Source: Syntrophales bacterium (GTDB taxonomy: Bacteria; Desulfobacterota; Syntrophia; Syntrophales; JADFWA01). Taken from it: a DNA stretch of 52,960 nt. A model generated the notes under the pieces. That model did no database searches. It was not told the DNA's origin and was given only the letters and a program-made list of their open reading frames with translations. The DNA lies in NCBI GenBank assembly GCA_030655775.1, contig JAUSPI010000220.1, forward strand, positions 1-52,960, in the 5' to 3' direction. Positions 1 through 52,960 of the stretch are shown one piece after another (positions within the stretch are counted from its first letter, which is position 1; every line of letters begins with the position of its first letter). Made by a program: the position numbers and the translations under genes.

Positions 1-2
1 CA

Positions 3-194
3 CGAAGAAAAGAAATACAGAAACAGTTCATCGAATATGCACAATCCGTTCTCGCTCAGGATCCTAAAATAGATGAGCTGATTGATTGGGAAAACAGAGA
101 AGATATTTTAGCCTGGCTGGACAGCCTCGAAAACTGCGGCACGGTCCAAAGCCGGACACGGAGAGGTATGCCACAGGACTATTTATTATGTTGA
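3..194 (+). CDS. C-terminal fragment of an unrecognised protein, cut by the window edge
   Basis: An open frame runs from the first bases to a TGA at 192-194 and gives about 63 residues. No start is visible, so the gene begins before the window. The fragment is acidic and helical-looking, with a DELIDWEN..DILAWLDSLE stretch, and ends MPQDYLLC. I do not recognise a family. It may be real, since a 64-codon open run with a balanced amino-acid mix is more than chance usually gives, but it borders a repeat-rich region and could itself be a truncated gene. The 140 bases after it hold nothing I can identify before the inverted repeat at 339. Confidence 0.4.
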   Translation, partial: RRKEIQKQFIEYAQSVLAQDPKIDELIDWENREDILAWLDSLENCGTVQSRTRRGMPQDYLLC

Positions 195-338
195 CAGTTT
201 CTTTGAACCTGTGATGACAAGCACTGTTATCCTGTTGTTTTTACAAACGATATCACGTTTCCATGAGCCATAGCGATTAGATCTATGTTCTCAGGGAGTT
301 AAGGCCACTCGCAACATAATAGCAGATATCTACACTGT

Positions 339-410
339 GAGAATTAACTATGGAGATATGACATCAATTTCCTACATACAATTTATGTGAATAAATAAAC
401 ATGAGTCAAG
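339..410. repeat. 72-bp inverted repeat, left copy
   Basis: This block is the reverse complement of 4111-4182 at 57 of 72 positions (about 79%). The inner 30 bases (381-410 against 4111-4140) match at 27 positions. Most differences are transitions. The inner end runs straight into a small palindrome, gtcaag-ggcaga-cttgac (405-422). The two copies bracket all the accessory genes between 456 and 3981. This may mark the ends of a decayed mobile unit, but no transposase remains that I can see. Confidence 0.65.
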
Positions 411-422
411 GGCAGACTTGAC
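405..422. repeat. REP-like palindrome, copy 1
   Basis: Perfect 6-bp stem gtcaag / cttgac around the loop ggcaga. The same stem-loop with a longer stem recurs at 1594-1623, and its outer arm word reappears in the right inverted repeat near 4111. Small repeated palindromes like this resemble REP sequences mobilised by RAYT-type transposases, but that link is inference. Confidence 0.5.
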
Positions 423-455
423 CCCTTGTTTTTTCGGGCATAATTTTAATTAAGG

Positions 456-665
456 TTATTTTTGAAGGTTTTTGAAAGTCCGCGTGAGAACAGCTAAAGC
501 GTTCATCCTTGCAGTTGTTTTAAAATAGTGATGACCGCCGGAACCACGGATATTGGAAAGCCATCTTGAGGGTTTGCGGCAATAGATTAAAATTTTATCA
601 CCTTCAATCGCTTCGCCTGGATTCCTGTATATGTTTTCGACATCCTTATAGCGATCTTCAGCCAA
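456..665 (-). CDS. Small protein of unknown function, third gene of a three-gene cluster
   Basis: I place the start at a TTG (663-665) that overlaps the stop of the upstream gene (TGA at 658-660). An AAGGAG sits about 8 bases ahead of that TTG, which argues for translational coupling. This gives 69 residues. A longer reading from a TTG at 719 would overlap the upstream gene by 62 bases and looks less likely. The product has KILIYCRKPSRWLS and GGHHYFKTT segments and a basic C-terminus; it has no signal peptide or membrane helix. An alternative is that a one-base deletion separated it from the upstream gene and the two were once a single protein. I do not recognise the family. Confidence 0.5.
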   Translation of the reverse strand: MAEDRYKDVENIYRNPGEAIEGDKILIYCRKPSRWLSNIRGSGGHHYFKTTARMNALAVLTRTFKNLQK

Positions 666-1089
666 TTTTCTTCTCCTTAACCAATTCATTGCATGCATGA
701 ACCACCACATGGGGGTCAATTCCTAATGTTTCAACAATATCTTCATATCCAATTTCCTTACCATCATTATCTCTAAAATATAGGGCAATTTCTTCTTTAG
801 CTTGTTTAAGTGAAATATCTCTAATCTCAATTTCTTCAACTTCTGTAAGGCCTATTTTTTCATTGAGTTGGACAAACATTTCCTTTAGCTCCTTTATTTC
901 CTTTTTTAATTCATCGACCCGAGGGTCATAAGATATTATAGTTGTACCGGGAAGTGTGGCGCCAAAGAATCCCTCAGATTCTTCTATGTTATAGTTAAAA
1001 TGGGATGATGATCCAACATATGTTAAATTTGTTGTAAGCCCTTTACCCGTGTCTTCGTGTTTTTCCCATTCTGCTATTCGGATTCCCAT
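658..1089 (-). CDS. Small protein with coiled coil and C-terminal winged-helix-like segment
   Basis: 143 residues. Residues about 55-80 are a charged heptad-like stretch (DELKKEIKELKEMFVQLNEK) suited to a short coiled coil. The last 50 residues, ISLKQAKEEIALYFRDNDGKE..YEDIVETLGIDPHVVVHACNELVKE, have the spacing of a winged-helix DNA-binding domain: helix, turn, recognition helix, then a basic tail. The gene begins four bases after the stop of the 110-aa gene upstream, with GGAAGG ahead of the ATG, and its stop overlaps the next start. All three are probably one transcript. A small regulator or adaptor is the most natural guess; no named family is recognised. Confidence 0.65.
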   Translation of the reverse strand: MGIRIAEWEKHEDTGKGLTTNLTYVGSSSHFNYNIEESEGFFGATLPGTTIISYDPRVDELKKEIKELKEMFVQLNEKIGLTEVEEIEIRDISLKQAKEEIALYFRDNDGKEIGYEDIVETLGIDPHVVVHACNELVKEKKIG

Positions 1090-1093
1090 GTTT

Positions 1094-1426
1094 TTATCCT
1101 TCCTTGGTTTGGGCTTGAGTGAGTTTTATGAATTTGTCTAACCAATCTCGTATTCTAATTGCAGTATCTACATCCATTATTACAGAAGTTTGTATGAGAC
1201 GAACAACATCACCGCCAGTTTCTGCTGGCTTAACTTGATCGCCCAATGCCCCATCATCCGTAATTTCATGAGTTACTGTCTTTGGTATTGGATGCCTCTC
1301 GGAGTACAGGTGCATGTATATCTCTTTTCGTGGCGTGGCTCCCCCCCATGCACCGTTAACGTAATAATCACGCAAATCATTTGGATAAACGTATCTAAAT
1401 GTAACTTCTTTTTTGTCTTTGATCAT
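1094..1426 (-). CDS. Conserved-looking 110-aa hypothetical protein, first gene of the cluster
   Basis: A near-perfect ribosome binding site (AGGAGG) lies 6 bases before the ATG, so this start is firm. The sequence is beta-rich, with the segment FRYVYPNDLRDYYVNGAWGG, then YMHLYSERHPIP..VTHEI, and ends in an alpha segment VDTAIRIRDWLDKFI preceded by VIRLIQTSVIMD-like strands. The layout (strand pairs, then a residue-rich strand and a final helix) recalls small DUF3467-type proteins, but I cannot show homology. It is cytoplasmic with no signal sequence. Clustering with a winged-helix-like protein and a second tiny gene suggests one functional unit. Function unknown. Confidence 0.65.
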   Translation of the reverse strand: MIKDKKEVTFRYVYPNDLRDYYVNGAWGGATPRKEIYMHLYSERHPIPKTVTHEITDDGALGDQVKPAETGGDVVRLIQTSVIMDVDTAIRIRDWLDKFIKLTQAQTKEG

Positions 1427-1593
1427 TTTTGCCTCCTGTTTGCGTCGGTCATATTACAGTAATTAGTTTGACTTTAACTTTTTTACCAAAAACCATATCA
1501 TAAGTAAACCCTTTTGCGCTTTTTCCGAATGCCTGTTTTTTCTCCGGGCAAACAAGGCCGTACGTCAATTATCCTGAATCAATAAATTCCAGT

Positions 1594-1623
1594 AAATGGG
1601 TCAAGGGCAGACTTGACCCATTT
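1594..1623. repeat. REP-like palindrome with 12-bp perfect stem, copy 2
   Basis: Arms aaatgggtcaag (1594-1605) and cttgacccattt (1612-1623) pair perfectly around the loop ggcaga. The core equals the palindrome at 405-422. It sits 20 bases past the stop of the minus-strand gene at 1644, so it may also act as a terminator. The rest of 1427-1643 holds nothing else I recognise. Confidence 0.7.
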
Positions 1624-1643
1624 GCTCACTCTCAAAGACGTGG

Positions 1644-1988
1644 TTAGCGTAATGCTCTATTCTCATCCACATTTTCAAAATCGTCATTTTGCGGTGGCTC
1701 TATGCCAAACCAATTAAAGTTGAATACTGCCTCCCTATCGTTTACTTCTTCCAACGTGGTCAGCCCTTGTCCTGGGAGGCCTGTTTCTTGATTGACGACC
1801 AGAACGGTAAGCGGCGGTAAATCATTTTCTTTGCAGAACCACATAATGCATCCAAGAATAGGTGCCATGACACCTGCGCCACCGAAGCCGAGAATATCGG
1901 CAATGTCACCATACGTGTAAGTCTTGCGATTTCTGGCAGCACAAATTAATAACGACCAGATCTGGGACGCTCGTTGATACCTTGTCAT
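1644..1988 (-). CDS. 114-aa hypothetical protein with an MGMT-like winged-helix pattern
   Basis: AAAGGAGAG precedes the ATG, so the start is well supported. The N-terminal half, QIWSLLICAARNRKTYTYGDIADILGFGGAGVMAPIL, resembles the DNA-binding helix-turn-helix of alkyltransferase-fold proteins, in which TYGEIA is typical. The catalytic PCHR motif is absent, so it is not an active O6-alkylguanine transferase. The C-terminal part (LTVLVVNQETGLPGQGL..FNWFGIEPP) is also in the position where alkyltransferase-like proteins continue. I infer a non-catalytic DNA-binding relative; the assignment is tentative. It stands alone between repeats in the accessory region, and 1989-2380 upstream holds no gene I can support. 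Confidence 0.55.
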   Translation of the reverse strand: MTRYQRASQIWSLLICAARNRKTYTYGDIADILGFGGAGVMAPILGCIMWFCKENDLPPLTVLVVNQETGLPGQGLTTLEEVNDREAVFNFNWFGIEPPQNDDFENVDENRALR

Positions 1989-2380
1989 GTTCTCTCCTTT
2001 TATTTGTCAGCGCTAATACCTCCGGTTAAGCTGCTAGGGGAGGTTCTAAATTTAGAATCGTTGATCGTTTTCAGAAGAGCTTTCGGAATGTGTGCGTGAG
2101 AGGCGCGGCTACTTTATTTACGTGAAGAAGTACCCCCTTTTTGATCACAGACAATATAGCAGGCAAAATTAAAAAATCAAGGATAATCCGACGCATAAAA
2201 TCGGAATAGCGCTATTCGCTTAATAGCATTACCGGTGAGGAAGAAACAAAAACTGCATACAGCTTGCCATTCGATTTAATCTTAAATCAGTTAACTTCTC
2301 TCCATGTATGGATCACATTTCATAACTTCTTTGTCAATTCTTGCGGTGTAGAGATCTGCTTGCTGTCGTATATTTACCGT

Positions 2381-2502
2381 TATTTTTTCACCAATACCGC
2401 CCCGAAGAAGCCGTCTGTTCCGTGGCGGTGGGGGTATGTCCTGAAGAACCCTTCATTGTCGATCAATTCATTGCTGATTGAGGCGGGGGGATGAATCTGT
2501 TT
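2381..2502 (-). pseudogene. Fragment: last about 120 bp of an rsmB copy
   Basis: This stretch aligns with the 3' end of the intact rsmB (about 4801-4925) with roughly ten differences in 118 aligned positions. It keeps the same orientation. It stops abruptly at a tttaaa/ctcaaa word where it joins the HD-gene fragment at 2503. The stop-proximal codons are readable but no gene body remains. It is less similar to its parent than the adjoining HD fragment is, so the two pieces may differ in age or one may have been homogenised. Confidence 0.75.
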
Positions 2503-2727
2503 AAATCATCAGGCCGGATTTCCTTTTAAACCTGTTTCATCGGCAACTTCCCGCATTCCCATTATGGTATCTTCAATAAGTTTCCCGATCTCGACTCCCA
2601 ACATGTCGGCGCCCTTTTGGATGATTGATCGGTCCACACCGGCAGCGAATGCAGGCGATTTCCATTTTTTCTTTACGGATTTTACGGTCATATCCATGAC
2701 ACTCTTTGATGGCCGAACCATGGCGTT
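2503..2727 (-). pseudogene. Fragment: 3' end of the HD-domain gene, near-identical copy
   Basis: 225 bases match 4183-4407 with only three mismatches, all in synonymous codon positions, so the 70 encoded residues (MVRPSKSV to GLKGNPA, stop at 2509) are identical to the C-terminus of the HD protein at 4189-4770. Similarity ends sharply after tggcgtt at 2727. The HD metal-binding half is missing, so this is a dead fragment unless a 70-aa product is made. With the intact copy it forms a direct repeat 1,680 bp apart that flanks the Fic gene. Confidence 0.85.
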
Positions 2728-2838
2728 TCAAAAACACATTTCCCTCTGTATTTAAAAGAACTTGAATTTAGATATAATAATCGTTGCATCTTACTAAACT
2801 TTCAATTTTATCGTTTACAGGAAGGAAGCATGCTGGTT

Positions 2839-3981
2839 TTATATCTGTGTTCCCTCTGACAGGATATTCACGTACTCTGCATACATGTATCGCTTATCCC
2901 GTTTTCTTCCCGTTATTTCTTCAAGTATCCCGGTCTTCTCAAACTGGGATACCAAAGTAGAGGCCGACTGAAATGAAATATTAAATTCCTTTGCCACATC
3001 ATTCACGGAAATATAAGGTTTGTGGAACAGGCTTTCCAGCATACCGACAGCGATCGGAGAAGATATCTTTTTTTTCCAGAGAAGACTTCTATGATTACTC
3101 TGCAACTCAAGTATTTTTTTTGCAGTCTCCATTGCAGAATCTGCCGTTTCGACAACTCCTTTCAGGAAAAAAGCTACCCATTGTTCATAGTTTCCCGTTT
3201 CCCTTACCATCTGTAATCGGTCATAGTACTCCTGACGATTTCTTTTGAAGAAGTAACTGAGGTAAAGTAGAGGGCGATGTAGTACGCTTTTCCAGTACAG
3301 GTAAAACGTGATGAGTAGACGGCCGAGTCTGCCGTTACCATCAAGAAAAGGATGTATGGTCTCAAATTGGTAATGTATCATGGCACTGTCAATAAGAACC
3401 GGCAGACGTGCATCTCCATGTATGTAGTGTTCAAGGTCTCCCATAGCTTTTACGGATTCATGGGGAGGTGGGGGAATAAAAGTCGCACTATTAAGAGTGC
3501 AACCAGGTGGGCCTATCCAGTTCTGAGTCTGCCTGAATTCACCAGGTTTTCTCTCGCTACCGCGGACACCTTCTATCAGGATTTCATGAATTTCCTTTAT
3601 CAACCGCAGGCTCATGGGTAAGTCATCAAGTCGTTGTATGCCGTAATTGAGCGCTTTCACATAATTCACAACATCTGATACATCATTAATGTTACTTGGC
3701 TTCCCGCCACTTTCATAACCGAACAGATCTTGAAGGGACGCCCGGGTGCCTTCAATCTGGGAACTGAGCAACGCCTCTTTCCTCACATACATGGCAATAA
3801 AGAAATTGACATCAGGAAGAATATAACCCATACCATCAAGGCGGGCCAGTGACATATCCGCTTTCGAAAGAAGGTTTTGCAATGTTTCATCAAGTTCTAT
3901 AGCGGGATCAGGGGGCAATGGAGCGGGAATAAACGCTTTGTACCCTGTGATCTGCTGAATATAACCACCGCTTCTTTTCAT
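2839..3981 (-). CDS. Fic-family protein adenylyltransferase (self-inhibited class)
   Basis: Fic proteins transfer AMP (rarely other groups) from a nucleotide to hydroxyl side chains of target proteins. The catalytic motif HPFLDGNGRLGR is complete at about residues 210-221 of the 380-aa reading, including the essential His and the phosphate-binding DGNGR. An inhibitory S-x-x-x-E-G motif (SSQIEG, about 73-78) lies N-terminal to it, which is the class II arrangement where the helix Glu blocks ATP. A C-terminal winged-helix-like segment (ISVNDVAKEFNISFQSASTLVSQFEKTGIL) follows. I start at the ATG at 3981 because AAGGA sits 9 bases upstream; a TTG at 3999 is the alternative. It is monocistronic and lies between two 225-bp direct repeats of the HD gene tail, which suggests recent arrival or rearrangement. 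Confidence 0.9.
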   Translation of the reverse strand: MKRSGGYIQQITGYKAFIPAPLPPDPAIELDETLQNLLSKADMSLARLDGMGYILPDVNFFIAMYVRKEALLSSQIEGTRASLQDLFGYESGGKPSNINDVSDVVNYVKALNYGIQRLDDLPMSLRLIKEIHEILIEGVRGSERKPGEFRQTQNWIGPPGCTLNSATFIPPPPHESVKAMGDLEHYIHGDARLPVLIDSAMIHYQFETIHPFLDGNGRLGRLLITFYLYWKSVLHRPLLYLSYFFKRNRQEYYDRLQMVRETGNYEQWVAFFLKGVVETADSAMETAKKILELQSNHRSLLWKKKISSPIAVGMLESLFHKPYISVNDVAKEFNISFQSASTLVSQFEKTGILEEITGRKRDKRYMYAEYVNILSEGTQI

Positions 3982-4110
3982 TTTCTGGTCCTTGTTCAAG
4001 GATTTTGGAATAACTTAGCATTGAAAGCCGGTTAATTCAAGTATTTTTTAATAACAAACAAGAAGAGGCGGGCTTATTCAATTAGCATAGAGTAGGGGAG
4101 CAAATCTTAT

Positions 4111-4182
4111 CTTGACTCATTTTTGTTTATTCACATGAATCGCATACAGGAAATCAATATCATAATCCCATAGTCAATTTTC
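4111..4182. repeat. 72-bp inverted repeat, right copy
   Basis: Reverse complement of 339-410, about 79% identical. Its outer edge at 4182 is exactly where the 225-bp HD-gene repeat (4183-4407) begins. The word cttgactcat at its inner edge corresponds to one arm of the REP-like palindrome seen at 405-422, but here the other arm is missing. Confidence 0.65.
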
Positions 4183-4188
4183 AAATCA

Positions 4189-4770
4189 TCAGGCCGGATT
4201 TCCTTTTAAACCTGTTTCATCGGCAACTTCCCGCATTCCCATTATGGTATCTTCAATAAGTTTCCCGATCTCGACTCCTAACATGTCGGCGCCCTTTTGG
4301 ATGATTGATCGGTCCACACCGGCAGCGAATGCAGGCGATTTCCATTTTTTCTTTACGGATTTTACAGTCATATCCATGACACTCTTTGATGGTCGAACCA
4401 TGGCGTTGGCCGCGATAAGTCCCGTTAATTCATCAATGGCATAAAGTGTTTTCTCCATGGTGCTCTTTGGCTCCACGTCTGAGTGTATTCCCCATCCATG
4501 AGAGACGGCGGCACGGATATATTCCTCCGGCCAGTTATGTTCTTCAAGGATTTCTCTCGTCCTGGTACAGTGCTGATCGGGAAACTTCTCATAATCAAGG
4601 TCATGAATCAGACCGATGATTCCCCATTTATCCTCATCTTCGCCATGCTTCCTTCCAATATAGCGCATGACTCCCTCTACGGTATAGGCATGTTTACGTA
4701 AGCTGTCGCTTTCGTTGTATTCATGTAAAAGTTTCAATGCCTCCTCACGAGTTGGGATCTTTTCTTCCAT
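4189..4770 (-). CDS. HD-domain phosphohydrolase-like protein
   Basis: The 193-residue product carries the HD-superfamily metal-site pattern: an N-terminal His (LRKHAYTVEGVM), the HD doublet (GLIHDLDYEKF), a later His (AAVSHGWGIH) and a distal Asp (YAIDELTG). Such proteins hydrolyse phosphate esters of nucleotides or related substrates; the substrate here is unknown. The ATG at 4770 is preferred over a TTG at 4800 because AAGGAG lies about 8 bases before it. The gene follows rsmB with a 32-base gap and is probably in the same transcript. Its 3' third is duplicated at 2503-2727. Confidence 0.8.
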   Translation of the reverse strand: MEEKIPTREEALKLLHEYNESDSLRKHAYTVEGVMRYIGRKHGEDEDKWGIIGLIHDLDYEKFPDQHCTRTREILEEHNWPEEYIRAAVSHGWGIHSDVEPKSTMEKTLYAIDELTGLIAANAMVRPSKSVMDMTVKSVKKKWKSPAFAAGVDRSIIQKGADMLGVEIGKLIEDTIMGMREVADETGLKGNPA

Positions 4771-4802
4771 CGTTATTCTCCTTTTTCGTTTTCTTTCCAA
4801 TA

Positions 4803-6146
4803 TTACTTTTTCACCAATACCGCCCCGAAGAAGCCGTCTGTCCCGTGGCGGTGGGGGTATGTCCTGAAGAATCCTTCATTATCGATCATTTTGCTGCTGA
4901 TAGAGGCGGGGGGATGAATCTGCTCAAAACCGGGATTGTCGGACAGGAAGGCCGCAACAACGTCTTCGTTCTCCTCGGGCATTATAGTGCAGGTGCTGTA
5001 AATAAGTTTCCCTCCACTTTTCAGATAGTGACCGGCGTTTTTCAATATCCTTTTCTGAAGAGGCGGGAAGCTTTCCAAGTCTTCGGGGAGCATTCGCCAT
5101 TTGATTTCGGGATTTCTCCTCAGTGTTCCCAGGCCTGAGCAGGGGGCGTCTACGAGGGCACGATCGAATTTCCCATGCAGCGTTTTTTCAGGTTCCAGGG
5201 TCGCATCTCCCACCAGTGTATCAATTATGGTTGCTCCCAGCCTTTTCGACATTCCCTTTAATGCCCCGATCTTTTTGTGACTGATATCGAGCGCCAGTAT
5301 CGTTCCGTCATTTTGCATCATCTCAGCCATGTGGGTCGTCTTTCCGCCGATACCGGCACAGATATCGATAATCGCCTCACCGGGTTTCGGATTTACGAGG
5401 CGGGAGATTAACTGGGATGCTTCGTCCTGTATCTGGATATGTCCCATTTTGTAATATTTTGTTTCTCTGACAGGGACAGGTGGATGTGAGAGTATGATTC
5501 CGTCCGGGGAGAATTGAGCGGGCCGAACCGTAAAACCGTCATCTGAAAGGGCTTTTAAAATCTCATCCCGGTCTGTTTTCAGTTTGTTTACCCTCAGGGT
5601 GAGGGGCGGGGTCTCATTGCCGGCCTTGCATAGTTCACTGGTTTCTTCAACGCCGAATATTCCTATCCATCTCTCTACGAGCCACAGCGGATGCGAATAG
5701 ACGGCCGAAATATGCGATGAGGGGGCTTTATCAATGTCGGGATATTTAACTTCCCCCTTTTTCCGTATCGCATTTCTCAGTATTGCATTGACCAGGCCCG
5801 ACCTGCCGGGATATTTCTTCTTTGTAATTTTTACCGCCTCGTCAACAGCGGCGAACTCCGGGATCCTGTCGGTAAAGATAAGCTGGTAGAGACCCGTTCT
5901 CAGGATATTTTTTATGCCGGTATCGAGCGATTTCAGCCTGCCGCTGTAAAGGTGCTGGATTATCCAGTCTAAGTGGCCTCTCATCCGAAGCGTTCCATAG
6001 ACAAGCTCGGTCAAAAGTCTTCTGTCGTGTATATTGTTGAAGATGTCTCGTACGAGGTAGGAGTCTAAAATCGGTTCCGCAAAGGAGCCGGTTTCATCTA
6101 TGCGGTTCAAGATATCGACGGCTATGGCGCGGGGGTTATTTTTCAC
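4803..6146 (-). CDS. rsmB: 16S rRNA (cytosine-967-C5)-methyltransferase
   Basis: 447 residues, the usual RsmB length. The N-terminal NusB-like RNA-binding part (RAIAVDILNRI..ELVYGTLRMRGHLDWII) is followed by a Rossmann methyltransferase: SAM loop IIDICAGIGGKTTHMAEMM, motif IV DAPCSGLGTLRRNPEIKWR with one catalytic Cys, and motif VI YSTCTIMPEENEDV with the second. It methylates C5 of C967 in 16S rRNA through a covalent Cys adduct. The start is a GTG five bases after the stop of the dynamin-like gene, so the two are likely co-transcribed. The last 120 bp have a decayed copy at 2381-2502. Confidence 0.93.
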   Translation of the reverse strand: MKNNPRAIAVDILNRIDETGSFAEPILDSYLVRDIFNNIHDRRLLTELVYGTLRMRGHLDWIIQHLYSGRLKSLDTGIKNILRTGLYQLIFTDRIPEFAAVDEAVKITKKKYPGRSGLVNAILRNAIRKKGEVKYPDIDKAPSSHISAVYSHPLWLVERWIGIFGVEETSELCKAGNETPPLTLRVNKLKTDRDEILKALSDDGFTVRPAQFSPDGIILSHPPVPVRETKYYKMGHIQIQDEASQLISRLVNPKPGEAIIDICAGIGGKTTHMAEMMQNDGTILALDISHKKIGALKGMSKRLGATIIDTLVGDATLEPEKTLHGKFDRALVDAPCSGLGTLRRNPEIKWRMLPEDLESFPPLQKRILKNAGHYLKSGGKLIYSTCTIMPEENEDVVAAFLSDNPGFEQIHPPASISSKMIDNEGFFRTYPHRHGTDGFFGAVLVKK

Positions 6147-6151
6147 CTGAA

Positions 6152-8383
6152 TTATATTTTTCCTCTTATCTGATCGATCTCTTCCAGGATTTTCAGGGAG
6201 GTTTCTTCCATCGATTCAAGGATATCAAGGGCGTTTTTCTTGTCGGATTGTTCCTGACCAATGAGTGCAACCATCTCAGATATGTCGGCTGTGAACATAC
6301 AAAAACGGTCAATCAGCATTTCATGAAGGTAATTCGAAGCCGTCTCAGTCAGTTTAAAAATATATTGAAATTTCAGGTTTTCCTTATAATTCTTTAAATA
6401 GAAAACGATCGACCGTTCTGTTTCTTTTTTGATACGTCTTACACCATCACGCAGTGCGAGGATTTCTCCTTCCTTCTCGTTCTGAATCGGTTTTTTAAAC
6501 AGTTTTTTTATAAATTTGAGAAGGTTGTAATAACCGAGACGCATGATTGCTTCAGTTCTAATCTTCGCAGTGTACTCAGTGTGCGAAATGAGTGGAGGTA
6601 CTTTAAATCCCGTTTTTTTCTTTATGTCTTCAAGATCAATAAAGTATGCCCCCACTGCTGTCTGGCTTTTCAAAGTGATTCCCAGCTCAAGGAAAGTTTT
6701 ATCGTATTTTTTAGTGGCACTTTCTACCATTGCATCATACGTGGAGGCAATATTATCAAGAAAATTTTTGATCTTATCCTCTTCCTGACGAATGAACTGG
6801 ATCAATTGTGGATTGATGGTCTCGGCAATGAAAGTGTCGAGGGCATGCTTGAATTCCTGAAATATCGTATATATGGTGGATGAAAAACCGACAGACTCAA
6901 TATTGTCTTCATGGTCTTGATATTTAACATTGTAGTTTCTGACAAACTTCTGAATATCCCGGATTACATTACCGTAGTGGGCATCTAAAAAACTGTCTAT
7001 GTCCTTTCCAAGTTCAAGCTTTGTTTTTTGTGATGTCCCGTCAATGGTGTCTTTGGCCATTGCTTTTGTTTGATTTGCCAATTCTTGTTCATGTTCAATT
7101 TTTTCAAAAACTTCTAGTGCGCTGTCGGAGTCCCTGATAAGAATGTCATGATTGATACTGATCCAGTCATGTATTCCGGAAGCCATAATCGTCAGGCGTT
7201 CCAGTTGATTTTTCAACAGAAGAGCTAAACGATCTCCTGTCAGTTTTTCATAGAAGGCGGTTTCGAACTGCCTGGTTTTCTCATTTGAAAAAGTTACCAG
7301 TTCAGATTCCTTTTTCCACTGTTTAAGTCTAAACCTGTCCTTTTGTGGAAGGCTTGTTTCAAGATGTTTGAAGAGATTAAAGAGGGTAGAGAATGCAAAG
7401 ATTTCGGGGTCACGCTTGATTAATGATATCTCTTCTCTTATCCTTTTAATAATCCTCAGGAGATCATCAATGCCTTCATGCTCGCTGAAATCACAGTTTA
7501 CGACAAAGAAAATGTTCTCCAGAAGCCCCATCTTCTTGATCATGGTTAAAAACTTGATATCTGCCTGGCGCATTCCTGTTCTGCTGCTCAGGACGTATAT
7601 AATGAGATTCGTCCTTAGGAGATAATCCTGAATCATAGTCAGATGCAGGGGATTGGAAGAGTCACTGCCCTGGCAGTCAGCAATTTCGATATTGTTTTCA
7701 AGGTTGTGTTTGTTCTCTATATGTAATTCCATATCTCTGAGATAGACTGCCAGTGAATCGTCGCCGACAAAATCCTTGTGCCTGACAAACTTTCTTTTTT
7801 CGAATTGTGTAATTCTGTCATCGGGGGGAAGTGTTTTGTTTACACGTTTGTATCCATTCAGGTACGAGGAGAGAAGCATACAGTTGGCATTGCGTGTATC
7901 ATTCGAAATGAGTTGGTCAGTATTCAGTGAATTCAGTGTCTTTTTCAGCTCTGTTCGATCCTGGTTACGCCTTATGTCAAACTGACTGTCTGCAGAGCGC
8001 GGGTTCAGGGATGGTAAGAGTACCATAGCCTGTCTCATCTCATCATTCACTTCATCCCAGGTTTTAAAATCGAGGATCGCCTTTAATGTTTGCCCTGTAC
8101 GTATCCTGGTAACGATCGATGTTATCACACCGGCCCCGCGTCTGAGGTAATCTCCTCCTAAATACGCGTTTACAAATGTGCTTTTACCGGACTTTGTAGT
8201 ACCTACCACGGCTACGCGTACGATATCCTCAACCATCTGCTTCTCGATGAAACGACACTCTCTTTCCCAGACATTAAAGGGATTTCCGGATATGCCGGGA
8301 ATCGATTTTGCTGTTGCAAAAAGAGATGAAATGTCGCGGTTGATCTGCATGAGAGATTCTTTTATCGAGTCATAGTTGATCAC
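6152..8383 (-). CDS. Dynamin-family large GTPase
   Basis: 743 residues, starting at GTG with AGGAG 6 bases upstream. The GTP-binding elements are in order: P-loop GTTKSGKST at 61-69, a conserved switch Thr region (GAGVITSIVTRIRTG), the DxxG element IADCQGSD, and a G4-like VVNCDFSEHEG. Long charged helices fill the rest (EVFEKIEHEQELANQTKAMAKD; many Lys/Glu runs toward the C-terminus), as in bacterial dynamin-like proteins that bind and remodel membranes. G4 is NCD rather than NKxD, as in many dynamins. Only one such gene is present; bacterial dynamins often occur in pairs. It lies directly upstream of rsmB, with no obvious functional tie. Confidence 0.82.
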   Translation of the reverse strand: MINYDSIKESLMQINRDISSLFATAKSIPGISGNPFNVWERECRFIEKQMVEDIVRVAVVGTTKSGKSTFVNAYLGGDYLRRGAGVITSIVTRIRTGQTLKAILDFKTWDEVNDEMRQAMVLLPSLNPRSADSQFDIRRNQDRTELKKTLNSLNTDQLISNDTRNANCMLLSSYLNGYKRVNKTLPPDDRITQFEKRKFVRHKDFVGDDSLAVYLRDMELHIENKHNLENNIEIADCQGSDSSNPLHLTMIQDYLLRTNLIIYVLSSRTGMRQADIKFLTMIKKMGLLENIFFVVNCDFSEHEGIDDLLRIIKRIREEISLIKRDPEIFAFSTLFNLFKHLETSLPQKDRFRLKQWKKESELVTFSNEKTRQFETAFYEKLTGDRLALLLKNQLERLTIMASGIHDWISINHDILIRDSDSALEVFEKIEHEQELANQTKAMAKDTIDGTSQKTKLELGKDIDSFLDAHYGNVIRDIQKFVRNYNVKYQDHEDNIESVGFSSTIYTIFQEFKHALDTFIAETINPQLIQFIRQEEDKIKNFLDNIASTYDAMVESATKKYDKTFLELGITLKSQTAVGAYFIDLEDIKKKTGFKVPPLISHTEYTAKIRTEAIMRLGYYNLLKFIKKLFKKPIQNEKEGEILALRDGVRRIKKETERSIVFYLKNYKENLKFQYIFKLTETASNYLHEMLIDRFCMFTADISEMVALIGQEQSDKKNALDILESMEETSLKILEEIDQIRGKI

Positions 8384-8474
8384 GGTTTCTCCTGTTCGGG
8401 GGCGTCGATTAGGCTAAGGCTAAAATCGCTAAAGTTATATCATCTTTGCTATATAAGGTTCTTTGCACGGACAA

Positions 8475-8645
8475 ACAAGTTTGATGCACTCGTAAAAAGT
8501 CATAAAACTCCCTCTCCCTTGATGGGAGAGGATAGGGGTGAGGGTGAATGCAACGTTATTTCAGTTGCTTATATCCCCCTCCCCTTTATCCCCTCCCGCC
8601 AGGGGAGGGGAAATCCGACTTTTTACGAGTTCATCAAGTTTGTCC
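8475..8645. repeat. TIR-bounded repeat, family 1, copy A
   Basis: Ends are near-perfect inverted repeats of about 30 bp: cactcgtaaaaagtc (left) against gactttttacgagttc (right), with outer gacaaac / gtttgtcc words also pairing. Between them lie two G/C-rich blocks (ctccctctcccttgatggg and cccctcccgccaggggagg) that can each fold. No coding sequence inside. It occupies the gap between fmt and the dynamin-like gene; the rest of 8384-8681 shows nothing else. Confidence 0.8.
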
Positions 8646-8681
8646 ATGCCACCCTTTGCCGATAAGGGTATCGGTTACTAC

Positions 8682-9617
8682 TTAGCCGAGAGTGTCTTCC
8701 GGCGATATTTTATACCCTCTCAGAAAATCGAAGATGGACATCCTTCTTTTATTTTCAAGCTGTATCTCCTCTAAATATATATATCCGTCCTGTGCCGCCA
8801 CCTGAAGCCCCTTTTCCGCTTTACCGACTATCCTGCCTGCCTGCTCTGGCACATGACATTCTTCTCCTGTTGCGGAAAATATCTTCATTTTTTTTTCATT
8901 TATAAAAGTATGTGCACATGGAGATGGGTAAAGACCTCTGATGAGGTTCAGAATATCCTTGATACCGGCCTTCCAGTTTATAATACTGTCTTCTTTCTGC
9001 AGCCGGGGGGCGTAAGTTGCCAGGGAGGAGTCCTGTGGCGTCCTGGTGATTGTACCTTCTGTTATTCCTTTTACCGTTTTAAGAAGAAGCTCGGAGCCCA
9101 TCTTTGATAATCTGTCATGGAGCTTGTCAAATGTCTCATCAGATTCTACCGGTGTCTCTTCCTGAAGCAGGATATCTCCCGTATCCATCCCCTCATCCAT
9201 TAAAATTGTCGTAATTCCTGTCGTCTCTTCACCCCGTATGAGGGTCCAGTTGATCGGCGCGGCCCCCCTGTACTTAGGGAGCAGTGAGGGATGTACATTG
9301 ATGCAGCCCATTTCGGGGAATTCAATGATCTCCCCGGGAAGTATCTGGCCGAATGCGACGAGTACCACCATATCGGGAGCAAGTTCTCTGAAAGTGTCCA
9401 GAAATTCTTTATCTCTGACTTTATCGGGTTGGAATACAGGGAGATTATACTTCTCGGCAGTGATCTTGACCGGGGGTGGAACATATTTTCTTCCTCTTCC
9501 CTTGGGCCTGTCGGGCTGGGTGACAACCCCGATAATGGGACAACCATTTTTTGCCAGTATTTCGAGGGATGGGATGGCGAATTTCGGCGTTCCCATAAAT
9601 ACAATCTTTGGTTTCAT
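8682..9617 (-). CDS. fmt: Methionyl-tRNA formyltransferase
   Basis: 311 residues, standard length. It transfers a formyl group from 10-formyl-tetrahydrofolate to Met-tRNAfMet for initiation. Seen: an N-terminal Rossmann start KIVFMGTPKFAIPSLE, the signature VHPSLLPKYRGAAPINW with the catalytic Asn/His region, and MDTGDILLQEE. The C-terminal OB-like domain (about 205-311) is present. Peptide deformylase, a common neighbour, is not in the window. The ATG at 9617 sits 86 bases downstream of the folE2 stop. Confidence 0.95.
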   Translation of the reverse strand: MKPKIVFMGTPKFAIPSLEILAKNGCPIIGVVTQPDRPKGRGRKYVPPPVKITAEKYNLPVFQPDKVRDKEFLDTFRELAPDMVVLVAFGQILPGEIIEFPEMGCINVHPSLLPKYRGAAPINWTLIRGEETTGITTILMDEGMDTGDILLQEETPVESDETFDKLHDRLSKMGSELLLKTVKGITEGTITRTPQDSSLATYAPRLQKEDSIINWKAGIKDILNLIRGLYPSPCAHTFINEKKMKIFSATGEECHVPEQAGRIVGKAEKGLQVAAQDGYIYLEEIQLENKRRMSIFDFLRGYKISPEDTLG

Positions 9618-9703
9618 GTGACGCTTTCCGGTTTTAGATAATAATTTGGTCTGTTTTCACCAAAAGGGTGTATATAAACGCCGCGATCATAACCTTTACC
9701 GGG

Positions 9704-10471
9704 TTATTCTTTTTCCAGATATGCGTAAGCGCTGTGGTTATGTATACTTTCGAAATTTTCCGCCTCTATGCTGTACCAGGTGAAATTGTCATCCCTGTTC
9801 AGTCGTTCCGCTATGCTTCTCACAACATCTTCAACGAACATCGGGTTTTCATATCCCTTTTCGGTAACATACTTTTCATCTATTCTCTTAAGCAGGGAAT
9901 AGACCTGACCACTGGCGGAGTCTTCTATCAACCTGATAACGTCTTCTATCCAGAAGAATTTGTTGAATCTAACTTTTACATTTACAATGCTTCTCTGATT
10001 ATGGGCGCCCATATTACTTACCTCTTTTGAGCATGGACATACCGTAGTAACCGGCACTATGATACCAACCATAAAATCATTCTTTTTGCCGTTATTTTCT
10101 CCGCAGAACTGACATTTGTATTCCATGAGACTTTTTGCCCCCGATACGGGGGCGGCTTTTTCGATGAAGTAGGGGAATTCAATCTCCATGTGTGCCGACT
10201 GTGCATCCAGTTTTTCTCTTACCTTCTCGAGTATTATCTGGAATGTTTTGATATTGATTTGCCCCCTGTATTCATTTAACACCTCGATAAAACGGCTCAT
10301 ATGTGTCCCTTTGAATTGACGGGGCAAGTTTACATACATATTGATAGTTGCATTGACGTGTTGTGTGCCATTGGCCTGATCAAGAACTATTACGGGGTAT
10401 TTAATCCCCTTAACACCAACCTTTTTTATGTCTATATTTCTGGAATCTTTCTGATTCTGAACATCAACCAT
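9704..10471 (-). CDS. folE2: GTP cyclohydrolase FolE2 (type IB)
   Basis: 255 residues. It converts GTP to 7,8-dihydroneopterin triphosphate, the first step shared by folate and queuosine synthesis. Family marks: GVKGIKYPVIVLD near the start, the Cys element VCPCSKEVSNMGAHNQRS that supplies the metal ligand, and the C-terminal ENFESIHNHSAYAYLEKE. FolE2 is the metal-flexible form that replaces zinc-dependent FolE. Its ATG shares one base with the queD stop (TAATG at 10471), so translation is coupled. The pairing with queD points to the queuosine branch, though the enzyme would also feed folate. Confidence 0.95.
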   Translation of the reverse strand: MVDVQNQKDSRNIDIKKVGVKGIKYPVIVLDQANGTQHVNATINMYVNLPRQFKGTHMSRFIEVLNEYRGQINIKTFQIILEKVREKLDAQSAHMEIEFPYFIEKAAPVSGAKSLMEYKCQFCGENNGKKNDFMVGIIVPVTTVCPCSKEVSNMGAHNQRSIVNVKVRFNKFFWIEDVIRLIEDSASGQVYSLLKRIDEKYVTEKGYENPMFVEDVVRSIAERLNRDDNFTWYSIEAENFESIHNHSAYAYLEKE

Positions 10472-10845
10472 TATTCTTCTCCGTTGTAGGAAACCCTTGC
10501 ATTCTCCGATTCCCAGACCGTTATCAGGGATACATTTATTTTTCTGGAACTTACTTTTTCATAAATCATGTCATAAATGTACTTCGCTATATTTTCCGAT
10601 GACGGATTTATGTTTTTAAAATGAGGGGTGTCATTAAGAAATTTGTGATCGAGCTTATCAAGTATCTCTTCTATCCACCCTTCTAATATCCTGAAGTCTA
10701 TAAGCAGCCCTTCTTCGTTTAATTTTTTTGATTCCACGGAAACTTCGACTGTGAAATTATGTCCGTGGAGTTTTTCACATCTGCCTCCAATATCCTTCAG
10801 GTTGTGAGCAGCAGAGAATGCTTTTTTAATAGTTACTTCGTACAT
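10471..10845 (-). CDS. queD: 6-carboxytetrahydropterin synthase QueD
   Basis: 124 residues from the ATG at 10845 (MYEVTIKKAFSAAHNL); the open frame extends 28 codons further upstream but those residues do not fit the family. Zinc ligands His14, His27 and His29 (FSAAHNL, KLHGHNF) and catalytic Cys23 are all in place, with VWESENARVSY near the C-terminus. QueD makes 6-carboxy-5,6,7,8-tetrahydropterin from dihydroneopterin triphosphate, the product of the adjoining FolE2. It is probably the first gene of a queD-folE2 operon. Confidence 0.93.
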   Translation of the reverse strand: MYEVTIKKAFSAAHNLKDIGGRCEKLHGHNFTVEVSVESKKLNEEGLLIDFRILEGWIEEILDKLDHKFLNDTPHFKNINPSSENIAKYIYDMIYEKVSSRKINVSLITVWESENARVSYNGEE

Positions 10846-11169
10846 CAGATTCCAATATATCAAAGGGAAGAGTATGTCAACTCTGGATGTGAAATGTGTC
10901 AATAGCATTTCAATATGTCCGGTTTTCATAGCAAGTGAAATGTCCGGTTTGAAAATTGTTTATAGGTTTAGTTGAACAAAGCTTTTGTTCCCTCTTCTCC
11001 AGTTCATTCGGTATTTCACAAAGCGTTAACCCATGGGAAAGACGGTGAGTTGATGAACCGTTTGTATCTATAAGTTCACCTCCAGCATTGTGCCATCCCC
11101 CGGATATCCAAAGCGGGGGAGATAGATTTTACAAATAATTACTTGAACTAAGAGGGATAATTCTGATAA
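10846..11169. other. Divergent intergenic region between queD and the MetH reactivation gene
   Basis: This 324-bp gap must hold the promoters of both divergent operons. I see a G/C hairpin near 11097-11125 (ccccc..ggggg around ggatatccaaag) and a gggaa..cggtga stretch near 11035-11050 that faintly recalls part of a cobalamin riboswitch. The B12-box is missing, so I do not call a riboswitch. No small ORF with a good start was found. Confidence 0.4.
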
Positions 11170-11844
11170 ATGTGTGGTGGAAAAATGGAAAGCAGGCAAG
11201 AAAGTAATATGAATCGCTCACTTTTTTTTGATTCCATAAATGTTGCAACACCGGAAGAGAACATATATAAACGCCTGGGATACCGAAAAGGTAAAACTCA
11301 GCTCACATCTCAACAGAAAGAGGAAGTTGAGCACTATATTGAAGATGCACTTTCTCTTATTGATGTGAAGGGTTCAGGAATACGAATCCCTATTCAGGAA
11401 AGAAAATCCTCTAAAATTATCCTTTCAACAGGCGTTACATTTGAAAGCATGCATCTGTCCGCATTTCTCGAAGATTGCGGGGAGATTGTACTGATGGGGA
11501 CTACGGCGGGCAGCGATATCGTTGACGCTGTCCGGAAAGATTCCACTGAGGATAACCTGACCCGCGCAGTTGTCTTTGATGCAGTGGCCAGTGAGATTGT
11601 GGATGCATCACTTGACTGGATAGTTAATTACTACAATCAGGAACTCCGCAGAGAAAACAAACGTCTTACCTCAAAGCGTTTCTCCGCGGGTTATCATGAT
11701 TTTTTACTTGAAAACCAGAAAACCATTTACGATATATTGCAGCTCCACCGTATTGGGGTCAGAATAAACGAGAAATTTATTCTCATACCGGAAAAGTCAG
11801 TTACCGCTATCGCCGGAATTGAAAATATGGTAAATCGCAGGTAA
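11170..11844 (+). CDS. MetH reactivation-domain protein (vitamin B12-dependent methionine synthase activation domain)
   Basis: 224 residues that correspond to the fourth module of long MetH enzymes, which binds S-adenosylmethionine and reductively remethylates inactive cob(II)alamin. Typical marks are RFSAGYHDFLLENQKTIYDIL and the terminal LIPEKSVTAIAGI. The neighbouring metH lacks this module, so this is the split-out reactivator. Starts at ATG 11170, 11185 or 11209 are all possible; a GGTGG precedes 11185, and none has a clean binding site. It is the first gene of the plus-strand block and lies 70 bases before metH. Confidence 0.88.
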   Translation: MCGGKMESRQESNMNRSLFFDSINVATPEENIYKRLGYRKGKTQLTSQQKEEVEHYIEDALSLIDVKGSGIRIPIQERKSSKIILSTGVTFESMHLSAFLEDCGEIVLMGTTAGSDIVDAVRKDSTEDNLTRAVVFDAVASEIVDASLDWIVNYYNQELRRENKRLTSKRFSAGYHDFLLENQKTIYDILQLHRIGVRINEKFILIPEKSVTAIAGIENMVNRR

Positions 11845-11914
11845 ACATTCAGAGCGAACGATTTTTCTGCTGAAAGACTGTGTTGATAGCCAAACGCTTT
11901 ATAGGTGATACAGG

Positions 11915-14350
11915 GTGAATATTAAAGATAAAATAAATAAGCTTCTCAACAAAAGAGTACTTATCCTCGATGGTGCTACAGGGACGGAGTTACAGAAGGG
12001 CGGTATGCCTCAGGGAGCATGTCCGGAAATATGGTGCCTTGAAAATCCTCGGATTATTCAGGCGATTCATTCCGACTATCAAAAATCTGGCGCTGATGTT
12101 GTTTATACCTGCACCTTTGGCGCAAATCGCTTCAAATTAGGGCAGTACGATGTTCATAATATAAGAGAGGTCAACAGCCGGCTTGCCAAGCTGTCTAAGG
12201 ATGCCGTTGGTGAAAAGGCTATGGTGGCCGGTGATATCGGCCCCACGGGGCAGTTCGTCAAGCCTTTTGGAAATATCGATTTCGAGGAAGCGGTTGAGGT
12301 ATTTAAAGAACAGGCCGTAGGGCTTCTTGAAGGCGGCGTTGATCTCTTTGTGATTGAGACCATGATGGATATTCAGGAGGCGCGTGCGGCGCTGATTGCC
12401 GTAAAAGAAGTTACGGATGCGTTTGTCATGGTTACCATGACGTTTGAGCAAGATGGCCGCACACTCAATGGAACAGATCCGGTAACCGCACTAATTACTC
12501 TGCAGAGTCTCGGTGCCGATGCTGTTGGCTGCAACTGTTCTACAGGCCCGGAAGAGATGCTTGAATATATCAAAGCGATGAAACCATACGCGAAAGTCCC
12601 TCTCGTGGCAAAACCAAATGCCGGTATCCCGAAACTTGTTGGGGATGAAACCGTTTTCGACATGCCGCCCGCCGGGTTCGCCTCTTTTGGCAAAAAATAT
12701 GTTTCGACAGGCGTTAATATCATGGGCGGCTGCTGCGGGACATCGCCGGAACATATATATGCATTCAGGAAGGAGATTCAAAAAGAAAAGCCCCATGCTC
12801 CCTTTAGAAAATCGATAAGTGCCCTCAGCTCCGCGAGAAAATTTATCGTTCTGGAAAAGGACAAGCCACTTTGTATTGTAGGGGAGCGTATTAATCCTAC
12901 GGGGAAAAAGGCCCTTCAGCAGGAACTCCTCGACGGCAAAATGTCTCTCATACGGCAAATGACCAAAGAGCAGAAAAGAGATGGCGCCGGAATTCTTGAT
13001 GTCAATGTAGGTGTTCCCGGTATCGACGAAGTGAAGACCATGCATGAAGTGGTCAGTCTCCTGTCGACCATTACCGATCTTCCCCTGGTTATTGATTCAT
13101 CAAATATTGAAGCGATAGAGACGGCTCTCAGGATCTATCCAGGCCGTGCCCTGATCAATTCCATTTCCGGGGAAGAGGGGAAACTCAAAAAACTTCTCCC
13201 CATAGCAGCAAAATACGGGGCAATGTTTATTCTCCTGCCGTTGACTGACAGGGAAATACCGGAGACGGCGGAGAAGCGGAAAAAAATTATCAAAAGCGTA
13301 TTCAAAGATGCCGAAAGGTTCGGTTTTACCAGGGATGATATTGTCGTGGACGGGCTGGTGATGACGGTGGCTTCCGATTCCATGGCAGCGATGGAGACAC
13401 TGAAGACAATCGAGTGGTGCTCACGCAAATTCAAATGTAAAACCATCGCCGGGGTTACCAATGTCTCCTTCGGAATGCCGCAGCGAAAATGGATCAATGC
13501 GGCTTTTCTCGCAATGGCTCAGGCTTTTGGTCTTACTCTGGCCATTGCCAATCCTTCTAATGAAGAGCTGATAAATGTTAAAATAGCGGCGGATGTGTTA
13601 ACTCAAAAAGATAAAGATGCTTCGTCATTTATTTCCTACTTTTCCGAAACGTCTCATATAAGTAAACCGGATGTGGAGGCGGATAAAATCTCGCCGGAGC
13701 AAGAGGTGTTTCAGGCTATTCTGGAAGGAAACAGGGAAGAGATAAAAAGATTTATAAAGAAAGCCCTCTCTTCCGGGACAACTGCTGACAGCCTTGTTCG
13801 TGATACGATGATTCCGGCTATCAGGGAGACAGGGGACTTGTTTGACAAGAAGGAGTATTTTCTTCCACAGCTCATCGCCAGTGCTGAAGTGATGAAAAGG
13901 GGGCTTGAATACCTTGATCCCTACCTGAAAAGAGACGTGTCGACGCAGGAAGCGAAAGCCCCTGTTCTTCTTGCCACGGTAAAAGGGGATATACATGACA
14001 TAGGAAAAAATATTGTATTCCTAATGTTAAAAAATCACGGATTTAATGTTATAGACCTTGGAAAAGATGTGTCTTCCGAAAAGATCATCGAGGAAATAAA
14101 GGTTTATCGACCTGCCATTGTGGGACTTTCCGCGCTCATGACCACAACAATGGTAAACATGAAAGAAGTTATTGATATGGCAAGAAGGGAAGGGCTTAAA
14201 TGTAAGTTTATAATAGGGGGGGCGGTGGTAAGCAAATCCTATGCGCAGTCGATTGGAGCGGAATACGCAAAAGATGGCGTCGGGGCGGTACGGCTTGCCC
14301 AAAGATTGTATGCGGAATTTTATGATGAGAAATTAAAACAGGGAAATTAA
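11915..14350 (+). CDS. metH: Cobalamin-dependent methionine synthase, three-module form
   Basis: 811 residues from a GTG start. Module 1 (about 1-290) is homocysteine S-methyltransferase: LDGATGTELQ, with zinc cysteines in GCNCSTGPEE and GGCCGTSPEH. Module 2 (about 310-580) is the pterin/methyltetrahydrofolate domain (IVGERINPTGKKALQ, DVNVGVPGIDE). Module 3 (about 600-811) is the helical cap and B12-binding domain with the cobalt-ligand motif GDIHDIGKNIV near residue 690 and IIGGAVVS. It makes methionine from homocysteine using methyl-B12. The SAM-binding reactivation module of the 1,200-aa enzymes is absent and is encoded just upstream. exbB follows two bases after the stop. Confidence 0.95.
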   Translation: MNIKDKINKLLNKRVLILDGATGTELQKGGMPQGACPEIWCLENPRIIQAIHSDYQKSGADVVYTCTFGANRFKLGQYDVHNIREVNSRLAKLSKDAVGEKAMVAGDIGPTGQFVKPFGNIDFEEAVEVFKEQAVGLLEGGVDLFVIETMMDIQEARAALIAVKEVTDAFVMVTMTFEQDGRTLNGTDPVTALITLQSLGADAVGCNCSTGPEEMLEYIKAMKPYAKVPLVAKPNAGIPKLVGDETVFDMPPAGFASFGKKYVSTGVNIMGGCCGTSPEHIYAFRKEIQKEKPHAPFRKSISALSSARKFIVLEKDKPLCIVGERINPTGKKALQQELLDGKMSLIRQMTKEQKRDGAGILDVNVGVPGIDEVKTMHEVVSLLSTITDLPLVIDSSNIEAIETALRIYPGRALINSISGEEGKLKKLLPIAAKYGAMFILLPLTDREIPETAEKRKKIIKSVFKDAERFGFTRDDIVVDGLVMTVASDSMAAMETLKTIEWCSRKFKCKTIAGVTNVSFGMPQRKWINAAFLAMAQAFGLTLAIANPSNEELINVKIAADVLTQKDKDASSFISYFSETSHISKPDVEADKISPEQEVFQAILEGNREEIKRFIKKALSSGTTADSLVRDTMIPAIRETGDLFDKKEYFLPQLIASAEVMKRGLEYLDPYLKRDVSTQEAKAPVLLATVKGDIHDIGKNIVFLMLKNHGFNVIDLGKDVSSEKIIEEIKVYRPAIVGLSALMTTTMVNMKEVIDMARREGLKCKFIIGGAVVSKSYAQSIGAEYAKDGVGAVRLAQRLYAEFYDEKLKQGN

Positions 14351-14352
14351 TC

Positions 14353-14961
14353 ATGTTAGAATATTTTTTTAAAGGGGGACCGGTCATGTACCCCCTTCTC
14401 ATCTGTTCAATAATATCGCTTACGGTAATCATTGAACGGGTAATATTCTGGATCAGAGAAGAAAAAAATCGTGACAGAACACTGTTGAATGAATTGATGT
14501 CTCTGGTTGAAAAGGGGCAGTTTGATGAAGCAAAGAAGAGAACCTTGAAAGCGCGGGATTACGTTATCAGGACAATGGTCTGCGGAGTTGTTCACCGCAA
14601 TTTTTCCCTGAGGGATGCCCTCCAGATGAGTGCCGATGAAGAAATCGCCCGGATGAGACGTTACCTGCCTATTCTCGACACAATGATAACACTCTCGCCT
14701 CTTCTGGGAATCCTCGGGACGGTCACAGGTATAATCTATTCTTTTAACATGCTTGGTACTGTGGGTGCGGAACATCCCCAGTTGATCACAGTGGGTATCG
14801 CCCAGGCGCTTATAACCACAGCCTTTGGCCTGACAATCGCCATTCTGAGCCTTATACCGTACAATTATTTTGTATCAAAGATAGAAAAAGCCGTGCTTGA
14901 GATGGAGAAGTACGGCACCAATCTGGAGATAATCTTCGAGCGGAAAAGGAACTCAGGATGA
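14353..14961 (+). CDS. exbB: ExbB/TolQ/MotA-family proton channel
   Basis: 202 residues with three membrane segments: YPLLICSIISLTVIIERVIFW near the N-terminus, and two C-terminal helices around ITLSPLLGILGTVTGIIYSF and ALITTAFGLTIAILSLIPY. The conserved central loop is present. With ExbD it uses the proton gradient to energise TonB. The start is two bases after metH, and the gene overlaps exbD by four bases (ATGA). The link to metH suggests the system could power uptake of cobalamin or another large nutrient, but no outer-membrane receptor is in the window. Confidence 0.93.
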   Translation: MLEYFFKGGPVMYPLLICSIISLTVIIERVIFWIREEKNRDRTLLNELMSLVEKGQFDEAKKRTLKARDYVIRTMVCGVVHRNFSLRDALQMSADEEIARMRRYLPILDTMITLSPLLGILGTVTGIIYSFNMLGTVGAEHPQLITVGIAQALITTAFGLTIAILSLIPYNYFVSKIEKAVLEMEKYGTNLEIIFERKRNSG

Positions 14962-15362
14962 AGATTTCAAGGCGTTACTCCGGTAAGGCAAGAATTGAGA
15001 TGATACCATTGATAGATGTTATATTTCTCCTTTTAGTTGCCTTTATATTCATGACCATGTCAATGGTCGTTCACAAGGGAATACCCATTGACCTGCCGCA
15101 ATCCTCTACATCCCTTGTCGATAAAAAGGAATTTGTAAGCATAAGCATAAGAGCAGATGGAAAGGTGTTTTTCGAAAAAGAGGAGGTAACACTGGACAAG
15201 CTCCTTTCCATGTTAACCTCTCATTATCGCGAATTTCCAAAAATGAAAGCGATCATAATGGGGGACAGGAAGGCCTCTTATGAACGGATCATCTCAGTGA
15301 TGGATGTGGTTAGAAAATCCGGAGTTGTCAGTCTGTCGCTGGAGACGAAATGGAAAGAGTAA
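14958..15362 (+). CDS. exbD: ExbD/TolR-family protein
   Basis: 134 residues with a single N-terminal membrane helix, IEMIPLIDVIFLLLVAFIFMTM, which carries the functionally essential Asp (PLIDVIF). The periplasmic C-terminal domain follows. It forms the stator with ExbB. Overlaps with exbB (4 bases) and tonB (13 bases) show a tightly coupled operon. Confidence 0.93.
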   Translation: MKISRRYSGKARIEMIPLIDVIFLLLVAFIFMTMSMVVHKGIPIDLPQSSTSLVDKKEFVSISIRADGKVFFEKEEVTLDKLLSMLTSHYREFPKMKAIIMGDRKASYERIISVMDVVRKSGVVSLSLETKWKE

Positions 15363-15979
15363 CGTTTGAAAAAGACCTCTTCTTTGCGGTCATAATTGCG
15401 CTGGCCATTCATGCCGGAGCTGCCTTCACTCATATTTACACTGTTCCACGCCCCGTTCATTTTAAAGCAAAAAAATATAGTCGTCTCATTATATCTATGG
15501 TCTCTACTCATGCCCCCGATGTAGTACCTGTGGTGCAGAAGAAAAGAAAAGTGGTTGTCAAGGAAAAGAAGGAGATAATCAAGCCGGACAATCAGAGTAC
15601 TCCGATACCAAAAAGGGAAATAGTAAAAGAAACGGTTTCGCTGAAGAAGGCTGCAAACAAACCAGTCAGTACATCTGTACCAATGGAGACGGCAAAAGAG
15701 GTTCTGGCCGTACCTCGATATGGTGAAAATATGCCTCCTGCCTATCCGGCAATAGCCCGAAGAAGGGGATATGAAGGTATAGTAATCCTTTCGGCAGAGA
15801 TACTTGTTAATGGAAATGTGGGAAAATTAAAAATAAAAAAATCATCTGGATATAGCATGCTGGACAGATCAGCCCTGGAAACAGTCAGGAAATGGAAATT
15901 CGAGCCGGGAAGCAGAATGGGGTGTCCCGTAACGATGTATGTTGAAGTCCCTGTAAGATTTGTTTTGAACGACAAATAA
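15350..15979 (+). CDS. tonB: TonB-family energy transducer
   Basis: 209 residues. An N-terminal membrane anchor (DLFFAVIIALAIHAGAAF) is followed by a Lys/Pro/Val-rich periplasmic spacer (KKRKVVVKEKKEIIKP..) and a complete C-terminal TonB domain (about 125-209: PPAYPAIARRRGYEG, RSALETVRKWKFEPG, PVRFVLND). It carries energy from ExbBD to outer-membrane receptors. Last of the metH-exbB-exbD-tonB string. Confidence 0.93.
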   Translation: MERVTFEKDLFFAVIIALAIHAGAAFTHIYTVPRPVHFKAKKYSRLIISMVSTHAPDVVPVVQKKRKVVVKEKKEIIKPDNQSTPIPKREIVKETVSLKKAANKPVSTSVPMETAKEVLAVPRYGENMPPAYPAIARRRGYEGIVILSAEILVNGNVGKLKIKKSSGYSMLDRSALETVRKWKFEPGSRMGCPVTMYVEVPVRFVLNDK

Positions 15980-16037
15980 TATCAAATATCAAAATGCAAA
16001 ATTTAAAAGTAAAATAAAATCACCGTTAATCCTGAAT

Positions 16038-16973
16038 ATGGAAAAGAGACATATCAATAAAATTGTAATTACTTTACCAATCCTCTTTGTATTATTTGTT
16101 TTTGCTGTAGATGTATCAGCCAAACAAAGAATTATTTCTAAAACCTATTACCACGAGGGGAACCGTCATTTTGACAAGAAAAGATTTGATAGGGCTATAG
16201 AAAAATATAAGAAAGCCATTAAAGTAAATCCCAAGGTTGCCAAATATTATTATATGTTAGGAAAGGCGTATCAGGCCAAAGGTTCATTGGATGAAGCGGT
16301 TGTCTCTTATAAAAAGGCAGTAACAGTTGATCCTGATTACTATTGGTCTTATTTTCGGCTTGGGGATATCTGTCTTGAAAAAGGAGAACATGAAAAAGCT
16401 ATAACATACTATAGAACCTCCGTTGAGAAATGTCCGGAAGACAGTGATGTGCATTATTTTCTTGGAAAGATATGTGATATAAAGGGTGATGCCGACGGAG
16501 CTATAAAAGAATATAATGAGGCTGTAAAGTTAAAGCCCGGCTACTTTGACGCTCTTTATAATATAGGCATTAATTACACAAAAAAGGGAGACTTGGAAAG
16601 AGCCGTTACTTCTTACAAGGAAGCAAGAAAAGTAAATCCTTATGATGAAGATACGCTGGTTAATCTTGGAATAATATACGTAAAACTGAGGAAATTCAGT
16701 AAGGCCATCAATGTGTTGACTGTTGCACTCAAGGTTAATCTGTTCAACCGTGATACGCAATTCTATCTTGGCAAAGCATACTATGGCATGGGAAACCTTG
16801 ACCAGGCCATAACACAGACAAAAAAAGCACTTACGATAGATCCGGACAATGCCGACATACACTTCACATTGGGTTTATACTATGATAAAAAGGGATGGTC
16901 AGATATGGCTGTTGCGGAATATCAGGAGGTTCTCCACCTTAACCCGGATTATTTTAACACTCTTAACAAATAA
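16038..16973 (+). CDS. Secreted tetratricopeptide-repeat protein
   Basis: 311 residues. An N-terminal signal-like helix (IVITLPILFVLFVFAVDVSA, about 9-28) suggests export or membrane tethering. After it come about eight 34-residue TPR units with the usual pattern (YYMLGKAYQAKGSLDEAV..Y, DALYNIGINYTKKGDLERAV..Y, DIHFTLGLYYDKKGWSDMAV..Y). TPRs bind partner proteins; no catalytic domain is seen. It lies 58 bases after tonB and could assist that system in the periplasm, which is inference. The 120 bases to pyrE contain a weak gtctca/tgagac stem but no clear terminator. Confidence 0.85.
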   Translation: MEKRHINKIVITLPILFVLFVFAVDVSAKQRIISKTYYHEGNRHFDKKRFDRAIEKYKKAIKVNPKVAKYYYMLGKAYQAKGSLDEAVVSYKKAVTVDPDYYWSYFRLGDICLEKGEHEKAITYYRTSVEKCPEDSDVHYFLGKICDIKGDADGAIKEYNEAVKLKPGYFDALYNIGINYTKKGDLERAVTSYKEARKVNPYDEDTLVNLGIIYVKLRKFSKAINVLTVALKVNLFNRDTQFYLGKAYYGMGNLDQAITQTKKALTIDPDNADIHFTLGLYYDKKGWSDMAVAEYQEVLHLNPDYFNTLNK

Positions 16974-17093
16974 GGAAAGCTTTGAAGGACCACATTTTTC
17001 AGTTTTTCAAATGTCTCACAAGGTAAGCAGGCCTGAGACTGATTCCTGAAATGACCCTTCCATCAACGAGCTTAAGAGAAAGGTAGTTTTATA

Positions 17094-17678
17094 ATGGATG
17101 AAAAGAAGAAGAGACTTGCCGAGATAATCGCCAGGCGATCCTTTAAATATAGTGACGATCCACCTTTTACGTTGACTTCGGGAAGGAGGAGCAATTTCTA
17201 TTTCGATTGTAAACCGACAACCCTTGATCCTGAAGGCATGAATCTGATAGGCAGTATTATCTTCGATATGCTTGAGGACTCTGAGGTTACCGCGGCCGGT
17301 GGTATGACCCTCGGGGCGGACCCCATAGCCAATGCCCTTTCTCTGATTTCATATCAGCGGGGAAGACCTATAAAATCTTTTATCGTCAGGAAAAATGTTA
17401 AGGGGCACGGCACAAAGAGCAAAATTGAAGGAGATGTCAGACCAGGTGAAAATGTTGTAATTATAGACGATGTCATTACCACAGGAGCATCAACCATAGC
17501 AGCGATAGAAAGGGCAAGGGAAGAGGGATTGGTTATAGATCGGGTTATTGTACTGATTGATCGAGAAGAGGGCGCCCTCGAGAATATAGAGAAGTATACA
17601 GAGAGGGTTGATTCGATTCTCACGCGGACTGACATAATGAAACTCTATGAAAACAAGAAAAAGGGAGGTCAGCGATGA
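17094..17678 (+). CDS. pyrE: Orotate phosphoribosyltransferase
   Basis: 194 residues. Joins orotate and PRPP to give OMP in pyrimidine synthesis. The family's N-terminal TSGRRSNFYFDCKPT and the PRPP loop VVIIDDVITTGAST are both complete, and RKNVKGHGTKSKIEG supplies the flexible catalytic loop. No other pyr genes are nearby. It overlaps the next gene by four bases (ATGA), so the two are co-translated. Confidence 0.93.
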   Translation: MDEKKKRLAEIIARRSFKYSDDPPFTLTSGRRSNFYFDCKPTTLDPEGMNLIGSIIFDMLEDSEVTAAGGMTLGADPIANALSLISYQRGRPIKSFIVRKNVKGHGTKSKIEGDVRPGENVVIIDDVITTGASTIAAIERAREEGLVIDRVIVLIDREEGALENIEKYTERVDSILTRTDIMKLYENKKKGGQR

Positions 17679-18385
17679 AGATTGGTAAGGCTTTTCTGGT
17701 TTTTTCAGTAATAGTTATTTTCATATGTGGGTTTTCAGGGGCAGTTTTTTCGGGAGGAGAGGATACGCTTGTCATTGCAGGATTTAATTCCGGCGAGATG
17801 AAAGGTGGAGCACCTCTTGAATGGGAACTGGTAAAGAAAAAAGGAACACCTGTAATTAAGCTCGAAAAGGTCGGGGACAAATTCTGCCTCCACATGGTAA
17901 GCGACAGTGACTCATCGTTTGGGATAAATAAAGAGATAAAGGTAAATGCTGCAGAGTATCCCTTCCTGAACTGGAAGTGGAAGGTTGCAAAGCTTCCAAA
18001 GGGTGGAGATGTCAGAAAAGCGGATACCGATGATCAGGCCATACAGATCTATATCTTTTTTAAAGCAACGAAATGGCCCGCAAAATTAAACACCCCGGCA
18101 ATCGGATATATCTGGGATAACGAGGCTCCCAAGGATGCCGTCGTTACAAGCCCACAGCCTCTGTCCGGCAAAGTGAGATATATAGTATTGAGAAACAAGA
18201 GCGATGAGCTTAACAAGTGGTATGAGGAAAAACGGAATATATCGGAAGATTATAAAAAATTATTTCCCGATATTGAAGGCGGAAAACTGCGTGATGTAGA
18301 GGGAATTTCCTTTTATGTCAACTCCCAGCATACAAAAAGCGAGGGAGACAGCTGTCTGTACGAAGTTCATTTCAGCAAGAATTGA
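17675..18385 (+). CDS. Secreted DUF3047 protein
   Basis: 236 residues with a cleavable signal peptide (KAFLVFSVIVIFICGFSGAVFS). The mature part has the DUF3047 pattern: FPFLNWKWKV-like core (YPFLNWKWKVAKLPKGG), DTDDQAIQIYIFF, IGYIWDN, and VEGISFYVNSQHT. The family is periplasmic and of unknown function. It is translationally coupled to pyrE, which looks like operon convenience rather than shared function. The gene ends at the left edge of repeat copy B. Confidence 0.85.
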   Translation: MKIGKAFLVFSVIVIFICGFSGAVFSGGEDTLVIAGFNSGEMKGGAPLEWELVKKKGTPVIKLEKVGDKFCLHMVSDSDSSFGINKEIKVNAAEYPFLNWKWKVAKLPKGGDVRKADTDDQAIQIYIFFKATKWPAKLNTPAIGYIWDNEAPKDAVVTSPQPLSGKVRYIVLRNKSDELNKWYEEKRNISEDYKKLFPDIEGGKLRDVEGISFYVNSQHTKSEGDSCLYEVHFSKN

Positions 18386-18553
18386 TGCATTCGTAAAAGT
18401 CATAAACTACACCATTTGTCATCCTGAACTCGTTTCAGGATCTCACTTGTTTCAGCATCTAATTATTTCAGTAAGTTAGAGACCCTGAATGATCCTGAAA
18501 CAAGTTCAGGACATGATTTTGGGTGACAAAAAAAGACTTTTTACAAGTGCATC
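18384..18553. repeat. TIR-bounded repeat, family 1, copy B
   Basis: Left end gatgcattcgtaaaagtc and right end gactttttacaagtgcatc are inverted repeats. The interior holds two hairpins built on cctgaa(c/a)..gtttcagg words. The same interior recurs inverted at 35279-35452 and in part at 28462-28567. The left edge begins within the last codon region of the DUF3047 gene, whose stop (TGA, 18383-18385) is formed where the repeat starts. Confidence 0.85.
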
Positions 18554-18613
18554 TTGTTTGACCGATTACGAAAAAGATGCTGTCCATGGGGTTAAGAAAG
18601 AAGGTATGATGAT

Positions 18614-18747
18614 GAGAGCTTTGCATAATACCAATATTGTCATTGCGAGCGAAGCGAAGCAATCTCATAACATATTGATAATTCGTAAGATTGCCGCGTC
18701 GCTAAAGCTCCTCGCAATGACCAGAATTGCAGTTTTGCAAAGCTCTC
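18614..18747. repeat. Hairpin repeat, family 2, copy 1
   Basis: A 134-bp element with ends gagagctttgca and tgcaaagctctc. An inner pair, attgtcattgcgagcg and tcctcgcaatgacc, also folds back. It is nearly identical to 35504-35632; this copy has an extra 5-bp cgaag. Its last base is immediately before the ATG of the alpha/beta hydrolase. The motif attgcgagcgaagc is a repeat word I have met in other bacterial genomes, which suggests a MITE-like element. Confidence 0.85.
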
Positions 18748-19623
18748 ATGATTGTAAAACGGAAGTACTTTAATATAGCCGGTATAATTGTGCTGTTACT
18801 GACATTTTTATTTGGTGCAGTATGTATGTCCCCTTTATGTGCTAAAGAGGTCGGCGATATAAATATAGATTATCGGATATCGGGTACGGGATATCCGCTG
18901 GTTATGATCATGGGTTACAGCGGAACCATGGATATGTGGGACCCCACCGTGCTTCGTATCCTCTCATCCCGTTATAAGGTTATTATTTTCGATAACCGGG
19001 GAATGGGAGGAACCGATACGGGTACTTGCCGGTTTACCATGGAGCAGTTTGCCGATGACGCGGCCGGTCTGATGAATAGTCTGGGCATACAGAAGGCCCA
19101 TGTGCTTGGCTGGTCGATGGGTACCAATATAGCTCAGGAGCTGGCACTTAGGTACCCCGAAAAAGTTAATAAACTAATACTCTATGCCGCCGACTGCGGC
19201 ACAGATGTCGTTCCCATAGCCCCCGATGTTGTGAAACAATTACGTGATACATCCGGCACACCGAAAGAACGGGGGAAGAGACTGATCTCTTTACTGTTTC
19301 CGGGTAAATGGCTTAAAAATAACGTCGATTACGTGAAAAAATTGTTCTCCCGCCCCATGGAATCGTCTTCGCCGGAGAATATTAAACGGCAGTACAGCAC
19401 CATGGAAAACTGGAAGGGGTCCTGTGACCGCCTGGATCAGATCAAGTGCCCGACCCTTCTCATCACGGGGACGGAGGATGTTTTGACACCACCGGAGAAT
19501 TCTCCCATGATGGTTAAGGAAATTCCCGGCGCAAAACTGGTAACTTTTGAAAATAGCGGCCACGGTATCATGTACCAGTATCCCGACAGATTCTCCCGGG
19601 CAGTGATGGACTTTTTGAAGTAA
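18748..19623 (+). CDS. Secreted alpha/beta-fold hydrolase
   Basis: 291 residues from ATG 18748. A signal peptide (FNIAGIIVLLLTFLFGAVCMSPLCA) leads to a complete alpha/beta hydrolase: oxyanion region VMIMGYSGTMDMW, nucleophile elbow LGWSMGTNIAQ with the catalytic Ser, acid region ITGTEDVLTPPEN, and catalytic His in ENSGHGIMYQYP. The substrate is not predictable. No ribosome binding site is visible because the bases before the ATG belong to the family 2 repeat; an upstream TTG-free extension in the same frame would encode repeat sequence. Expression may therefore depend on a transcript entering through the repeat. Confidence 0.85.
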   Translation: MIVKRKYFNIAGIIVLLLTFLFGAVCMSPLCAKEVGDINIDYRISGTGYPLVMIMGYSGTMDMWDPTVLRILSSRYKVIIFDNRGMGGTDTGTCRFTMEQFADDAAGLMNSLGIQKAHVLGWSMGTNIAQELALRYPEKVNKLILYAADCGTDVVPIAPDVVKQLRDTSGTPKERGKRLISLLFPGKWLKNNVDYVKKLFSRPMESSSPENIKRQYSTMENWKGSCDRLDQIKCPTLLITGTEDVLTPPENSPMMVKEIPGAKLVTFENSGHGIMYQYPDRFSRAVMDFLK

Positions 19624-19698
19624 TCTTTAACTGATAGAAGTTCTTTGCAATATTTAATGAGAAATTCCCTATACTGTTTCCCTTATTGGAAAGAGCCT

Positions 19699-21456
19699 AT
19701 GAAATGGAATTTCAGTTTCAAAAGTGAAAATGCAGTTTATCTCCTTTTTATAGCAATTCTGATTGGTGCCGCAACAGGGTACCTCGCCGTTGGTTTTCGT
19801 TTTCTCCTCATGTATGCCACAGAATTATGCTGGAAACATCCTTCTGACATTTTATCAACAGTCGAGGACATGAAGTGGTATTTTGTCATTCTTATTCCCG
19901 TAATCGGAGGAATTCTTGTTGGCCCGCTGGTCACCTTCCTTGCTCCCGAGACACGGGGTACAGGTGTACCTGAAGTAATCGAAGCGGCTGCAATGAGAGA
20001 AGGTACCATACGACACCGAACAACGGTGTGCAAGATTATATCATCCGTGATATCAATAGGTTCAGGAGCTTCAGTAGGAAGAGAGGGGCCGATTGTTCAC
20101 ATCGGATCTTCGGTGGGATCTTCCATTGCACAGGTTTTAAAGCTCAGACCTGAATGGAGGCGTATCTTTTTAGCGTGCGGGGCGGCGTCGGGAATCGCCG
20201 CGACGTTCAACGCACCCATGGCAGGTGTGCTGTTTGCCATTGAGATTATTCTGAAAGATTTTGAGATAAGCTATATCGGGCATATCGTTATCTCAGCGGT
20301 AACTGCAACAGTCATCTCTCACCACTTTCTCGGAAACCTGCCGGCATTTGATATTCCCCAATATCAAATGGTCAGTTACTTGGAAATTCCACTCTATTTG
20401 ATATTAGGAATATTAGCAGGTTTTGTTTCCGTCATCTTTATCAAGCTCCTCTCCTCGGTAGAGAATGTCTTCGACAGGTTAAATGTACCGGTATATCTCA
20501 GACCCGCAGTTGGTGGTTTTCTCGTTGGTATCATTGCGATACGCTATCCGCATATTCTGGGAGTGGGATATGAATCGGTCAACCTTGTTCTTACAGCAAA
20601 CATTGCCCTGAACACCATGATTATCGTAATCATTCTCAAAATTTTAGCCACTTCTTTTTCCGTAGGCTCAGGGTTTTCGGGCGGCATATTTGCACCTTCC
20701 CTGTTTTCCGGCGCTATGTTAGGCGGAATCTTCGGCACGGTCTCACTCATGATTTTTCCCGATATTGTTGCGCCATCGCAGGCATATGGATTGATCGGGA
20801 TGGGAGCGGTTGTCAGTGGTACAACGCTTGCTCCAATCACGGCCATATTGACGATATTTGAGCTTACCTACAACTACAACATCATCCTTCCCTTAATGAC
20901 AAGTTGCATCGCAAGCCTCGTCATTGTTAATAAGTTCTGTGGCCATTCCATTTATGAAATGAAATTACTGAAAAAAGGTATCAATATTGTACGAGGCCAC
21001 GATATTAACATTCTTAGAGGGATGATGGTGAACGATTTTATGGAGAGAGAATATGAGTATATATATGAAACCAGCCGTCTAAGAGAACTCATTGCGAAAA
21101 TTCAGGAAAGTAATTACCCCCATTTCCCGGTTCTCGACAAACAAGGTAATCTCGTGGGAATGTTTACACTCCGGGATTTAAAACACTGTCTGCCTGAGAT
21201 TGAAGATCTGGGTGAGCTTACAATAGCAGCAGACATTATGACAAAAAACGTTTATTGCATCACACCGGACGACAATCTGGCAACAGCATTTGAAATATTT
21301 GAAGGAAAACAGATTTCAATGCTTCCTGTTGTCGATGCAAACGATAGAAACAAAATTACCGGAGTTCTAAAGAAAAACAACGTAATTTTGGCCTACAATC
21401 AAAAAGTATTACGGGCCAGAACATTTGGCTTCGGTAAAATTACAGGGCGCTCATGA
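19699..21456 (+). CDS. ClC-family chloride channel or H+/Cl- antiporter with CBS pair
   Basis: 585 residues from ATG 19699, which has GGAAAG about 7 bases upstream (a TTG at 19645 also opens the frame). The ClC core shows all selectivity elements: GSGASVGREGPIVHIG with the gating Glu, GVLFAIEI with an internal acidic residue, and SGFSGGIFAPSLF. Around ten membrane helices are expected. The cytoplasmic C-terminus (about 440-570) has two CBS motifs (MVNDFMEREYEYIYE..FPVLDKQGNLVGMF and IMTKNVYCITPDDNL..LPVVDANDRN) that usually sense adenine nucleotides. It conducts chloride, sometimes in exchange for protons. No operon partner. Confidence 0.92.
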   Translation: MKWNFSFKSENAVYLLFIAILIGAATGYLAVGFRFLLMYATELCWKHPSDILSTVEDMKWYFVILIPVIGGILVGPLVTFLAPETRGTGVPEVIEAAAMREGTIRHRTTVCKIISSVISIGSGASVGREGPIVHIGSSVGSSIAQVLKLRPEWRRIFLACGAASGIAATFNAPMAGVLFAIEIILKDFEISYIGHIVISAVTATVISHHFLGNLPAFDIPQYQMVSYLEIPLYLILGILAGFVSVIFIKLLSSVENVFDRLNVPVYLRPAVGGFLVGIIAIRYPHILGVGYESVNLVLTANIALNTMIIVIILKILATSFSVGSGFSGGIFAPSLFSGAMLGGIFGTVSLMIFPDIVAPSQAYGLIGMGAVVSGTTLAPITAILTIFELTYNYNIILPLMTSCIASLVIVNKFCGHSIYEMKLLKKGINIVRGHDINILRGMMVNDFMEREYEYIYETSRLRELIAKIQESNYPHFPVLDKQGNLVGMFTLRDLKHCLPEIEDLGELTIAADIMTKNVYCITPDDNLATAFEIFEGKQISMLPVVDANDRNKITGVLKKNNVILAYNQKVLRARTFGFGKITGRS

Positions 21457-21573
21457 TTTCGATTCCTCTATAAATTTGACACAAGTGAAAACGATTTGAC
21501 AAGAATTCCCTAATATTTTTCGCCCCTACCTTAGTCCTCCCCCCATCAAGAGGGAGAAAATCGCTTGAGGTGC

Positions 21574-21592
21574 CCCCGCCTTGTAGGCGGGG
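21574..21592. terminator. G/C hairpin between convergent clc and tolC genes
   Basis: A 7-bp stem ccccgcc / ggcgggg around ttgta lies between two converging genes, where a shared terminator is expected. There is no T-run, so it may rather be a repeat: a very similar stem followed by ttcac recurs at 51680-51698. Confidence 0.45.
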
Positions 21593-21599
21593 TAATTCA

Positions 21600-23219
21600 C
21601 TACTGTTCGACCGGCTCAAAGCCGGGGGCCATGATCCCCCTGCGTTCGAGCAGTGACCCTTCGAGGCGGTACAGCTCAATGAGGGCATTGAGGTAATTTG
21701 TAATGGCCTGAATTTCGGATATCCGGCTTGAAAGCAGGTCGCGCTGGGCCTGTGCCACGAGGAGTGTCGTAGATTTGCCTACTCGGAACTTTTCCGCTTC
21801 GATGCGTGCTTTTTCCTCCTGGAGTGCCCGGGTGGCCGCCGTGGCGGCGATCTGTTCCTTAGCCCGGTTTACCTCGATATATGCAGAACGGATGTCTACC
21901 TGGACGAGCTGCACAAGGTTCCTTACGGCTTCTTCAGCTTGTTCCCGGTTGAGCATCGATTTGCGGTGAAGTGCCCGTGCCTTGCGGTTTATAAACGGAT
22001 ATTCGAGAGATATGCCCGCCAGAATGTCGTAAGATTTTCCGTCCATAGCGTCGACGGAGCTGCCGAAGGAACCGGAATACCCGGATTTTCCGAGTGTTAT
22101 GAATAAGTCCATTTTGGGAAGTAATCCATTTCTTGTTTTGACGATTTCCAGGTCGCCACGCTGTAACTGCAACTTGGCCTGGTTGAGATCAGGCCTCATG
22201 CGCAGGGCAACTCCGACGTGAGACTCTACGTCATCCAGCTTTACATCCGGCACTGCAGGTTGATGAAGAAGAACGATATCCCGCTGCCACAGATTCGTGT
22301 CAGTGGGATTCAGCAATCTCAGAAGTTGCAGGTGTGTCTTCTCAAGGTTGCTACGCGCATTGATCAACCCTTCGCGCCGCAGTGCTATTTCCGCCTCTGC
22401 GGCGGCCAGTTCCGATTCAGCCAGATAGCCTATCCTGATCATCTCTTCCGTTTCGTGTTTCTGCCGCTCTGCCAGTTTGAGCGATTCGAGAAAGATTTCG
22501 ATCTGCCGCTGTGTCAGGGCATAGTTCCAGTAAGTTTCTTCCACCTGGGCAACAAGAGCCTCGGCGAAACCGCGCAATTCATAGCTTGTCGCACGCGTAT
22601 CGAGCCTTGCCTGGCGGAGACTGGCTAAGTTATAACGGAGGCCGCCCCCCCTGAGAAGCGACTGGGTTACACTGAGACCTGCACGCGACTTGTACAGGTC
22701 GTCACTGTAAAGATTGGACCATGTCTGTTCCGTCGTAAGCTCGACATCGACATCAGTACCCGTGGGAAGATATTCGGAAACACCCAGTTCGGTGGTGATT
22801 TCGTTATCCAGGTTTGCCAGGTTTGACCGCGATGGTTTTTCGGCCTTTTCGCGGTCCCTGGAATATCCGCCCGTCAGGATCGGATCGAATGCGGCACGCT
22901 CTTTTTCTTCCTCTGTTCGGCTGATTGCCGGATTAAATTTTTCTACCTTCAGGGCACGGTTATTTTCCAGGGTGAGCAGGATGGCATCCTGTACCGTTAC
23001 CGCTATCGGGCCTTCAGGTTTAATTGTCGGCGCTGCAACGCGGTCAACAGGCGGTGTGGTTTCGTCTTTGGACTGGGGTGCCGTTGATGACGAAATGTGC
23101 GGGCCGATATAGTCTTCATGGGTTTTTCTATCCACAGACGCACATGACACAAGAGAGTAACACACCGCAGTCATGATAGTCATCATTACGAGATTTCTTA
23201 TTACCTGTTTTGCTGCCAT
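21600..23219 (-). CDS. TolC-family outer-membrane efflux lipoprotein
   Basis: 539 residues. A lipoprotein signal with lipobox LVSC (about residues 23-26) anchors it. The mature protein has the two-fold TolC layout of long coiled-coil helices, e.g. QVEETYWNYALTQRQIEIFLESLKLAERQ and its repeat QVDIRSAYIEVNRAKEQIAATAATRALQEEKARIEAEKF in outline. It forms the outer-membrane duct of the tripartite pump encoded just upstream; its ATG is three bases past the RND stop. Third gene of the operon. Confidence 0.9.
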   Translation of the reverse strand: MAAKQVIRNLVMMTIMTAVCYSLVSCASVDRKTHEDYIGPHISSSTAPQSKDETTPPVDRVAAPTIKPEGPIAVTVQDAILLTLENNRALKVEKFNPAISRTEEEKERAAFDPILTGGYSRDREKAEKPSRSNLANLDNEITTELGVSEYLPTGTDVDVELTTEQTWSNLYSDDLYKSRAGLSVTQSLLRGGGLRYNLASLRQARLDTRATSYELRGFAEALVAQVEETYWNYALTQRQIEIFLESLKLAERQKHETEEMIRIGYLAESELAAAEAEIALRREGLINARSNLEKTHLQLLRLLNPTDTNLWQRDIVLLHQPAVPDVKLDDVESHVGVALRMRPDLNQAKLQLQRGDLEIVKTRNGLLPKMDLFITLGKSGYSGSFGSSVDAMDGKSYDILAGISLEYPFINRKARALHRKSMLNREQAEEAVRNLVQLVQVDIRSAYIEVNRAKEQIAATAATRALQEEKARIEAEKFRVGKSTTLLVAQAQRDLLSSRISEIQAITNYLNALIELYRLEGSLLERRGIMAPGFEPVEQ

Positions 23220-23222
23220 GCC

Positions 23223-26200
23223 TTACACGCTATCCTCCGTATGGGATGTTTCAGTTACTTTTTTCCGAATCAGTCGTGTATCAAAGAAAAGGTAGACCGT
23301 GGGGACGATCACCAGGGTAATCAGTGTCGAACTGATCAGCCCGCCGATGACGGCTCTGGCCAGGGGAGCCTGAACCTCTCCTCCCTCGCCGAGACCGATG
23401 GCCAGCGGAACCATGGCCAGGATCGTTGTCATGGCTGTCATCAATATGGGGCGCAGCCGTCTCCGTCCACCCTCTTCAATCGCCTCCCTGAGCGACATGC
23501 CGTCCCGGCGGCGGAGCAGGTTTATATGATCGACCAGCAAAATGGCATTGTTCACCACGATACCGCCGAGTATGATACAGCCGATAAAGGACTGGATGTT
23601 GAAGGTGGTATTGGTGATGAACAGCATGAGGATAACCCCGATGGATGCAAAGGGCACGGAGAACATGACCACGATAGGATACCGGATCGACTCGTAGAGG
23701 GATGCCATGACCATGTAAACCAGGAGCAGAGCCAAAATCAGACTTAGAAGAAGTTCTCTGAAGGCTTTTTGTTGCTCCTCGTAGTCACCGCCGAAAATAA
23801 TACTGAAATTACGGGGTATGGCGATGGAGCGGAGCCGCTCACGGATATCGGCCAGAATCGAGCCCATATCCCGCCCGCTGATATTTGCTGAGACCATGAC
23901 GATCCGTTCCTGATCTTTTCGTTCAATACGGACAGGCCCCGTCTTCGGCTGCATCTTGACGACGTTCCTGAGGACAACTGGCTCGCCCCCCGTGCTTACC
24001 AGGGTCAGATCCAGGATTTCGCGGATGTCCATCTTTTCGGCATCCTTAATCTTGACGCGGATGTCATATTCATCTCCGCCTTCCCGGTAGCTGCCCGCTG
24101 TGGTTCCGGAGAGGACGGTTTGAAGCATGTTAGCGATCTGTGAGACCGTCAATTTCATGTCTGCTGCTTTCTGCCGGTCAACGAAGATAAGTTCCTCGGG
24201 ACTGCCCGATTCCCTGCTTAACTGGGCGTCGGTGACGCCGTCAACATCTTCGACAATCTTTTTTACCCGTTCCGCAAGGGCATCGGCGGTCTCAAGATCA
24301 TATCCCCGTATTTCGATCTGAACACTCTCCGTATCACCGGAGAACATTCTTAAGAGGAACAGTCCCTGACCTGCCCGGGTTCGGATAGTAACGCCGGGAA
24401 TATTGCTGAGCTGCAAGCGGAGGACAGAAGCGATCTGTTCACTGGACCGGGATCGTTCCGCTCCGGGCACCAGGGCGATCCGCATTTGTCCCGAATGAGA
24501 TCCCTGGGATCGCCAGCTTGTCCCTCCGATGCTGACCACCGTGTTTTTTACTTCCGGGACTTCACGCTTAACAATCGCCTCGATCAGCTTGAATTTTTCC
24601 CCGAGAACCTCCATCCTCGTCCCCACTTCCATCTCGGCGTTTACCCTGACCTCGCCCTCATCGGTCGTCGGCATGAATTCAACACCGACAAATGGAACCA
24701 GGGCAAAACTGCCGATCAAAAGGAGGACTACTGCGATTACCACCATTCCGGTTCGATCAAGGGCAAAATGTAGCAGACGCTTGTAGCCGTCTTCCATGCT
24801 TGCAAAAAACCGGACGCTGATCAGATTGAGTCTGGCGAGCCACGTTTCTTTTACGTGAACTGTTCCCGGATGGAGAAATTTGGAGGACATTACCGGAACA
24901 AGTGTCAGGGCAACCATGAGGGCGCACAAAAGGGCAAAACTGACGACAAAGGCGAGCTGTTTGAACATCACGCCGGACATGCCGCGGACGAAGACCAGGG
25001 GTAGAAAAACAACAAGGGTCGTGAGAGTGCTGGCCACGATCGCAGCGGTCACTTCCCCGGCACCCTTCACCGTTGCATCCTCGGCTTTTTCCCCCGATTC
25101 CCGGTACCGGTAGATATTTTCAAGAACGACGATGGCGTTATCCACGAGCATTCCGATGCCGAGTGCCAGACCGCCCAGGGTCATGAGATTCAGGGTGAGA
25201 CCTCCGAAATACATGAGGGCAAAGGCTGCAATAATGGAAATGGGTATGGACGTGGCGATAATCATGGTGCTGATAACATTGCGGAGGAAAAACAGAAGTA
25301 CCAGAATCGCCAGGGTGCCTCCGTAAAGTGCCATCGATCCCACATTCGTAATAGAGTTGCGGATATAATCGGACGTATCAATGATCGGTGTAATGGTGAT
25401 CTGAGGAATATCCCGAGAGATGTTTTCCACTTCTTTCAGAACGCTGGCAGCAACCTCTACAGTATTCTTGCCTGACTGTTTTCGCACGCCCAGGCGAACA
25501 CCGGGCTTTCCGTTTACCGTGATGAGACGGGTAATTTTTTTCCATGTATCATCGATACTGGCTATATCCCGGAGCTTTATCGGGGCGCCCTCCCGAATCG
25601 AAACGACGGTGCTTGCAAGCTGATCAAGGCTCATATATTCGCCCTTGGTACGCATGGTCACTTCGAAGGTTCCCCTGTCTATGGTTCCCGCCGGCAATGT
25701 AATATTACCCTCTCTGATCCGGCTGAGAATCTGATCAAGGGGCAAGTCCATCGACTTGATTTTACCAGCGTCGAGATTTACCTGAATCTCCCGCTCATAG
25801 CCACCCCAGACTTCCAGAGACGCCACGCCGGGGATCCGCTCGATTCGGTACTTTACCTGATCGTCAATGAGCTTGCGCATCTGCAGGGGGGTCAGATTGC
25901 TTGAAGCGCCGAAGATGAGGACGGGAAAATTTGCAATATCGAATTTGCGTAGCGTCGGTCGCTCCGCATCGTCGGGAAGACGCGGAATTACGCGATCCAG
26001 CCGGTCCCGCATATCGTTTGCCGCCGTATCGAGATCCGTTCCCCATGAAAAGGTGACCCGGACATTACTGGCTCCTTCCGAAGAGGTGGAATAAACGGAT
26101 TCTACACCGGGGACGGCGCTCATTGCCTCTTCGATAGGGCGTGTTATCAGTTCTTCGATTTCTTCGGGGCTCGCGTTTTCATAGAGAGTTTGAACGGTCA

Positions 26201-26333
26201 GCGTCGGATAGGTAATATCGGGCATGAGATCGATGGGAAGGCGGACGAGAGAGATGCTTCCCAGAAGGATCACAATCAGCATCATCATGATGGTGAATAT
26301 AGGCCGTCGGACGGCGGACCGTGATAGATTCAT
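23223..26333 (-). CDS. RND-family (HAE-1) efflux transporter, inner-membrane pump
   Basis: 1,036 residues, typical for AcrB-like pumps. It has twelve membrane helices in the 1+5+1+5 pattern and two large periplasmic loops. The first helix carries [17 protein letters not shown], and helix 4 has [19 protein letters not shown] with the proton-relay Asp. The second half repeats it ([22 protein letters not shown]). It exports hydrophobic or amphiphilic compounds using the proton gradient; heavy-metal marks are absent. The substrate cannot be predicted. A 77-bp array of 7-bp words separates it from the MFP gene upstream. Confidence 0.94.
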
Positions 26334-26353
26334 GAGATGTTACCCATTAAAGA

Positions 26354-26430
26354 CAGTTCAGAGTTCAAAGTTTAAAGTTCAGAGTTCAGAGTTCAGAGTT
26401 CGGAGTTCGGAGTTCAAAGTTCGGAGTTGA
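26354..26430. repeat. Heptanucleotide array, 11 units
   Basis: Eleven consecutive 7-bp units of the form (g/a/c)agtt(c/t)(a/g), e.g. gagttca, aagttca, gagttcg. It lies in the gap between the MFP and RND genes, inside the operon. The unit keeps a strict 7-base period while the word drifts. Confidence 0.9.
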
Positions 26431-26473
26431 TGCCATCAAACATTCGTTTCGATCATTCCGGTAGACGAGGAAT

Positions 26474-27631
26474 TTATTTTTTCTCCGGTAATGTAATCGG
26501 AGAATCGTCCTCAAGAAGGTGTTGTCCAACGGTTACGACGAATCCGGAAATGGCCGGCTTGACGATCTCTGCCGTGTCCCCGCTGATTATGCCTACTTCC
26601 ACCGGTATTAGTTTTGCCCTCATCTTTTCCGTGTCTGCGAGGTAAACGCTCCTCAGTCCATTGCTTTTTATCAGGGCGTTGACTGGAACGACCGTTGCAT
26701 TATCGTGGCGGTCAAATTCTATCTGAACTCTTACAAACATGCCCGGCTTGAGAAGTTTATCGGGATTGGGAACATTAATTTCGACCCTCGCCTGACGAGA
26801 GGCTTCCTTCAAAATAGGTGCGATGCGTTCAATAGTGCCGGTAAATATTCTGTCGGGATATGCATCGGTGGTAGTGACGGCACCCTGTCCCGCCCTGACT
26901 CGCGGATAGTCCCGTTCGATAACGTGAATCACGGCTTTGAGCGTACGGATATCTATGATCGATGCAATGGGTGCATTGGCCGTCAGCATGGCGCCTTCAT
27001 CGACATAACGTTCGCTCACGACTCTGGACTGGCTGCCATTCTGCCACGAAGCCCTGATGCGCGTATAGTCCAGACGAACCTGGGCGGTTTTCAGCTCCGA
27101 CTCCTTCTGGGCAACCTGAGCCACTACGACCTTTTGTTTGGCAAGAGCGGCCTTGTACTGGGCTTCGGCCGCATCGAGTTCGGATTCAGAGACGATTTTC
27201 TTTTCCCGAAGGGCTTTCGCCCGCTCAAATTCACGCCGCGCAAGATTCAGGCCGCTGCGCTTTTCCTCTATGTTTGCCCTGGCCACATCGAGTTCGGCCC
27301 TCGCCTGATCAACCTGCTGAACAGACTCATCGTCATCGATAAGAGCGATCAACTGGCCCTGTTTGACCTCGTCGCCGATGTCGACATAAATCTTTTCCAA
27401 CTTCCCAGTTATTTTGGGAGCAACTATGAATTGAGACTCGGGCAACAACGTGCCGGAGTAAATTCCGACTTCCCTGATTGTCGCCTTCTTGACGGGCGTT
27501 ACCTCGACTGCTACGGAAATGTTTTGCTGTCGTACTGAGGGTTTCGTTGAATGAAGGATTTTTTGAGAAATTTGCCAGCCGATCAGCACCGCTACTGCAA
27601 CAACGGCAATAATAATATACTTTTTATTCAT
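26474..27631 (-). CDS. RND efflux periplasmic adaptor (membrane fusion protein)
   Basis: 385 residues. An N-terminal membrane anchor (IIIAVVAVAVLIGWQISQ) is followed by the split lipoyl/barrel-sandwich domain (GKLEKIYVDIGDEVKQGQLIALID, about 75-100), a long alpha-hairpin (residues about 105-175, rich in Ala, Glu and Lys), the second lipoyl half, and a beta-barrel (PGMFVRVQIEF). It links the RND pump to TolC. First gene of the three-gene operon; nothing resembling a repressor gene is adjacent. Confidence 0.93.
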   Translation of the reverse strand: MNKKYIIIAVVAVAVLIGWQISQKILHSTKPSVRQQNISVAVEVTPVKKATIREVGIYSGTLLPESQFIVAPKITGKLEKIYVDIGDEVKQGQLIALIDDDESVQQVDQARAELDVARANIEEKRSGLNLARREFERAKALREKKIVSESELDAAEAQYKAALAKQKVVVAQVAQKESELKTAQVRLDYTRIRASWQNGSQSRVVSERYVDEGAMLTANAPIASIIDIRTLKAVIHVIERDYPRVRAGQGAVTTTDAYPDRIFTGTIERIAPILKEASRQARVEINVPNPDKLLKPGMFVRVQIEFDRHDNATVVPVNALIKSNGLRSVYLADTEKMRAKLIPVEVGIISGDTAEIVKPAISGFVVTVGQHLLEDDSPITLPEKK

Positions 27632-27697
27632 TGTGAGATTCTCGCCTTTATAGAAAACGTTCTTTCATGTTACATTAACGTATCTGAATATCTACAT

Positions 27698-28402
27698 TTA
27701 AGCTATTTTTTGCTGAACAGCAATCATTTTCGTTCTCATTCTGTTTACTGTCAGATGTGCTTTCCTTACGGGCTCGGGGAGTTTATAGCCGGTACAGCTT
27801 GAGAAAATTATATCAACAGCTCTCCGCAGTCCAATTTTGTGTCCCTGGGAGATAAATACCGGTTTTACATTCTTCCTGGTGCGCAAGACGGCACCGACAA
27901 TTCTGTTATCCAGAACGAGCCAGGAGTAATCTCCTGCCTCATTTCTTACTTCACTGTATTTTCCGGCGAGCCTTGTTTTTGCACAACCTATCGTCGGCAT
28001 ATCGAGGAACAACCCCATATGTGAAGCCAGCCCCAGACCCCTCGGGTGGGCTATTCCCTGTCCGTCAAATATTGCAACATCGGGAATGTTTCGTAATTTT
28101 TCAAATGCCTTCAAAAGTGGAGGGCCTTCTCTGAATGTTAAGAGACCGGGGATATAGGGGAAAGTAACTCTTTGTGTAAATGATGTTTCTTCGATAATCT
28201 CCATTGACGGAAACTCAAGGAGTACTACGGCAGCAAAGAAAATATTATCCCCTCTCGAATAGGAAATATCTGCTCCGGCAATTGTCCTGATTTTATCGGG
28301 CATATTTTTGTCATCGAGGATCAGCTTTTCTCTCAAAGTTTGCTGGATATTAATTGCTTCTTTGTAGGTTACATTCCAGCTATGCAGATTATTTATCTTC
28401 AT
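27698..28402 (-). CDS. nfi: Endonuclease V (deoxyinosine 3'-endonuclease)
   Basis: 234 residues, normal length. It nicks DNA one phosphodiester past deoxyinosine. The metal-binding acids are in place: Asp in IAGADISYSRG, Glu in YIPGLLTFREGPPLL (the conserved PYIPG loop is the damage wedge), Asp in VAIFDGQGIAHPRGLGLASHMG. It lies 66 bases upstream of the MFP gene but on the far side of a gap with no obvious shared signal. Confidence 0.94.
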   Translation of the reverse strand: MKINNLHSWNVTYKEAINIQQTLREKLILDDKNMPDKIRTIAGADISYSRGDNIFFAAVVLLEFPSMEIIEETSFTQRVTFPYIPGLLTFREGPPLLKAFEKLRNIPDVAIFDGQGIAHPRGLGLASHMGLFLDMPTIGCAKTRLAGKYSEVRNEAGDYSWLVLDNRIVGAVLRTRKNVKPVFISQGHKIGLRRAVDIIFSSCTGYKLPEPVRKAHLTVNRMRTKMIAVQQKIA

Positions 28403-28427
28403 TTGTAACTACTCAGGCACAAAGTGA

Positions 28428-28567
28428 CAGAGGCATAAAGGCACAAAGGCACAAAGGCTACTGTCATTCTGAATTTATTTCAGAATCTCATGAGACCCTG
28501 AATGATCCTGAAACAAGTTCAGGACATGATTTTGGGTGACCAAAAGAAACTTTTTGCGAGACCATCA
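28428..28567. repeat. Short ggcacaaa tandem plus family 1 repeat copy C (left end missing)
   Basis: At 28428-28458 there are tandem aaaggcacaaaggc words. From 28462 the interior of family 1 follows (gagaccctgaatgatcctg onward matches copy B) and then the right end actttttgcgagaccatcaa. The expected left tcgtaaaaagtc end is absent. The ribF stop codon (28565-28567) is inside the repeat's right end. Confidence 0.75.
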
Positions 28568-29503
28568 AAAATGGGGCGACAGGATTCCCCTTGCTTTAAC
28601 TATATCCCTTTTAATCTGTTCGGCAAGTCTTTCAGGACCATCAAACTTCATTTCGTCCCGTATCCTGTCAATAAAAAAAACATCCAGGCTTTTTCCGAAT
28701 ATATTTCCCTCAAAATCAATTATATGGGCTTCTATGGAAAGTTTGTCATTTGAAAAGGTAGGGTTAAATCCTATATTTAAGACGGCCGGATGTTTTTCTC
28801 CTTCTATTTCTGCAATGATTGCGTATACGCCTCTGCCTGGAACCAACACCTTGTCAGGTTCTATATTTGCTGTGGGAAAACCAATACCGGTGCCCCGCTG
28901 GTGGCCTTTTATAACCGTGCCGCCAAGATTGTAAGGCCTTCCAAGGAATCTTGCAGCCAGCTTAACATTGCCGTCGAGAATTGCATTCCGCGCGTTTGTA
29001 CTGCTTATTATAGTATCATTGACTTTTATTGCATTAATGACAGTTACCTTAAATCCCAGCTTTTTGCCGAGGAACTTGAGGTACTTTTCATTTCCCCCTT
29101 TATCCCTTCCAAAGACATAATCATGCCCGATAAATATCTTTTTTATATGAAGTCTATCCCAGAGGATATTCTTTACGAATTCCTCGGCTGTGATTTTGGC
29201 AAACTCCATGGAGAATTCAATCAGGAGGACGGCATCTATTCCCTGATCTTCTATAAGTTTAAGTTTCTCATCCAGAGAGGTTATTAAAAAAAACGGCCTC
29301 CTTTCCGGATGAAGGACCTTTTTAGGGTGGGGATTAAATGTTATTACGACTGACTTTCTATTTTCATCATGTGCTTCTTTTGTAACTCTTTTAAATATAT
29401 TTTGATGGGCCAAGTGTATACCGTCGAAATTGCCTATGGTAACAATAGAATTAGTAAATTCCCCGATTATTTCGTTCACACCTTTAATAATTTTCATATT
29501 CAT
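28565..29503 (-). CDS. ribF: Bifunctional riboflavin kinase / FAD synthetase
   Basis: 312 residues. The N-terminal FAD synthetase has the nucleotidyltransferase loop VTIGNFDGIHLAHQNIF and IFIGHDYVFGRDKGGN. The C-terminal riboflavin kinase carries GTGIGFPTANIEP and PGRGVYAII. It converts riboflavin to FMN and FAD. The C-terminus (KARGILSPHF) and stop run into the end of repeat copy C, so the last residues may have been reshaped by that insertion. Confidence 0.95.
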   Translation of the reverse strand: MNMKIIKGVNEIIGEFTNSIVTIGNFDGIHLAHQNIFKRVTKEAHDENRKSVVITFNPHPKKVLHPERRPFFLITSLDEKLKLIEDQGIDAVLLIEFSMEFAKITAEEFVKNILWDRLHIKKIFIGHDYVFGRDKGGNEKYLKFLGKKLGFKVTVINAIKVNDTIISSTNARNAILDGNVKLAARFLGRPYNLGGTVIKGHQRGTGIGFPTANIEPDKVLVPGRGVYAIIAEIEGEKHPAVLNIGFNPTFSNDKLSIEAHIIDFEGNIFGKSLDVFFIDRIRDEMKFDGPERLAEQIKRDIVKARGILSPHF

Positions 29504-29512
29504 ATTATCATA

Positions 29513-29734
29513 ACACTAAGGCGGCAAAGCCACAACCCCCAAAGTGCCTAAAGTGAGCTAAAGTTAATGTACACGCCTTCGGCGCGGTCAAATTTGAAAC
29601 AGGCTGCGCTGAAAGCGCATTTTTTAACTTTAGGCACTTTAGTTCACTTTACACTCTTAACTAAATCTTGCTGTTTGAACTGATACCAACATCTGCGCAA
29701 AAAACGCAGTTGTTGTGAATAAAGACACTAATGT
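29513..29734. repeat. 230-bp element, family 3, copy 1
   Basis: About 90% identical to 37659-37897. Inner inverted repeats aagtgcctaaagtgagctaa and ttaggcactttagttcac lie about 60 bp apart around an acgccttcggcgcgg hairpin; the 3' part ends with gcgcaaaaaacgc. The ends show a short direct repeat (acactaa). It sits between ribF and the tRNA-Leu promoter and carries no gene. Confidence 0.8.
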
Positions 29735-29758
29735 AAATAAATTCAAGTTTATTTGCCC

Positions 29759-29787
29759 TTGAAATTTGCTTAAAAACAATGTAAATT
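29759..29787 (+). promoter_or_regulatory. Candidate sigma-70 promoter for tRNA-Leu
   Basis: TTGAAA (29759-29764), a 17-base spacer, and TAAATT (29782-29787). The predicted start would lie about 12 bases before the tRNA. It immediately follows element family 3 copy 1. Confidence 0.5.
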
Positions 29788-29805
29788 AGATCAAAATTCA
29801 AGAGT

Positions 29806-29892
29806 GCCGAAGTGGCGGAATTGGTAGACGCGCTAGGTTCAGGGTCTAGTGGGTGTATGCCTGTCCGGGTTCAAATCCCGGCTTCGGCACCA
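29806..29892 (+). tRNA. tRNA-Leu, anticodon CAG
   Basis: Acceptor arms gccgaag / cttcggc pair perfectly, with discriminator A and an encoded CCA. The anticodon stem ctagg / tctag closes the loop ttcaggg, giving anticodon CAG, which reads CUG. A long variable arm (around gtgggtgtatgcct) is typical of leucine tRNAs, and the T loop gttcaaatc is standard. The fructose-bisphosphatase gene starts 31 bases later without a terminator between, so the two may share a transcript. Confidence 0.97.
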
Positions 29893-29923
29893 ATAACTTG
29901 GTTTATTTTCAAGAGGATTGACC

Positions 29924-30850
29924 ATGGAAGATATATCTGACGCCACTAAAGATTTTGTTGATTTGCGACGACATATGTGGATGGCCGATATTGAGACAGA
30001 TCTGCGCAGGCTGATATGGCAAATCGCGGTGACAGGGAAATACATTTCTGCCAAGATTCATGAATCAAACCGAAAACTTGCCGGTTTTAAAAACATTTAT
30101 GGCGAGGAACAGCTTGCCCTGGATAGGAGTGCTGATGATATACTCCAGAGTCAGCTTAAGTTTTCAGGATTTGTGCGTGAGTATGCCTCAGAAGAACAGG
30201 ATTCTGTGCTACAGGTAGGAAAGGGTGATGAGAAATATTTTGTGACTGCAGATCCTCTGGACGGATCTTCTCTTGTGGATACCAATCTGGCCATAGGAAC
30301 AATTATCGGCATTCATGACGGACCTGTTTTAGGCGAAGGCAATATTGTGGCTGCAATGTACATCACTTATGGCCCCCTTATTACAATGATTTATTCTGCA
30401 GGTAAGGGAACCCATGAATTCGTTCTCAACAAAGAGGGGGAATATGTTTTAGCAGAAGAGAATATTACCTTAAAAGAGAGAGGGTCTATTTATGGTTTGG
30501 GGGGTTTACGAAGGGACTGGACTCCCGGGCATCTGAAATTTATAGAATATCTGGAAAGTGAGGGATACAAACTCCGTTATAGTGGTGGTTTCGTGCCTGA
30601 CTTTAATCAGATTTTAATTAAAAAGGGAGGACTCTTTACTTATCCTGCCTTGAAGGGAAGTCCAAAGGGGAAATTGCGGCTGATTTTTGAGCTTCAGCCT
30701 ATGGCATTTATTATAACTCAGGCAGGAGGAATGGCCACAAACGGGAAAGAAGATATCCTGTCAATGAAACCGGAAAGTCTGGATCAGCGGGCACCCATCT
30801 ATATTGGAAGCCGCTTCGAGGTGGAAAAAGCAAAAGAATTCTTAAAATGA
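29924..30850 (+). CDS. fbp: Fructose-1,6-bisphosphatase, class I
   Basis: 308 residues from ATG 29924, with AGAGGA about 8 bases upstream (a TTG two codons earlier opens the frame). It removes the 1-phosphate of fructose-1,6-bisphosphate in gluconeogenesis. The metal site TADPLDGSSLVDTNLAIGTI and the substrate region YSGGFVPDFNQI..KGKLRLIFELQPMAFI..AGG are complete. The N-terminal AMP-site region is shorter than in eukaryotic enzymes. The aldolase follows 43 bases later, making a gluconeogenic pair. Confidence 0.95.
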   Translation: MEDISDATKDFVDLRRHMWMADIETDLRRLIWQIAVTGKYISAKIHESNRKLAGFKNIYGEEQLALDRSADDILQSQLKFSGFVREYASEEQDSVLQVGKGDEKYFVTADPLDGSSLVDTNLAIGTIIGIHDGPVLGEGNIVAAMYITYGPLITMIYSAGKGTHEFVLNKEGEYVLAEENITLKERGSIYGLGGLRRDWTPGHLKFIEYLESEGYKLRYSGGFVPDFNQILIKKGGLFTYPALKGSPKGKLRLIFELQPMAFIITQAGGMATNGKEDILSMKPESLDQRAPIYIGSRFEVEKAKEFLK

Positions 30851-30893
30851 GTGAAAAACTTTATCCAAGGTCAGCCGGTAAGAGGTGATGACG

Positions 30894-32288
30894 ATGATTT
30901 ATGAAAAAATTGACCAGTTGAAAAAAGGTGTTGAAGGTGTATTAAAGGTCGAGGAGAATGATGTCAAGGTATTGGATGAGGCGATACTTCGGGGCAGGTT
31001 AATTGACGATCTGATATATTCCGCTGTGTTCAGCTCCTGTGAGGGAACAAGGGAAGTAGCCATCTGGCTCATCAGGCGGGCAGGGGTTGCCCTGGGAGTT
31101 ATCTCTGCATCCATTCAGTCGCTGTATGAGGCCATGGGTAGAAAAGAAGTGGCAGGTTTCACGGTTCCAGCGATTAATTTGAGGGGGATAACCTATGATT
31201 CTGCCCAGGCGGTTTTACGCTCCGCAGTCAAGGGTAATATAGGACCGATTATCTTTGAAATTGCCCGTTCAGAGATCGAATATACTGACCAGCGGCCGGA
31301 GGAATATACAGCCGTGATTACTGCCGCTGCCATTAAGACAGGGTTTCGAGGACCACTGTTTATGCAGGGTGACCATTTCCAGGTCAACTTAAAGAAGTTC
31401 ACCCAGGATCCTGCCAGAGAAGTTGAAGCGGTCAAGGATTTAATAAAGGAAGGGATTGAAGGTGGATTTTATAATATCGATATCGATACCTCCACATTGG
31501 TGGATTTGAGCAAGCCCACTATCAAAGAACAGCAGGAAAAAAATTATACCATTGCGGCCGATATGACCGCCATGATCCGGGATATAGAACCTGAGGGAAT
31601 TACAGTTTCCGTTGGTGGTGAGATCGGGGAGATAGGCAGTAAAAACAGTACCGTTGAAGAGTTGCAGGCTTTCATGGACGGTTATCTGGAAGAATTGAGT
31701 AAAAGAGGAGAAGGACTTAAAGGAATCAGTAAGATCAGCGTACAAACCGGAGCCACGCACGGCGGGGTTCCACTCCCGGACGGTACTGTAGCCAAGGTAA
31801 AAATTGATTTTGATACCTTGGAGAATATCTCCAGAGCCGCCAGGTCTGAATATGGGCTTTCGGGTGCTGTTCAGCATGGGGCTTCTACTCTTCCTGATGA
31901 GGCATTTGATAAATTTCTCCAGGCAGGAACTTCTGAGGTTCATCTGGCAACAGGATTCCAGAATATAATTTATGACAGCAACAGCTTTCCTGCAGAGCTG
32001 AAAGAAAGAATCTATAATTACATAAAGACAGACCTGATCGGAGAGCGGAAGGAAAAAGATACGGAAGAGCAGTTCATTTATAAAACCAGAAAGAAAGGAT
32101 TTGGTCCTTTTAAAAAGGAAATGTGGAGCCTACCCTCGGAAATACGGAAGGCAATCGGAGACGAATTGGAAAACAAATTCTCCTTCATGTTTAACAAGCT
32201 GAACGTGTTGAATACGAAAGATGTAGTTAGTAAGTTTGTAAAAGCTGTGGATGTGCCTTTGAAAGTTCCGGTTTCCTTAAAAGAATAA
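30894..32288 (+). CDS. Class II (zinc) fructose-bisphosphate aldolase, long form
   Basis: 464 residues from ATG 30894, chosen because AAGAGG lies 9 bases upstream; GTG 30885 and ATG 30888 are alternatives. The barrel holds class II landmarks: FTVPAINLRGITYDSAQ, a zinc/acid site GPLFMQGDHFQVN, VSVGGEIGEIG, QTGATHGGVPLPDG and AVQHGASTLPDEAFDKF. Two features are unusual: an extra N-terminal region of about 90 residues (YEKIDQLKKGVEGVLKVEEND..) and a C-terminal extension of about 80, against about 300-350 residues for ordinary enzymes. It interconverts fructose-1,6-bisphosphate with triose phosphates, or a related ketose bisphosphate. Pairing with FBPase supports the first substrate. Confidence 0.85.
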   Translation: MIYEKIDQLKKGVEGVLKVEENDVKVLDEAILRGRLIDDLIYSAVFSSCEGTREVAIWLIRRAGVALGVISASIQSLYEAMGRKEVAGFTVPAINLRGITYDSAQAVLRSAVKGNIGPIIFEIARSEIEYTDQRPEEYTAVITAAAIKTGFRGPLFMQGDHFQVNLKKFTQDPAREVEAVKDLIKEGIEGGFYNIDIDTSTLVDLSKPTIKEQQEKNYTIAADMTAMIRDIEPEGITVSVGGEIGEIGSKNSTVEELQAFMDGYLEELSKRGEGLKGISKISVQTGATHGGVPLPDGTVAKVKIDFDTLENISRAARSEYGLSGAVQHGASTLPDEAFDKFLQAGTSEVHLATGFQNIIYDSNSFPAELKERIYNYIKTDLIGERKEKDTEEQFIYKTRKKGFGPFKKEMWSLPSEIRKAIGDELENKFSFMFNKLNVLNTKDVVSKFVKAVDVPLKVPVSLKE

Positions 32289-32343
32289 AAAACCAAAATC
32301 CGTCATACTTTATCTGTTTGAAAAAAGTAACGATTGCTATGAA

Positions 32344-32376
32344 AATCCCCCTAATCCTAAATAGAATAGGGGGATT
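32344..32376. terminator. Bidirectional terminator hairpin between aldolase and metG
   Basis: Perfect 10-bp arms aatcccccta (32344-32353) and tagggggatt (32367-32376). It lies in the gap between convergent genes and is A/T-flanked on both sides, so it can serve both strands. Confidence 0.75.
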
Positions 32377-32418
32377 CCCAAATAACTAAAATGTTACCAA
32401 AATCCTGATTTTGTTATT

Positions 32419-32449
32419 GCTGAAAGCTGACAGCTGAACGCTGAACGCT
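32419..32449. repeat. Heptanucleotide array, gctgaac type
   Basis: Four 7-bp units (gctgaaa, gctgaca, gctgaac, gctgaac) followed by gct, ending exactly at the metG stop codon. Same period as the arrays at 26354, 37377 and in the isoprenoid operon, but a different word. Confidence 0.75.
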
Positions 32450-34338
32450 TATCTTATTTTTGCCCCCACTTTAGCATCACCGTCAAAAGACAAAAGAGTC
32501 AGCCCATCATCTGTGTCCGCTGTCAGGAGCATGCCTTGGGATTCCATACCCATAAGTTTTACCGGTTTCAGGTTTACTATTACTGCCACCTTTTTTCCTT
32601 TTAAATCTTCCGGTTTGTAGTCTTTAGCAATACCGGCGACAATGGTCATTTCTTCGCCGATATCGATCTTCAGTTTAAGCAATTTGTCCGATTTGGGAAC
32701 CGCCTCCGCCTCGATTATCCGGGCAACCCTCATTTCCACTTTCTGGAAATCTTCATAACTTATCTCCTGCATCTTTTCTTTCCTTTCGGCAATTTCCTCT
32801 TTCTTTTCAGACTCAACCCTTGGAAAAAGAGCGGAACCAAGGGCCAGGGAGTTTCCGCTTTTTAGCCCTCCCCAGTTGCGTATACTGTTAAAATCCTGAA
32901 ACTGAACATCTTCTATCCCGATTCGGTTCATTATCTTCTCTGAGGTGTCGGGCATAAAGGGATATATTAAAACTGCAACCACGCGCAGAGCTTCCAGAAG
33001 ATTATATGTGACTGCCTCCAGCCTTTTCCGGGCATTGGGGTCTTTTGCCAGGGACCAGGGTTCGTTCTCTACAATATATTTATTTGTGGTGTTGATAAAA
33101 TCCCAGATAGAGATCAATGCCTTATTAAAGGTCAGCTTTGGAAAAGACGACTCCACTTCGGAGAGGGTTTTTTCTGCCGTTTTAATGAGAGCTTTGTCTT
33201 CTTCTTGAGAGGCGTTGGCGTCAGGCACTTTTCCATCGCAGTATTTTACAGCCATTGCAAGTGTCCTGCTGACCAGGTTCCCCAGGTCGTTTGCAAGATC
33301 TGAGTTGAGTCTCTGGACAAAATTCTCCTCACTGAAATTTGAATCGAGACCGAAGACCATATCCCTGAGCAAAAAATACCTGAATGCATCCAGTCCGTAT
33401 TTATCCTTCATGTCCATGGGGCTTACCACGGTTCCCCTGCTTTTGGACATCTTGCCCGCGTCGATATTCCACCACCCGTGTACATTCAAATGTTTATAGG
33501 GTTCTATGCCCGCTGCTTTTAACATTGTCGGCCAATAAATGCCGTGCGGTTTCAGGATATCCTTGGCTATCAGGTGCTCTGAGACATGCCAGAAAGTCTT
33601 GAATTTCTCTCCATCAGGATAGTCCAGACCGCTGATGTAATTTATCAGGGCGTCAAACCAGACATAAGTCACGTAATCTTCATCAAAGGGAAGGGTTATG
33701 CCCCAGGTAAGCCGTGTTTTCGGTCTTGATATGCACAGATCCTCCAAGGGTTCCCTCAGGAAGGCAAGGACTTCATTTTTATATCTTTCCGGTCTTATAA
33801 AATCCGGATTGTCCTTTATATATTGAATCAGCCAGTCCTGATATTTACTCATTTTGAAAAAGTAATTGCTTTCTTTCCTGTATTCAAGGACTGTCTGATG
33901 GTCGGGACATTTGCCATCAATCAGTTCTGATTCCTTGTAGAACTGTTCACAACCGACGCAATAAAACCCTTCATATTTTCCGAAATAAATATCTCCGGCA
34001 TCATAAACCTTCTGCAAGATTGATCTAACTGTATGAATGTGATTTTCGTCTGTTGTTCTGATGAAATAGTCATTGGTTATTGCCAGCTGTGGCCAGAGAG
34101 CACTGAATTGGGCGCTGATTTTATCTGCGTATGCCTTAGGGGTTTCCTTGGCATGTTGTGCGGCCTCGGCGATCTTGTCCCCATGCTCATCGGTACCGGT
34201 CAAAAAAAATGTCCTGTAACCGGACATGCGGTAGAATCTTGCCATAACATCGGCAACTATGGTGGTGTAAGCATGACCGATATGTGGTGAGGCGTTTACG
34301 TAGTATATCGGAGTTGTAATATAAAATGTTTTTTCCAT
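32449..34338 (-). CDS. metG: Methionyl-tRNA synthetase, dimeric form
   Basis: 629 residues. The class I catalytic core has HIGH at 19-22 and GKMSKSRG near residue 297, with a zinc knuckle CVGCEQFYKESELIDGKCPDHQ in the connective peptide. The C-terminal tRNA-binding OB domain (about 525-629: FQKVEMRVARIIEAEAVPKSDKLLKL, VAGIAKDY, VNLKPVKLMGMESQGM) makes the dimer. It charges tRNA-Met. RicT is immediately upstream (11-base gap) and an AAAGGA precedes the ATG. Confidence 0.96.
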   Translation of the reverse strand: MEKTFYITTPIYYVNASPHIGHAYTTIVADVMARFYRMSGYRTFFLTGTDEHGDKIAEAAQHAKETPKAYADKISAQFSALWPQLAITNDYFIRTTDENHIHTVRSILQKVYDAGDIYFGKYEGFYCVGCEQFYKESELIDGKCPDHQTVLEYRKESNYFFKMSKYQDWLIQYIKDNPDFIRPERYKNEVLAFLREPLEDLCISRPKTRLTWGITLPFDEDYVTYVWFDALINYISGLDYPDGEKFKTFWHVSEHLIAKDILKPHGIYWPTMLKAAGIEPYKHLNVHGWWNIDAGKMSKSRGTVVSPMDMKDKYGLDAFRYFLLRDMVFGLDSNFSEENFVQRLNSDLANDLGNLVSRTLAMAVKYCDGKVPDANASQEEDKALIKTAEKTLSEVESSFPKLTFNKALISIWDFINTTNKYIVENEPWSLAKDPNARKRLEAVTYNLLEALRVVAVLIYPFMPDTSEKIMNRIGIEDVQFQDFNSIRNWGGLKSGNSLALGSALFPRVESEKKEEIAERKEKMQEISYEDFQKVEMRVARIIEAEAVPKSDKLLKLKIDIGEEMTIVAGIAKDYKPEDLKGKKVAVIVNLKPVKLMGMESQGMLLTADTDDGLTLLSFDGDAKVGAKIR

Positions 34339-34349
34339 AACACATTCCT

Positions 34350-35141
34350 TTATTGGAGATCTTCTATATCGACGTCTATTTCTCTTCCATCTTCTATCTC
34401 AACGGAGATTTTCCCTTGAAAAACATTCTGTCTTATTACCTTACCCTGTCCCTCAGAAGTAACGACTTTCTTTCCACATTTTGGGAGAGATTTTTTCATA
34501 TCGAGATACATGTCATATTCAAATGCAAGACAACACATAAGTCTTCCGCAGAGTCCTGAAATCTTTTCGGGATTCAGCGACATATTCTGTTCTTTTGCCA
34601 TCTTTATTGATACACGGTCAAAATTATGGAGAAACCTGGCACAGCAAATCTCCCTGCCGCATGTTCCAATACCACCGATTATACGAGTTCCATTTCTTAT
34701 TCCGATTTGTCTTAACTCAATCCTTGTCCGGAATTTTTGGACAAGATTTTTTACAAGTTCCCTGAAATCGACTCTATTTTCTGCGGTAAAATAGAATATG
34801 GTTTTACTTTTATCGAGGAGGCACTCAACATTAACCAGCTTCATTGGAAGATTTTTTTCTCTTATCTTTGCAAGGCAAAACCCGAAGGCCTCTTGTTCAA
34901 ACTTCTGGTTTTTCTCTTTTATTTTCAAATCCTCTTCAGTGGTTTTGCGTATAACGTTTTTAAGATTTTCCGGCAATTTATGTGCGGGAGTGGGCTTCAC
35001 GTCTGACACGACAATTCCTATTGTCAAACCGTTATCTGTATTGACAACAACTCTGTCATTCTTCTTTAATTGAAGATTTTCTGCGTTGAAGCTGTATCTT
35101 TTTCCTTCTTCTTTAAACTTTATACCGACAATGTTTTTCAA
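34350..35141 (-). CDS. ricT: PSP1-domain protein, RicT-like
   Basis: 263 residues with the PSP1 domain (about 60-150) and two Cys clusters, CGREICCARFL and GLCGRLMCCLAF, that in RicT hold a [4Fe-4S] cluster. In Bacillus, RicT works with RicA and RicF on RNA maturation through RNase Y; whether that role holds here is unknown. Gene order tmk-holB-ricT-metG is well known from Firmicutes and other lineages. Here 494 bp of repeats separate it from holB. Confidence 0.88.
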   Translation of the reverse strand: MKNIVGIKFKEEGKRYSFNAENLQLKKNDRVVVNTDNGLTIGIVVSDVKPTPAHKLPENLKNVIRKTTEEDLKIKEKNQKFEQEAFGFCLAKIREKNLPMKLVNVECLLDKSKTIFYFTAENRVDFRELVKNLVQKFRTRIELRQIGIRNGTRIIGGIGTCGREICCARFLHNFDRVSIKMAKEQNMSLNPEKISGLCGRLMCCLAFEYDMYLDMKKSLPKCGKKVVTSEGQGKVIRQNVFQGKISVEIEDGREIDVDIEDLQ

Positions 35142-35278
35142 CGGTTTCCTCTCTAAATGTGCAAGTTGCTAAAGTACCTGAGGTACGGAGACGCTAAAGT
35201 GCAAAGTTTAGAGACGTTTGCAAAGCCTGCAAACGCCTCTGAATCCACCGGGGATGGATTTCACAACGTGTTAATCTT

Positions 35279-35452
35279 GATGTATTCGTAAAAAGTCAGT
35301 TTTTGTCACCCAAAATCATGTCCTGAACTTGTTTCAGGATCATTCAGGGTCTCTAACTTATTGAAATGTTTAGATGCTGAAACAAGTGAGATCCTGAAAC
35401 GAGTTCAGGACGACAAATGACACATTTTGAGACTTTTTGCGAGACTGTCAAT
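35279..35452. repeat. TIR-bounded repeat, family 1, copy D
   Basis: Left end gatgtattcgtaaaaagtc, right end gactttttgcgagactgtc. Its interior is the reverse complement of copy B (18402-18534) with few changes. Upstream, at 35209-35240, a small stem cgtttgc / gcaaacg follows the ricT start region. The element lies in the holB-ricT gap. Confidence 0.85.
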
Positions 35453-35503
35453 CTTAAAGTCTAAGACTTTTTCAAAGGTTTTGCTTATTCACCATGACTA
35501 CTC

Positions 35504-35632
35504 GAGAGCTTTGCATAATACCAATATTGTCATTGCGAGCGAAGCAATCTCATAACATATTGATAATTCATAAGATTGCCGCGTCGCTAAAGCTCCTCGC
35601 AATGACCAGAATTGCAGTTTTGCAAAGCTCTC
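35504..35632. repeat. Hairpin repeat, family 2, copy 2
   Basis: 129 bp, almost identical to 18614-18747 and in the same orientation on the plus strand, again downstream of a family 1 element. It ends four bases from the holB stop codon. Confidence 0.85.
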
Positions 35633-35635
35633 TAC

Positions 35636-36628
35636 TCATGCATGGGTAGTCATAATTTCTGCAAGTTTAAATATCATCCACTCTAAAGTCAACTCTTTAT
35701 TGGCATTCTGCTCTATAGCCCTATGAGCATGATTTATCGTTTTTATGCTTTTTAAAATGTCCGATCCAGCCATCTTTTCCCCAAAGCTTTTTATTATTTC
35801 AATGCGATCTTGATGGATAAGACTTTCCGTTTCACCCGTTTCCTTGTAGACAAGTATGTCTCTATACCAGGATTTCAATATTTCAAGCTTCTCTGTAATT
35901 CCCTTCCTGTTTTTCCCAAAGCTGTCCATGAAAGATATAAGCTTTAGTGGATCTTCGACATTGCTGGTGGAGATATTTTCGATTATCTCATTTTTGAATG
36001 TCAGGTATGAGTCCTTATTCATTTCCAGGGCATTTCCTATACTTCCACCGGATGACGAAGCAAGTAAACGGGCAGATTCCCTGTCGAGAGCCAACTTTTC
36101 TTCCAGAAATGAGGCAATTGTTTCCCTTTGTATCGGATTGAATCTTATCTGCTGGCATCGGGAGAGTATAGTTGCAGGAAGCAGGTAGTGACGGGCCGTA
36201 ATCAATATCAAGATATTTGAAGAAGATGGTTCTTCGAGTGTTTTTAGAAGGGAATTGGCAGAAACGCTGTTCATTCTGTCGGCGTCTGCTATTATGAAAA
36301 CCCTCTTACTCCCTTCAAGTGGCCTGAATTTTATCTGGTGTTGGAGACCTTTTATGGCACTTATCTTTATGAAATTTCCTTCGGGTTCTATGGTTATAAC
36401 GTCGGGATGATTTTTGTGGTCTATTTTCAGGCAGGATGAGCACCTGTCGCATGAATCAAGTTTGCCTTCCGAACAGTTCAAGGCTTTGGCAAAAATCTCT
36501 GCGGCCGTTTTTTTTCCTACGCCTTTTGCTCCGTAAAAAAGGTAAGAATGGGGGACGCGCCCACTTTCAATGGCGCTTTTAAGAATGGCTATCTGTTTGT
36601 CCTGACCGTAAATATCTTTGAAGGACAT
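35636..36628 (-). CDS. holB: DNA polymerase III delta-prime subunit
   Basis: 330 residues from ATG 36628 (MSFKDIYGQDKQI), which matches the family start; an ATG at 36646 lies inside tmk. The AAA+ fold has YGAKGVGKKT as P-loop, the zinc-binding CDRCSSCLKIDHKNH, and LSRCQQI containing the SRC motif. Delta-prime is part of the clamp loader. It follows tmk with a 4-base gap, the usual arrangement. Confidence 0.92.
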   Translation of the reverse strand: MSFKDIYGQDKQIAILKSAIESGRVPHSYLFYGAKGVGKKTAAEIFAKALNCSEGKLDSCDRCSSCLKIDHKNHPDVITIEPEGNFIKISAIKGLQHQIKFRPLEGSKRVFIIADADRMNSVSANSLLKTLEEPSSSNILILITARHYLLPATILSRCQQIRFNPIQRETIASFLEEKLALDRESARLLASSSGGSIGNALEMNKDSYLTFKNEIIENISTSNVEDPLKLISFMDSFGKNRKGITEKLEILKSWYRDILVYKETGETESLIHQDRIEIIKSFGEKMAGSDILKSIKTINHAHRAIEQNANKELTLEWMIFKLAEIMTTHA

Positions 36629-36632
36629 GCAT

Positions 36633-37286
36633 TCACCCACGTCCATCTATCAGGGTTGCCATATGGGAGCACACCTCACGATGCACTTCGTCGATGCTCT
36701 TTGTGCCGTCTATTATTCTGAATCTTTCGGGTTCATTTCTGGCGAGGGAAAGATACCCCTCCCTGACCTTCTTGTGAAAAATCAACTCTTCCCTCTCAAA
36801 GCGGTCCTCCCTGGAGACGCCTTCAATGCGGGATATCCGTTTCATGGCTCTTTTAAGCCCGATCTCTACAGGGGTATCGAAGAGGAGTGTCATGTCCGGT
36901 TTAAGTCGGCCGGTTGAAGTTTCATTTATCTTCTGTATGAAATGTACGTCCAACCCTCGCCCAAATCCCTGGTAGGCGATGGTGGCATCGGAGAAACGAT
37001 CACACAAAACAAATTTTTTCTCTTTAAGGGTGGGCAGAATAACATCCCTTACATGTTGAGCTCTGGCCGCAGAAAACAGAAAAACCTCCGATTCCGCACA
37101 TATTTCAAAAGAAGATTCATTTAGAAGTAGTTTCCTGATCTCCAGACCGAGTGGGACTCCGCCTGGTTCTTCGGTTATGATAAAGGGGATATTTTTGCTG
37201 CTCAGATATTCTCCTCCCATTTTGATCTGGGTGGTCTTCCCGCAGCCTTCGATTCCCTCAAAAGTTATAAAAAATCCCATTAACAT
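36633..37286 (-). CDS. tmk: Thymidylate kinase
   Basis: 217 residues. P-loop FEGIEGCGKTTQ, dTMP-site DRFSDATIAYQGFGRGL with the DR motif, and a lid region KRISRIEGVSREDRFE. It phosphorylates dTMP to dTDP. The second Met (MGFFITFEG) could also be the start. First gene of the tmk-holB-ricT-metG group. The 114-bp gap to the ferredoxin holds 7-bp words (atcagct, atcagct near 37310). Confidence 0.95.
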   Translation of the reverse strand: MLMGFFITFEGIEGCGKTTQIKMGGEYLSSKNIPFIITEEPGGVPLGLEIRKLLLNESSFEICAESEVFLFSAARAQHVRDVILPTLKEKKFVLCDRFSDATIAYQGFGRGLDVHFIQKINETSTGRLKPDMTLLFDTPVEIGLKRAMKRISRIEGVSREDRFEREELIFHKKVREGYLSLARNEPERFRIIDGTKSIDEVHREVCSHMATLIDGRG

Positions 37287-37376
37287 AAATTCCAGTAGCT
37301 GTTTGCAGGGATCAGCTATCAGCTCTTATATTTTTTGCCGGACTTTCGGATTTTAACCCTTAATCTTTCCTGATCC

Positions 37377-37404
37377 CTGTTCACTGACAACTGTCAACTG
37401 TTAT
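37377..37404. repeat. Heptanucleotide array, ctgtcaa type
   Basis: Four 7-bp units (ctgttca, ctgacaa, ctgtcaa, ctgttat). The last unit contains the ferredoxin stop codon at 37401-37403. Confidence 0.7.
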
Positions 37405-37580
37405 TTGTCTTCTTCGGGCACAATTGCCTCCACAGGGCATAGATCAGCACATGAACCGCATTCGGTACAAAGATCCGGGTTAATTACATATTTGTCCTCT
37501 CCCTCAGTAATCGCTTCTACAGGACATTCCTCCTCACAGGCACCACAGGCGATACATTCGTCAGTAATCACATAAGCCAT
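37401..37580 (-). CDS. 2[4Fe-4S] ferredoxin
   Basis: 59 residues from ATG 37580, with GGGGGA about 9 bases upstream. Two canonical cluster motifs: CIACGACEEECPVEAI (residues 9-24) and CTECGSCADLCPVEAI (38-53). Each half gives C-x2-C-x2-C-x3-CP. It carries low-potential electrons in the cytoplasm, as expected in an anaerobe, and needs no partner nearby. It is a single gene between tmk and the lipoprotein. Confidence 0.96.
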   Translation of the reverse strand: MAYVITDECIACGACEEECPVEAITEGEDKYVINPDLCTECGSCADLCPVEAIVPEEDK

Positions 37581-37658
37581 CTTTTTTTATCCCCCACTTT
37601 TACTTATTTGTACCAAGTAGTTTCTCGGTAAATAGGCGCTGTCCCTATTTACATTTAC

Positions 37659-37897
37659 CTAATGCGGCAAAGCCGCAACCACAAAAGTGCCTAAAGTTTG
37701 AAGTGCCTAAAGTGAGCTAAAGTTAATGTACACGCCTTCGGCGCGGTCAAATTCGAAACAGGCTGCGCTGAAAGCGCATTTTTTAACTTTAGGCACTTTA
37801 GCTCACTTTACACTCTTAACTAAATCTTGCTGTTTGAACTGGTACCAATATCTGCGCAAAAAACGCAGTTGTTGAGAATAAAGACTCTAATGCGGCA
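37659..37897. repeat. 230-bp element, family 3, copy 2
   Basis: Matches 29513-29734 over its length; inner inverted repeats are the same. It is bounded by an 11-bp direct repeat ctaatgcggca (37659-37669 and 37887-37897), which looks like a target-site duplication. The right repeat includes the stop codon of the lipoprotein gene. A small palindrome aaatagg / ccctattt lies just outside near 37630. Confidence 0.82.
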
Positions 37898-38477
37898 TAT
37901 GATCGAGCATTTCTTTTACGAGGGCATCTGCCACATCGGGAAGATCGGGTTTTATAAACCAGTAATCTTTTGCCACATGATGGCCTGCCTTCCAGATTAT
38001 GTTTCCCGTTTCTGCCTGCACCAGCTTTAGTCCCAGGCCAACCTTGGCAACCTTGTCTTCACCTTCTACGGTGTAGTTCCAGTAATCTACATTAACAATA
38101 AGGAAAGCATCAATATCGTATGCTTCACCAATCTTCATGCTCAGATCAGAATCGGAAAAATTAACAGTTTTAAGTTTAGCTAAATAATCAACAACAGTTT
38201 TTCGCAGTTCATCATCTGATTGCATTCGGTTATTAATCATGTCAGGTGCCACAACATCAGAAAACCATTTTTTCTTGACCAGAACACCGGCTATGATTTG
38301 ATCAATAACACCCCTTGCTTCTTCAAAGGTTCCGACGTCAACTGGAATCACCCCTATTTTTTTCGGATGGAAATCCTTTGCATTCGGAGCAACCTGGGAA
38401 TATCGAATGCCTCCACAACCAAAGAGAACAATTACAATCAAGATTGAAAAATAAAGTACCCATGTTTTTCTAATCAT
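37887..38477 (-). CDS. Putative periplasmic lipoprotein of unknown function
   Basis: 196 residues. A signal peptide ends in a lipobox (VLFGC, Cys at about 21). The mature protein begins with HPKKIGVIPVDVGTFEEA and has alternating strands and helices (DIDAFLIVNVDYWNYTVEG, VKVGLGLKLVQAETGNIIWKA), a layout shared by several CsgG- and DUF799-like lipoproteins. I do not assign a family. The last three residues and stop fall in the element family 3 direct repeat. Separate transcript from ispH is possible since the gap is 54 bp with decayed 7-bp words. Confidence 0.75.
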   Translation of the reverse strand: MIRKTWVLYFSILIVIVLFGCGGIRYSQVAPNAKDFHPKKIGVIPVDVGTFEEARGVIDQIIAGVLVKKKWFSDVVAPDMINNRMQSDDELRKTVVDYLAKLKTVNFSDSDLSMKIGEAYDIDAFLIVNVDYWNYTVEGEDKVAKVGLGLKLVQAETGNIIWKAGHHVAKDYWFIKPDLPDVADALVKEMLDHMPH

Positions 38478-38531
38478 AAATTTATTTCCCTTCTCATTTT
38501 TACTGAAAGCCGGCGGCTGAGAATTGAATGC

Positions 38532-40256
38532 TTACACCAAAATTAACCATAAAAAAGTACTCAAACCGGCGATTATGTAGTTTGTCTCCAGGAGACCTTC
38601 CAGAACAACACCTGAAAACGTCGATCTTCTATCACAAAGTTTGAAACAAATCCACATATAAAATACACAGGCCAGGAGGGCAAAACTCAAAGAGGAAGTC
38701 CATCCTGCGGGGTTTGCAATTATAAGGATTGCGGCCGTAATACCCGATATTCCCTTTAAAAGCTTTTGTGTGTTTTTCTCTCCTATTACGACAGGAATAG
38801 TCTCTCTCCCGATCAGCCTGTCACTCTGAATGTCGATCGTGTCGGACAGGGCCGATCTGACGAAGACCACGGCAAAGGTGAATAGAAAAGCCAATGTCAT
38901 TGCCGGGGTTATGCTTATGCTTATTTCTAACTGTGGAAACACCGCTACTACGATCGCCCATGCCGTGGCCACAGAAACATTTTTGGATCCTGGGAGGTCT
39001 CTCAATCTCCTGAAACGCCAGTTTCGCGGAAATATCTTAGCGTTGTAAAGGACTCCAAAGCAGGAAATCGAAAGCAGAACCAGAAATGGGGCCAAACCGG
39101 CAATGAAGGAGAGAGTCAGGGCTGTAAGCAGGGAGGCAATGGCAATGGTAACGTATACCTTATCATGCTTCAGATAGGAATCTTCTCTGAATGAGCTTAC
39201 TATACCGCTGTATTTCCTGTCTGTGAATCTATTTACTGCATGCATCGAATATACATAAAAGGATGCTATCAATATATTCAAGATATTAACATTTAATCCC
39301 TGAAGGAGAATGCTCGCCAGAGACAGACATCCGGCGCCCACGGCGGAATAGATATCCGTTATAACGGCGAATATCCAGAATTTCAGCAGCCTGCTTGCTT
39401 TCCCCTTTTTCTTCTCTTCCTGAAAACTTGTAATGTAATCGACAACCTTTTCGATTGTCCAGTTTGGTGTAGATGCCCCGGCAGAAATACCGATTTCATT
39501 GTACCGGTCTATGTTTATATTCTTGAGCTCATCTGCCGTTTCAATATGAAATGTGGGTGTCCCCTGCAGTTCCGACATAGTAGCCAGTCTCTTGGTATTA
39601 GCGCTGTTCTTTCCCCCCACAACAAACATAGCATCCATTTTGGCGGACAATTCCTTAACCTCGGCCTGTCTCTTTTCAGTGGAATCGCATATGGTATCAA
39701 AGACCGTAACCTGTGGAAATCGTTGTCTAATCCTGTCAATTATATCCCCGTATTCCTTCGTGCTCTGAGTTGTCTGAGCGACAACGCAGATCTTCTCAAG
39801 CTCGGGGAGGGCATCAACCTCATCCCTGTTTTCTATTACGATTCCCTTTCCGTCAGAGTACCCGAGCAGACCGTCGACTTCGGGATGTCCATTATCCCCC
39901 ACAATCAGGACAGCATAACCCAGGGATGCATGTTTTTTGATTATGGCCTGCACACGCGCTACCTTTGGGCAGGTGACATCGACTATCTTTACATTCTTTT
40001 CTTTAATCTTTTTTCTTTCGAGGGGCGATATCCCGTGAGCCCTGATTATGATTGTTCCTTCTTCGATTTCATCGATATTATCTACCGGGAGTATTCCCCT
40101 CTTTTTAAGGATTTCAACAGTCTGTGGATTATGTATGAGGGGGCCGTAAGTATATATCTTTCCGGTATTCCTGTTCTGGGCAACGTCGAGGACCATATCG
40201 ACCGCCCTTCTCACGCCCATACAAAATCCTGCTGTCCTGGCTATTTTGATTCCCAT
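38532..40256 (-). CDS. ispH: IspH (HMBPP reductase) fused to a UbiA-type membrane prenyltransferase domain
   Basis: 574 residues from ATG 40256 (MGIKIARTAGFC). Residues 1-285 are a complete IspH: cluster cysteines Cys12, Cys96 and Cys190, His42, His74 and His124, and Glu126 (GHPEV), which reduces HMBPP to IPP and DMAPP with a [4Fe-4S] cluster. Residues about 290-574 are hydrophobic with about eight membrane helices and resemble UbiA prenyltransferases: HAVNRFTDRKYSG in the place of the first Asp motif and SDTIDIQSDRLIGRETIPVVIG as a good second Asp motif. The first motif is degenerate (N-R-x-x-D). The two halves have no stop or frameshift between them. Last gene of the xseA-ispH operon. Confidence 0.88.
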   Translation of the reverse strand: MGIKIARTAGFCMGVRRAVDMVLDVAQNRNTGKIYTYGPLIHNPQTVEILKKRGILPVDNIDEIEEGTIIIRAHGISPLERKKIKEKNVKIVDVTCPKVARVQAIIKKHASLGYAVLIVGDNGHPEVDGLLGYSDGKGIVIENRDEVDALPELEKICVVAQTTQSTKEYGDIIDRIRQRFPQVTVFDTICDSTEKRQAEVKELSAKMDAMFVVGGKNSANTKRLATMSELQGTPTFHIETADELKNINIDRYNEIGISAGASTPNWTIEKVVDYITSFQEEKKKGKASRLLKFWIFAVITDIYSAVGAGCLSLASILLQGLNVNILNILIASFYVYSMHAVNRFTDRKYSGIVSSFREDSYLKHDKVYVTIAIASLLTALTLSFIAGLAPFLVLLSISCFGVLYNAKIFPRNWRFRRLRDLPGSKNVSVATAWAIVVAVFPQLEISISITPAMTLAFLFTFAVVFVRSALSDTIDIQSDRLIGRETIPVVIGEKNTQKLLKGISGITAAILIIANPAGWTSSLSFALLACVFYMWICFKLCDRRSTFSGVVLEGLLETNYIIAGLSTFLWLILV

Positions 40257-40268
40257 CTGTTTAAAATT

Positions 40269-40330
40269 CCAAGTTCTTCCGAGTTCTGAGTTCTGATAAA
40301 ACTTTGAACTCAAAACTCGGAACCCGAAAC
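40269..40330. repeat. Inverted 7-bp word array between tlyA and ispH
   Basis: Words gagttct, gagttct on one side and aactcaaaactcgg on the other fold back on each other across the gap. It ends just at the tlyA stop codon (40331). Confidence 0.7.
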
Positions 40331-41059
40331 CTATTTTTTTACATATATAAAAAATTCTTTATTACCAGCAGGCCCTAAAAGGGGAGAATCACATGTTCCC
40401 AGTACTTCGAGCCCCAATTCCCTGCAAAACTCCTCAATTTCATCAACAACCCTTCTATGTATATCGGGGTCTTTTACCACACCCTTTTTCCCTACCTCTT
40501 CCCTTCCTGCCTCAAATTGTGGCTTGATGAGGGCAAGAATAAACGCATCTTTCTTTATAAGCCTGACCGTGGCTGGAATAACCAACTTGAGGGAAATAAA
40601 GGAGGCATCTATGGTGGCTATATCTATCTCGTCGTCTATCCCGCTACCGGAAAAATAGCGTATATTTGTCTTTTCAAAGACAACTACCCTGTTATCATTT
40701 CTCAGCTTCCAGGCAAGCTGGCCGTAACCTACATCGACTGCATATACCTTTCTTGCCCCTTCCTGAAGCAGGCAGTCTGTAAAACCGCCTGTTGAGGCTC
40801 CGATATCGAGGGCTGCAAAACCTGCTACATCAATGCCGAACTCGGTTAGCGCTCCCTTGAGTTTCAAGCCTCCCCTGCTGACGTAAGGGTTATCCTCTCC
40901 CTTTATCCTTATCTTGGCATCTCTGGGAACGAGGGTGCCCGCTTTGTCAATCCTGTGTTCCCCGACGATGACGGCACCGGACAGGATAAGCGCCTTCGCC
41001 CTTTCACGCGTCGGGGAGATATCTCTCTCAACCAGAAGTCTGTCTAATCTTATCTTCAA
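40331..41059 (-). CDS. tlyA: TlyA-family 2'-O-ribose rRNA methyltransferase
   Basis: 242 residues. An S4 RNA-binding domain (MKIRLDRLLVERDISPTRERAKALI) leads a FtsJ-type methyltransferase: SAM loop ALDIGASTGGFTDCLLQ, DASFISL and ALIKPQFE, with K-D-K-E residues at usual places. TlyA proteins methylate 16S and 23S rRNA cytidines; the haemolysin label is historical. Position after dxs is a conserved arrangement. Confidence 0.93.
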   Translation of the reverse strand: MKIRLDRLLVERDISPTRERAKALILSGAVIVGEHRIDKAGTLVPRDAKIRIKGEDNPYVSRGGLKLKGALTEFGIDVAGFAALDIGASTGGFTDCLLQEGARKVYAVDVGYGQLAWKLRNDNRVVVFEKTNIRYFSGSGIDDEIDIATIDASFISLKLVIPATVRLIKKDAFILALIKPQFEAGREEVGKKGVVKDPDIHRRVVDEIEEFCRELGLEVLGTCDSPLLGPAGNKEFFIYVKK

Positions 41060-41296
41060 GTTTAAAGTCTAAAGTTTAAAGTTGACAATCTCGTAAAAAG
41101 TCAAATTTCTACCCTTTTCGTCATTCCCGCGAAAGCGGGAATCCAGTAAATTCAATCTGTTATAGACTCCCGCTTTCACGGGAGTGACGTACAAAATGAC
41201 TTTTTACGAAACCATCAAAGTTTAAAGTCTAAAGTTTCGAGCTTGTAAAAGGTTTCAAGACCCTGGACTTCAAACTTGAAACCTCAAACTTGAAAC
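41055..41296. repeat. 7-bp words flanking TIR-bounded repeat copy E, between dxs and tlyA
   Basis: Copy E spans 41084-41216 (ends tctcgtaaaaagtca and tgactttttacgaaacc) and holds a cattcccgcgaaagcgggaa hairpin with its mirror gcccgctttcacgggag-like partner. On both sides are words such as aagtttaaagtct and cttgaaact that fill the rest of the gap. No gene here. Confidence 0.8.
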
Positions 41297-43174
41297 TCAT
41301 TTACCCATCATCTTACGGACAGTGTTCGCAATACCGTCCTCGTCAATACCGTACATGCTTCTCAATTCTGTCTGAGTTGCGTGTTCCACAAACTCATCCT
41401 TGATTCCAAGTCTTTTTACGGTAACATCATATATCCCCGCTTTTTCAAACAGCTCAAGGACAGCGCTCCCGAAGCCCCCCATCAAGACATTTTCCTCAAC
41501 GGTAATGACCTTCTTTATAGATTTAGCAACATCGCACAAAAGTTCTTCGTCAAGGGGCTTTACAAAGCGGCTATTGATGACCATTGCACTTATCCCTTCG
41601 TCTTTTAGATTTTCAGCGGCGGCAACGGCAGAACATACAGTAGACCCTATAGCGACGATTGCGATGTCGCTTCCATCAAGAATAACTTCACCCTTTCCGA
41701 TCTCAAGAGACCTTGGTGTGTCGTCAATAGAAACACCGACCCCCCTTCCCCGGGGATATCTCACCGATGCTGGACATCCACACTCAACGGCGGTTTTAAG
41801 CATGTGCTGGAATTCATTTTCATCTTTTGGGGCCATAACAACAATATTGGGAATTGATCTCAGGTAGGAATAATCGAACAGACCGTGATGAGTGGCACCA
41901 TCTTTTCCGACGAATCCCCCCCGATCGAGAGCAAGAACCACCGGTAGTTTCTGGGCACAGATATCATGGAGTACCTGGTCATATGCCCTCTGCATGAAGG
42001 TCGAATAGATTGTTACCACCGGTATAAACCCTTCAGTGGCGAGACCGGCAGCAAATGTAGCCCCGTGCTGTTCCGCTATACCGACGTCATAAAACCTGCC
42101 AGGCATCTCTTCTGCAAATTGCTCAAGTCCCGTCCCGTGAGTCATAGCAGCCGTTATTGCGACGATCCTTGAATCTTCACGGGCCAGTTTCACCATCGTT
42201 TTCCCGAACATTTCCGTATAAGACGGGTCAGAATTACTGTCTACGAGGTTTGTGCCGGTAGTTATGTCGAAAGGACCGATACCATGAAATCTCGATGGTT
42301 CCTCCTCTGCGAACTTGTATCCCTTTCCTTTTTTAGTGATAACGTGAACCAGGACAGGCCTGTTGAGCTTCTTTACGTTTTCCAGGTTTTTTATCAGGTG
42401 ATCCAGTCTGTGCCCTTCAAGCGGGCCTACGTACTGGAAACCAAGTTCTTCAAAGATGACACCCGGGACGAAAAATGCTTTCAGCGATTCTTCTGCCTGT
42501 CTTGTAAACTTCAGCATCTTGTCCCCGATACCCGGTATTGTTTTTATAAAGTTCTTAATCTCAGATCTCATTTTCGTGATACGTTGCCCCGTCATGAGAC
42601 GGTTCAAATAGGACGACATGGCACCCACATTGGGAGAAATGGACATTTCGTTGTCATTGAGTATAATTAAAAGATCCTTATTTCTGCCGCCTGTCCAGTT
42701 CAATCCCTCAAAGGCCATTCCGGCAGTCATCGAACCATCACCGATTACGGCAATCACCTTGAAGCCCTCGTTTTTGAGACATCTGGCCTCGGCGATACCG
42801 GCGGCGGCGGATATCGATGTACTGCTGTGACCGACATTGAAGACGTCGTAGTCGCTCTCTTCCCTCCTGGGAAAACCGCTCAACCCCCCTTTCTGACGGA
42901 GGGTGTGAAACCGGTCTTTCCTGCCGGTAATTATCTTATGGGCATAGGACTGGTGCCCGACATCCCATATAAGCTTATCCTCAGGGGTGTCAAAGACATA
43001 GTGGATTGCAAGTGTCAGTTCCACAACACCGAGAGACGAGGCTAAGTGTCCGCCGCTTTTGGAGACTGTTTCAATTATTTTTCCCCTGATTTCCCCTGCC
43101 AGGACGTTTAATTCGGCAAATCCAAGCTTTTTGATGTCGTGGGGGAAATCAATTTTTTCTAATATGCTGTCCAT
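41297..43174 (-). CDS. dxs: 1-deoxy-D-xylulose-5-phosphate synthase
   Basis: 625 residues. The TPP motif GDGSMTAGMAFEGLNWTGG..NDN and the N-terminal HQSYAHKIITGR are complete, and the pyrimidine and C-terminal domains follow (GIAEQHGATFAAGLA). It makes DXP from pyruvate and glyceraldehyde 3-phosphate, the first step of the MEP pathway. It is downstream of ispA and upstream of tlyA in one operon. Confidence 0.96.
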   Translation of the reverse strand: MDSILEKIDFPHDIKKLGFAELNVLAGEIRGKIIETVSKSGGHLASSLGVVELTLAIHYVFDTPEDKLIWDVGHQSYAHKIITGRKDRFHTLRQKGGLSGFPRREESDYDVFNVGHSSTSISAAAGIAEARCLKNEGFKVIAVIGDGSMTAGMAFEGLNWTGGRNKDLLIILNDNEMSISPNVGAMSSYLNRLMTGQRITKMRSEIKNFIKTIPGIGDKMLKFTRQAEESLKAFFVPGVIFEELGFQYVGPLEGHRLDHLIKNLENVKKLNRPVLVHVITKKGKGYKFAEEEPSRFHGIGPFDITTGTNLVDSNSDPSYTEMFGKTMVKLAREDSRIVAITAAMTHGTGLEQFAEEMPGRFYDVGIAEQHGATFAAGLATEGFIPVVTIYSTFMQRAYDQVLHDICAQKLPVVLALDRGGFVGKDGATHHGLFDYSYLRSIPNIVVMAPKDENEFQHMLKTAVECGCPASVRYPRGRGVGVSIDDTPRSLEIGKGEVILDGSDIAIVAIGSTVCSAVAAAENLKDEGISAMVINSRFVKPLDEELLCDVAKSIKKVITVEENVLMGGFGSAVLELFEKAGIYDVTVKRLGIKDEFVEHATQTELRSMYGIDEDGIANTVRKMMGK

Positions 43175-43183
43175 GTTAAGTTC

Positions 43184-43256
43184 CGAGTTTAAAGTTCAAA
43201 GTTTATAGTTTCGGGTTTCGTGTTTTTAACTTTAAACTTGAAACTCGGAACTATTT
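43184..43256. repeat. Inverted 7-bp word array between ispA and dxs
   Basis: One arm reads agttccgagtttaaagttc, the other gaacttgaaactcgg-like with taaact words; together they can form a long imperfect hairpin. It fills the whole 84-bp gap, so it separates these two genes within the operon. Confidence 0.75.
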
Positions 43257-43258
43257 GT

Positions 43259-44167
43259 TCACGATCTTCTTTCAATTATATATTTTGCTATCATTCTCAG
43301 GGGTTCTGCCCTGCTGTCGAATTGTGCGATATCTGACAGGGCGTTATCCACAAGTTCACGGGCCTTTTTCCTCGATGCTTCAAGACCGAAAAGGGCAGGA
43401 AACGTAACCTTGCCGCGCGACCGGTCACTTCCTATATCCTTGCCAAGTGTTTCCTGATCCCCCTCAACGTCAAGAATATCGTCCGCTATCTGAAAGGCAA
43501 GTCCGATGTTCCTGCCGTAATCTGAAAGGGCGTCAATCTCATTCTTGCCGGCGCCGGATAAGACGGCGCCTGCCCTGACAGAGGTGGTAATCATCGCCCC
43601 CGTCTTATGCGTATGGATGTAATCGAGGGTTTCTTCGCCAACCTCCTTTCCCTCCGATTGTACATCAACAACCTGCCCGCCGACCATACCGAGGAACCCT
43701 GCGGCTTCCGAGATATCGCTGATTACGGCGAGGAGTCTGTCGGGAGGGGTTTCGCCGACAAACTCTCTTTTTGACATCAGACGGAAGGCCTCCGTGAGGA
43801 GGGCGTCACCGGCCAGAATGGCGATATCTTCGCCGAATACCTTGTGGTTTGTGGGCTTTCCCCTCCTGTAATCGTCGTCATCAATGACGGGGAGATCATC
43901 GTGGATCAGGGAGTAGGTGTGAATCAGCTCTAACGCACAGGCCACAGGAAGCACTGTTTCAATGTTTCCCCCAACGGCTTCCGCGGAGGCCATGCACAAG
44001 ATCGGCCGTAGCCTTTTTCCTCCGGCAAATACGCTGTACCTTACAGATTTAAAAATGGTGGACGGAAAAGTATCCTCTCCGGGAAGGTACCTGTCAAGGG
44101 CTTCATCGACGATATTTTTTCTCGCCTTCAGATAGTCATCCAGGGATATTTTCTTTTCAGGGGTCAC
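43259..44167 (-). CDS. ispA: Polyprenyl (farnesyl/geranyl-type) diphosphate synthase
   Basis: 302 residues from a GTG start at 44167, chosen because GGGGGAGG lies 6 bases before it (an ATG at 44212 would lengthen it into xseB). First Asp-rich motif [17 protein letters not shown], second motif [13 protein letters not shown], and GGKRLRPIL. It condenses IPP with allylic diphosphates. Chain length cannot be set from sequence alone; the two residues before the first motif (LI) are small, which favours FPP or GGPP. Overlaps xseB by 11 bases. Confidence 0.93.
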
Positions 44168-44393
44168 TTTTATCCTCCCCCTTGAAGGGCTGAATATCCA
44201 ATCCCTCTTCATTCTTGAGAAGGACTTCTATCCGCCTCTCCGCTTCATCGAGCTTTTTGGCGCAGAACCGTGAGAGTCTGATCCCTTCTTCAAAAGATTT
44301 GAGGGATTCCTCCAGGGTCAGGTCCCCGCTTTCCATCTCCCTTACAGTGTCTTCTAACTTTTTCAATGCCTCTTCAAATTTTTCTTCTGCCAT
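44157..44393 (-). CDS. xseB: Exodeoxyribonuclease VII small subunit
   Basis: 78 residues, normal length. The family motif is complete: [32 protein letters not shown], ending with coiled-coil-like ALRRIEVLL. It regulates the XseA catalytic subunit. It starts 6 bases after the xseA stop and overlaps ispA. Confidence 0.95.
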
Positions 44394-44399
44394 TTTCTA

Positions 44400-45728
44400 T
44401 CACTCCGGTAAAACCTCTGTAACCTTAGCGTTAAAGCTTCCCGATGAGACCTTTACGGAAACATCGTCTCCAACAGTTACCGCACTTGACTCTTTAATGA
44501 TGCTGCCCTCAGGGAGTTTTTTGGCGATGCCGTAGCCCCTCTTTAGCACGGAGAGAGGGCTCAGCATGTCAAGCATCGACAGGTTGCCTTCAACCCTGTT
44601 TTTCAAGGTATCCATGTAGTAAAAAAGCCCGGCTGTCATGCTTTTTTCCAGATTTTCAAGTATGAGCTTGTTGTCCCGTACGTCCGTCATCGGACTCATG
44701 TATATGAGATTTCCCCCCAGATTGTGCACGATGCTCTTCCGCCCGTCCAGTTCACGGGCGGTTACGGTTGTAAACCGGGCAGTTATATCGTCAATGCCTA
44801 TGCGCATATCGGCAATCTTCCTCCGGGGATCTCTGATCCGCTCTCTGAGGAGAAAGATCTTTTCTCTCAACATATTCTTTACCCTGCGGTTGTTGCCGAT
44901 CATCCTCACACGGAGGTTCTCCAGCGATTCAATCAGTTCACGTCTCATCGGTACAACCAGCTCGGCAGCCGCGGAAGGTGTCGGTGCCCTGAGATCGGCG
45001 ACGAAATCCGCAATGGTGAAGTCAATCTCGTGACCGACGGCCGAGATAACGGGGATTCTGGAATTAAAGATACTCCTCGCAACCCCTTCATCATTGAACG
45101 GGGCAAGGTCTTCAAGAGATCCGCCCCCCCTGGCCAGGATGATAACGTCAATATCGGGAATTGCATTCAGATCGGCTAAAGCCTCGATTATCTCAGGTGG
45201 AGCTTCCGTTCCCTGTACCCTTACCGGGGCAATCAGTATGTCGACAGAAGAAAACCTCCTTTTTGTGACGTTGAGAATGTCCCTGATAGCGGCGCCCGTC
45301 GGTGATGTGACAACCCCGATTCTACGGGGAAGGAAAGGAGTCAATTTCTTATGGGACGGATCAAAGAGACCCTCCTTCTCCAGGCGCGCCTTGAGCTGTT
45401 CGAAGGCTAATTGGAGGGCGCCGATGCCTTTCGGTTCGATAGCGTCAACGATCAGTTGATATTCCCCTCTCGGCTGATAGACGCTGAGCCGTGCCCTGCA
45501 AATGACGTTCATTCCATCGTCAATATCGAATGGTACCATTTTAGAGAACTGGCGGAAGATGACCGCCCGTATCTGGCTATTCTCGTCCTTGAGCGTAAAG
45601 TATAGATGACCGGAGCCGGGCCGGCGCAGGTTGGAAATTTCACCCTCGACCCAGACCGCATCGAAACTCGACTCCAGTAGAACTTTTATGCTGGTCGTCA
45701 ATTCAGTGACAGTAAAGACATTCTTCAT
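44400..45728 (-). CDS. xseA: Exodeoxyribonuclease VII large subunit
   Basis: 442 residues from ATG 45728 (MKNVFTVTELTTSIK), the standard start; the frame runs 15 codons further up but those do not fit. N-terminal OB domain (WVEGEISNLRRPGSGHLYFTLKD), catalytic region with GVVTSPTGAAIRDIL, ARGGGSLEDLAPFNDE, SAVGHEIDFTIADFVADLRAPTPSAAAE, and a coiled-coil C-terminus. With XseB it degrades single-stranded DNA from either end. Head of the operon. Confidence 0.95.
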   Translation of the reverse strand: MKNVFTVTELTTSIKVLLESSFDAVWVEGEISNLRRPGSGHLYFTLKDENSQIRAVIFRQFSKMVPFDIDDGMNVICRARLSVYQPRGEYQLIVDAIEPKGIGALQLAFEQLKARLEKEGLFDPSHKKLTPFLPRRIGVVTSPTGAAIRDILNVTKRRFSSVDILIAPVRVQGTEAPPEIIEALADLNAIPDIDVIILARGGGSLEDLAPFNDEGVARSIFNSRIPVISAVGHEIDFTIADFVADLRAPTPSAAAELVVPMRRELIESLENLRVRMIGNNRRVKNMLREKIFLLRERIRDPRRKIADMRIGIDDITARFTTVTARELDGRKSIVHNLGGNLIYMSPMTDVRDNKLILENLEKSMTAGLFYYMDTLKNRVEGNLSMLDMLSPLSVLKRGYGIAKKLPEGSIIKESSAVTVGDDVSVKVSSGSFNAKVTEVLPE

Positions 45729-45890
45729 AAAAATAAGCTCATCCGTATAAGTGCGATGATTGTCATCTAACAAAGGTATTGAGACGTTGCAAGAAATTTA
45801 TTTTACGTTCGCCTGTCTGTCTGCTGCTATGGAAATCTTCCGACAAAAAAGGCCTCATCCATGGGGCCCGTTTACTGCTTTATATATGAT

Positions 45891-45989
45891 TATGAGATCG
45901 GGGACAGCCGCTTATTTCTTACATGATACGTCTGTTTCTATTCAACGTCCGTCAATTCCACATAGCTCGTCTCTGTTGAGAGATGGCAG
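45891..45989. repeat. Direct repeat flanking VapBC, left copy
   Basis: Roughly 90% identical over 98 bp to 46797-46894. Starts gatcggggacagccgc and contains cgtccgtcaattcca. Neither copy encodes a clear protein. The surrounding 45729-46104 holds no gene. It starts about 160 bp upstream of xseA and may be residue of a mobile element. Confidence 0.8.
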
Positions 45990-46104
45990 ATACATGGACT
46001 TTAAGAATTGGCTATGGAGTTATTATATTGATTCCCTTTGCACATTTTATGGAACGCAAAGCTTTCCGGAAGCCTGTTTTTTGGACGATCCGGTGAAGCA
46101 CTGG

Positions 46105-46500
46105 TTATGTGTCGATTGTCTCCAGTCCCAGGAACTTCACCATCGGATCGAAATCTCTGTCGTCATGCAGCAATGGTAGCTGGTAGTGGATACAAAAAGT
46201 TCCAATCATGACGTCTGTGGTTTTTCTCACAGTCACGCCTTTTCTCCTCAGAAGTCTATAGTTCATTGCGCTCTCTAAGGCCAATACCTTTCCCCCCATT
46301 GGCATAAATGGAATGCGTAAAAGAAGATCCCTTGCAATTTTGAAGTCCTTATCGCGTTGAAATCCCTGAAGTACTTCGGTCAGGATGAGACCGCCTATTA
46401 TAATGGGTGTATTTCCAAGTGAAGAATCAAGCCAGTCCGTCTGTGCCGTTTTGTTGCCGTTGAAGTAGTCGATCCAGACAGAGGAATCTACGAGAATCAT
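46105..46500 (-). CDS. vapC: VapC-type PIN-domain toxin
   Basis: 131 residues. PIN acids are in place: Asp5 (ILVDSSVWIDYF), Glu42 (LTEVLQGF), Asp96 (KTTDVMIG) and the C-terminal HDDRDFD (about 113-116). These coordinate Mg2+ for RNA cleavage. It overlaps the antitoxin by four bases (ATGA). Upstream promoter and operator precede the antitoxin; the pair lies between direct repeats, so it may have arrived by transfer. Confidence 0.92.
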   Translation of the reverse strand: MILVDSSVWIDYFNGNKTAQTDWLDSSLGNTPIIIGGLILTEVLQGFQRDKDFKIARDLLLRIPFMPMGGKVLALESAMNYRLLRRKGVTVRKTTDVMIGTFCIHYQLPLLHDDRDFDPMVKFLGLETIDT

Positions 46501-46691
46501 TTGTCTAACCTCATCTCGTCGAGATTACCGGTCCACTTGAGCTTCCCTCGAAAACCCTTGATTTCTTTCTGGCCTTTCACTTGCACCAGCAATTTCAACC
46601 CCTCTTCTATGGCAGCTTTTTTTGTTTTCAGGCCGGACACCTTTATGGCGGCTTCCATCAGATCGTCATCAATGACTACATTTGTTCTCAT
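46497..46691 (-). CDS. vapB: VapB-type antitoxin
   Basis: 64 residues. An N-terminal ribbon-helix-helix-like segment (TNVVIDDDLMEAAIKVSGLKTKKAAIEEGLKLLV) binds DNA, and the C-terminal part (GFRGKLKWTGNLDEMRLDK) would wrap the toxin. It is the first gene of the vapBC operon and is expected to repress it. Confidence 0.9.
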   Translation of the reverse strand: MRTNVVIDDDLMEAAIKVSGLKTKKAAIEEGLKLLVQVKGQKEIKGFRGKLKWTGNLDEMRLDK

Positions 46692-46703
46692 TTCTTGCCT
46701 CTT

Positions 46704-46733
46704 ATGTGTATTATTTGTTCATATTATACACAT
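46704..46733 (-). promoter_or_regulatory. Candidate vapBC operator overlapping a -10 box
   Basis: Perfect 8-bp arms atgtgtat (46704-46711) and atacacat (46726-46733), 14 bp apart, sit 13 bases upstream of the vapB ATG. On the minus strand a TATAAT lies at 46728-46723, inside the palindrome, with a weak TTCCAA 17 bases before it. Binding of VapB here would block transcription, as in other VapBC systems. Confidence 0.6.
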
Positions 46734-46796
46734 TAATTAGACTGTTTGGAAGGTTTATTTTGGGGGGTGCATGTAAAGCATTCCGTCGTTTAATTG

Positions 46797-46894
46797 TATG
46801 GGATCGGGGACAGCCGCTTTTCTTACATGATACGGCCTGTTTCTACTCAACGTCCGTCAATTCCATATAGCTCGTCTCTGTTGATGGATAGCAG
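46797..46894. repeat. Direct repeat flanking VapBC, right copy
   Basis: Second copy of the 45891-45989 repeat, 906 bp downstream in the same orientation. Differences are a two-base gap and scattered substitutions. The remaining 46895-47180 is A/T-rich and shows nothing else. Confidence 0.8.
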
Positions 46895-47180
46895 CTGTCA
46901 CTACTGCAGGAGTTAGGATACTAATCGAAGGTATAATAAAGCTGTATGTAATTTTTGAATTTGATGGTATTGATCAAGGTATATGACGGCTATCTGAACT
47001 TAGCTCAATGAAGAAAACACCTACAAGTCCACAACCTATATCGGCTAACAAAAGTGCAGAATATCGCTTGAAATCTTCGATATGACAACAAAACGGACCT
47101 GACCCTATTATTCTCCTATACAATGAGCCGGTATTTAATAACGTAATCATATCGGGGGAACTTTTAGTGCTTAGCTTTTT

Positions 47181-49472
47181 TTACATCGCACTTCCGGTGA
47201 GTAAAAACGCTGCCCAGTAAAAGGGCTGCGGGTATTGTTTTTTAACTTTGAGCTGCGCCTGTTGCAAGGCGTCATCTTTGCTCATCTTCGATAGATTGGT
47301 ATAAAAATTAACCATCAAATCGCGGGTTGCCTCGTCATCCACCTGCCATAAGCTGGATATCAACGAGCGCGCTCCGGCATAAAGGAAGCCGCGAGTAAAG
47401 CCGACAACATCATCTCCTGTTGCCACTTTTCCCAGAGCCGTTTCACAGGCGCTGAGAGTGACCAAATCGGCGCTCAAAGATAAATTATAAAGGTCAGCTG
47501 CTCTCAATAGTCCATCATTATTTCTATCTGCGGCCAGCAGCAGCGCTGAATTAAGCGGCTTATCCAGATCAAATACGCCATGGACAGCCAGATGAATGAC
47601 GGAATATTTGCTCCCAAAATTTAGCAGATTGGTTTTTGATGCCTCACTGCGTAAAAGAACATTGGATTTTGGAATGATCTTGCCAATGGCCAGGGCCTCG
47701 TCCTGCGCGAATTTCAAATCATATTTCGGATCGTCCAGCTTCGGATTGCCGAAAATCAGGGCGCCTCTATCTTCTTGCTTCGCCCGCTCCTTGAGGAAAC
47801 TCAGAACGCTGGCGCTGGGCAGCATCCGTATGCTGAAGCGGTCAATCAGGTATTCGTTGCTGTCGGAAAGGGCGGCAAAAGGCAAATAGTGTAAAGAGCC
47901 ATGTGGAACGATAATCAGTTTTTTTGTTTTAATTGCGGGAGCTGCCAAAGTAAATATTTGGCGGTATAGCGTCCGGCTGTATTGGTTGAATTCCGGCAAA
48001 TTTCGTGTCGTAATATTTTTGCGCAGGCCATCAATATTATTTTCCAAATCCGCTACCGGCAGCTTCTGCGCCACAATTGTCTTGCCTGTTAAAATAAAAA
48101 CATACCATTCTTTGCCCGCGCAATAATATTCCAGCAGTGTTTCATCGTCTTTAATCTTGTTTTGGATCTCCGCCGTCGCCGGTGTGGTTACGGAAACGAG
48201 AGCCGCCAGTTCCGGCGCTTTTTCCTGCAGATCTTTTTTCAGTGCTAAAACGACAGCACGGCTTTTTTTCTGATTTTCTTTGTCCTCGACTTGCGCCACA
48301 ACAGCTAAATTATCTTCGACCTTATCAAGCTGGGCCAAAGTTGTTTTGATTTGCTCTGTCTGTCCGCCGCGGACGTTTATGTCCTTTTGCGAAGCAAGTA
48401 AGTCCACCAGGGCGCGGGCTTTGGCACGCTCCACGTAAGCAAACGCTTCTGCGTAACGGCCGTCAGCAAGAAGCAGCGCCGTCAATTCAGCGTAAGCCGT
48501 TTGTTTATCGCCGACAAAGCCGATGCGTCCCGCTTCGGAATTAATCGAAGAGCGCTGCTTTTCAATGACGTCAATTGCTTTTTTGAGCATGTCTTCCGCA
48601 GTGCTTTTCCGGCCTTCGGCCAAAGCAATTTTGGCCCGATCCAGCAGCACAATCCAGTAAATGCCGCCGATCTGCTCAATCTGCGGATGTCCTAAAAGCT
48701 GGTCATATCCTTCTGTTGCTTCCTTTATGTTTCCGGTTTCGTAAAGACTTTTCGATAAGATATAAAGTTTGGGTATCTCCTGGAAGGTCTGATCGAAGAA
48801 TGCTGTAATTAACCCCGTTACTTTTGCATCCGGGTGCTTGATGGCAGCCAGAGCATTGTCATATTCTTTCAATGCCATGTAAATCCGCGCCAGTGCGCTG
48901 TATTTTGGGGGGCCGTTCATGACGTTCATGTCTGTGATGCTTATATTTTGCAGTGAATCAGCAATTTTTTGAGCATCCGCCTTATTTCCGGTCAGGGCAT
49001 GAGCAACACCAAGAACATCATAAATGTCGATCAGTTGAGATGTATAAAATGTACTTTTCTCACGTCCCCCTTCATGCAATAGTTTATAAGCAAGGGCGCC
49101 TTCCTGAATGGCCTTCTGAGGCTCCCCCTGGTCCAGATAAACAGAACCGCGAAGGATTTGCGGATAAACGGTGAGATCGGAACCGACATAAGTTCTCTCG
49201 CCCTGATCGATCTGCTTTTGCAGCAGGTCTGTTGTGGCGAGCGCTTTGCTGTAGTTGCGAATTCCATTGTAAGAGGCGGCCAGTAAATAAAGCTGGAAGG
49301 AAGACAGCGTACCGCCTTCATCAAGTTCTGGTTGGAGCATATTAATGATTTCATGGATCTGCTGTTTCTGGGCATAGCTGCTTAACTTGATATCTTTAGA
49401 TAAGGCGCAGGCCGACAAGAAACAAGATAGCAGCAATATGGCTAATCTTGTGGAATACTTTTTAAGTTTCAT
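47181..49472 (-). CDS. CHAT-domain protease lipoprotein with TPR repeats
   Basis: 763 residues from ATG 49472, which has GGAGAAAATAAT ahead of it. A lipoprotein signal with lipobox LSAC targets the envelope. The middle (about 50-400) is TPR-rich (YLLAASYNGIRNYSKALAT, YAEAFAYVERAKARALVDLL). The C-terminal CHAT domain, a caspase-fold peptidase, carries catalytic His631 (LAVHGVFD) and Cys676 (LSACETAL), and the family's IVPHGSLHYLPFAAL. CHAT proteins often act in regulated proteolysis or cell death, but export as a lipoprotein points to an envelope role. No obvious substrate gene is next to it. Confidence 0.9.
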   Translation of the reverse strand: MKLKKYSTRLAILLLSCFLSACALSKDIKLSSYAQKQQIHEIINMLQPELDEGGTLSSFQLYLLAASYNGIRNYSKALATTDLLQKQIDQGERTYVGSDLTVYPQILRGSVYLDQGEPQKAIQEGALAYKLLHEGGREKSTFYTSQLIDIYDVLGVAHALTGNKADAQKIADSLQNISITDMNVMNGPPKYSALARIYMALKEYDNALAAIKHPDAKVTGLITAFFDQTFQEIPKLYILSKSLYETGNIKEATEGYDQLLGHPQIEQIGGIYWIVLLDRAKIALAEGRKSTAEDMLKKAIDVIEKQRSSINSEAGRIGFVGDKQTAYAELTALLLADGRYAEAFAYVERAKARALVDLLASQKDINVRGGQTEQIKTTLAQLDKVEDNLAVVAQVEDKENQKKSRAVVLALKKDLQEKAPELAALVSVTTPATAEIQNKIKDDETLLEYYCAGKEWYVFILTGKTIVAQKLPVADLENNIDGLRKNITTRNLPEFNQYSRTLYRQIFTLAAPAIKTKKLIIVPHGSLHYLPFAALSDSNEYLIDRFSIRMLPSASVLSFLKERAKQEDRGALIFGNPKLDDPKYDLKFAQDEALAIGKIIPKSNVLLRSEASKTNLLNFGSKYSVIHLAVHGVFDLDKPLNSALLLAADRNNDGLLRAADLYNLSLSADLVTLSACETALGKVATGDDVVGFTRGFLYAGARSLISSLWQVDDEATRDLMVNFYTNLSKMSKDDALQQAQLKVKKQYPQPFYWAAFLLTGSAM

Positions 49473-49753
49473 ATTATTTTCTCCGTTTGCCGCCTGGTTT
49501 CCCGGCGGTGCCACAGTACTTCAAACATTACTGTTTGTACTCTCGCATGGTTCTCAAAATCCGTCAATCATTGCTTTCAGGAAGATGTGCATGAGTTCGT
49601 GAGATGGATAGTCGAGCTTCTTAGTCGTAGCACCCTTCTATCTGTAATCAATGAACCGGTCCGGTTACTGGGCATGTGACTTTGAAATCATATATCCTGA
49701 TTTTGATCTCACTTATCGCTTTCATGAAAATTATGGTGCGGCAGACACGTCTT

Positions 49754-50860
49754 CTACACGCGGGAATAGGTGATACTGTCTTTTTCAAACTCTTCGATAA
49801 TTTTATCAGTCAGAGACGGATGGATTTTTGGCATAATCTCAAAAATAGTTTCCGTAGTTACCCAATAATCACGCTTCGTAGCAAGTTCCTGCTCAAAGGC
49901 AAACTGCGCAACTTGCTGGAAGAGATACTCCATATCAGCCGGTGTAAATTGAGATGTCATCTTTTTTATGATACGCTCAAGATCGATTTCCCCTGTATGA
50001 AGCTTGGAGAGGTAGTTTCCCAGAATAGTTTTTCTCTCATCTTCGTTTAAACCACCCACAGGAATAATACAATCAAATCTTCCCGGGCGAAGCAGTGCGG
50101 CATCGAGTTGCCTGATATAATTCGTAGCGCAAATGAAGAGTATATTGTTCCCCTGGTTTTTAAGCAGCGGCACCTGCTTGAGAAATTCATTTGTAATAGA
50201 CTTATCAATTCGGCTTGCCTCGTCACGACTGCCTGCAATCTCTTCAAACTCATCGATAAAGATGACAGCTTCCTCCAGGTTTCGTGCCTTTTCCATTATC
50301 ATACGCAGGTTAGCGCCCACCCTTTCGGTTCCGTCAACCATCAGCATGCTTGGAGCAATTTCAATGAACCACCAGGAAAGGACCCCGGCTATTGCTCTGG
50401 CAAAATGAGTTTTTCCCGTACCGGGAGGTCCAAAAAAAATAATAGTCTTGGGAGGAACAACCCCATGCTTTTTCGAAAGATCTCGCTCTGTCAACGGGAG
50501 TATGATTTTCCTCTGAACTAACTGTTTTGGAGGCTGCGAATCGGAGATGGTATCCCATATTTCTTTTCTGCTGGTCTGAGCTCCCATCTCATTCAGGATG
50601 TCCCTCCGCTTATAGGCCAAGTATTCCTCACTTGCCTGCTCCATATTTTCGAGAAAATCGGTGCATGCGACCCGCAAGCCAACATCCCGACCAAGCTTTT
50701 CAGACATGAGCCATTTATGCTGCAAAATTTTCGGCCATAGGTCAGCGGCAGCATCAGGATCAAATTTTGTGCCGCTTATCTCAAATATTCTACTCGCACG
50801 TAACTCGGGTGCTAATGTCTCTGTTAAGTCTTTGTTCATACTCAAAAGATCTTCAGCCAT
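49754..50860 (-). CDS. AAA-family ATPase with a conserved N-terminal domain
   Basis: 368 residues; GGTGAG precedes the ATG. The AAA module (about 135-330) is complete: Walker A FFGPPGTGKTHFA, Walker B VIFIDEFEE, sensor 1 ATNYIRQLDAALLRPGRFD with the arginine finger region. The N-terminal part (about 20-110), ISGTKFDPDAAADLWPKILQHKWLMSEKLGRDVG, resembles the DUF4032-type motif in sequence; that match is from memory and tentative. A protein-remodelling or protease-assisting role is likely; no FtsH-type protease domain is fused. It lies alone, 280 bp upstream of the CHAT gene. Confidence 0.85.
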   Translation of the reverse strand: MAEDLLSMNKDLTETLAPELRASRIFEISGTKFDPDAAADLWPKILQHKWLMSEKLGRDVGLRVACTDFLENMEQASEEYLAYKRRDILNEMGAQTSRKEIWDTISDSQPPKQLVQRKIILPLTERDLSKKHGVVPPKTIIFFGPPGTGKTHFARAIAGVLSWWFIEIAPSMLMVDGTERVGANLRMIMEKARNLEEAVIFIDEFEEIAGSRDEASRIDKSITNEFLKQVPLLKNQGNNILFICATNYIRQLDAALLRPGRFDCIIPVGGLNEDERKTILGNYLSKLHTGEIDLERIIKKMTSQFTPADMEYLFQQVAQFAFEQELATKRDYWVTTETIFEIMPKIHPSLTDKIIEEFEKDSITYSRV

Positions 50861-51764
50861 TTCAACTCACCTTCAAGTTCACAATCTTGGAAACAAAAAC
50901 AAACATTCATCTCCACCTTGTAAGGTCATTACAACCATCATAAAGTCGATTTACCAATATGACAGAAATAAAAAAACCACCAAGACTCTAAAGAGCATGG
51001 TGATCGCCTTTGCACTTCAAATTGTTATACCTCAACTTTAACTGTACCATACTGACTAAAAACCATTATAAGGCACAGGATACAAAAAAGCAATACTTTA
51101 CTATTTACGCAAAGTCAGGGCATATTTCATTATATTTCAATAATTTATTCACACTCCGATAAAGCGGTCATCTGGTCGGAAATGATACGTAACCAATATA
51201 GTGCCTTCGCTTGCAAAAAATTTTGCAGACATATGCACAAGATGATGGTTGATACTTTTTATCAGCACTATTTCCTGTTTTTATCTGATTGTAGATTTCA
51301 GTCAATAAGGATTACTGTTTAAAAGGCTGGATCTCTATCAAAATTGCCGGATGCTTTGTTACAGGAAGACATAAATAAGGAAACGGGATAAATCCATCCC
51401 ATAAATTGCGTACAGAGAACCAATATCGTAACATCGTCGTCAATTTTACAGTTTAGGAGAGCTGCTTAGTACGTAACAAAATGAACTTAACTGGAAACGA
51501 TTACAATATGTCGTCACAGGTTATCGTAAAACTTTCAATCTCTTCACCAGAAGCGCACCCGAAAAGGGCAAAGAAAAGAAGAAAAAGAAGAAGAAATCCG
51601 AAACAGACGAATAGACAAGAGCAGGAAAGAGAGAAAGGCTGGTCGGGTCTCAACATTTGACCGGGAGCGCGCCCGCAAGTCCCGCCCTGTGGGCGGGGAG
51701 CTTCACAAATTACTGTGCTAATTGTTGAATGTTGAAACCTTACCCCGTTTGTTTCTCTGATTAG
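50861..51764. other. Large gene-poor region with a possible gene remnant
   Basis: About 900 bp without a supported gene. The stretch 51477-51608 is open in one plus-strand frame (ELNWKRLQYVV..TRSAPEKGKEKKKK, ending SETDE) but lacks a start codon; another frame also gives a 59-residue basic ORF from ATG 51481. Either could be decayed coding sequence. A hairpin near 51650-51660 (tctcaacatt against aatgttgaaac at 51729) also occurs. Confidence 0.35.
51680..51698. repeat. G/C hairpin, sibling of 21574-21592
   Basis: cccgcc / ggcggg stem around ctgtg, followed by ggagcttcac. The earlier copy at 21574 is followed by ggtaattcac. The shared stem plus ttcac tail suggests a repeated element rather than a chance terminator. 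Confidence 0.5.
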
Positions 51765-51866
51765 CTATTTGCTCTTTTTCTTTTCCTGCTTTGCCTGCCT
51801 CTTCTCTTTGGCTGTTTTCTGTGGTTTTTTCTTCTCCTGTTTTTTTGCATCTTCTGATTTGGCCAT
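51765..51866 (-). CDS. Tiny lysine-rich conserved protein
   Basis: 33 residues: starts MAKSEDAKKQEKKK, continues with PQKTAKEKRQAKQ and ends in lysines. A strong GGGAGG lies 8 bases before the ATG, and the residues are charged with no hydrophobic segment. Small MAKS..KK-type proteins of this kind are, as I recall, widespread in bacteria, but I know of no function. A different frame gives a 64-residue reading (51718-51912) that lacks a binding site. Monocistronic. Confidence 0.75.
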   Translation of the reverse strand: MAKSEDAKKQEKKKPQKTAKEKRQAKQEKKKSK

Positions 51867-51965
51867 GCCGTTTTCCTCCCTTTGTAGCTTCATGATGTTG
51901 CGTTGCTGTCATTTGTTGCCGTCAGGCAAAGACAGGCATCGGGTTACCTTTAATAACGAAATTTA

Positions 51966-52021
51966 GGGGACAGCATATCTATTTTCCGAAGAAAAGAGAC
52001 AAGAATATGTATACTGTCCCC
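51966..52021. repeat. REP-like hairpin ggggacag / ctgtcccc
   Basis: Perfect 8-bp arms 40 bp apart, with inner catat / atatg pairing as well. The same ggggacag word begins both VapBC-flanking repeats. It lies downstream of the twin-CBS gene, so it could also terminate transcription. Confidence 0.6.
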
Positions 52022-52120
52022 CGAATACGAATATGTACCCGCGTGTCTTACCAATTACGAATTATTGCCCGACATTCCGTCGAAAATGTTAAAGACGTAT
52101 ATACGGTAAGCATCATCAGT

Positions 52121-52588
52121 TTAATCTTCTTTTTCGCCACCGGGCATAAGAGTGCGCAGGATATCCTCCTTGCCTATAATACCGACCATCTTACCTTGAT
52201 CCATGACAGGCAAAGTGTGTATGTTGTTCTTCACCATCAGTGTGGCAATGTTTTCCAGGCTGGTCTCCGGATCAACCGTTACAGGATTAGGGGTCATGGC
52301 TTCTGCTACCGTGATGGCAGCCATTTTCTTTACTTCTTTCTCAATATTTTTATGGGAACTTAAAGGAATAACACTGTCGAGCAGAATGAAGAAAGAAGGC
52401 AGGGGAATCTCTCTTTGCTGGGCAATCAGGTCATCCTGACAAATAATTCCCACCAAACGATTATCTTCATCAACTACAGGTAAACCATTAAAGTGGTATT
52501 TAAGCATCAACTTCGCGGCCTGAACAATTCCCGTTTCGGGACGAACTGTAATTACCTCTTCTGTCATAAAATCCTTGGCTTTAAGCAT
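52121..52588 (-). CDS. Twin-CBS-domain protein
   Basis: 155 residues made entirely of two CBS motifs: KDFMTEEVITVRPETG..FNGLPVVDEDNRLVGIICQDDL and EAMTPNPVTVDPETSLENIATLMVKNNIHTLPVMDQGKMVGIIGKEDIL. Such stand-alone pairs bind adenosine nucleotides or SAM and regulate a partner that is not visible here. A 50-residue linker (PLPSFFILLDSVIPLSSH..) is typical of the family. Upstream to the window end there is no gene on this strand. Confidence 0.92.
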   Translation of the reverse strand: MLKAKDFMTEEVITVRPETGIVQAAKLMLKYHFNGLPVVDEDNRLVGIICQDDLIAQQREIPLPSFFILLDSVIPLSSHKNIEKEVKKMAAITVAEAMTPNPVTVDPETSLENIATLMVKNNIHTLPVMDQGKMVGIIGKEDILRTLMPGGEKED

Positions 52589-52901
52589 TTATTCTCCCCC
52601 TTGCCATAAAAACAACTTTCAAGTCTATTTTGATAAATTTTACCTTTGATTTCTTATAAAGTCCACTATTGATTTTACGAACAGAGCTGAGCTTGTCTTG
52701 AAGAAATGTTACTCCCGACCCAATCGGAAATGACAAAGACAGCAAAACGTTTTCTTGCTTGACCACTGTTCATCTCTCCAATATACTTCTTGATTCAAAA
52801 GGATTTTATTGTCAACTTAGATGATTCTGTTGATTTAATCCTCGACAGGTCAAAACAAGATTTAACCTGCTGAATATACAAGAAATAAACGAAAATAATG
52901 C

Positions 52902-52930
52902 TTGACTTGTATGGGCGTATAAAGTACAGT
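52902..52930 (+). promoter_or_regulatory. Candidate sigma-70 promoter at the window edge
   Basis: TTGACT (52902-52907), 17-base spacer, TACAGT (52925-52930). It would drive a plus-strand gene starting just beyond the window. The gap 52589-52960 holds no other recognisable feature; a 61-codon minus-strand frame at 52581-52766 lacks support. Confidence 0.4.
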
Positions 52931-52960
52931 AACGCACTGATAATATTTACATATCCTATT

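Follow-up and report, generated by a model that had tools for sequence, protein, structure and literature searches.

IspH fused to a UbiA-fold membrane domain in a Syntrophales bacterium and its relatives in the phylum Desulfobacterota

The fused gene and its domains

In the window, the whole stretch of 52,960 nucleotides that was analysed, one uninterrupted reading frame encodes an IspH (LytB) protein followed by a UbiA-like membrane domain (Table 1). This is the arrangement given in the preliminary description made from the sequence; the strand is minus, and an ORF reading found the plus strand of the same stretch closed by many stops. The same start methionine is found in the homologues.

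Table 1. Features of the fused gene, its active-site motifs and its neighbours in the window.
Feature	Position	Strand	Remarks
IspH-UbiA fusion ORF	38532..40256	-	574 aa in one frame; ATG at 40256, stop at 38532-38534
IspH (LytB) domain, residues 1-283	39408..40256	-	complete set of [4Fe-4S] and substrate residues
UbiA-fold membrane domain, residues 284-574	38535..39407	-	nine predicted membrane helices; Pfam UbiA, AlphaFold2, Foldseek
Altered first Asp-rich motif HAVNRFTDRKYS, residues 339-350	39207..39242	-	retains His339, N342 and D346; Ser350 in place of the third Asp
Tyr404, aligned with AfUbiA Tyr139	39045..39047	-	alignment to 4tq3
Second Asp-rich motif DTIDIQSD, residues 472-479	38820..38843	-	D479 invariant
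tlyA, rRNA methyltransferase gene	40331..41059	-	immediately upstream of the fusion
dxs, first MEP-pathway enzyme	41297..43174	-	same strand as the fusion
ispA, farnesyl/geranylgeranyl diphosphate synthase-type	43259..44212	-	same strand as the fusion
Lipoprotein-like gene	37887..38477	-	directly downstream of the fusion; weak similarity to GNA1162 and LpoB

Pfam LYTB matched residues 3-275 of the fusion protein (E 2e-94), and in the NCBIfam scan TIGR00216 (ispH_lytB) scored 290 bits against a curated cut-off of 187.85. Together with the IspH fold found by Foldseek for the N-terminal half (3dnf, E 1.5e-21) and the presence of the cluster cysteines and substrate residues, these matches place the domain in the IspH family. 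The catalytic residues had been described as complete, and C12, C96, C190, H42, H74, H124, E126 and T163 proved invariant among 51 fused homologues. The C-terminal domain exceeded the Pfam gathering score for the UbiA superfamily (residues 312-538; 47.3 bits, cut-off 34.2, E 2e-12), and Pfam UbiA matched the C-domain in all 30 relatives tested at E 0.01 or better. Several UbiA-type prenyltransferase matches in the NCBIfam scan were all weak and partial. No S1 domain was found in the fusion protein by the Pfam and NCBIfam scans, and NF000907 covered its IspH part only, with 336 bits against a cut-off of 624; an identity as an IspH-RPS1 protein was rejected because S1 repeats are absent after IspH.

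An AlphaFold2 model based on the 51-sequence alignment had a mean pLDDT of 90.8 and a pTM of 0.86. In it the last IspH helix (265-282) is followed after three residues by another helix and then by nine membrane-length helices, and the two domains are predicted, as judged by this model and its pTM, to pack together. The Foldseek matches of the C-terminal half were 4tq3, 4od4 and 7bpu (E 4e-5 to 4e-4), comprising Archaeoglobus and Aeropyrum UbiA proteins and DGGGP synthase, and UBIAD1 of the HMGCR-UBIAD1 complex was also among the fold matches of the fusion. The domain has the eight or nine helices of the UbiA arrangement, and its two Asp motifs lie where helices 2 and 6 end. By analogy with the layout of AfUbiA, these helix ends and the IspH domain would both face the cytoplasm.

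Gene neighbourhood and genome context

IspA and Dxs had been assigned to the same operon as the fusion, and this assignment held. IspA, Dxs and TlyA are encoded upstream, and the Syntrophales loci examined all show, up to their contig ends, the colinear gene order XseA-IspA-Dxs-TlyA-fusion-lipoprotein-Tmk-HolB-YaaT-MetG. Of 80 order-level loci, 79 have the lipoprotein-like gene next to the fusion. Among 14 loci outside the order, the neighbourhood gave no hint of an acceptor, and the IspA-Dxs-TlyA-IspH order was shared by a single family, f38 (L069-L072, L167), of which one locus was examined; its IspH carries a strongly eroded UbiA-type domain.

The window genome contains a single IspH gene alongside Dxs and IspG, so this IspH must work, and on that ground we infer HMBPP reductase activity for it. 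MqnA/D-family genes are present as well, together with an MqnP-like UbiA protein encoded next to a UbiX-like and a UbiD-like ORF (the latter two named from sequence) and a separate MenA-like protein. With MqnP-like and MenA-like proteins encoded elsewhere, the fused domain was rejected, as unneeded, as the menaquinone prenyltransferase of the genome.

Residues of the UbiA-type active site

In AfUbiA and EcMenA the residues N68, D72, D198, D202 and Y139 are essential, mutation of N68 or D72 in AfUbiA abolishing function, and the first Asp-rich motif of UbiA prenyltransferases is NDXXDXXXD (PMC4106721). The window protein has equivalents of all five, namely N342, D346, D475, D479 and Y404. Both a DTIDIQSD motif and a motif of the NRFTD type had been noticed beforehand and are present, the latter within HAVNRFTDRKYS. 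The second motif has the canonical DXXXD as D475-D479, and the catalytic-site tyrosine Y404 is in place. The first departs from NDXXDXXXD: as NRFTDRKYS it keeps the Asn and one Asp and lacks the third Asp. The earlier characterisation of this motif as weak was therefore correct in part. N342 and D346 are kept in the window protein; the third Asp is absent (S350), and D346 is Asp in 14 of 78 order-level relatives and replaced in the other 64.

Like the window protein, 58 of 60 aligned proteins lacked the third Asp, which was present in two. H339, N342, Y404, W433, D472, D479, E485, T486 and G492 were invariant in the 78 order-level relatives. In the phylum-wide set of 60, Y404 was conserved in 58, and position 339 was His, likewise, in 58. 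The equivalent position was not His in the MqnP-like and MenA-like proteins of the window genome or in three stand-alone UbiA relatives, as aligned by eye. From these sequences the first Asp site looks altered rather than decayed in most lineages.

Relation to the published fusions

Rao et al. 2015 (Chem Sci, PMC4746011) reported 47 IspH-UbiA fusions as Rosetta-stone proteins, all of them from sulfate reducers and from genomes that also have a separate UbiA or MenA. The UbiA part, with two DXXXD motifs, was classed as PT_UbiA_5 and its function given as unknown; the full-length protein could not be expressed. The same paper proposed membrane localisation and local supply, the idea that the preliminary description also put forward. 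That description had taken the UbiA fusion to be uncharacterised, which is true of its function and not of its discovery. A literature search found no IspH-UbiA study after Rao et al. 2015, and one paper from 2025 merely cites it.

The window protein is an ordinary member of this published, functionally unexplained family. It shares with the fusions of Rao et al. the architecture, the domain order, the broad bacterial group and the occurrence of separate UbiA/MenA proteins elsewhere in the genome. In contrast to those fusions, all from sulfate reducers, it comes from a genome in which dsrA was not found, and its motif 1 lacks the DXXXD, as does that of nearly all 60 aligned proteins. New relative to Rao et al. 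are the wider distribution, a pattern that fits a single origin followed by loss and erosion, the altered motif 1 with its nearly invariant His, and the MqnP-like and MenA-like proteins of this genome.

Distribution in the phylum

Of 395 genomes from the phylum, about 140 encode full-length homologues with both domains in one open frame. Since these genomes are independent, a frameshift or misassembly was rejected as the origin of the fused frame. A scan of named genomes kept 80 loci (Syntrophaceae, Syntrophus, Smithella and related records), of which 78 were fused; the other two matches start at a contig end. The one locus that could speak for two adjacent genes merged by misassembly or a missed stop is that of a relative, L170 (G022:C37, 400-2400, minus strand), where the halves are separated by in-frame stops and the UbiA part is an open frame of 223 residues. 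It is either a recent split or a decaying gene, and for the window protein we consider such a merger practically excluded.

With a profile of the C-domain only, 119 of 297 genomes of the phylum matched, or 113 when six weak or partial matches were dropped (hand count), and nearly all matches sit in frames of IspH-plus-UbiA length. A C-terminally extended IspH frame was counted by hand in 61 of 130 IspH-bearing genomes. The long ORFs of f34 and G015 were rejected as further fusions, their extra length being N-terminal read-through in the IspH frame. In the order to which the window belongs, 54 of 60 genomes matched the C-domain profile and dsrA scored above its cut-off in 11 of 60; given these few dsrA genomes and the negative result in the window genome, the fusion does not mark sulfate reducers. 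It is much commoner than the 47 published sequences and is not confined to sulfate reducers.

Only four stand-alone relatives of this UbiA type were seen in the order (G431:C139, G030:C6 (L073), G411:C31 and G397:C2; 60-92 bits), and all four genomes also have dsrA, compared with 11 of 60 overall. One further genome carries two IspH proteins, one fused (C172) and one unfused that belongs to a different clade (L188, G135:C153).

Origin, loss and erosion

In an unrooted IspH-domain tree of 127 rows, which was also computed with one long branch left out, the fused and the eroded proteins all lie on one side of one branch. Five groups on the fused side have lost the UbiA domain. In four families, f35, f43, f86 and f38, most catalytic residues of the C-domain are lost and the profile match is weak or absent; the first three are nested among fused proteins and f38 lies at the base. 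The topology fits one fusion event, after which the domain was lost five times and eroded, with the fusion kept, about four times. A split ancestral arrangement was rejected: in about 50 unfused loci no stand-alone UbiA-like ORF was found next to the unfused IspH, except for the stop-split L170.

In f35 and f38 the eroded C-domains are still homologous to the intact ones, with HHalign probabilities of 99.4 (f35) and 98.7 (f38). The f35 protein is predicted to keep two packed domains and a multi-helix fold, in a model whose alignment included intact relatives and may be biased by them; its best membrane matches are still UbiA proteins, with weak E-values. Values of dN/dS for the C-domain were about 0.09-0.19 in most unsaturated pairs, most eroded pairs included, and 0.44 in the f86 pair. 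Having been obtained by simple counting, with several pairs saturated, they are indicative, and they point to purifying selection on the domain.

Possible roles of the fused protein

We give an even chance to the explanation that the fusion is an HMBPP reductase docked at the membrane, with a UbiA domain that in most lineages has kept its ability to bind prenyl diphosphate. The sole HMBPP reductase of the cell would then be built as an integral membrane protein; sequence and model show a complete IspH joined, with hardly any linker, to a UbiA-fold domain of nine helices. We infer this docking, and in the predicted arrangement the active site of IspH and the pocket for prenyl diphosphate would both lie on the cytoplasmic side. 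In most lineages, that of the window included, the UbiA domain probably binds prenyl diphosphate with Mg2+ through N342, Y404, D475 and D479, one metal site being apparently altered, with the family-specific His339 beside it. The role common to all would be to keep IspH attached to the membrane, the site at which IPP and DMAPP become long prenyl diphosphates that are then used. Retention of the fusion despite erosion argues for docking as the least that all lineages with the domain have in common. IspH can do without membrane attachment, as five lineages have lost the domain altogether. The conservation of pocket residues in most lineages exceeds the needs of a bare anchor and argues for a ligand. 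The preliminary description had left open an inactive domain, an altered one or a pure anchor, and each state finds support, in different lineages.

In the Rosetta-stone reading, put forward by Rao et al. 2015, the UbiA domain would be an active prenyltransferase to which the fusion channels prenyl diphosphate derived from IPP/DMAPP. The window protein may be able to prenylate an acceptor: it keeps equivalents of all five essential AfUbiA/EcMenA residues, an intact motif 2 and strongly conserved pocket residues, and its gene shares an operon with the isoprenoid genes dxs and ispA. We nevertheless regard this reading as doubtful. Apart from the missing third Asp of motif 1 and the frequent replacement of its second Asp within the order, direct channelling is not obvious, because IspH yields C5 units while UbiA enzymes usually take longer, IspA-type chains. 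Other UbiA proteins of the genome already account for menaquinone prenylation. Several eroded lineages have lost the residues and kept the domain, so prenyl transfer is no general requirement. An unlikely alternative to docking with retained binding is a sensor that binds prenyl diphosphate or prenyl quinone and tunes IspH, as UBIAD1 does with HMG-CoA reductase. The human protein binds HMG-CoA reductase and regulates it according to geranylgeranyl diphosphate (PMC4374513, PMC8641950), and this documented precedent, the survival of binding residues beyond the full catalytic set, the rigid two-domain model and the fold match to UBIAD1 all favour a sensor; the control of HMGCR, however, acts via eukaryotic degradation, which has no counterpart here. 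In a specific version, to which we attach little probability, a pseudo-prenyltransferase would serve as a prenyl-diphosphate-sensing dock via His339, Asn342, Tyr404 and Asp479, coupling the prenyl status of the membrane to the last MEP step, and would later have become a plain anchor in several lineages. If true, the fusion would be the bacterial equivalent, in one polypeptide, of UBIAD1 with HMG-CoA reductase.

As an enzyme, IspH is both essential and targeted by drug development. The deeply conserved IspH-UbiA form occurs in about half of those genomes sampled from the phylum that have an IspH, and its membrane half has been without an assigned role since 2015. The conservation pattern supplies point mutants and natural variants with which anchor, enzyme and sensor can be separated.

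Compared with UbiA prenyltransferases (AfUbiA 4tq3, ApUbiA 4od4, EcMenA, MqnP), the domain has in common the nine-helix fold, the second Asp motif, the Asn and first essential Asp of motif 1 and the conserved Tyr. It differs in lacking the third Asp, in the His three residues before the motif Asn, and in being fused to IspH and additional to the MqnP-like and MenA-like proteins. In the UBIAD1-HMG-CoA reductase complex (8djk), as here, a UbiA-fold protein is physically coupled to an isoprenoid reductase, but the partners are separate eukaryotic proteins of the mevalonate pathway, with control by degradation. The IspH-RPS1 fusions (Rao et al. 2015) are alike in being a large IspH with a C-terminal partner; that partner, ribosomal protein S1, is soluble, whereas the UbiA half described here is a membrane domain.
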